Source of the DNA: Candidatus Krumholzibacteriota bacterium
Lineage (GTDB): Bacteria; Krumholzibacteriota; Krumholzibacteriia; LZORAL124-64-63
DNA: 33,139 nucleotides
Direction: 5' to 3'
NCBI GenBank assembly: GCA_024275485.1
Contig: JAJRZA010000086.1
Span: 1-33,139, forward strand
Shown here: positions 1-33,139 of the stretch, piece after piece
Numbering within the stretch: the first letter of the stretch is position 1
Layout of the letters: each line of letters opens with the position of its first letter
Notes under the pieces: generated by a model
The model's input: the letters and a program-made list of their open reading frames with translations, nothing else
Told to the model about the DNA's origin: nothing
Database searches by the model: none
Made by a program: the position numbers and the translations under genes

Positions 1-479
1 CATACACCCACCACCCATCGTCAGCTTGGAGGATGTGGTTGTTCTGGAATTGCACTACTGGGACCTGTGACATAATGACGACAGAGGCAAAAGATCCTTG
101 GAAGATGGAGTTTTGGACGGTAAGGCCGTCATTGCCATATATAGGAATCCCAATCTCTACATTATCAGCTACAATGACATTGCTGACTTGAACACCTTCT
201 GTGGAGCCAATAAAAATCCCATTTACAGCAACATTTGATATAGCGCAATTGTCAATTGACACACTTCCGCAATTGGCCAAACCAATCCCGCCTGCTCCCC
301 CGGAAATAATCAGCATTCTGGACGTTAACAAAAAACACCCCATCGGTTTCCACTGAAATATTACAGTCTCGAATGTAGCTCTCAGTCGTTCCATGGATGG
401 ATACACCGGAAAAGGAGTTCTCCACATTATCTGCAAGCATTCGTGCCGCCAATACTTTTTTGCTTGGAATTTGTTTTCA
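1..479 (-). pseudogene. Remnant of a right-handed beta-helix (NosD/pectate-lyase-like) protein, frameshifted
   Basis: Minus-strand reading from about 479 gives short beta-helix rungs (for example NSFSGVSIHG and YIRDCNISVE) as far as about position 310. The same kind of repeat then continues in the next frame to the window edge (SIDNCAIS, VNGIFIGSTEGVQVSN, NDGLTVQNSIFQGS). Removing one base from the five-C run at 297-301 joins the two frames into a continuous product. The left part has no signal peptide, no good ribosome binding site and begins just after an in-frame stop, so the 5' end also seems lost. The rest lies outside the window. Parallel beta-helix proteins of this type are usually secreted and bind or cleave polysaccharides, but no catalytic residues can be assigned here. 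It is either a decayed gene or a homopolymer sequencing error in a partial gene. Confidence 0.6.
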
Positions 480-513
480 ACCCTAGAGTGTCAACGAAAC
501 CGTTGCAGCCTCG

Positions 514-1431
514 TCAACCGTCACCATCAACCCACTCAACAACCGGATTAACCAACTTCCCAATCCCTTGAATCTCCACCGTCACCACATCCCCGGGTTT
601 CAAGAACACCTGCGGATCCCGAAAAACCCCAACTCCGCCAGGAGTCCCGGTGGTGATGATGTCCCCCGGCATCAAAGTCATCGTCCGGCTGATATAACTG
701 ATCAGTTCATCCACCGGGAAAATCAGCTGATTCGTATTGCTGGTCTGCATCAGCGTATCGTTCCAGTGGCAGGTGATATCCAATCCGTGTCCGAAATCAG
801 GCAACTCATCGGGCGTGACAATCCATGGTCCACACGGTCCGCCCGTATCCATGCTCTTGCCGCGGAAATACTGCCGATCCGAATACTGCGCCTCGCGATC
901 ACTGACATCGTTGAAGCAGGTGTAGCCGGCGATGTGCTCGTGGGCATTTTCCCTGGCGATGGACCTTCCCGGTTTGCCGATGATCACCGCCAACTCGGCT
1001 TCCGCATCAACCATTTTGCATTCGGGCAGAAGTTCGATGGGGCCGCCGGGCATTTGCAGGCAAGTGGACGCCTTGCTGAACAGCATCGGCCGCTCGGGCA
1101 GTTTCTTGTTTTGCTCCTCGGCATGGTCGCGATAGTTCAATCCCACGGCGATGATTTTGGAAGGCAAAACTATGGGTGTCAGCAAATCCATTTCCCGCAG
1201 GTCAAAAAATGGGGCCGGAAGGGGCTGGCCACCCAGACGGCTTCTTTCCAATTCCCCGGTGCGGGGCACCAGCCGGTCATGAATTTCGTGGACTCGTCCC
1301 AGGTCTTGCATCAGGGCGTGCCAGTTGTCGGGAAGATTCGAATCGGCCACCTGCAAATCAACGCCGAGGGTGTCGCTCAGGGCCAGGCCGCATGACGGCG
1401 CCGTCCCCTGCATAAAAGTAATAAGTTTCAT
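514..1431 (-). CDS. Fumarylacetoacetate hydrolase (FAH) family protein
   Basis: The 305-residue product has an N-terminal cap region (about 1-85) and a FAH catalytic fold (about 90-300). The family signature begins around residue 92 (IIAVGLNYRDHAEE). The usual metal-binding acidic residues are visible as Glu144 and Glu146 in DAEAELAVIIG and Asp175 in NDVSDREAQ. The C-terminal TTGTPGGVG loop is typical. Family members cleave or isomerise 2-oxo-dicarboxylic intermediates of aromatic catabolism, or decarboxylate oxaloacetate (FAHD1 type), in the cytoplasm with Mg2+ or Mn2+. The exact substrate cannot be read from sequence. It lies downstream of the small heat shock gene on the same strand, but a strong terminator (1482-1514) separates them. 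No strong Shine-Dalgarno sequence precedes the ATG at 1431, so the start is moderately certain. Confidence 0.9.
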   Translation of the reverse strand: MKLITFMQGTAPSCGLALSDTLGVDLQVADSNLPDNWHALMQDLGRVHEIHDRLVPRTGELERSRLGGQPLPAPFFDLREMDLLTPIVLPSKIIAVGLNYRDHAEEQNKKLPERPMLFSKASTCLQMPGGPIELLPECKMVDAEAELAVIIGKPGRSIARENAHEHIAGYTCFNDVSDREAQYSDRQYFRGKSMDTGGPCGPWIVTPDELPDFGHGLDITCHWNDTLMQTSNTNQLIFPVDELISYISRTMTLMPGDIITTGTPGGVGVFRDPQVFLKPGDVVTVEIQGIGKLVNPVVEWVDGDG

Positions 1432-1481
1432 GGGGGTGATTATGACTCATTGGGTGAGCAGGGCAACAAAAAATCGGCAAC

Positions 1482-1514
1482 AAAAAGGCGCACCGGGAAC
1501 CCTCCCGGTGCGCC
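1482..1514 (-). terminator. Rho-independent terminator of the small heat shock gene
   Basis: A perfect 12-bp inverted repeat, GGCGCACCGGGA (1487-1498) with TCCCGGTGCGCC (1503-1514) and a 4-base loop, is followed on the minus strand by five T residues (A run at 1482-1486 on the plus strand). It lies 28 bases beyond the stop of the Hsp20 gene and upstream of the FAH gene, so it should separate the two transcripts. Confidence 0.9.
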
Positions 1515-1541
1515 TGCTCTCCCGTCCGGTCATGGACAGGG

Positions 1542-1961
1542 TTACTTGACTTCAATTCTCCGAGGCAAACTCTGTTGACTCTTGGGCAAAGTCAGCGTCA
1601 ACATGCCGTTGTCAAAAGCAGCCTCAATGCTGGCGGCGTCCACGGAGTTGCCCAGGTTGAAGGTGCGGTGGAACTCCGACTTGCCCGGACGCTCGTGGCG
1701 CACCAACTCGAAGCCTTCGGGAACTTCCGTCTCGCGAGCAGCCTTCACGCTGAGGGTCTGGTTTTCCAGACTGATGTCCAGGTCGCTGAGTTGAACTCCC
1801 GGCAGGTCCATGAGGATGCGGAATTCCTTCTCGCCTTCCAGAACATCGGCCTGCGGATTGCGACCCCAGGAAAACTGGTCCAGTTCGCCCACAGCGTGTT
1901 GTGGGTGCTGGGCGTTCAGGGCGGCGTTGAGTACTTGAGTCATGGGGAAAAAGGTATTCAT
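1542..1961 (-). CDS. Small heat shock protein, Hsp20/alpha-crystallin family
   Basis: This 139-residue protein is an ATP-independent holdase chaperone that keeps unfolding proteins soluble. The N-terminal arm is about residues 1-35. The alpha-crystallin domain spans about 36-130 and carries FRILMDLPGV near its start and the family signature AAFDNGMLTLTLPK near residues 114-127. The C-terminal tail holds an I-x-V motif (IEV, 136-138) of the kind that docks onto neighbouring subunits in the oligomer. A longer reading from 2027 is possible. The ATG at 1961 is preferred because AAGGAGG sits seven bases upstream. Transcription ends at the hairpin at 1482-1514. I saw no convincing CIRCE element or sigma-32 promoter upstream. 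It is divergent from the Omp85-like gene. Confidence 0.93.
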   Translation of the reverse strand: MNTFFPMTQVLNAALNAQHPQHAVGELDQFSWGRNPQADVLEGEKEFRILMDLPGVQLSDLDISLENQTLSVKAARETEVPEGFELVRHERPGKSEFHRTFNLGNSVDAASIEAAFDNGMLTLTLPKSQQSLPRRIEVK

Positions 1962-2163
1962 TTCTGGTCCTCCTTGGGTTCCTGTGGTAAGTATGGGCCA
2001 GATCATTCCAGCCACGTTGTTCGCCAATACACTGGTCTATATACAAGGGCCGTGCCTTCAGGGGTAAATTTTGGAAAGATTTTTTAACCTGGTGCCATTA
2101 AATGATATACATAAGGATTTGAGCTTCTTGGTCCATCCTCATAGAGATACCTTAGGGGGAGTT

Positions 2164-3906
2164 ATGACAGACCTGATATGCCAAAATGGCAGTATTTTGT
2201 CTGTTTTGACCAGTTTTGTCATGATTCTGATGGTCTTGATACCGGCTCCTTTGCTTGCGGGCCAGGGTACATCGGATCTGGTGGTGGGCGAGATTGAAAT
2301 CATCCGCAACAACATCTTCAGCCAAGCGGAAACCGACAGCACTGTTGGCCCCCTTTCCCTTGTGCGAAACGGTATGAATGGCTTACACATCAACACTCGT
2401 GAATATGTGGTTCGTCGGGAGTTGCTGTTTTCAGAAGGCGAAACCTTCCGTCCCGAAAGACTGGCTGAAACCGAACGCAATTTGCGGGAGCTGGGTTTTC
2501 TGAACAACATCAGTGTCACGGCCGTGGACACCACACAGGATGGCCGGGTCAAAGTAAGGGTTGAAGTGCGCGATTCCTGGTCCCTGAAAACAACCTTGAC
2601 CTGGACCCGGGCCGCAGCCGGTGAAACCCGTTGGAACATCTCCTTGTCCGAGGTCAATTTTCTGGGCCACGCGGTCACCCTGGGGGCGGGTATTGGTGCC
2701 GATGAAAACAGTTCCTTCCACAGTTTCTGGTTTCGAAAACGCAGAATTACCAACGTGGGTCTTGTGCTGGGGGTGGACTATTCCAAGCGGGAAGATGGTT
2801 TCTTCCGCAATCTGTTTCTCAGTCGTCCTTTTTACGCCTTGGGCGATAAGTGGACCGTTGAAACCAGGGCCTACGACTCCCAGGCTGATGTGCGGTTTTA
2901 TTTGAGCAATGGGGGGCCGTCGGGCGTGGATCCAACCAGCCAGGCCAGCCTGTATGCCCGCATTCCCCGGCAGGTAACAGGCCTGAAACTGGGAACCTTG
3001 ATTCGGCTGTCGGACAGGGATGAAGGTCGAATTTGGCGCCTTGGTGCCGGCTTGGACATCAAGGACACCGAGTACCAATTTGTTTACACCTCAAACTTTT
3101 TTCTCTCGGACGGCCGGGAGGTTGATCTTGGCTACCTCACTGAACCAAACCAGCCTGTGGCCCGGGATCAGGGCGTTCAGGTTTATCCCCACCTCTGGTT
3201 GAATACCAAGGGACGAAACTGGAGCAAGGCCCGTTTCATTTTGCAGTACGGCCCGGTGGAAGACATCCCCATGGATCTGAGCATTGATTTTAAAACCGGG
3301 CCCGCAGGTCCGGCCATGGGCTCGACCACAGGTTTTGGCGGCTCCATTTGGCGAACAGAAATCATCGCCACCAAATGGTGGCAATTGGGGTCCGGCCATT
3401 TCAAGTTGCAGGGCTGGGGTGTGGCGCAGACAGGCGCGTCTGCCAACCGTTATCATCGTTTAAACGTTCAGACTGGTTGGCTGGCGAGCCACGGCGCCGA
3501 GCGCAGCCCCTGGTTGACCCGGATCACGGGTGAAGCGGGTCACGGCAGCAACTTGACGGGCGAAAGCGCCTTCACCCTGGGTTTGAACAACGGATTGCGC
3601 ACCCTCGATTTCGACGGCATGGCCGGCGACCGCCTTGTTCGCTGGAACGTGGAGCAAGGCAAAGCGATGCCCTGGGAGGCTCTGGGGTTCTTTCAGATGG
3701 GGTTTGCGGCCTTTTACAGTGGCGGGGTGGCCCATTGGGATGATGAAGACCGCGGCTTGTCCGATACCAGGCACGAAATGGGTTTGGGCGTGCGCCTGGG
3801 ACCCACAAGATCGGCCAATGCCCTGATCAGCAAACTGGACATCAGTTGGGCTCTTGATGGGTCGCGCGGGCCGGTTTTCACCGCTGCGACAAGAGGATTC
3901 TTCTAG
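2164..3906 (+). CDS. Omp85-family outer-membrane protein with a single POTRA domain (BamA/TamA-like)
   Basis: The 580-residue product starts with a signal peptide (hydrophobic run about residues 13-28, ending PAPLLAG). One POTRA-like domain follows (about 35-140), recognisable by VVRRELLFSEGETFRPERL and then NLRELGFLNNISV. The remainder is rich in alternating beta-strands and ends in Phe-Phe, as expected of a C-terminal outer-membrane barrel. BamA has five POTRA domains and TamA three, so this is a short member; it is not the main BamA. Members insert or translocate proteins, or sometimes lipids, at the outer membrane. The ATG at 2164 is preferred over an earlier in-frame start at 2071 because it is preceded by AGGGGGAG and directly followed by the signal peptide. 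The flippase gene begins 31 bases later and is probably cotranscribed. Confidence 0.82.
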   Translation: MTDLICQNGSILSVLTSFVMILMVLIPAPLLAGQGTSDLVVGEIEIIRNNIFSQAETDSTVGPLSLVRNGMNGLHINTREYVVRRELLFSEGETFRPERLAETERNLRELGFLNNISVTAVDTTQDGRVKVRVEVRDSWSLKTTLTWTRAAAGETRWNISLSEVNFLGHAVTLGAGIGADENSSFHSFWFRKRRITNVGLVLGVDYSKREDGFFRNLFLSRPFYALGDKWTVETRAYDSQADVRFYLSNGGPSGVDPTSQASLYARIPRQVTGLKLGTLIRLSDRDEGRIWRLGAGLDIKDTEYQFVYTSNFFLSDGREVDLGYLTEPNQPVARDQGVQVYPHLWLNTKGRNWSKARFILQYGPVEDIPMDLSIDFKTGPAGPAMGSTTGFGGSIWRTEIIATKWWQLGSGHFKLQGWGVAQTGASANRYHRLNVQTGWLASHGAERSPWLTRITGEAGHGSNLTGESAFTLGLNNGLRTLDFDGMAGDRLVRWNVEQGKAMPWEALGFFQMGFAAFYSGGVAHWDDEDRGLSDTRHEMGLGVRLGPTRSANALISKLDISWALDGSRGPVFTAATRGFF

Positions 3907-3937
3907 CGCTCCGTCAACCTAAAAAGGAGACAAATCT

Positions 3938-5428
3938 TTGGGCGCATCCAGAAACATAGCCAAAAATACCATCCTGCTCGCGGTCGGTTTGTATTCCGGC
4001 CGATTGCTGGCTCTCTTTTTGCGCAAAAAAATGACGCCCATTCTGGGCCCCGAGGGCATCGGCCTGTGGACCCTGGCCCTGAGCATCACGGGCATCATGC
4101 AGACCATTTCCAATTTTGGCCTGGGCAATTTGCTCACCCGTGAAATTTCCAAAGCCCGGGCCATGACCCTGCCACTGTTCTGGACCACCCTTAAAGTACG
4201 CTGGCTCATCGCCGCCATTTGTTATGCTTCCCTTTTGGGATACGCCCAGGCTTCGGGTTGGGAAAATGTGGACCGAACAGTGGTGCTGCTCATGGGGGTG
4301 GCCATCTTCATCGAAGGCACCGGCCTGGCCTGTGATGCGGTGCTGCAGGCCCACGAAAAGGTCCAGTTCCAGAGCCTGGCCCAGATCGTTTCGGCGTTGG
4401 TTTATTTTGGTCTGGGTTGGTGGTGGCTTTCTGCGGGTTACGGCATCCTGGGTTTGGTGTGGGCCAACCTGGCCAGTCGGGTGGGGCGCCTGCTGGTGAT
4501 GATTCCGCTGATGCTGAAACACACCGGGCCGTGGCAACGGCAAGGCCCCGGCGGATCAATCAACATGCGATACCTCATGCGCATGGGATTTCCACTTTTT
4601 TTGGCCACGACCTTTGCCACCATTTACAGCCAGATCGATTCGGTGATGTTGGAGGCCATCAAGGGAACTTCCGACACTGGTATTTACGGACAGGGTCGGC
4701 AGGCCCTGAACATCCTGGTGATGCTGCCCGGTCTTTTTGGCCTGGCGTTTTTCCCGACCATGACCCGCTACGGCCAAAATTCACCGGCCGATGCGGCTCG
4801 ACTGGGTGAACGGGCTTTGCGTTTCATCCTGGTTGGTGTCGTTCCCGTCGCCCTGTTCATCATGTTTGTGGCTGGTCCCATCATCCATTGGTTTGGTGAT
4901 GGAACCAGTTTTGACGACTCCATCATCGTGATGATGATCGGCATCTGGGGCTTGCCCATGCATGCCATCTCGGTGGTCATGAATCGTGTGCTGATGACCG
5001 CGGAAAAGGAAAAATATTTTGTCATCATCGGGTTGGTTCCCATGTTGGTTAATCTGGCCCTGAACATGGTTCTTATTCCCCGATACACATATTACGGCGC
5101 GGCTGTCGCTACTGTCATAAGTCTTATGGTGAATGCGGGCATGCATGTTTATTTCCTGAGGGGTACGGATTTTTTGCCTCCCTTGCGCAGGGCGTTGTTG
5201 GGGCCATTTGCCGCCGTGGGTGCCAGTTGGGCCTTGGGTGCCTTGATTTTGCGCCTGGTGGTTCCTACCTGGTTCGTGGGTTGGCAGGGATTACCCTTGA
5301 ATCTGGGTTGGGGGCCCTTTTTGGTTTCTTCGATTTTGATGTTGGGATTGTATCCGGTGATGCTGTGGGCCGGTCGGGTGGTTAAGGCTGACGATATTCG
5401 CTTGTTGAAAGAGCTGAAACGAGGATAA
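3938..5428 (+). CDS. MOP-superfamily polysaccharide/lipid flippase (Wzx/MurJ-like)
   Basis: This 496-residue inner-membrane protein has about 12-14 hydrophobic segments along its whole length. The N-terminus, with the segment RKKMTPILGPEGIGLWTLAL, matches the start of O-antigen/teichoic-acid flippases of the MOP exporter superfamily, which have the usual length of 450-500 residues. Members flip lipid-linked oligosaccharides from the cytoplasmic to the periplasmic leaflet. The start is a TTG at 3938, supported by AAGGAGA seven bases upstream. No glycosyltransferase or polymerase gene sits beside it, so the substrate is unknown. The pairing with an Omp85-like gene 31 bases upstream suggests a joint role in envelope glycan or lipid export, which is inference. 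The stop is followed directly by a PAS-domain relic. Confidence 0.88.
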   Translation: MGASRNIAKNTILLAVGLYSGRLLALFLRKKMTPILGPEGIGLWTLALSITGIMQTISNFGLGNLLTREISKARAMTLPLFWTTLKVRWLIAAICYASLLGYAQASGWENVDRTVVLLMGVAIFIEGTGLACDAVLQAHEKVQFQSLAQIVSALVYFGLGWWWLSAGYGILGLVWANLASRVGRLLVMIPLMLKHTGPWQRQGPGGSINMRYLMRMGFPLFLATTFATIYSQIDSVMLEAIKGTSDTGIYGQGRQALNILVMLPGLFGLAFFPTMTRYGQNSPADAARLGERALRFILVGVVPVALFIMFVAGPIIHWFGDGTSFDDSIIVMMIGIWGLPMHAISVVMNRVLMTAEKEKYFVIIGLVPMLVNLALNMVLIPRYTYYGAAVATVISLMVNAGMHVYFLRGTDFLPPLRRALLGPFAAVGASWALGALILRLVVPTWFVGWQGLPLNLGWGPFLVSSILMLGLYPVMLWAGRVVKADDIRLLKELKRG

Positions 5429-5432
5429 GCGG

Positions 5433-5534
5433 TATGCGATCGCCGACGCCGAAGGCAACATCGAATACGCCAATCCTGCTATTCAAAAGTAGCCCGGTTA
5501 TGGATTGGACGATTTGCTGATTCGATTGACGTAA
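5433..5534 (+). pseudogene. Relic of a PAS sensor domain
   Basis: Translation from 5433 reads YAIADAEGNIEYANPAIQK, then an in-frame stop (5490-5492), then PGYGLDDLLIRLT and another stop at 5532. This is the recognisable beginning of a PAS domain (the D-x-x-G-x-I-x-Y-x-N-P-A motif followed by the TGY turn). It lacks a start, most of the domain and any output domain. It sits between the flippase stop and the chemoreceptor promoter, so it is probably left over from a deleted sensor kinase, cyclase or chemoreceptor gene. Confidence 0.6.
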
Positions 5535-5593
5535 CTCCTATAAAAATCATAGGATTTGCCCGGAGTTCCCTAGAAAAAATGCTATAAAAACTA

Positions 5594-5620
5594 TAAAGAT
5601 AATCCATGATTCTCCGATAA
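5594..5620 (+). promoter_or_regulatory. Predicted sigma-28 (FliA) promoter of the chemoreceptor gene
   Basis: TAAA at 5594-5597 and TCCGATAA at 5613-5620 are separated by exactly 15 bases. The enterobacterial FliA consensus is TAAA-N15-GCCGATAA, so only one position differs. The promoter lies about 60 bases upstream of the chemoreceptor start codon, which fits flagellar-class regulation of a chemotaxis gene. A small inverted repeat, TCCTAT-N7-ATAGGA, lies just upstream at about 5537-5555. Confidence 0.75.
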
Positions 5621-5681
5621 CTTGATTCAGAATACGACATAGCAATGGGACGTGGTGGTTTCGAAATCGGGGAGGAATGAT

Positions 5682-7670
5682 ATGTTCGGGAACTGGAGCT
5701 TGGGGAAAAAAATCGGGATTGGGTTTGGAACGGTTTTGACTTTGCTGTGTGTGGTTGGGGTTTGGTCCCTGCTGGGTATCATCGGGGTTGTGACCAATGC
5801 CAAAGAAGTGATTGCTGGCAACCAACTCAGAGGCCTGATGGTGCAGAAGGAAGTGGACCACCTGAACTGGGCCAGCCAAGTGAGTGAATTGATTACCAAT
5901 GACCAGGTAACCGAGTTGACGGTGCAAACGGACCCCCACAAATGTGGTTTCGGACAGTGGTATTACAGCAAGGGCCGCAATGAGGCGGAAGCTCTGGTCC
6001 CTGGATTGGTTGGGATATTGACTCGCATTGAGGGTCCTCACAACCGGCTTCATGCCAGCGCCGCGGCTATCAGTGAAAACTTTCGCCAGGCTGATTTGAA
6101 CATGTCTGGTTTTCTGATTGAATCCAAAGTGGCTCATCTGGCCTGGGAATCCAAAGTGGCAGGAGCATTTCTGGACGCTGATGTGAACGACCTGACAGGG
6201 GTGCAGATGGACCCCCACAAGTGTGGTTTTGGCAAGTGGCTTTATGGGGATGAGGTTCGGGCCGCCAAAGCGGGAGATGCTGAGTTCGCTGCAATCTGGA
6301 CCAGGATCGAGAAGGACCATGCCCATTTGCATAAGAGCGCCGAAGCCGTCCATGCCTTGATGAAAAGGGATGAAGAAGGGGAAGCCCTTTCTTTATACCT
6401 TGATACCATTGTCCCCACTGCGGGCAAGGTTCTGGCCGGAATTGATAAGTTCCTGGTCCTGGACAGCCAGGAAGTGGCGGGAATGTTGAAAGCCCAGGAA
6501 ATTTACGGAACCCAGACCACCGAATCTTTGGCCGAAGTCAAGGCTCTCCTGGACGAAGCATCCCAATTGGTATCGGAAAATGTGATGACCGATGAGGTCA
6601 TGCTGGCCAAGGCCCAATCCACCAAACTGGGTGTGTCTGTTCTTTGCGCCATCGCGGTGGTGTTGGGGATTGCCCTTGGAATCACCATTACCCGGAGCAT
6701 CGTCAAGGCTCTTAGCAGGGTGATGGCGGATCTTGGTCGTGGTGGCGAGCAGGTGTCGGTTGCATCGGGCCAGGTTGCTCAGGCCAGCCATGATATGGCT
6801 GAAGGAGCCAGCAACCAGGCGTCGAGTTTGGAAGAAACATCGGCCACCCTGGAAGAGATGGCGTCCATGACCAAGGAGAATGCCGCCAACGCCCAGGAAG
6901 CCAACGACCTGACTGACAAACTGCAGGATGTTGCTGAAACCGGCCAGAGTGCCATGGGTCGAATGACCACCGCCATCGAAAAAATCAAGGAATCATCGGA
7001 CCAGACAGCACGCATCATCAAGACCATTGATGAAATTGCCTTCCAAACCAACCTATTGGCCCTGAACGCGGCAGTGGAGGCGGCACGGGCTGGCGATGCG
7101 GGCAAGGGCTTTGCCGTGGTTGCCGAAGAAGTGAGAAACCTGGCCCAGCGCAGCGCCGAAGCCGCCCAGGATACTGCCGATTTGATAGACCAGTCCCAGG
7201 CCAATGCCAACGGTGGCGTGGACGTCACCCGGGAAGTAACGGAAATCCTGGGCGACATCGTCGGTGGTGTCAGCCGGGTCAGTGAACTGGTTAATGCGGT
7301 GAGCCAATCCAACGAGGAGCAGAGCCGCAGCGTGGAGGAAATCAACCGCGCCGTCGGCAACCTTGATCTGGTGACCCAGAGCAATGCCGCCAGCGCCGAG
7401 GAGTCGGCTTCGGCAAGCGAGGAACTTTCGAGTCAGGCCCGTGAGTTGAACGTGATGGTCAATATCCTGACTGCGATTGTTGAAGGCGGAAATGCTGAAA
7501 ACTACAGTCACGGAGGAAATTCCGCCCCGTTGCATTCGGTCGCCTGCACGGCCTCGTCTGCACCGGCGACATGGAAATCCCAGGATTTTGACATGGGACC
7601 GCCAGTGTCTCGGTCGGGGGCGGCGGAATGTGTAATCCCACTGGATGAGGATGAGATGATCGAGATTTGA
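5682..7670 (+). CDS. Methyl-accepting chemotaxis protein with two tandem CZB zinc-binding domains
   Basis: The 662-residue protein has a first membrane segment at about residues 11-37. Two CZB (chemoreceptor zinc-binding) domains follow. CZB1 has His60, Cys88 ([10 protein letters not shown]), His120 and His124. CZB2 has His152, Cys181 ([10 protein letters not shown]), His213 and His217. A second membrane segment lies at about 320-342. A long cytoplasmic coiled coil follows, with the conserved MCP hairpin [20 protein letters not shown] near residue 450. No clear HAMP domain and no C-terminal CheR/CheB pentapeptide were seen. CZB domains bind Zn2+ through His3Cys and sense zinc or hypochlorite-type oxidants. 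They are usually single and often cytoplasmic; here both lie between the membrane segments, predicting periplasmic sensing. The start at 5682 is chosen for GGAGG six bases upstream. Sigma-28-type promoter upstream, terminator downstream. Confidence 0.92.
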
Positions 7671-7696
7671 ATTGGCAATTGATCGGATGTATTCTT

Positions 7697-7724
7697 ATGC
7701 CCCGCCTGTTTTCAGGCGGGGCAT
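7697..7724 (+). terminator. Stem-loop terminator after the chemoreceptor gene
   Basis: A perfect 12-bp inverted repeat, ATGCCCCGCCTG (7697-7708) and CAGGCGGGGCAT (7713-7724) with a TTTT loop, is followed by TTGCGTT. The tail is only moderately T-rich, but the stem is very stable and lies 27 bases after the chemoreceptor stop, before the symporter start at 7805. Confidence 0.75.
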
Positions 7725-7804
7725 TTGCGTTAAGACTTGATTTTAAGGCCCCATATCGTGTATCAGTGAACAAAACACTCGTCCCTGCCCTCCGAAAGGT
7801 CCCC

Positions 7805-9475
7805 ATGGAATTCCTAACCAACCTGTCCGCCGACATAGCCGGTACCGTTTGGGGCTGGCCCTCAATTTTCCCTCTCATGGTGGCCTTGTTGCTGGTCACC
7901 GGCCTGTTTATCACGGTGATGTTGCGCTTTATCCAGATACGCCGCCTCAAACACAGCTTGGACGTGATCCGTGGAAAATACGACGACCCCAGCCACGATG
8001 GCGACCTCTCTCATTTTCAGGCTCTGACCACGGCCTTGTCCGCCACCGTCGGCATCGGCAACATTGCGGGGGTGGCCACGGCTCTGCATTACGGCGGACC
8101 CGGGGCACTGTTCTGGATGTGGGTGACGGCCATCTTCGGCATGGGCCTGAAATACGCCGAGTGCACCCTGGCCATCAAATACCGGGTAATCCTGCCGGAC
8201 GGCAGCGCTTCGGGCGGGCCCATGTACTACATCGAAAAAGGGCTGGGCAAGTCCTGGAAGCCACTGGCGGTTTTCTTTGCCGTGTGCGCGGTGATTTCCA
8301 GTTTCGGTTCCGGCAACAGCATCCAGGCCTTCACGGTGGCCGATCAGATGCGCAGTGATCTCGGCGTGCCCACCTGGTTGACGGGTGTGCTCTCGGCGGG
8401 CCTGGTGGCCCTGGTCATCCTGGGCGGGATCAAACGGATCGGCAAGGTGACCAGCAAATTGGTGCCTTACATGGCTTCCATCTACATCGCCGGTGGTCTG
8501 GCGGTGCTCTTCATGAATTTTTCAGCCATACCGGGTGTGGTGACGGAAATTTTCTCTTCGGCTTTTCGCCCCGCGGCCCAGATTGGCGGCTTTGCTGGTG
8601 GTACTTTTATTTTCATGCTGACCTGGGGTGTCAAGCGAGGGCTGTTTTCCAATGAATCTGGACAGGGATCGGCGCCCATTGCCCATGCCGCGGCCAAGAC
8701 CGACGAGCCGGTTCGCGAAGGCGTGGTGGCCATGATGGGACCCATGATTGATACGTTGATCATCTGTTCCATCACCGGGCTGGTCATTCTCTCAACCGGT
8801 GTGTGGAAGGACAAAAAAGAGGAGACCCTTGATATCAACGCCCAGAACGCCATCAGTGTGATAGTGGACGACGGCATGGTTCAGACCGACGGCTGGGTGC
8901 GTGATGCGGACAAATTCACCGGCACCATCCCCATCGAAGGTGGCCGGTTTATGGGTGTGCACATGATTCGCAACCACAGCATCGTTGATGCGGCTCGGAT
9001 TTTGAATTCCCAAGGAGACGGTTTCACCGGGGCCATGGAAGTGACTGCCGGTGAAATCCAACTGAAAAATCTGGACGATTTGAAACTTTCCGGCTTGATG
9101 GCCCAAAATGGATCGCCTCTGACTGCCTGGGCTTTTAAGGAAGGTTTGCGGCCAATCATGGGCGAGTGGGGTTATCTGATCATCACCCTGGGCGTTTTGC
9201 TTTTTGGAATTTCCACGGCTATCAGTTGGAGTTATTACGGTGATCGGGCCATTGTTTACCTGGCTGGGCCGAATTACGTCCTGCCATACAAGCTGGTCTT
9301 TGTGCTGATGAATTTCCTGGGAGCGATTTTCTCCCTTGAGATCGTCTGGAATTTCGGCGACAGTGCCCTCGGTTTGATGGCCTTGCCAAACTTGATTGCC
9401 CTGGTTTTCCTGAGCAAGAAGGTGCGTTCCATGACCAACGAATATTTCTCCAGGGAGCACAAGCCCCTGCGTTAG
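7805..9475 (+). CDS. AGCS-family alanine/glycine:cation symporter with a long extra loop
   Basis: This 556-residue inner-membrane transporter matches the sodium (or proton):alanine/glycine symporter family. The most characteristic stretch is TALSATVGIGNIAGVATAL near residues 76-94, followed by PGALFWMWVTAIFGM. Later conserved parts include RGLFSNESGQGSAPIAHAAA and SWSYYGDRA near the end. Typical members have 440-490 residues. This one is longer because about 100 mostly hydrophilic residues lie between the helix ending near VILSTGVWK and the helix beginning near GYLIITLGVLLFG. The ATG at 7805 is preceded by GAAAGG; a longer in-frame reading begins inside the preceding terminator and is rejected. 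The methyltransferase gene follows 30 bases later and is probably cotranscribed. Confidence 0.9.
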   Translation: MEFLTNLSADIAGTVWGWPSIFPLMVALLLVTGLFITVMLRFIQIRRLKHSLDVIRGKYDDPSHDGDLSHFQALTTALSATVGIGNIAGVATALHYGGPGALFWMWVTAIFGMGLKYAECTLAIKYRVILPDGSASGGPMYYIEKGLGKSWKPLAVFFAVCAVISSFGSGNSIQAFTVADQMRSDLGVPTWLTGVLSAGLVALVILGGIKRIGKVTSKLVPYMASIYIAGGLAVLFMNFSAIPGVVTEIFSSAFRPAAQIGGFAGGTFIFMLTWGVKRGLFSNESGQGSAPIAHAAAKTDEPVREGVVAMMGPMIDTLIICSITGLVILSTGVWKDKKEETLDINAQNAISVIVDDGMVQTDGWVRDADKFTGTIPIEGGRFMGVHMIRNHSIVDAARILNSQGDGFTGAMEVTAGEIQLKNLDDLKLSGLMAQNGSPLTAWAFKEGLRPIMGEWGYLIITLGVLLFGISTAISWSYYGDRAIVYLAGPNYVLPYKLVFVLMNFLGAIFSLEIVWNFGDSALGLMALPNLIALVFLSKKVRSMTNEYFSREHKPLR

Positions 9476-9505
9476 CGATTCCACCGGGAAGGACAACAGG
9501 AACGA

Positions 9506-10378
9506 ATGTCAAAGAAACAAGTCAAAGGCCAGGGCGGAACCGTCCTGGAGCCGGTGTCCCAGGTCATGGAAGAATTGGCCGCAGCGGGAGAACTTAGCGC
9601 CCACAACGCCGACCTGCATTGGCTGTACGAACAATCGGTGCAGAATGTGGAAGCCGAAGTCCAGTTCATCGACCGGGTTTTCCACAGGGAATATGGCCGT
9701 TCTCCCTCATTTATTCGCGAAGATTTTTGCGGCACCGCCCTGCTTTGCAGTGAGTGGGTCCAACGTCGTCGCTCGAACACGGCCTTGGGTGTCGATTATG
9801 ACGGCCCCACCCTGGAATGGGGTCGGGTCAACAATCTGGCACCACTTGGAGAGCGGGCTTCTGCAGTTACGCTGGTCCAGGATGATGTGCGCAAAGTTTC
9901 CACACCGAAGACCGAGGTGCTGGCCGCCACCAACTTCAGTTGGTGGGGGTTCAAAACCAGGGCGGAGCTGAAGGAGTATTTCGCCCTTTCACGGCAATCA
10001 TTGCAGGATGATGGCATGCTTCTGCTGGATATATACGGTGGGCCCGAAGCCCAGGTACCGCAAATCGAAGAGCGGGAAGTTGAAGGTTTTGATTACCTCT
10101 GGGACCAGGATGATTTTAATCCCATCACCGGCGACATCCGCTGCTACATTCACTTTCAGTTCCCCGACGGCAGTCGCATGGACAACGCTTTCGCCTACAA
10201 CTGGCGCTTGTGGTCGTTGCCCGAAGCCTGCGACCTGCTCAAAGAGTGCGGTTTCCGCAAGGTGATTGTTTATTGGGAAGGGACCGACAAGGATGGCGAA
10301 CCCAGCGGAGTTTTCAATCCGGACAACAAGGGAGATCTGGCTCCATCATGGGTTTCCTATATTATCGCCTTTCCCTAA
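9506..10378 (+). CDS. Class I SAM-dependent methyltransferase
   Basis: The 290-residue soluble protein has a Rossmann-type SAM-binding region. A modified motif I reads REDFCGTALLCSEW at about residues 71-84. The acidic ribose-binding residue is likely in GVDYDG (95-100). A later LLLDIYGG strand (about 172-179) precedes the C-terminal substrate part, which includes YNWRLWSLPEACDLLKECGF. The glycine-poor motif I (FCGTA rather than G-x-G-x-G) is seen in a group of uncharacterised bacterial methyltransferases; the substrate is unknown. The ATG at 9506 has AGGA-like bases upstream. It lies 30 bases downstream of the symporter, so the two may form an operon, though no functional link is evident. 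Confidence 0.82.
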   Translation: MSKKQVKGQGGTVLEPVSQVMEELAAAGELSAHNADLHWLYEQSVQNVEAEVQFIDRVFHREYGRSPSFIREDFCGTALLCSEWVQRRRSNTALGVDYDGPTLEWGRVNNLAPLGERASAVTLVQDDVRKVSTPKTEVLAATNFSWWGFKTRAELKEYFALSRQSLQDDGMLLLDIYGGPEAQVPQIEEREVEGFDYLWDQDDFNPITGDIRCYIHFQFPDGSRMDNAFAYNWRLWSLPEACDLLKECGFRKVIVYWEGTDKDGEPSGVFNPDNKGDLAPSWVSYIIAFP

Positions 10379-10587
10379 GGAAATCTTGTTACACAAGCAG
10401 TGACCCATGACCGATTACCAAAGAGAAATTTATCTTGCCAATTGGGACGATTCGATGAATCGTTTGCCCGGACGGTGTGTCGGATCCACACACACTTCTT
10501 GAGAGAGCCGTCGGTGGACACGTAGTCCCCCACTGGCGTTTGAAATTTTCCATCAGGGCCTTCGGGTTTTTCGGGAGAGATAGGAAC
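10379..10587 (+). ncRNA. Possible structured 5' leader or small RNA upstream of the zinc-ribbon gene
   Basis: This gene-free gap can form several hairpins in a row. ACGATTC-GAT-GAATCGT (10447-10463) is perfect. Next, GACGG pairs with CCGTC around an inner GTGTG/CACAC hairpin (about 10473-10514). A GGTGG/CCACT-type hairpin follows. Near the 3' end a weak GGCC-TTCG-GGTTTTT element precedes the ribosome binding site. The arrangement resembles an attenuator-type leader, but I do not recognise any known riboswitch or RNA family. Confidence 0.3.
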
Positions 10588-10860
10588 ATGTCCGACTACA
10601 TCGAATGCACTCAGTGCGGTGGTGATATCGAGGAGACAGGAATCCAGTATCGCGGAAAATTTTTTTGCAGCGACGATTGCTGCGAACAATACGAGCAGGA
10701 TTTTCTGGATAAGGATGAACCACTTATTGATGAACTGGCCGCCGACGACGCCGACGATGATGATGATCTCGGGGACATCGAAAATATCGGTTTTGAAGAT
10801 AATGATGATGAGGAAGACTTGTTGGACGATGACTACAATATCAAGCCGGAAGATTTTTAG
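10588..10860 (+). CDS. Small acidic zinc-ribbon protein
   Basis: The 90-residue product has an N-terminal zinc-ribbon-like module with Cys7-x2-Cys10 (CTQCGG) and Cys27-x3-Cys31-Cys32 (FFCSDDCC). The C-terminal half is extremely acidic, with runs of Asp and Glu (for example DDADDDDD). Such short zinc-finger proteins with an acidic tail may bind proteins or act as chaperone-like factors, but no family function can be assigned. The ATG at 10588 is preceded by GGGAGAGATAGGA. An upstream in-frame start at 10477 would lie inside the structured gap and is less likely. The gene ends just before a strong bidirectional terminator. Confidence 0.7.
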   Translation: MSDYIECTQCGGDIEETGIQYRGKFFCSDDCCEQYEQDFLDKDEPLIDELAADDADDDDDLGDIENIGFEDNDDEEDLLDDDYNIKPEDF

Positions 10861-10880
10861 TATTCAATTTCAGCCGAAAA

Positions 10881-10908
10881 AAAAGGAACCACGGTCGAGG
10901 TTCCTTTT
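10881..10908. terminator. Bidirectional Rho-independent terminator between convergent genes
   Basis: AAAAGGAACC (10881-10890) and GGTTCCTTTT (10899-10908) form a 10-bp stem with A-rich and T-rich outer ends and an 8-base loop. It lies between the zinc-ribbon gene (plus) and the HesB selenoprotein gene (minus) and can stop transcripts from both sides; on the minus strand the stem is followed by TTTTCGG. Confidence 0.88.
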
Positions 10909-10938
10909 CAATCGATTTCAATTCAAACCATTGGAAGA

Positions 10939-11286
10939 TCAACCACACCCACTGCACCCGCTGCTGCTTTCGCCGCAGTCGCTACTGATGCCCAGGCGGA
11001 GCATGTAACCCCGTCGATACGACTCGTTGACGTAATCGATGGTCAAGCCGCCGCTCTGGCGCAGGATGTCGGTGGTTTGGCTGTCCATCACAAATTTAAT
11101 GCCGCCTTCTTCCACAGTCAGATCGTCGTCTTTAGGCTCATCCAGAGCCATGCCAATACTGGGGCCGCCTCAGCCAAAGCCCTGGACAAAAAGGCGAACC
11201 CCTTTGCCGTTGTGTTCGGCCCAGTCAAAGTCCTTGAAGGCTTCGGTGGCGGTGTCAGTAATGCCGACCAGGTTCGTATCGCTCAC
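10939..11286 (-). CDS. HesB/IscA-type iron-sulfur protein, predicted selenoprotein (in-frame UGA = Sec39)
   Basis: Reading from a GTG at 11286 gives 115 residues if the TGA at 11170-11172 is read as selenocysteine: MSDTNLVGIT..., RLFVQGFG-U-GGPSIGMALDE..., ending GCSGCG. This is a full-length A-type (IscA/HesB) fold. The UGA falls exactly where the family has its first conserved, cluster-binding cysteine. The C-terminal cysteines (Cys104, Cys111, Cys114) match the second cluster-ligand region. Homology runs unbroken through the UGA, and the GTG has AAGGTGG six bases upstream, both arguing against a pseudogene. A hairpin meeting the bacterial SECIS pattern lies just after the UGA. HesB-like selenoproteins have been described in bacterial selenoproteome surveys. 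Automatic annotation would probably report only the 70-residue part from 11151. A-type proteins carry or donate Fe-S clusters in the cytoplasm. Confidence 0.85.
11135..11172 (-). other. Sec codon and bacterial SECIS-like hairpin
   Basis: The UGA is at 11172-11170. After 20 bases the transcript folds into GGCUC (11149-11145), loop UGGAU (11144-11140), GAGCC (11139-11135). The loop starts 25 bases after the UGA and has G in its second position. Bacterial SECIS elements are expected to have a small apical stem-loop about 16-37 bases after the UGA with a G in the first two loop positions, so this fits. Confidence 0.75.
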
Positions 11287-11424
11287 GATGATCCACCTTT
11301 TCTGCAGACAGTGATCGGTCGAGAAATCTTGGCGACCGGATCAACAGGAATCAAGGGGTTCCAAGCTTTTTCCCCATGTGCTATATCGTTCCAAAGGAAA
11401 CACACTTTAGGAAATTCGCAACTT

Positions 11425-11446
11425 TGAACAGGTAATTGGCTGTTCA
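11425..11446. promoter_or_regulatory. Inverted repeat in the divergent hesB-sppA intergenic region
   Basis: TGAACAG (11425-11431) and CTGTTCA (11440-11446) form a 7-bp inverted repeat with an 8-base spacer. It lies in the 257-base gap between the divergently transcribed HesB selenoprotein and SppA genes, about 140 and 98 bases from their starts. The symmetry suits a dimeric repressor or activator. No matching known operator is recognised. Confidence 0.35.
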
Positions 11447-11543
11447 TGGGTTAACAGATGAGCTCAATGATGGTAGGGTCCTGGTCGTTCCTGCTTTTGA
11501 AACCTGTTCCCCGACAGGCTTTTGATACTCTGGAGGTTCCACT

Positions 11544-13280
11544 GTGAAGTCATTCTTGCGGTCGTTTTTGGCGTCTTTTCTGGCGTTGATGGTTTTGGTT
11601 CTGGTGGCGGTCGGCCTGCTGGCCATGAAATTTGGCGGTGATACCGAAATCAAGGATCACAGCTGGTTGCATCTGGATCTCTATGGGGATGTTCTTGAGT
11701 ACGATCCTCCCGGCGGGGTGATGGCCCAGGCAACCGGTAGCGGTGGCAGCCTGACCCTGCAGAAGATTCTGGAGAATCTGGACAAGGCGGCGGTGGACGA
11801 ACGCATCGACGGTGTCCTGTTGCAAATGAGCTCTAGCCACAATGCCGGGTGGGGCAAGATGGAGGAAATCCGCGGCGCGGTGGCACGGGTCCAGAAAGCG
11901 GGCAAACCCGTGATTGGATTTGCCGATGCCATTGATGCGCGGACCTATTACCTGGCCGCGGTTTGCGACTCCCTGTATTGCCCGCCTGCTGGGTACATAA
12001 TGTTTACCGGTTTTTCCAGAACTTCCAAACACATCAAGGGCACACTTGAAAAACTTGGGATTGCCCCGCAGGTGTCGGCCATTCGTCATTACAAGGCCGC
12101 AGCTCAACTGGTCACCCGGGTAGACCTGTCCCCCGAGGCCAAAAAGAACATGAACTGGATGATGGATGAATTCTGGGACATGTTCTGCGACGCACTGCAA
12201 AAGGATCGGGGATTCAGCGAGGAGCGGGTGAACGAATTGATGGAGCATGCCCTGTTCACGCCGAAAGAAGCGGTGGCCGCAGGAATGTTCGACGGGTTGA
12301 AATACTGGGATGAGATCAAGGATCAATTCAAGCCAGAAGGAGAAGATCAGCTGGCGGTGGTCAGCCACGAACGATACGCGGACGAGGATCCTGAAGACCT
12401 GGATCTGAAAGGCGACAAGACCATCGCCATCGTGCACGCCCAGGGAAACATTGGTGGTCGGGAAAACGGGGTCAACCCCCTTCTGGGCTTGATGATGGGG
12501 CACGAAAGCATCGTGCGTGAATTGAACCGGGCGGCCAATGATGATGATGTGGCGGCCATCGTCCTGCGTGTGGACAGCGGCGGCGGCGAGAGTCTGGGCA
12601 GCGACCTGATGGGCCATGCGGTACACATGGTCAGCCAGAAGAAACCGGTCATCGTTTCCATGGTGGATGTGGCTGCCAGCGGCGGTTACATGATGGCCTA
12701 TCGGGCGCCCCTGATCATGGCCAACCCTATGACCGTCACCGGCTCCATCGGCTCCATCAGTGCCAAGTTCGATATGTCGGGCTGGTATGAAAAAATCGGG
12801 GTCACAACCGACCATGTGAGCAAGGGACCCAATGCGTTGATGTGGTCCGACGACCAACCGTTTACCGAAGAAGAGTTCGAGCGTTTCAATGAAAACCACT
12901 GGACCGATTTCCGGAACTGGATGAACGATGTGGCCGCTTTTCGGGACATCGCCACCACGGACATCGACAGTCTTTGCATGGGACGTGTTTGGACGGGTCG
13001 GCAGGCCATGGGCAATAAATTGGTGGATGAGCTTGGTGGGCAATATGAAGCGGTTTTGTTGGCCAAGAAAGAAGCCGGAATTGCGGTGAACGAATCGGTG
13101 ACCTTGTGGCACTTGCCGGAATCAAAAGACCTGATTGAAAGTGTATTGGGTGGTGAAGAAGGCGTGGATCAGGCGCTGAGTTGGACGGTGTATCGCTCGG
13201 TTCGCAACGAGGTCCGTTTCACTGCGGACTATCTGGGTGACGGGAAGCTTTGGGTGGTGGATCCGATTTTCCGGCCGTGA
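11544..13280 (+). CDS. sppA: Signal peptide peptidase SppA, long (67K-type) form
   Basis: The 578-residue membrane-anchored serine protease has an N-terminal transmembrane segment (about residues 8-28) and two repeated SppA/ClpP-like (peptidase S49) domains, as in the E. coli enzyme of about 618 residues. The catalytic pair is visible: the general-base Lys184 in AIRHYKAAAQ of the first domain and the nucleophile Ser379 in DVAASGGYMMAY of the second. The enzyme degrades cleaved signal peptides in the cytoplasmic membrane. The start is a GTG at 11544, fixed by TGGAGG seven bases upstream and the hydrophobic N-terminus. It is divergent from the HesB gene and convergent with the PATAN-HDOD gene. 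Confidence 0.95.
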   Translation: MKSFLRSFLASFLALMVLVLVAVGLLAMKFGGDTEIKDHSWLHLDLYGDVLEYDPPGGVMAQATGSGGSLTLQKILENLDKAAVDERIDGVLLQMSSSHNAGWGKMEEIRGAVARVQKAGKPVIGFADAIDARTYYLAAVCDSLYCPPAGYIMFTGFSRTSKHIKGTLEKLGIAPQVSAIRHYKAAAQLVTRVDLSPEAKKNMNWMMDEFWDMFCDALQKDRGFSEERVNELMEHALFTPKEAVAAGMFDGLKYWDEIKDQFKPEGEDQLAVVSHERYADEDPEDLDLKGDKTIAIVHAQGNIGGRENGVNPLLGLMMGHESIVRELNRAANDDDVAAIVLRVDSGGGESLGSDLMGHAVHMVSQKKPVIVSMVDVAASGGYMMAYRAPLIMANPMTVTGSIGSISAKFDMSGWYEKIGVTTDHVSKGPNALMWSDDQPFTEEEFERFNENHWTDFRNWMNDVAAFRDIATTDIDSLCMGRVWTGRQAMGNKLVDELGGQYEAVLLAKKEAGIAVNESVTLWHLPESKDLIESVLGGEEGVDQALSWTVYRSVRNEVRFTADYLGDGKLWVVDPIFRP

Positions 13281-13330
13281 GTCAGGGCGGGATTCAAGCA
13301 CAACAGGGTCACCATGCCGCGGGTTGAAAT

Positions 13331-15463
13331 TTAGTCCGCAAAGCCACTCTGTTCCAGGTAGGAACCGATTTCGCCCATAAGATCCTGGATCCGCTCAGGG
13401 GTCAGGTTCAACTCAATGCAGGTCTGTTCAAAATCGCCGGAGTTCTCGGCAAGGGCCGGATCGGGCTGGGTGCCGTAGGCGTGGCTCAGAAAATTACCGG
13501 CCGCGACGATGTGCGGCAGTCGATTGTCCTGGCCGGCCTCGGTTGGGTTGTGGTGGTGTTTCACACAGGCCTGCAGATTTTCCGGCATCTGCCATTTCGC
13601 CAGCAGCAACTCGCCAACGGCGGTGTGGTCGAAGCCCAGAACGGCTCGCTCGGCCGTGCCGAGACTCTCCTTGGCCGCGGCCTGCCTTTTGAGGATGAGC
13701 CTGAATTCCTCTGGCTTGTTGAGCAGAATGACCACCTTGCCGATATCATGGAGCACGCCGGCGACGAAGGCCTCCTCCGGATCCGGGTACCCTGTAAACT
13801 GGGCAACCCGTCGGGCAGCCAGTCCGCACTCGAGGGAATGCTGCCAAAGGGATTGGCCCCAGATGCCGACATTGGTTTTGTCCAACGGGAACAACGATTT
13901 CATCGAGGCGGCCATGACCAGGCTGCGCACTGTATTGCCGCCCAGGCGCACCACCGCCTGGCCCAGGGAGGAGGTCTCCTGGCCGCGACCGTAAAGAGAG
14001 GAATTGCTGACCCGGATCAAGCGGGCCACCAGGGTCGGGTCCGTGGAAAGCACCTCGACCATGTCGGACATCTGGCTGTCCGCATCCGAGAGTAGTTCCA
14101 TGACTTTGGCAACAACCTGTGGCATGGGCGGCAATTCATTCACCGCAGCGACCATCGCATCGGCGGTGTTAATTTGGCCCGGAGCGGCCATTTTCGGAGT
14201 TGCTTCGGAGTCGGAACGAAGATTTTCGGAATCGGTTGCGCCCCGTGAAACCGGGTCTTCTAGGCGAGGGGGGTGAATCTGCCAGAAGATCATTTCCAGA
14301 TAATGCAGGGGGCAGGGAATCTGCTCTTCCTGATCCGAGGAGACGAAGAGCAGAAAGTTCCTCTCGCCCTGGGCTCCCAGTGGAATGATGGCGCACTCTC
14401 CAGCCGGGTCCGGTTCCCCGAGACCCATCAGCAACGGGGAGGCGATGGCCTTGCCGAAGAATGGGGATTTCGATCCAAAAACGAAGCTGAAGGTGGGGTC
14501 GCTCTCAAGGCTGACCTCGAGGTTGGCCAACTCGACTCCCAGAAGCCGACCATTCTCATCCCGTTGGAAACGGCGGCCTCGCGTCAACTTGTCCTGCTTG
14601 AATGCCAACAGCAGGAAGTAGTCGAAATGATCCCGGCAGTAGCTGAGTATTTCCGAGATCTGCCCCTGTTTGTCCGGCGCCTGCAGAACCTTCAGGGTCG
14701 ATCGTTTGTAGGAGAGAAAAAGTTTGCCTTCGGATGAAATGTCGACATCTGGAACCGGTCCCGATGCCTGGTTGGGCCGCAATTCGATCCAACTCCTCTC
14801 CAAGGCTTCCTCGATGGCCTTCATGATGGCGAAACTTGTAAAGGGTCCGTCCGCCATCACTTGCCGGACAGATTCCTCTGCGGTGGCGTGATCCAGGACA
14901 AAGCGCATTTCAGCGGAGCACCCGGGTGCCTGTCGTCCGGGTTCGGTCAGTGCCAGTACCAGATCCTCCGAAGCGATGTTTCGGAGAAACTCCCTGTACT
15001 CATCAACTTGCCTGGCTGCGTCCAGTGTCATTCCCGTGCAGTCAAAAACCTGCCTTTCGGACGAGTGCGCAATGGGGATCTCGTTGAACTGGAATTCTCC
15101 CGTTTCCCAAATGAACAGCTGGAAAATAACTTCACGGATCCCTGCATCAAGGATTGAAGAGGCCCCGGTCAAATCGATGGTAACGGTATCATCAAGGATT
15201 TGCTGCAATGGCAGACCGGTCTCTCGGCGGGCCTGGTCCAGGTCGGCAAATTGTTCAGCGGAAATCAGCCCGTTGGTCTGGAGCGAGTTAAGGATCTTGC
15301 CGTCAGCCTGTTCCGAGTGGGCCGCCACCAGGAAACCGTTCTTGAAGTAGATGCTAAGACCCTGATCGCCGCGGCTTACCGTAAGCACGCCTTCCTGATT
15401 CAGGTGGCTCAGAAAGGTGAGTAGATCCCCCGGTGAGAATTTGGTTAGGTCGCCTTTGAGCAT
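13331..15463 (-). CDS. PATAN (DUF4388)-HDOD signalling protein
   Basis: The 710-residue cytoplasmic protein has an N-terminal PATAN/DUF4388 domain (about residues 1-110: LTKFSPGDLLTFLSHLNQEG, then SIYFKNGFLVAAHSE). A poorly conserved middle region follows (about 110-440). The C-terminal HDOD domain (about 450-660) carries ELPPMPQVVAKVMELL, DPTLVARLIRVSNSSLYG and VAGVLHDIGKVVILL. HDOD domains are degenerate relatives of HD-type phosphodiesterases and usually act as scaffolds in two-component, c-di-GMP or gliding-motility signalling. PATAN domains are found in regulators of motility and development. The ATG at 15463 is preferred over a TTG at 15502 because GGGGGA lies seven bases upstream. No receiver domain is present in the protein or nearby. 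Confidence 0.88.
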   Translation of the reverse strand: MLKGDLTKFSPGDLLTFLSHLNQEGVLTVSRGDQGLSIYFKNGFLVAAHSEQADGKILNSLQTNGLISAEQFADLDQARRETGLPLQQILDDTVTIDLTGASSILDAGIREVIFQLFIWETGEFQFNEIPIAHSSERQVFDCTGMTLDAARQVDEYREFLRNIASEDLVLALTEPGRQAPGCSAEMRFVLDHATAEESVRQVMADGPFTSFAIMKAIEEALERSWIELRPNQASGPVPDVDISSEGKLFLSYKRSTLKVLQAPDKQGQISEILSYCRDHFDYFLLLAFKQDKLTRGRRFQRDENGRLLGVELANLEVSLESDPTFSFVFGSKSPFFGKAIASPLLMGLGEPDPAGECAIIPLGAQGERNFLLFVSSDQEEQIPCPLHYLEMIFWQIHPPRLEDPVSRGATDSENLRSDSEATPKMAAPGQINTADAMVAAVNELPPMPQVVAKVMELLSDADSQMSDMVEVLSTDPTLVARLIRVSNSSLYGRGQETSSLGQAVVRLGGNTVRSLVMAASMKSLFPLDKTNVGIWGQSLWQHSLECGLAARRVAQFTGYPDPEEAFVAGVLHDIGKVVILLNKPEEFRLILKRQAAAKESLGTAERAVLGFDHTAVGELLLAKWQMPENLQACVKHHHNPTEAGQDNRLPHIVAAGNFLSHAYGTQPDPALAENSGDFEQTCIELNLTPERIQDLMGEIGSYLEQSGFAD

Positions 15464-15681
15464 CGAAATATCCCCCGTGATCTGAAAAGTCAGTTCCTTC
15501 AATCCAATATCGGCAGTTTCAGCGGGGACTCAACTCGAAATCTTTTTTGAGATTGTTGTCTGTTGTTCTGCAGATTGGGCGCGAAAATCCGTGACACCCT
15601 GGTCCCGCAATACTTCAAAACGTGATGGAAGCAAGTGGGACTGCTTGGACGGCCTTGCAGTTGCCGCAGTGGATTTTCTGA

Positions 15682-16197
15682 TCAGTTGAAGTTCACTGAA
15701 ATCCGGTAGCCGATGGTCTGGTTGTCACCCAGGATTGCGGTGGCTGCATCGACTGTGAGATCGGCGCCAATGTTCAAGGTGGAACTGGAATTTACCAGAA
15801 CCACTCCCACAAAAGTATTCGCACCCGCTTCATCTGCGGCACCGTCGATGTTGATCTGAAAATTGTCCAGGATCAACCCCGCCACCGGAGCATTTTCGAT
15901 CAAGGTGATGTCGTAGCCGCTGCCGGAGATGGCGTCAATGGTGAAGACCCCCTGGCTGACGTTGGTGGCATTGAAGGATAGAAAATCAGGATCCGTCAAT
16001 CCGCCGGATGTGGCCACGGTCAGGGTGCCAGTGTTCAGGGCCACATCTCCGAAGTTCAAGGCGGTGATTTCGGTTACAGTGATTCCTTCCACAATATCCA
16101 AAAGGGCTGATGTATCCAGGTCAACTGCTCCCGCTGGAAATGCCAATAAACCCGTGAATAGCAATATCATCAGTGTGGTCCTGGTTCTGGCAAACAT
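15682..16197 (-). CDS. Secreted DUF4402-type fibre subunit (third copy)
   Basis: The 171-residue protein has a cleavable signal peptide ending about FPAGA (residue 24). A short N-terminal strand of alternating hydrophobic residues follows (LLDIVEGITVTEI), then ALNFGDVALNTGTLTV, and the C-terminal motif GADLTVDAATAILG with final residues VNFN. The same landmarks occur in the products at 22645-23172 and 23403-23909, so the three are paralogues. DUF4402 proteins are all-beta secreted proteins of unknown function. Beside a chaperone and usher they are best read as pilin-like subunits, with the N-terminal strand as a possible donor strand; this is inference. AAGGAG seven bases upstream supports the ATG at 16197. 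The gene lies 244 bases downstream of the TPR/CBM9 gene, and its leader can form a CCGCAT-N6-ATGCGG hairpin. Confidence 0.75.
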   Translation of the reverse strand: MFARTRTTLMILLFTGLLAFPAGAVDLDTSALLDIVEGITVTEITALNFGDVALNTGTLTVATSGGLTDPDFLSFNATNVSQGVFTIDAISGSGYDITLIENAPVAGLILDNFQINIDGAADEAGANTFVGVVLVNSSSTLNIGADLTVDAATAILGDNQTIGYRISVNFN

Positions 16198-16441
16198 GTA
16201 GTGACTCCTTGCTGATTTGCCCGCATCCGCTCATGCGGAAGAGTTCTCGTTGCAAACCATGTAAGGAAAATCCGTACCATTAAATTCAGAGCGCCCCTAT
16301 GCGATGCAATGGGGAATCTTGAGGATCAATGGGAACTGGAGAAGAAGGGGGCGCTATGGGAAGGTGATTGGGGAAAGAGTTAGGAATCATGCAAAACCCG
16401 AGCCCACCACGACCCATGATGGGGCATTTTGCAACACGGGA
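16198..16441 (-). other. Intergenic region inside the chaperone-usher locus
   Basis: The 244-base gap separates the end of the TPR/CBM9-like gene from the third subunit gene. It contains an inverted repeat TGCAAAA (16390-16396) / TTTTGCA (16427-16433), a possible 3'-end stem-loop of the upstream operon with no clear T tract. A smaller hairpin, CCGCAT/ATGCGG, lies in the leader of the subunit gene. No convincing promoter was found. Confidence 0.4.
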
Positions 16442-18595
16442 TCAATGTATGGCGAGAAACCAACTGCTCAACCAGGCAGAGTCCAGGGCCTTTCGGTCTT
16501 GAAAAACCATTTTGATTTGGTAACCAAGTTCCTTCATGGTCGATTCAATCACAGGCAACCGATCTGAAGAAGACAGGGTTGAGACGATGGTGTAGGGACG
16601 ATGATTCAATCGGTTGCCCAGGGCTTCGTCCACACCGGCTGCGGAAAACTCCTCCATGTCCCGGTAGAGTTGATCACCATCCAGAAGGATTTCACGGCAA
16701 AGGTCCGGATTGAGCAGGCTGGCTTCAAGGGCCGCATCGGTTCCATTGCCAAGTCCAACCAGGGTGATGGTTTCCTGCCCAAACAACTCCTTGGCCCACT
16801 GCATGGCCAGCAGCGTTTCCTTGGCGGCCGTCTCGGTGGCAAGGCTGCTGTAACCATGGGATTGGGGAACCAGGACTATGGCATCGGTTTTCCCCTCAAG
16901 GGCTGAGCCAAGACTCTGGGCCAATTGGTCTTCGATGCCCGGTTCCGGGGGCAATACCATCAAAATTTGGAGATTCTCCTTTTTCTTGTACCCCACCGGC
17001 AGATGCATGGCGCAAAAACGCATGGTCATAACCCCGGAGGCGAATCCACCGCGGAAAAATCCCTGGTCAGGCAGACATGACAAGCCAGCTTCGCTCAATT
17101 CGATCAGGCGAACCACACGGTCATAAGCCTCGTGAAGATGAGACGCGCTGCTTTGGGGATGACGATTTTCAGCCTGCCTGGTCAGGGTGAACAGATAATA
17201 CTTGAGAGTGGATTGTTCGGCATTGCGCAGCTTGTGGACCCTCACGTTCAGGGAACCGAGCCAATCCCGTTGGAAGTTGTCGAACGGAAAGTCACGGGTA
17301 AATACCTGCCCGTCGGGGCCGGTCATTTCAGCCCGCAACAAGTATGACCCGGTGGGAAGATCCGCCAGATCCAGGGAGTAATTGAAAAAATTCAGTTCAA
17401 ATTCACAGGATGCCTTCTCCAAAACAGGAGTGCCCTCCATGGTGGCCGGATCGCCCAGGGGATGGATCGTCAAACGGCACTCGGCCTGCCCCTCGGCCCC
17501 GGACCAAAGAGCAAGTTGCAAACCCAGGGTTTCGCCCTCACACAATTGATCGTAAAGTCGGCCCCTCATCATGGGAGTGGATCGGTCACTGTCCAGGAAG
17601 AACACGGGGATGTATCGCCGCCAGGTGTTGGGCTGAAAGGTCATTTTCTTTTCGGGAATCAGGGAAAAGACAGGTTGAGTAGAGCCTTGGCCTCCACCAA
17701 AATACAGAATGTTCAAACCCATTTCCGGATCAAGTGATGGAGCGTAGGGTGTGAAAAATTCCCAGGGGATGGAGATCTTGTAAGTGGTTTGATGGGCCTT
17801 ACGGGTGATGACTGGTTTCAACTGGGGAACCGGCTGCAGCAGCACCTGGCCGTGTTTGCCAACCAACGTCGCTTCGGGATCGCCATCACGAGCAAAAAAT
17901 CCATAGGAATAATAGCGACGGGACTCGTAGTCATCAGGAGATACGGGATGGATCAGGTTGATCAACACTCCGCAACCATCCTGCCAAGGCGGCTTTTCCC
18001 CTGCGTAAGACGGATCTTCCACCGATAGGGTGATCAGCAGTTCATGGGCGTTGAAAGCCACCGTAACCTGGGGCGATGATGCCTTGATGGCGGAATCCTG
18101 TGGCTGGAGGGAAAGTTTCTGCCCGGCATAACCTTCGTCCAGATACAGGGCACGAGACTGAAAATCCTGGAGAAATTTTTCCTGGAAGCGGCCCACCATT
18201 TGGGCAAACCGGGGGTCATCCCGCAAAAGGTCCAGGTCCTTGTCCACCTCAATAAGACGGAAATTGGTGTATCCGTTTTCTAGGGCCCGCTGGAGATCTT
18301 CCATGGCCAATTCTTTTTGCTGAAGAAGGAGGTCCAGGCAAGTAAGGTTGTAGTGCATGGTGCCATCGGCGGGATTTTCCTGAAGGTAGGTGCGAAGAAC
18401 CCCCTGAGCCTCGGCAATTCGACCGGCCCGGGCAAACTGGACCATGCGCAGAATGACCTGATCACGATCCAGGGACACATCTTCGGTCTGAATCGCATAC
18501 GCCATGGAACCACCTCCCAACAAGGCCCACAACAAAACCGAAAGGATCACCGTTTTTAGGGAAAACAAATTGCGCGCACCTCTGATTTGGGACAC
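16442..18595 (-). CDS. Secreted TPR / CBM9-like / alpha-beta-hydrolase-fold protein of the usher operon
   Basis: The 717-residue product has a signal peptide (about residues 1-34, ending SMAYA) and TPR-like helical repeats (about 45-140, including GTMHYNLTCLDLLLQQKELA). A DOMON/CBM9-like beta-sandwich follows (about 165-335, with VTVAFNAHELLITLSVEDPS and FFARDGDPEATLVG). The C-terminal region (about 520-717) resembles a serine esterase/alpha-beta hydrolase, but the nucleophile elbow reads GLGNG at 614-618 with Gly in place of Ser, so it may be inactive. It starts (GTG) three bases after the usher stop, so it is almost certainly cotranscribed. CBM9-type domains bind sugars. A possible role is anchoring the fibre to a glycan or surface, or acting as tip or accessory protein. 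No closely similar named protein is recognised. Confidence 0.7.
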   Translation of the reverse strand: MSQIRGARNLFSLKTVILSVLLWALLGGGSMAYAIQTEDVSLDRDQVILRMVQFARAGRIAEAQGVLRTYLQENPADGTMHYNLTCLDLLLQQKELAMEDLQRALENGYTNFRLIEVDKDLDLLRDDPRFAQMVGRFQEKFLQDFQSRALYLDEGYAGQKLSLQPQDSAIKASSPQVTVAFNAHELLITLSVEDPSYAGEKPPWQDGCGVLINLIHPVSPDDYESRRYYSYGFFARDGDPEATLVGKHGQVLLQPVPQLKPVITRKAHQTTYKISIPWEFFTPYAPSLDPEMGLNILYFGGGQGSTQPVFSLIPEKKMTFQPNTWRRYIPVFFLDSDRSTPMMRGRLYDQLCEGETLGLQLALWSGAEGQAECRLTIHPLGDPATMEGTPVLEKASCEFELNFFNYSLDLADLPTGSYLLRAEMTGPDGQVFTRDFPFDNFQRDWLGSLNVRVHKLRNAEQSTLKYYLFTLTRQAENRHPQSSASHLHEAYDRVVRLIELSEAGLSCLPDQGFFRGGFASGVMTMRFCAMHLPVGYKKKENLQILMVLPPEPGIEDQLAQSLGSALEGKTDAIVLVPQSHGYSSLATETAAKETLLAMQWAKELFGQETITLVGLGNGTDAALEASLLNPDLCREILLDGDQLYRDMEEFSAAGVDEALGNRLNHRPYTIVSTLSSSDRLPVIESTMKELGYQIKMVFQDRKALDSAWLSSWFLAIH

Positions 18596-18598
18596 CGC

Positions 18599-21598
18599 TT
18601 ATGGAGCCGGATCATCCGGCCACAGAGAGTTACGGTACAATACTTCGAAGATGAGAGACAGAGTTAATTCCTTGTCGAACTCGGGATAGCCCTCGTCCAA
18701 ATGCAACCGAGCCGTCTGGGTCACCACGGGTGTTTCGGGCTCGGGTTCGGCGATGGTCTTGTCTCCAATGACAACTCCAGGGGTGGCCGGCTCAGCCGTT
18801 TCAAGCACTGCAATTTCGACTTTGTCTTCATCTTGCTCAACCACTTCAGGAACGATTGAGGCGATGACCGGCATTTCCGATTCAACGACATCCTTCCTCT
18901 GCAGAATAATATCCGGTCCAACGACAAAACCACCTTCGGCGGGAATCAGGAAAGGCACCGGCTCGGGGATTTCAAACCTGGTGGTGTTGACGGTGGCAGG
19001 AATGACGCCCAATCTGTATTCGCCCGGGAAAATTTCCGAGAAATAATAGTAGCCATCGAATTCCCCAACGCTGCTTTTTACGCGGTTTCCTTCACTGTCC
19101 AGGATTTCCAGTCCCACGTGGCGCACCGGTGCGTCCATCTCACCCGAGTCCAGGACCAGGCCCTCCATCTCTCCCACATAAGAGAAGGGGAAGTCCACAT
19201 CCACAAAGCTGCCCGGATGCCCCACAACGTTGACTCCCTCGGATATGGGAATCATGTAGGGGTCCGCCACGGTGGAAAGATCCAGTTTGATGGTCTGGGT
19301 TCGGTGCACCTGCAAGCCGGTCAAGAGAGCGACTCCATCGTCATTGGTTCGGATTTTCCGCCAGGCGGTGAGGCTCAGGAATCCCACACCGGGCAGGGGT
19401 TTGTCACCTTCGTCGAAAACCCGGTTTGCATTCATGTCGATGTAAGTCCGTACCGAAGCTGCGGAGCGGTTGGCCAGGCGCCGATACTGAACAGCGTAGC
19501 AACTGGATCGATTGTCCCGGGTCAGTGAGGTGCCGAGGGTCAGTCCGATGGCTGCTCCGCCGGCCTTGAAATAGCTGTAGTTCGCACCCAGGGAAAAATT
19601 ATCAAAAAAGACAGTCAAGTCGAGGCTGATGTTGTCGTTGCCGAATTCAGGTTTGAGGAAATGGGATCCCCGGCCAACGAATTGAAGCCTGTCGGTTTGG
19701 AACCAGTTCACCGAGGCCCCGGCAGAACGCACCCGTCCAGGGCTAATTTCGTAGTTCAAGTCACCACGCAGGGAGATGGGGCCCAGTTGGGTCCGGATCA
19801 ATTGAGTCCCCAACAATTCCTGGTCGCTCAGGATGTCGAACTCTCTCTCACGGTATCGCAGGCTATGAGAAAGCAGGAACCGGTTCACGTTGGCTGATAG
19901 GTGGAATTTCAACTCATTATCATGTTTCAGGCGGCTGTCTTCGAAGTGACGGTTGGTGGCTGACAGATTATAGAAGAGCGTTCCATTGGGAAGGCTCATC
20001 AGATTTCCACTGCTGCGCAAAAGGGTTTGGCGAGTCAGGTAGCTGAAACCATAGTAGGCTTCGGCCCTGTAATTGAAACTGGCCTTGTGTGAAGCGAACA
20101 GGTTCTGGTCCTGGAACCTGGCCCTGGCAGCCAAGGAATAGGCAGCTCCACCGCGCATACTCTTGGCCAAAATGGATTCCAGGTACACCCGGCCCAGGGA
20201 GTTGTGGCTGGTCAAACTGCTGAAGAGTTCTTGCCTACCTTCTACCTTCAATCGTGAAACGTTGGCTACCAGGGCATGCTTCGATGTCACGGCGTAACTC
20301 AATTCCAACTGCTGATTCCAGGCCTTGGCCAATACATAGTCCCGTGATGGCGGAGTTGTCAGCAGCCCCTTGCCTTCCTGCACAACGATGGCTTTGTATT
20401 TTAATTTTCCCACATCCGCCATTTCGGTGCTGATGTTGGAATTCTTGACAATTTCCCTGGTTTCACCCCGGGGTCCGTACAAGACCGTTCGGAAAATATT
20501 GTTGCCAAAAACCAGAGGCACATCCACAAAGAAGTATTGCCCCGACTCTCCGATGGTCTGGAAATCGTAGAGAGAACCGTTGATATACAATTCCGCTTCC
20601 CAGCCGGGAGGGGCATCGCCCTGAATTTCGGTGGTGTCGATTTCACGGGTGTGGCTGAGGTTCTGATTAGAAACCATCATCCCCAACCCCTGCTTGCTGG
20701 TGGAGATCAACGGGACCCGGGAAATGTAGAGATCACCGATTTCGTATTGGGTGGACGAAGCAGGTCCCAGCAGGCCGCCTTCCGGATTCCATCGTCCAGC
20801 CTTCAGCCGGGCAATGGTCTGACTATGGTCCTTGTTGCCCAGATGCGAGACGAAAAGACTGGTCGATAGTCCCGCCAGATCAGCATGGCTCTGCAGGGCC
20901 AATCGACGAGTGGGACTCTGCCGGCCGGCGAAGAAACTTGCCGTAGCATCCACCAGCGGATAACTCCACAGGCGGTAGGGGGCCAACTGCAAGGGATATT
21001 TTGCGGTGTCTTTGCCATGGCGTGACAGCCAGTAGCTGCGTTGCTCATCACGTTTGAGTCGGCTCTGGAAGGGAAGAATTTCGCGCGGCGTGATTTTGAC
21101 GTGCATACGCGAAAGGTTGATTTCCAGATCCACCGGCAGCCATTGTTCCATAATGGTAGATTGGATGTAGATATCGTTATTATCATAACCAATGAGGATC
21201 GGACCCAGAGGAGTGAGGTTGCCATTCCGGGAAATGGTTTGGGCCGGAAGATTCAGACTGAAGGGTCGGTCTTCGGTCACAATCCAACCTTGGGCGGTGC
21301 CGTTGACGGAATCGACCATGATGCCCAATTCCAGGATGGAACAGAGTTCACCCAAGGGCATCAGGACAACATCCTGGTGCTGGTAGGCGATCAATCCGTG
21401 CCCGGTACTCTTGGAGCCGATTCTCACTTCCAGAACCAGAAGATTTTCCTCATCAATTGGCAGGTATTGGGAGTCTGTCGGCTTGCTGCTGGGGAGTTCT
21501 GCCTGCTGGGCAAAAGACACCGACACCGGAACCATCAGGGTTCCGGTCAAAAGCAGGACGAACATCGCCCGGCTGATGAATGCCAGCCGGTGGATCAT
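18599..21598 (-). CDS. Usher-like outer-membrane protein of a non-classical chaperone-usher system
   Basis: The 999-residue protein has a signal peptide (about 1-30). An N-terminal domain follows (about 50-190: LLVLEVRIGSKSTGHGLIAY, then VVLMPLGELCSILELGI). The plug/middle region (about 325-390) carries the usher-like signatures PPGWEAELYINGSLYDFQ and GQYFFVDVPLVFGNNIF followed by LYGPRGE. A large beta-strand-rich barrel region extends to about residue 720. Beyond that are a Ca-binding-type loop DMNANRVFDEGDKPLPGVGF, two carboxypeptidase-regulatory-like/SdrB-like beta domains (about 740-880), and a Pro/Glu/Val-rich tail. Classical ushers are 800-880 residues and lack such a tail. Ushers form the outer-membrane pore through which chaperone-bound subunits are polymerised. 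The start codon overlaps the chaperone stop as ATGA, so translation is coupled. Confidence 0.8.
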   Translation of the reverse strand: MIHRLAFISRAMFVLLLTGTLMVPVSVSFAQQAELPSSKPTDSQYLPIDEENLLVLEVRIGSKSTGHGLIAYQHQDVVLMPLGELCSILELGIMVDSVNGTAQGWIVTEDRPFSLNLPAQTISRNGNLTPLGPILIGYDNNDIYIQSTIMEQWLPVDLEINLSRMHVKITPREILPFQSRLKRDEQRSYWLSRHGKDTAKYPLQLAPYRLWSYPLVDATASFFAGRQSPTRRLALQSHADLAGLSTSLFVSHLGNKDHSQTIARLKAGRWNPEGGLLGPASSTQYEIGDLYISRVPLISTSKQGLGMMVSNQNLSHTREIDTTEIQGDAPPGWEAELYINGSLYDFQTIGESGQYFFVDVPLVFGNNIFRTVLYGPRGETREIVKNSNISTEMADVGKLKYKAIVVQEGKGLLTTPPSRDYVLAKAWNQQLELSYAVTSKHALVANVSRLKVEGRQELFSSLTSHNSLGRVYLESILAKSMRGGAAYSLAARARFQDQNLFASHKASFNYRAEAYYGFSYLTRQTLLRSSGNLMSLPNGTLFYNLSATNRHFEDSRLKHDNELKFHLSANVNRFLLSHSLRYREREFDILSDQELLGTQLIRTQLGPISLRGDLNYEISPGRVRSAGASVNWFQTDRLQFVGRGSHFLKPEFGNDNISLDLTVFFDNFSLGANYSYFKAGGAAIGLTLGTSLTRDNRSSCYAVQYRRLANRSAASVRTYIDMNANRVFDEGDKPLPGVGFLSLTAWRKIRTNDDGVALLTGLQVHRTQTIKLDLSTVADPYMIPISEGVNVVGHPGSFVDVDFPFSYVGEMEGLVLDSGEMDAPVRHVGLEILDSEGNRVKSSVGEFDGYYYFSEIFPGEYRLGVIPATVNTTRFEIPEPVPFLIPAEGGFVVGPDIILQRKDVVESEMPVIASIVPEVVEQDEDKVEIAVLETAEPATPGVVIGDKTIAEPEPETPVVTQTARLHLDEGYPEFDKELTLSLIFEVLYRNSLWPDDPAP

Positions 21599-22488
21599 TG
21601 CAGTTGTTCTTGACCTTTACCCAATGGAATAGTCAATTCTGCAGCTTGATCGCCGTGCATATCTTCGGTTTCAGTGTATCGCACGATCAATTTCCCAGAG
21701 CTCAACATTTGCGCGTTGGCCTTTTTGAGGGTGATGATCCGTGTGCGCTTGGGAGTGGGAAAATACACAGCCAGTCCCCGGCCAAGGTGGAGGTGGGTCT
21801 CTTTGCCGTCGAGCCCCACATGCAAGACCTCAAGCTCGCCGTAAACTGACCGTTCGCCCCTACGGACGAGATCCACAGACAAAACCGGGTAGCTCGATTG
21901 GGGATGCTTAAGCTGGAGGCTGGGATTTGTAATTTTGATGGTGGCCTGGGGATTTCCCAAGCGCATCAAAATGGGAATCACCGTTTCAATGGTGGCAACG
22001 GCAGTGACCGAAAGTTTTCCTTCGGCAATCAGGGCCTCCTCATTTTCCAGATCCTTGAGACGGGGCGTCACCGGAATTGAACGAATTGCCAAATGAGTAC
22101 GGAATTCGATGTTTTCAGGAAAACCCCCCCGCGGACGTCGCGCCAAAAGACGGATCGTTTGGGATGTATACGGCGCGATGGTGACACGGCGTGGAGAAAA
22201 CCGAATAAGGTCGTCGGCAAAGTATTCGTCTTCATCTGCCTTATCCGCCACAACGATGGCCCCGGTTTCCAACATTCTCCTGTTGACCAGGGAGATCCGG
22301 TAGGTGGCCGTTTCCGAGGTGCGGTTGGTCAGGAAAACCGTGGCGGACCGGGTTCTTCCATCGAAAAGAACCCGCAATGGTGCTATGGAGACACCTTGAG
22401 CCAAGCTGCTCTGGACCAAGGGTCCGGCAAAAACCAAAGCAAGTACGGACACAATACACGCGGTGCAGAACCTTCTCAGGTGCATCAA
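21595..22488 (-). CDS. PapD-like periplasmic pilus chaperone
   Basis: The 297-residue product has a signal peptide (about 1-30, ending SSLAQG) and an immunoglobulin-like N-domain. Hallmarks of PapD-type chaperones are VSIAPLRVLFDGRTRSATVF at the start, LIRFSPRRVTIAPYTSQTIR (the conserved Pro-rich strand) and EFRTHLAIRSIP, the segment before the second domain. The C-domain is more divergent. At nearly 300 residues it is longer than typical FimC/PapD proteins (about 230-250). Such chaperones cap fibre subunits by donor-strand complementation in the periplasm and deliver them to the usher. GGGAGG lies seven bases upstream of the ATG at 22488. The usher gene overlaps the stop, and the subunit gene at 22645-23172 lies upstream on the same strand. 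Confidence 0.85.
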   Translation of the reverse strand: MMHLRRFCTACIVSVLALVFAGPLVQSSLAQGVSIAPLRVLFDGRTRSATVFLTNRTSETATYRISLVNRRMLETGAIVVADKADEDEYFADDLIRFSPRRVTIAPYTSQTIRLLARRPRGGFPENIEFRTHLAIRSIPVTPRLKDLENEEALIAEGKLSVTAVATIETVIPILMRLGNPQATIKITNPSLQLKHPQSSYPVLSVDLVRRGERSVYGELEVLHVGLDGKETHLHLGRGLAVYFPTPKRTRIITLKKANAQMLSSGKLIVRYTETEDMHGDQAAELTIPLGKGQEQLQ

Positions 22489-22644
22489 TTAACCTCCCAA
22501 TAGTGTAATCATTAACGACGCAAGGACTTAAACTATCCTGCGCCAGCACGTCACCAGGGAATAGGCAATTGGTGTGCCAAAACTACTATGCGGTTGGGAA
22601 GTAAACAGATACACGTGAAAGGTATCCCAAATGGGAAAGAAGTA

Positions 22645-23172
22645 TTAATTGTATGTGGAGGTGATGGTGAAGGAAACGCTCTGGCCACTGCCAACGGTGG
22701 CGGTGGCGGAATCGAGAGTGAGGGTTGCGCCAACGGTTAAAACCAAATTTCCACTGCCGTCTAGGGTGACTCCTATCAGCGGCAGATTGCCTTCACTTGA
22801 AATAAATGAAGCCAGGGTGAAACCATTGCTGGAACTGGTGCTTACGCTGATATCAACCAGGGTGCTTGGATCACCGGTTAGAGAGTAGATTCCCGAATAT
22901 GGCGACCCACCATAATGTATCAGACTCGGGTCAGAAGTAATGGAATCAGCCAGGCCGAGGGTGACGGTACCATCCTTGTCGGCGAGTTGACCGAAATCCA
23001 TCTGTTGATCAGTACTGATGCTCACCGCCACTGCCGGCTGGACCTCAGGTTCTCTATCTGGATTTGGCGCCGCCTTCCCAGTCGGAACCGGGAACACCAC
23101 CCCAGCCAAAAGCACAATGAGGCTGAACCAAACTGGCCCTCCCCAAGGATAAAATTTTACCAACAAGCCCAT
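22645..23172 (-). CDS. Secreted DUF4402-type fibre subunit (second copy)
   Basis: The 175-residue protein begins with an N-terminal signal segment (WFSLIVLLAGVVFPVPTGKA). After a Pro-rich spacer comes the strand AVAVSISTDQQMDFGQLADK. The C-terminal motif is GATLTLDSATATVG and the last residues are ITSTYN. It shares the FG motif, the LT-x-D-x-ATA motif and the final Asn with the two other copies, but is clearly diverged, with a longer spacer and a Ser/Gly-rich core. It is the first gene after the terminator at 23332-23370, about 156 bases upstream of the chaperone, and is probably a minor subunit or adaptor. The ATG at 23172 is chosen over a TTG at 23196 because GGGGAG lies nine bases upstream. 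Confidence 0.72.
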   Translation of the reverse strand: MGLLVKFYPWGGPVWFSLIVLLAGVVFPVPTGKAAPNPDREPEVQPAVAVSISTDQQMDFGQLADKDGTVTLGLADSITSDPSLIHYGGSPYSGIYSLTGDPSTLVDISVSTSSSNGFTLASFISSEGNLPLIGVTLDGSGNLVLTVGATLTLDSATATVGSGQSVSFTITSTYN

Positions 23173-23331
23173 GAGAACTTTCTCCCCACCCTTCAAAGCA
23201 AAATTCTTTTGCTATTGAGGGCCAGGCAGCAAAGTCGGCAACTGTTGTCATTGTTACATGTTACAGTGCATGGCCGACATCCCTGTCATTTTTGGTGATT
23301 TCTCAGGGGTAAGATTAGCAAATGATATGCC

Positions 23332-23370
23332 AAAATAAAAGGCGGGCAGGTTCTGAAAAGGAACCTGCCC
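23332..23370 (-). terminator. Rho-independent terminator of the first subunit gene
   Basis: GGGCAGGTTC (23344-23353) and GAACCTGCCC (23361-23370) form a perfect 10-bp stem with a 7-base loop. On the minus strand the stem is followed by a GCC and then a T-rich tail (TTTTATTTT, 23332-23340). It lies 33 bases after the stop of the 23403-23909 gene and should make that gene largely monocistronic, with partial read-through into the chaperone-usher genes. Confidence 0.9.
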
Positions 23371-23402
23371 ACCAATCACTGCTCGAAACCAAAAGGCTTG
23401 AA

Positions 23403-23909
23403 CTAGTTCAGCACGACATTCAGATTGTATCCCACGGTTGCGACACCAACCACGGCGGTAGCAGCGTCAACAGTCAGGGTGCAGCCAATATTCCAGGTGT
23501 CGGTACCGGCAACCTGAGTAATGGCGGTGATGTCCAGTTCGTCGGTGGTTCCACCATCGAGGGAAACGACGAAAGTAGCCAGAGCCAGGCCGTCAGCGGC
23601 ATCAGTGTCGGAAAAAGTGGCATTCAGGGTAGCGCCAATGATACTGGTGACCGAGAAAACTGCGGGACTGTAGCCGGTAGGATCATAAGAGATACTTGAG
23701 GCATCGACCATGGCAGTGGTAGGATCGCTGGCCAGCACCAAGGCACCATTGAAATCGGCAACTTGGCCAAAATCCATGCCCGTTGTCTGGGTTACATTGA
23801 TACCCTCAACAACTTCAACAGCGGCGGTTGTAGGAAGGTCAAAAGCAAATGCACTTGTGGCTGTCAGTGCGACAACGGCCAAGACTGTGAGTGTTTTAAG
23901 GTTCTTCAT
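23403..23909 (-). CDS. Secreted DUF4402-type fibre subunit (first copy, probable major subunit)
   Basis: The 168-residue product has a clear Sec signal peptide ending ATSAFAF, then the hydrophobic-alternating strand AAVEVVEGINVTQTTGMDFG. The beta-rich body ends in CTLTVDAATAVVG and NLNVVLN. The landmarks match the other two copies; the segment VVEGINVTQT is especially close to the third copy (IVEGITVTEI). AAAAGGAG six bases upstream is the best ribosome binding site of the locus. With its own strong terminator and a possible promoter at 23947-23973, this looks like the most highly expressed subunit, as for a major fibre protein. Only one Cys is present, so an intramolecular disulfide like that of FimA is absent. 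Confidence 0.78.
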   Translation of the reverse strand: MKNLKTLTVLAVVALTATSAFAFDLPTTAAVEVVEGINVTQTTGMDFGQVADFNGALVLASDPTTAMVDASSISYDPTGYSPAVFSVTSIIGATLNATFSDTDAADGLALATFVVSLDGGTTDELDITAITQVAGTDTWNIGCTLTVDAATAVVGVATVGYNLNVVLN

Positions 23910-24276
23910 CGCTAACTCCTTTTCAAACAGTGACGGTTTTCAATCCATTGTAAACCCAAATGGGCCGCCTCAATTCTGTTGAGGGCTGAGGTTGTAATCG
24001 GAAGAGAATTGATGGGCTTTAATGTTTTTTAATTTTTTTTCCGAGATGGAGCCGTCACAAAATAATCGATCCCACGCACAAAGATCCATAAGTTCCCATC
24101 AGGGCGTGGGAAACCCCCTGCGAATCACTGGACTTTCTCTCCCGGGCAGTAATTTGAGAGGACGGATTGTGGGCCTGTGGGGTGGGTTTACATCCGATGG
24201 CTCCCCGTGGTATACTTATGTTTCTCATGGTCCATTGAAAAAATCAGGTTGATCTCAAAATTCCCAGGTTGGTTTC
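23910..24276. promoter_or_regulatory. Divergent intergenic region with candidate promoters on both strands
   Basis: For the plus-strand gene at 24277, TTTACA (24187-24192) and TATACT (24211-24216) are spaced 18 bases apart and form a good sigma-70-type promoter. For the minus-strand subunit gene, TACAAT (23952-23947) with TTGAGG (23973-23968) at 15 bases is a weaker candidate. The 10-mer CCCAAATGGG at 23955-23964 overlaps the latter and occurs again at 22626-22635, next to the second subunit gene. A T-rich stretch lies at 24020-24050; nothing else is recognised. Confidence 0.45.
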
Positions 24277-24702
24277 ATGCGTCTATCAATTGTTGCATCG
24301 TGTTTCGCATTTGTTGCAATGGGTTTTGTCCTCGGTTTGCTGTTCTCGGCAGGCTTCTGTGATGCCGCTGCCATTGACAGCTTTGCCAAGGTGAACCTGG
24401 TGCAGGGCATGGAAGCTACCCTGGCCCCCGGGAACCAGGAGTATTTGGCCCCGGAAGATTCGAACATTCCCAGCCATTTCAACCTCAGCGGCCCTGCCAA
24501 TTATAATGTGGAAGTGCAGTTGACCGTCCTGGACCCGGAATCCCAGTGGTCGGATCAGGTTTCTATGCCGGGCCTTTCCATCGCCTCCCATCATGACCCG
24601 CACGGGAATTTGAATTTGGATATTCCTTTTGATGGTCTGCCGCTGGAAGGAGATTCTTCCAATCAACCAACACGCTATATCATCACCCTGACCTACGAAT
24701 AG
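24277..24702 (+). CDS. Small secreted beta-rich protein next to the fibre locus
   Basis: The 141-residue product has a signal peptide (MRLSIVASCFAFVAMGFVL..., cleavage around FCDAAA) and a predicted all-beta body. The start of the mature part (FAKVNLVQGMEATLAPG) and the final strand (TRYIITLTYE) are arranged like the DUF4402-type proteins, but the FG and LT-x-D-x-ATA motifs are absent, so membership is only a guess. It is transcribed away from the fibre locus from a probable sigma-70 promoter at 24187-24216. The lipoprotein gene follows 93 bases downstream. No family is recognised with confidence. Confidence 0.6.
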   Translation: MRLSIVASCFAFVAMGFVLGLLFSAGFCDAAAIDSFAKVNLVQGMEATLAPGNQEYLAPEDSNIPSHFNLSGPANYNVEVQLTVLDPESQWSDQVSMPGLSIASHHDPHGNLNLDIPFDGLPLEGDSSNQPTRYIITLTYE

Positions 24703-24795
24703 CCTATTACCCGCCTTCCGGCCCAATCCTTGATAAATGTGTGTGATCCGGATGTCTTGAATCCGGCAACATGGACACGCAGATTGGGAGTTTCA

Positions 24796-25440
24796 ATGAA
24801 GTTCACCACAGGGACCACTGTTTTCCTATGCCTGGTGTTGGCAGGATGCTTGCCCGCCTTTGGCCAGAATTCGGCCAATGCCGAGGGCGACTTCCGCTCC
24901 GCCCTGTGGGGTCAGAGTCCCCAGGATGTGGAACTCCTTGAGGATTCCCCACCATTCTACAAAGACCAAAGCCTGCTCATTTTCCATGACGAATTTCAAG
25001 GAATGCCATCCGAGGTGATCTATTTCTTTCTGGAAAACCGACTGATCATGGGTTTCACCCACTTGCTGCCGAATCATGACGACCTGGACGACTATTTCAC
25101 CGACTATGAGAAAGTGAAGGATGCTCTGGGAAAGAATCTCGGAACACCGGACGTGGAGAACTGGCAGATGTCCCTCCCTGATCTGGAGAACGACCGGTCT
25201 CTTTGGGCCGATGCCCTGGGTTTTGGCTTGATCAAGGTCGAAGCCGGCTGGCTGACCAGCGGCACCGGCATCGCCGTGCGGCTATCGGGAGCCGGTTTCA
25301 AAGGGCACCTGGCCACCATTCATTTCAGTTTGGATCATTTGAATGCGGGACGCATGGCATATAAGGACTATTTTGCTGGGGAAATTGGGGTTCCGAATGA
25401 ATATTTTCGGGATTCCCCAAAATCATCTGCGACGTTCTAG
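24796..25440 (+). CDS. Predicted lipoprotein of unknown function
   Basis: The 214-residue product begins MKFTTGTTVFLCLVLAGCLP, a typical lipoprotein signal with the lipobox LAGC; the acylated residue would be Cys18. The mature part is acidic and carries DFRSALWGQSPQDVELLE near its start, a pattern seen in small periplasmic proteins whose function is unknown to me. Gly19 and Ser19 are absent after the lipid Cys and Leu is present there, so the sorting destination is unclear. The ATG at 24796 is chosen over an earlier in-frame start at 24730 because GGGAG lies five bases upstream and the signal peptide starts there. It is probably cotranscribed with the gene at 24277. Confidence 0.7.
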   Translation: MKFTTGTTVFLCLVLAGCLPAFGQNSANAEGDFRSALWGQSPQDVELLEDSPPFYKDQSLLIFHDEFQGMPSEVIYFFLENRLIMGFTHLLPNHDDLDDYFTDYEKVKDALGKNLGTPDVENWQMSLPDLENDRSLWADALGFGLIKVEAGWLTSGTGIAVRLSGAGFKGHLATIHFSLDHLNAGRMAYKDYFAGEIGVPNEYFRDSPKSSATF

Positions 25441-25452
25441 TCGATTTTCCAT

Positions 25453-25998
25453 TTACTTGTTTTCAAGAAAATCAAAGCCGTAACGGTCGCGCAAAACGAC
25501 CAGATGGTGCCGCTCGTGGGCCGCAATCAGCCAGGGAAAGGCGTTGACCATGGTGGGAGATCCGCCGGAAAGACCGGTGCGAGTCAGTGCCGCCGAATCA
25601 AAACTGCGAAAAAGGTGCAGATGGTTGGAGCGGGTGCTTTCGAACTCTTGCCAAATGTCTTGAGTCGAGCGCGCATGGGCGTTGCTGCTGGCCGTCCATA
25701 GATTTTCGTCCATGCCCGGTTGGACGTTGGTTTCGCCGCGGGCGATCCACAGGGCCCGAAAGGCGAAAAGACGCTCGGTATCAATCAGGTGGCCGATGAC
25801 TTCCTTGACCGACCACTTGTCCGGGGCGTAGCGGTGGTTTGCCTGCTCGTTTGTGATTTGTTGGAGGCCATGGAGGACCTGTCGGCCCTGTTCCCGAAGC
25901 ATGATCAGCACATCCCGTTCGTCGCCAACCAGATGTTCCAGATAGTGCTCGAAGTATTCGGAATAGTCGCCAGTGGTTGGCTTCGTGTATTGGCTCAT
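25453..25998 (-). CDS. DinB-like (DinB_2) domain protein
   Basis: The 181-residue cytoplasmic protein has the four-helix DinB fold. The first conserved part, RYAPDKWSVKEVIGHLIDTE, gives the first metal-ligand His. The C-terminal helix, WLIAAHERHHLVVLRDRYGF, gives the other His ligands. Members of this superfamily are metal-dependent and include bacillithiol S-transferases and other thiol transferases, but most are uncharacterised. The ATG at 25998 has AAGGAA upstream; a longer reading to 26034 has no such site. The glycosyltransferase gene ends 42 bases upstream on the same strand, so the two may be cotranscribed. Confidence 0.88.
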   Translation of the reverse strand: MSQYTKPTTGDYSEYFEHYLEHLVGDERDVLIMLREQGRQVLHGLQQITNEQANHRYAPDKWSVKEVIGHLIDTERLFAFRALWIARGETNVQPGMDENLWTASSNAHARSTQDIWQEFESTRSNHLHLFRSFDSAALTRTGLSGGSPTMVNAFPWLIAAHERHHLVVLRDRYGFDFLENK

Positions 25999-26040
25999 TG
26001 GGGTTGATTCCTTTCTCAAGTGTGTTGTTTGCAATAATTT

Positions 26041-28029
26041 TTAATGCAGGGTTTTTCCCGCCCGGTACAAGATCAAAGCCTGGTTCAACTGAATTGCCAA
26101 GTCACGCCGAGTTCCCTCGGCAATCTTTCCCAGGGCCATTTCCACCATTTGGATCGCCTCGTCAAAGCGTCCGGCCTCGGCAAGGGCCGCCGACTTCACA
26201 TGCATCACGTAGGGATCCTTCAACACCTTGGTCACCGATGGTTGTGACAACAGTTCGAGAGCCCGGTCAGCATCCCTCAGGTTTTTCTCCTCACAAGTGG
26301 ACAACATCCAGGCCAATCGGACAGAAACTTCGGGCCAGTCAGGGAAAATGGATATGATCCCCCAGTAGATTTCCATGGCTCCTTCCGGGTTGCTTCCCTC
26401 GAGAGCCCGTCCCCTGCGATAATGAGACTCGGCTCGCTTGCCCCTGCACAACACCAGATTGTTGACGGCATCGGTATAATCAGGATCAAGGCGGACGGCG
26501 TCCAGAAAGTGTTCCATGGCTTCGTCCCACCGCTCCTGGTGGGCCAGGACCAGTGCCAGAAAGTGGTGCGCTTCGGGGAAGTCATCATCCAAAGACACTG
26601 CCCGCCGCAGTTCATTTTCCGCTTCCAGCCAGTTTTCCTGACGGTAATGGTTCCAGCCGACACCGTAGTGCAATTCACTTTGCAGATCGACTTTTTCCTG
26701 GGCGAAAGGGCCGGGCAGTGAAACCAACAAAGTCATCCCGAGGAACAAAGCGGCAGCAGGAGCCAACGAACGCCAGTTCTTTTGCCGAACCTGGCCCCAA
26801 GACCACATCAGGCTATGGGCACTCAGAACACACAACAAAGGCAAAAGGGGGGCCCGGTACCTGCTGGTCACAAAAACCAACACCAGCGAAACGGAAAAAG
26901 CCAAAAGCATCCACAAGATGGGGCCCAGCTTTCGAAACCCGGACACCATCACGCCGATGGCGGCCAAAGGCCAGAGCAGGGCCATGGGGAATCCCCATGG
27001 CCCTGCCTTGAAGACCAGCAATGAAAGCACGGTTGACCATTGACGGTGCACATACATATCAAGGTTTCGAGGCAGTTCACGACTGGAAATAAGATGGCAT
27101 GTTTTTCGAACCAGAAGCCCCAGGAATTCTCCCGGCCTTTCGCTGACAAACTGCCACACCAGGGAACGGAAATAGGGCTGGCCATGCCAGGGGCCTGGCG
27201 GAAAACCGTGCCGCATCGGCTCACTGATCAGATTCTCCCAGGGCAAGCCGGTGCGGATGCCGATGGTCTCGTCGAAGTTGGCGTTGTTTCCGATGAAAAG
27301 ATTGATGGCTCCGGATGGCGGCAGCAGACCAGTGTGACCGGTCAGATTCTGCATGGTCAAGGCGAAGGGCACCAGGACCACCACCAAACCAACCAGGTTG
27401 AGGGCAAGACGCCTGGCAGGAAGACGCCAGCAAAGAAGGCATCCCAACAACAGGCAAACGATGGGCAAAAAAGTGGGGCGGGTTAGAATTGCCAAGGCCC
27501 CAACCAGGCCCAGACCAAGGGCGGACCATGAGGCAGGGGTATGATCCTGTTGCCGAACCTGAAGAACAAGGTTGGCCAAGGCAACCATCCAGAATACCGC
27601 CAACCCGGTAGCCAGCAACTGCTGATCGAAGAACAAAAGGGGGCCGCACAGGGCCACCAAAATTCCCGCAAGCAGGCCGACTCTTTCATTAAAGAGCTTT
27701 CGGCCCAGACGTATGGTCAACAGGCAGGTTCCGCCGGCCAGGAGGATTTGCAGGAGTTTGACAACCAACATCGATACGCCGAACAGACGGTAAATTCCGG
27801 CCAGAAGAAGAGGATACAGAGGTGCCTGCCACAGAAAATGTTCATCCAGGATTCCCTCTTCGGCCAGGCCCACAGCCAGTTGGTGGTAGGTGCGGGAATC
27901 CACCAACGGCTGATTGGCAGACGGATCGTCCCCACTTTCAACGAGGTGCAACAGGCGAATCAGTACCGAGAACAGCACCACAATCAAAACCAGGAGCCCA
28001 CGCCGGTTTTTTATTCGAATAAAGGCCAT
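26041..28029 (-). CDS. GT-C (family 39/ArnT-like) membrane glycosyltransferase fused to TPR repeats
   Basis: The 662-residue protein has a polytopic N-terminal part (about 1-440, roughly ten membrane helices) of the GT-C fold. The catalytic-type acidic residue Asp44 lies in PLVDSRTYHQLAVGLAEEG, and the conserved QAPLYPLLLAG loop follows at about 68-78. The C-terminal part (about 450-655) contains TPR units such as NWLEAENELRRAVSLDDDF and RWDEAMEHFLDAVRLDPDY. GT-C enzymes transfer sugars from polyprenyl-phosphate donors to lipids or proteins on the periplasmic side; TPRs may hold the acceptor or partner. The substrate is unknown. The ATG at 28029 lacks a strong ribosome binding site. Confidence 0.85.
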   Translation of the reverse strand: MAFIRIKNRRGLLVLIVVLFSVLIRLLHLVESGDDPSANQPLVDSRTYHQLAVGLAEEGILDEHFLWQAPLYPLLLAGIYRLFGVSMLVVKLLQILLAGGTCLLTIRLGRKLFNERVGLLAGILVALCGPLLFFDQQLLATGLAVFWMVALANLVLQVRQQDHTPASWSALGLGLVGALAILTRPTFLPIVCLLLGCLLCWRLPARRLALNLVGLVVVLVPFALTMQNLTGHTGLLPPSGAINLFIGNNANFDETIGIRTGLPWENLISEPMRHGFPPGPWHGQPYFRSLVWQFVSERPGEFLGLLVRKTCHLISSRELPRNLDMYVHRQWSTVLSLLVFKAGPWGFPMALLWPLAAIGVMVSGFRKLGPILWMLLAFSVSLVLVFVTSRYRAPLLPLLCVLSAHSLMWSWGQVRQKNWRSLAPAAALFLGMTLLVSLPGPFAQEKVDLQSELHYGVGWNHYRQENWLEAENELRRAVSLDDDFPEAHHFLALVLAHQERWDEAMEHFLDAVRLDPDYTDAVNNLVLCRGKRAESHYRRGRALEGSNPEGAMEIYWGIISIFPDWPEVSVRLAWMLSTCEEKNLRDADRALELLSQPSVTKVLKDPYVMHVKSAALAEAGRFDEAIQMVEMALGKIAEGTRRDLAIQLNQALILYRAGKTLH

Positions 28030-28347
28030 CAGAAGTGTATCTTGATCAGGCTCTTGTCTTGCTGAACATCCGGATTGGCGGGCATGGCATCTCCTGGTTG
28101 GGGTGTTGGAACTGGGCCATCCTAACAGCTGATTTTGCCCCGTGCAAACCCCGTGTGGATTTCAAAATGATCCGCCCATTCTGGATGCAAACTGGACTCG
28201 TTTCATCTTGTAGAATTGCACTTTGCCCCGCTAACGATCACTGGTCCCCCGTGGGAAGGAATGTTGTGGAATTCCTCACCATCATAGACCATCATCGGAA
28301 ATGTGGCCAAAATACTGCTAACAATTCCATTGCTTCTTCACCGTTGA
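28030..28347. other. Intergenic region, no gene seen
   Basis: The 318-base gap separates the divergently transcribed glycosyltransferase and beta-barrel genes. It should contain both promoters, but I could not identify convincing -35/-10 pairs, operators or RNA structures in it. Confidence 0.5.
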
Positions 28348-28362
28348 ATGAAAGGGTGCGTC

Positions 28363-29040
28363 ATGTTGCGGATGAAAATCTCCGTTGGCATCATCATGGT
28401 TCTGTTGCTGTCTTTTGGTTCCTTCCCCAACCTTGGTTTTGCGGGTGAGTTCGTTGGCGGATTGGGCGTCGGCACCAGCGGGGGCCTGGGAATTCAAGCC
28501 AGCGCGACCCTGGCCGACTTCACCCGCGATCTGCCTTTGTCCGCACGTTTTGTTCTGGGATATCACTCCGGCAATGCGGGCGATCCCTACGCCGCCCGCC
28601 GGGTATTCATCAATGACAATACCAACGGCACCCCCGAAGACAGCGCCCACCAGTGGCAATTCCGATTCGATCTCCTTTTTCCGGTGTTCCAAATTGGACC
28701 CCAGGAGATCTTCCTCTTCGGAGGTCCCCGCCATGCCCGCTACTCGGCCAACTTCGTTTATGTGGGCGGCAACGAAAACTTCGAGGTGACAGCCAACCCC
28801 TGGGGCCTTGGTCTGGGCCTGGAAACCCGGTTTGCCATCAACGACAACACCAGTTTCCAACTGCAGATGGGTGTAGACTACTATCAGGATGTGGAATTGG
28901 CCGGCCACGATACGATCTACACACCCGATGGTGATCACGTGAATCCACGCGACGGATATGAATATTCGGATGCCGACGCAGCGGTGGATCAACCTTCAGT
29001 CGAAGTCCTGGTCATGATGGGGTTGTTGATCAGATTTTAA
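28363..29040 (+). CDS. Small outer-membrane beta-barrel protein
   Basis: The 225-residue product has a signal peptide (MKISVGIIMVLLLSFGSFPN..., cleavage around GFAGE). The mature protein alternates hydrophobic and polar residues, with glycine-rich turns (VGGLGVGTSGGLGIQASATL), acidic loops (FINDNTNGTPED) and a C-terminal LLIRF ending in Phe, the usual outer-membrane barrel signature. Its size suits an 8-strand barrel of the OmpA/OmpW/OmpX kind, but no specific family is recognised. Three in-frame ATGs are close together (28348, 28363, 28372). The middle one is favoured by AAAGGG about six bases upstream. Confidence 0.75.
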   Translation: MLRMKISVGIIMVLLLSFGSFPNLGFAGEFVGGLGVGTSGGLGIQASATLADFTRDLPLSARFVLGYHSGNAGDPYAARRVFINDNTNGTPEDSAHQWQFRFDLLFPVFQIGPQEIFLFGGPRHARYSANFVYVGGNENFEVTANPWGLGLGLETRFAINDNTSFQLQMGVDYYQDVELAGHDTIYTPDGDHVNPRDGYEYSDADAAVDQPSVEVLVMMGLLIRF

Positions 29041-29151
29041 AACGAGAACAGCCTGCCGGGCACAACCCAATAATTGACAGCCAATTCACCCTTATGCTAG
29101 GTTTCCTCTTTCAAAGAATCGCCTTTTGCCCATCCATGGAGAGACCTATCG

Positions 29152-30705
29152 ATGAATATATTCCAGGAGTTGCGCCAACGCCGGGTTCCCCAAATCACAA
29201 GTGCCTATGTTGTCGCCAGTTGGGGGCTTATCCAGTTCCTGGAGTTTTTTGAGAGCCGAATGACGGTTTCTCCAAATCTGGTCAACCTGGTAGGCATTGG
29301 CCTGCTCTTGCTTTTGCCTTCAGTGGTGGTTTCGGCCTGGACCCACGGACGTCCCGGGCGCGATACCTGGGGACGCATTCCCAAGGTGCTTTTACCGGCA
29401 AATTTTCTGGCCATCGTGCTTTTGCTTTTCTTTATGTTCAGAGGCCAGGATCTGGGGGCCATTACCAAAACCATCGAAGTTCAGGACGAAAATGGAACCG
29501 TCAGTGAAAGGGTGGTTCCAAAGAACCAGTTCCGACGCAGAATCCTGATTTATTATCCGGAAAATATTGGTGCCCAGGAAAACGATTGGGCTCGTGAAAC
29601 CATCAACGTCCTTCAGGCGTTGGACCTTGATCAGGATGTATTTGTGGACCCCATCACACCCATGTCCATCGTGGAATCCCTGCAGGACGCAGGCTGTGAC
29701 GATGGGCATGGTCTGACTCGACCTCTTCAGCGCAAAATTGCCCATGATGGACATCTGGCTTATTTCCTGACCAGTACCATCAATCAGGAAAATGGCGTTT
29801 GGACTTTCGCCAGTGAGTTGCACGAGAGCGAGTCAGGGCGCATCCTGGCCAATCGGACAGCCGAAGCAACCGACCTTTTCACTTTGGCTGATCTGACATC
29901 CCGCCAAATCAGGGAAGACCTGGGGATTCCTTCTTCGCACCTGGAAAGAAGTCAGGATTTTCCGATAGCCGAACTAACCAGCAGTGATCTGGTAGCGGTG
30001 AAGAGCCAGGTGGAGGGCATGATTGCCATCACCCATGAAAACGACTGGGCCAAGGCCGCTTCCCTGCTTGATGATGCGGTGGAGCGGGATCCGGGTTATG
30101 CCATGGCCCAATTTCTGCGTTTCGCCGTTTACCAAACACTCGGGCAGCCGGAAGAATCCACCGAGGCGATCACCATTGCCATGGAGAATCTTTTTCGGGT
30201 TCCGGAACGCACCAGTTTCATGATCAAGTCCCAGTATTATTTCAACGTGAAACAGGATGCCGACAAGTCCATGGCCGTGCTGAAGATGTGGAGTCAGATC
30301 TACCCCAACGATGTTGAAGCCTACTCGATGCAGGCGCTTTATTACTTTATTCGACAGGACTTGCCCAACACGATAGCGGCCTATGAAAAAATTCTGACCA
30401 TTGATCCCGGCCAGGTGAAACTGCTGAGGAAAATCGCTTCTCTTTACCAGCAATCGGGAAATCTTGATGAGGCTGAACGGTACTTTTTTCAATATGTGGA
30501 AAGGTTCCCCACCGATACCAAGGGTTACTGCGACTTGGCTTATTTTTACAGTTCAACCGGCCAATTGATCGAGGCTCGCGAGGCGTTGGAAAAGGCTCAA
30601 CTCATCGATCCCGGTGAGCTGGATCTTGTTTTGGGTTTGGTTGATGTGGATATCAAATCAGGTAAGTTTGATGAGGCCGCACAAAAGAAGCCAGAGTGGC
30701 TCTAG
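29152..30705 (+). CDS. Membrane-anchored TPR protein (N-terminal part of a frameshifted gene)
   Basis: The 517-residue reading starts MNIFQELRQRRVPQITSAYV with membrane segments at about 16-35, 42-62 and 80-97. This N-terminus is typical of a family of TPR proteins often annotated as adenylate-cyclase-like or TolB-N-like. A periplasmic alpha/beta domain follows (about 125-260, RRRILIYYPENIG onwards). TPR repeats start at about 275 (for example DLPNTIAAYEKILTIDPGQ and NLDEAERYFFQYVERFPTD). The frame ends in the middle of a TPR unit (GKFDEAAQKKPEWL), while the repeats continue in the -1 frame (next entry). One base appears to be missing near 30681-30695, so this and the next entry are probably one gene of about 650 codons. 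The start at 29152 has GGAGAG eight bases upstream. Confidence 0.8.
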   Translation: MNIFQELRQRRVPQITSAYVVASWGLIQFLEFFESRMTVSPNLVNLVGIGLLLLLPSVVVSAWTHGRPGRDTWGRIPKVLLPANFLAIVLLLFFMFRGQDLGAITKTIEVQDENGTVSERVVPKNQFRRRILIYYPENIGAQENDWARETINVLQALDLDQDVFVDPITPMSIVESLQDAGCDDGHGLTRPLQRKIAHDGHLAYFLTSTINQENGVWTFASELHESESGRILANRTAEATDLFTLADLTSRQIREDLGIPSSHLERSQDFPIAELTSSDLVAVKSQVEGMIAITHENDWAKAASLLDDAVERDPGYAMAQFLRFAVYQTLGQPEESTEAITIAMENLFRVPERTSFMIKSQYYFNVKQDADKSMAVLKMWSQIYPNDVEAYSMQALYYFIRQDLPNTIAAYEKILTIDPGQVKLLRKIASLYQQSGNLDEAERYFFQYVERFPTDTKGYCDLAYFYSSTGQLIEAREALEKAQLIDPGELDLVLGLVDVDIKSGKFDEAAQKKPEWL

Positions 30706-31118
30706 CAGGGGCCACTGAAGTGGTGGAAGCCTTCCAGTTCGAAACATTTCGGGCACATCTTTCTTTGGTGGGTGCAATGGCGGCGGAAAACGAAGGTGAC
30801 CTCGATACTGCCGTTTCCCTGTTCAGGACAGCTCTTGAGACAACCTTGGAGATGCAGCCTCTTTTCCAGATCAGATTGGCCCGCGCCTTGCGAAAAAACG
30901 GCCAACCGGAAGACGCCAAAGAAGTGCTGGAATCAGCACTGAAAATGGATCCGGCTCACCCTGAAATACATCTGGAAATGGCCTGGGCTCTGAAGGATCT
31001 GGGAAAAATCGGGCAAGCCCGTGATCACTTGAAAATTGCACAGGATGCCTGGGGTGACGCCCACCCGGATTTCCTACCTGCATTGATGGCTCAAGCTCTC
31101 GCGTCGGAGGTCAACTAA
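30675..31118 (+). pseudogene. C-terminal TPR part of the preceding gene in the -1 frame
   Basis: The reading ARVALAGATEVVEAFQFETF continues the TPR pattern of the preceding gene without a gap, and further repeats follow (ENEGDLDTAVSLFRTALETT, GQPEDAKEVLESALKMDPAH, GQARDHLKIAQDAWG). A GTG at 30696 could start a separate 140-residue protein overlapping the upstream gene, but there is no good ribosome binding site and it would begin inside a TPR helix. A single-base deletion around 30681-30695, real or a sequencing error, explains the two frames best. The junction (CACAAAAGAAG) is not a canonical X-XXY-YYZ slippery site. Confidence 0.65.
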
Positions 31119-31795
31119 CGATCGTAGACCATTCTGATCTTCACCACTTCATCCTTGTTCGGGATCTGGATTTCTTCACTGACCGTCAGCCGTTTTTTTT
31201 CTTCATCCAGGCTGTAGTACCGGACCCGGGCCAAAGTCTCTTGACGTGTTTTCCATCTTATGACCAGCGTTGAACCTTCCCAGATGGCCGTGGCGGCAGC
31301 TTCACCGCGTTGGGTCCAGATGGTGTTGGTTCGGCCATCGGTGTACAGCAAACGGGTGATGTCCAATCCATTGGTGACGTTGAGCTCATCGCCGTCCTGG
31401 AAAATTTCCAGACGGGAGTATTGCTGTTTCATTTCTTCGGCGCGCTTTTGGGCCTGTGGGTTGTTGGCCGAGCTATCACCACCACCACCGCTCATACCGC
31501 CGCCTCGACCACCGCCACCCATACCGCCACCTCGACCTCCGCCACCCATACCGCCACCTCGACCGCCACCACCCATACCGCCACCACCGCCTCCGTGCCC
31601 GCCGCCGCCACCTTTGCCGCCACCACGGCCACCGCCCATGGCTTTCATCATGACTTGTTGAAGATCGTCACTAAGTTTTTCATTGATGGTCCAATAACCG
31701 GTGAGATTGGGTGAACTGTCGGGGCTCTCCTCGGCTTGCACACCTGAGATAGGGATAAGCAGGGAAATCATGGTGGCAAGAATCAATCGTTTCAT
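31115..31795 (-). CDS. Secreted glycine-rich protein of unknown function
   Basis: The 226-residue product has a signal peptide (MKRLILATMISLLIPISGVQ, cleavage after AEE or nearby). A short segment NLTGYWTINEKLSDDLQQVM follows, then a low-complexity Gly-rich stretch (about 54-106) holding three exact-length copies of the nonapeptide MGGGGRGGG. The C-terminal beta-rich domain (about 125-226) carries RLEIFQDGDELNVTNGLD and AAATAIWEGSTLVIRW and ends RMVYDR. Proteins with this lipocalin-like C-terminal domain and a Gly-rich linker occur in several environmental bacteria without known function. The ATG at 31795 is the start that gives a signal peptide. It ends at 31115, four bases into the end of the convergent TPR reading. 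Confidence 0.72.
   Translation of the reverse strand: MKRLILATMISLLIPISGVQAEESPDSSPNLTGYWTINEKLSDDLQQVMMKAMGGGRGGGKGGGGGHGGGGGGMGGGGRGGGMGGGGRGGGMGGGGRGGGMSGGGGDSSANNPQAQKRAEEMKQQYSRLEIFQDGDELNVTNGLDITRLLYTDGRTNTIWTQRGEAAATAIWEGSTLVIRWKTRQETLARVRYYSLDEEKKRLTVSEEIQIPNKDEVVKIRMVYDR
31496..31576 (-). repeat. Three 27-bp tandem repeats coding for MGGGGRGGG
   Basis: Three units at 31496-31522, 31523-31549 and 31550-31576 have identical length and differ by a few synonymous bases. They encode the nonapeptide repeats of the Gly-rich protein. This is a coding minisatellite and likely varies in copy number among strains. Confidence 0.9.
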
Positions 31796-31826
31796 GCAGT
31801 TTCTCGCTCTTTTGGGGATTAATGGA

Positions 31827-31873
31827 AGAGCCAACCGACCCCAAGACACTGAAGGGGTGAGCCGGTTGGCTCT
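31827..31873 (-). terminator. Strong stem-loop after the RND pump gene
   Basis: AGAGCCAACCG (31827-31837) pairs with CGGTTGGCTCT (31863-31873), with an additional inner CCCC/GGGG pairing (31839-31842 with 31853-31856). It lies between the pump stop (31966) and the start of the Gly-rich gene (31795). The minus-strand tail is not a clean T run (TTCCATTAAT), so termination may be partial or the hairpin may stabilise the transcript end. Confidence 0.55.
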
Positions 31874-31965
31874 GTAATCACAAACACCAAACGCCAGGGT
31901 TCCGGAAAACAAGCGAAAAAAAACATGGGGTTTTTGGGGCCCCGGTCGCCTTGCAGAAAAAGGGA

Positions 31966-33139
31966 TCAAACAGGGGCCGGGTCGGTTGGGCGCCCACCCT
32001 CAAGTTGATCCTCTTCAGCATCATCGTCAGGGTCGGCCACCCCAAATTTGTTTTTGAAATCCTCCACAAGAGAATAGCTAACCGGCACCAGCAACAAGGT
32101 GATAAAGGTGGCAAACATGACCCCGAAGCCCAGGCTGGTGGCCATGGGAATGAGGAACTTGGCCTGCAGGCTTTTTTCCAGGATCAGGGGCATCAGTCCG
32201 GCAAAGGTGGTCACCGAAGTCAGCATGATGGGCCGAAAGCGTCGCATGCCGGAGCTCATCAGCGATTCGGTGATCGACATACCCCCGCGCCGACTGCGGT
32301 TGATGAAGTCGATCATAATGAGTGAATCGTTCACCACCACGCCGGTTAGGGCAACAACCCCGAACATGCTGATCAATGTCAGGTTCAGTCCCATCAGGAT
32401 GTGGCCCCAAATGGCACCCACAATGCCGAAAGGAATGGCCGACATGACGATGATCGGCTGCATGTAGGATTTGAACATCACAGCGAGCAGGACGAAGACC
32501 AGGAACATGGCCATGAGGAAGCCTCTCATCAGGCTGCCAATGGACTCGGCCTGCTCTTTCTGCTGGCCTTCCATGCTGAAGTGCAGGCCGGGATAGTCGG
32601 CCAGCAAACGGGGTAGGATATTCTGACGCAGGTCCCGGTTGATCTCATCGGCGTTGGCAACCGACTGATCCACATCCGCGGTAACACCGACCACACGTTT
32701 GCGGTCGGATCGCTCGATGGAGGCGAACCCACGGCCGATATCCACCCTGGCAACGCGGTTGAACGGTACTTGATCCCCATTGGGGGTGCGGATGCGCATG
32801 GATTCGATGTTTCCTATGCTCTTTCGTTCATCATCCGGATAGCGGATCATGACCTTCACTTCATCGCGGCCACGTTGGATGCGCATGGCCTCGTATCCAT
32901 AGAATCCAGCGCGCACCTGACGGGCCAGATCCGACAAGGTGATGCCCAGGGTGCGGGCCTCGGGCTTGAGGCTGAGCTTCATCTCAACCTTGCCTTCCCG
33001 GAAGGTATCGGTGATGTCCTGGACTCCGGGGTAGGTGGCCAGTTCCGCCTTGAGTTGACGCCCGGCAGCCAGCAGGCCCTCGGTGTTCGGTGAGGACAAC
33101 TGCACGTAGACGGGTTTGCCGCCGTGGAACAGGTCGGCG
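31966..33139 (-). CDS. RND-family efflux pump permease, C-terminal part
   Basis: The window holds the last 390 residues or so; the gene begins beyond the right edge. It matches the second half of AcrB/HAE1-type permeases. A porter domain comes first (about 1-190 of the visible part, with YPGVQDITDTFREGKVEMKL and NGDQVPFNRVARVDIGRGF). The membrane helices follow, with SMFGVVALTGVVVNDSLIMI and SGMRRFRPIMLTSVTTFAGL. The pump is proton-driven and exports substrates through a tripartite complex with a periplasmic adaptor and an outer-membrane channel; substrates cannot be inferred. The C-terminal tail is acidic (DPDDDAEEDQLEGG). The gene is followed by the stem-loop at 31827-31873. Confidence 0.92.
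   Translation of the reverse strand, partial: ADLFHGGKPVYVQLSSPNTEGLLAAGRQLKAELATYPGVQDITDTFREGKVEMKLSLKPEARTLGITLSDLARQVRAGFYGYEAMRIQRGRDEVKVMIRYPDDERKSIGNIESMRIRTPNGDQVPFNRVARVDIGRGFASIERSDRKRVVGVTADVDQSVANADEINRDLRQNILPRLLADYPGLHFSMEGQQKEQAESIGSLMRGFLMAMFLVFVLLAVMFKSYMQPIIVMSAIPFGIVGAIWGHILMGLNLTLISMFGVVALTGVVVNDSLIMIDFINRSRRGGMSITESLMSSGMRRFRPIMLTSVTTFAGLMPLILEKSLQAKFLIPMATSLGFGVMFATFITLLLVPVSYSLVEDFKNKFGVADPDDDAEEDQLEGGRPTDPAPV

Follow-up and report, generated by a model that had tools for sequence, protein, structure and literature searches.

The question raised by this locus is whether the TGA codon that interrupts a HesB/IscA-like gene in a Candidatus Krumholzibacteriota bacterium is read as selenocysteine (Sec), and what kind of protein would result. 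The gene lies in a stretch of 33,139 nucleotides, which is referred to here as the window. An earlier note on this DNA had located the gene at 10939-11286, with a good ribosome binding site before a GTG start and an in-frame TGA at 11170-11172. These coordinates held, but the strand had been left unsaid and the gene was found to be on the minus strand; the plus-strand reading of the same interval is an unrelated frame and was rejected. The features of the locus are as follows.

11293-11297, minus strand: ribosome-binding site GGTGG, recognised from sequence, 6 nt upstream of the GTG start codon (11286-11284).
10939-11286, minus strand: predicted HesB/IscA-like selenoprotein gene, translated with TGA as U; GTG start, 115 codons including Sec39; NF038090 match with E 8e-17; predicted fold like IscA/SufA.
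11170-11172, minus strand: in-frame TGA at codon 39, the putative Sec39; lies within the UxGP motif (GFG-U-GGPS) and corresponds in the alignment to the first cluster Cys of IscA.
11135-11149, minus strand: putative bacterial SECIS hairpin GGCUC-UGGAU-GAGCC, 5 bp, beginning 20 nt past the TGA and carrying a G in its apical loop; supported by fold and codon conservation.
10945-10977, minus strand: coding region of the C-terminal Cys tail, C104-x6-C111-x2-C114, defined from 35 aligned proteins and of low confidence in the structural model.
10941-10939, minus strand: terminal TGA (UGA116), the end of the HesB/IscA-like gene.
10880-10909, minus strand: probable terminator, an 11-bp hairpin followed by a U tail; folding energy -14.5 kcal/mol, z -3.62.

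The minus-strand reading from 11286 to 10939 with TGA as Sec gave VSDTNLVGITDTATEAFKDFDWAEHNGKGVRLFVQGFG-U-GGPSIGMALDEPKDDDLTVEEGG...SSDCGESSSGCSGCG-stop, a product of 115 residues in which the stretch spanning Sec is GFG-U-GGPSIGMALDEPK. The ribosome-binding site before the GTG and the TGA, at codon 39, agree with the earlier note, and the AAAAGGTGGATCATC-GTG stretch at the start is common to the window gene and three other loci (L022-L024). The sigma-70 promoter scan near the gene found none, and the Rfam scan of the whole window returned no match. The terminator hairpin (10909-10880), for which none of 200 shuffles was equally stable, sits between the Sec gene and the convergent gene at 10477-10860 and is probably shared by both. 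The upstream neighbour, on the plus strand at 11544-13280, is divergent and encodes an SppA-type S49 peptidase.

The conservation of the in-frame TGA was monitored in 80 genomes of the phylum, 38 of which belong to the family of the window bacterium. An orthologue with a single internal TGA was present in 36 of these 38. Over all the loci fetched from several phyla, 96 of 99 distinct motif-matching genes have TGA and the other three have a Cys codon in the same column. A local base error is ruled out, since TGA recurs at this codon in dozens of independent assemblies. In addition, the frame past the TGA showed 14-20 synonymous against 6-9 non-synonymous codon changes (61 codons, three near relatives), and the pattern of these changes indicates that the frame after the TGA is under protein-level selection.

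The Sec-decoding machinery, the absence of which had been named as grounds for refutation, was found to be complete in this genome: selA (449.5 bits), selB (330.6 bits), selD (366.5 bits) and a tRNA-Sec with the anticodon UCA (69.5 bits). Together with the TGA shared by dozens of assemblies, it supports the earlier reading of UGA as selenocysteine. The selD gene (contig C1, 20138-21055, minus strand) also codes for a selenoprotein: an in-frame TGA falls in its active-site motif, which reads SAG-U-AAK, and its minimum-energy fold gave no clear hairpin downstream of that TGA. The co-occurrence of selB was tried as a further test of the Sec reading and rejected; 33 of the 36 genomes that carry the TGA gene have selB over the cut-off, but it does not discriminate because selB is also found in families without the HesB-like Sec gene (73 of 80 phylum genomes in all).

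The hairpin after the TGA had been described as SECIS-like in its spacing and loop G; it was found to begin 20 nt after the TGA, and its invariance at synonymous sites exceeds chance, as does the presence of the TGA itself in 96 of the 99 genes. The folding energy of the region is unremarkable (z +0.28 on 52 nt; z -1.60 on 30 nt, with 17 of 200 shuffles as good), and as the z-score on 52 nt was not significant, energy was dropped as evidence and conservation was used instead. The hairpin GGCUC-UGGAY-GAGC(C) is near-invariant at the nucleotide level across homologues, and its 16-mer occurs once in the genome. In 36 genes of Krumholzibacteriota and kin, the hairpin codons are Ala GCT, Leu CTG and Glu GAG in 36/36 each, whereas GCT makes up 8% of Ala codons in the remainder of the same genes; in 60 other genes, mostly from Desulfobacterota, they are GCT in 59/60, CTG in 60/60 and GAG in 60/60, the genome-contig loci having been found with degenerate back-translated peptides that partly selected for the MALDEP residues and not for synonymous choices. 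The single GCC among the 96 Sec genes, in a Deltaproteobacteria bin (bin85, L073:3010-3321), introduces one stem mismatch. No compensatory changes were seen in the stem, because it hardly varies. The constraint on individual bases, rather than energy, is what makes it convincing that the predicted hairpin acts as SECIS.

Among the comparative data, those that tie the hairpin to Sec most directly come from two genomes in which it disappeared where Sec did. In both, a tandem Cys paralogue lies about 0.2 kb upstream of the Sec gene (L122:938-1270 in genome G038 and L123:2072-2413 in G039). In these copies TGC replaces TGA and the SECIS region reads ATGGCGCTCGACGA, with the codons GCG-CTC-GAC; the hairpin bases are thereby lost through synonymous changes. 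The tandem Cys copies nest in the tree among the Sec genes of their genus (support 91/85), and this nesting inside the Sec clade indicates a duplication followed by a change from Sec to Cys.

With this evidence, the window gene is almost certainly a genuine selenoprotein gene with UGA39 read as Sec, as far as sequence can tell. A sequencing error or a decaying pseudogene with an unread TGA, for which the in-frame stop alone speaks, has a negligible probability, as a TGA shared by 36 of 38 family genomes and by 96 of the 99 distinct genes fits neither, and both the selection downstream and the near-invariant SECIS bases argue against decay. The reassignment of UGA to a sense codon throughout the genome would explain its readthrough in the HesB-like gene as well as in selD; it is just as improbable, since TGA is the ordinary stop of 7 of the 25 window genes, and moreover no TGA occurs within the selA and selB frames and a full Sec system is present. 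The terminal UGA116 (GCSGCG-UGA) could be taken for a second Sec closing a C-terminal Cys-Gly-Sec tail, and TGA is indeed the commonest final stop in the 35 readable genes of Krumholzibacteriota and kin (TGA 24, TAG 9, TAA 2). The 11 orthologues with TAA or TAG mark UGA116 as an ordinary stop, the sequence beyond it is not conserved and the terminator is the only structure found after it in the window, all of which makes a second Sec very improbable.

The protein was then compared with known families and structures. Among the family models, NF038090 IscA_HesB_Se fits best (E 8e-17, 61.4 bits, 106 residues), followed by TIGR00049 and by TIGR01911 HesB_rel_seleno (40.2 bits). NF038090 matches all 35 aligned homologues at E <= 0.001, yet the window protein stays under the curated cut-offs of both HesB-selenoprotein models (85 bits for NF038090 and 66.35 bits for TIGR01911), slightly below that of Pfam PF01521 (24.9 against 26.3 bits) and below that of every IscA/ErpA/SufA model. 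An A-type (HesB/IscA) fold is nevertheless predicted: the AlphaFold model (mean pLDDT 80.6; residues 102-115 of the tail not confident, with pLDDT about 40) matches E. coli IscA (1r94, E 3.2e-7, and 1s98) and SufA (2d2a), and a profile built from the 35 homologues matched Aquifex AQ_1857 and E. coli IscA in the PDB with Sec39 aligned to the first cluster Cys.

The note had called this an otherwise perfect A-type scaffold with the TGA at the first conserved cluster-binding Cys. The fold and the first-ligand position stood, but the canonical C-terminal Cys-Gly-Cys did not; it is replaced by C104-x6-C111-x2-C114, and the resulting pattern U39-x64-C104-x6-C111-x2-C114 differs from the A-type pattern C-x(about 63)-C-G-C. 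Sec39 (or Cys), G38, G41, P42, MALDE and C104 are invariant in the 35 aligned proteins, in which C111 and C114 reach 90% conservation or more. Across homologues the spacing of the tail varies while the three Cys are mostly kept; one Sec homologue (L042:3001-3294) has a tail shortened to a single Cys (PSAC-stop). The scores below both curated cut-offs and the variant Cys tail place the protein, by sequence comparison, in a divergent sister branch of the HesB-like selenoproteins and not within the curated models.

The gene, the conservation of its TGA, the SECIS constraint, the decoding machinery and the fold rest on sequence evidence, and from these we infer Sec insertion itself, cluster binding and a physiological role. 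SelB with Sec-tRNA(UCA), steered by the hairpin shortly 3' of the codon, would decode UGA39 as selenocysteine, and UGA116, which lacks such a hairpin, would terminate translation. The product would be a 115-residue A-type (HesB/IscA-fold) protein with Sec39 at the place of the first cluster-binding Cys and the remaining ligands provided by C104, C111 and C114 of the flexible Cys tail. Judged by homology, its most likely function would be that of an accessory carrier of Fe-S or Fe, or of a related metal-binding protein, beside a conventional all-Cys A-type protein. Such a protein, with all-Cys ligands and ending NTCGCGESFSV, is encoded elsewhere in the genome (contig C7, 1917-2222), and its presence suggests that the Sec protein is probably accessory and not the housekeeping carrier.

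A function as Fe-S/Fe carrier is somewhat favoured on the sequence evidence. Alternatively, the selenoprotein might handle selenol/thiol redox chemistry or soft metals and metalloids, with Sec39 and the Cys tail forming a selenenylsulfide or binding a soft metal. The ligands that depart from the canonical C...CGC, with a tail of varying spacing and three mostly retained Cys, would suit such a role, as would the separate all-Cys protein ending CGCG, and a 2026 review considers Sec likely to bind metal in several selenoproteins that are uncharacterised (PMC13188914). Also in favour of this role, an RND-type permease and a Gly-rich protein are encoded upstream of the Sec gene in many Krumholzibacteriota loci, and up to 18 of the compared loci have the RND-type efflux gene there. 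This linkage is broken in the window, where the RND permease (31966-33138, minus strand) is about 20 kb from the Sec gene; the protein agrees with Fe-S A-type proteins in its fold and in the conserved place of the first ligand, and it has no oxidoreductase CxxU/UxxC motif. The redox or soft-metal role is possible but rather doubtful. No isc, suf or nif genes were recognised among the neighbours of the window gene or the conserved neighbours in the loci compared, and operon context was therefore dropped as a clue to function. This isolation of the gene counts against the favoured explanation, as do the scores under both curated cut-offs, the low model confidence of the tail, on which cluster binding would depend, and a Methanococcus maripaludis mutant of the HesB-like selenoprotein that fixed nitrogen without a defect.

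Two further regions of the window were noted, both on the minus strand. The region 31115-33138 holds the end of the RND permease and a glycine-rich protein, whose homologues are directly upstream of the Sec gene elsewhere. The frames at 15682-16197, 18599-22488, 22645-23196 and 23403-23909, judged from their translations alone, look like a chaperone-usher type surface-fibre locus with several small secreted proteins, a large outer-membrane protein and a periplasmic chaperone-like protein.

The window protein is of a known kind, the HesB-like "UxGP" selenoprotein family (TIGR01911/NF038090), which is functionally unexplained; the literature agrees with the earlier statement that these proteins are known and poorly characterised (PMC1794560, PMC13188914, PMC11097638). 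Eleven such genes, with Sec-to-Cys conversions, were catalogued in 2006 (PMC1794560), and the 2026 review lists the HesB-like selenoprotein as TIGR01911 with the motif UxGP and an uncharacterised function (PMC13188914). Mutagenesis and 75Se labelling demonstrated the protein in Methanococcus maripaludis, and a mutant had no nitrogen-fixation defect (PMC11097638, where the latter is cited as unpublished). The window protein shares with TIGR01911 the A-type domain, Sec at the first Cys, the U-G-G-P motif and the unexplained role, but not the score. Its SECIS would be part of the coding sequence, in contrast to the SECIS elements of archaea, which are located in the 3' UTR (PMC1088965). NF038090 is its closest model, yet the identity to the Desulfobacterota forms is about 30-40%, and the N-terminus and Cys tail of the window protein are longer. 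The predicted fold and first-ligand position are as in the IscA/SufA/ErpA carriers, from which it differs in having Sec for Cys, a C-x6-C-x2-C tail for Cys-Gly-Cys and a gene outside any isc/suf operon. No report on Krumholzibacteriota selenoproteins was found in a literature search covering sources other than subscription journals.

What is new here is the Krumholzibacteriota branch, the invariance of the SECIS across phyla and the tandem Sec/Cys pair, of which the base-for-base conservation between phyla and the tandem pair are the less expected. The pair in the two genomes is possibly a selenium-dependent isoform pair, and selenium-responsive isoform switches are known for methanogen enzymes. 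A bolder reading, which we regard as unlikely, would have the Krumholzibacteriota protein as a Sec-dependent carrier with unusual ligands (a selenolate and a variable three-Cys tail), with a demand for Sec so strong that every base of the SECIS has been kept fixed between phyla, and the tandem pair of one genus as a selenium-responsive isoform switch.

HesB-like selenoproteins appear in catalogues from the 2000s onwards with no function assigned to them, and a Krumholzibacteriota branch, with the Sec form in 36 of 38 family genomes, now joins them. In practice, ordinary gene calling would end this gene at codon 38, the truncation that the earlier note had expected, and the curated family cut-offs overlook the branch. 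The SECIS bases, near-invariant with Sec and lost in the tandem Cys paralogues, provide a clean natural test of the element, and the genomes with adjacent Sec and Cys copies would allow the question "why selenium here?" to be put to the test.
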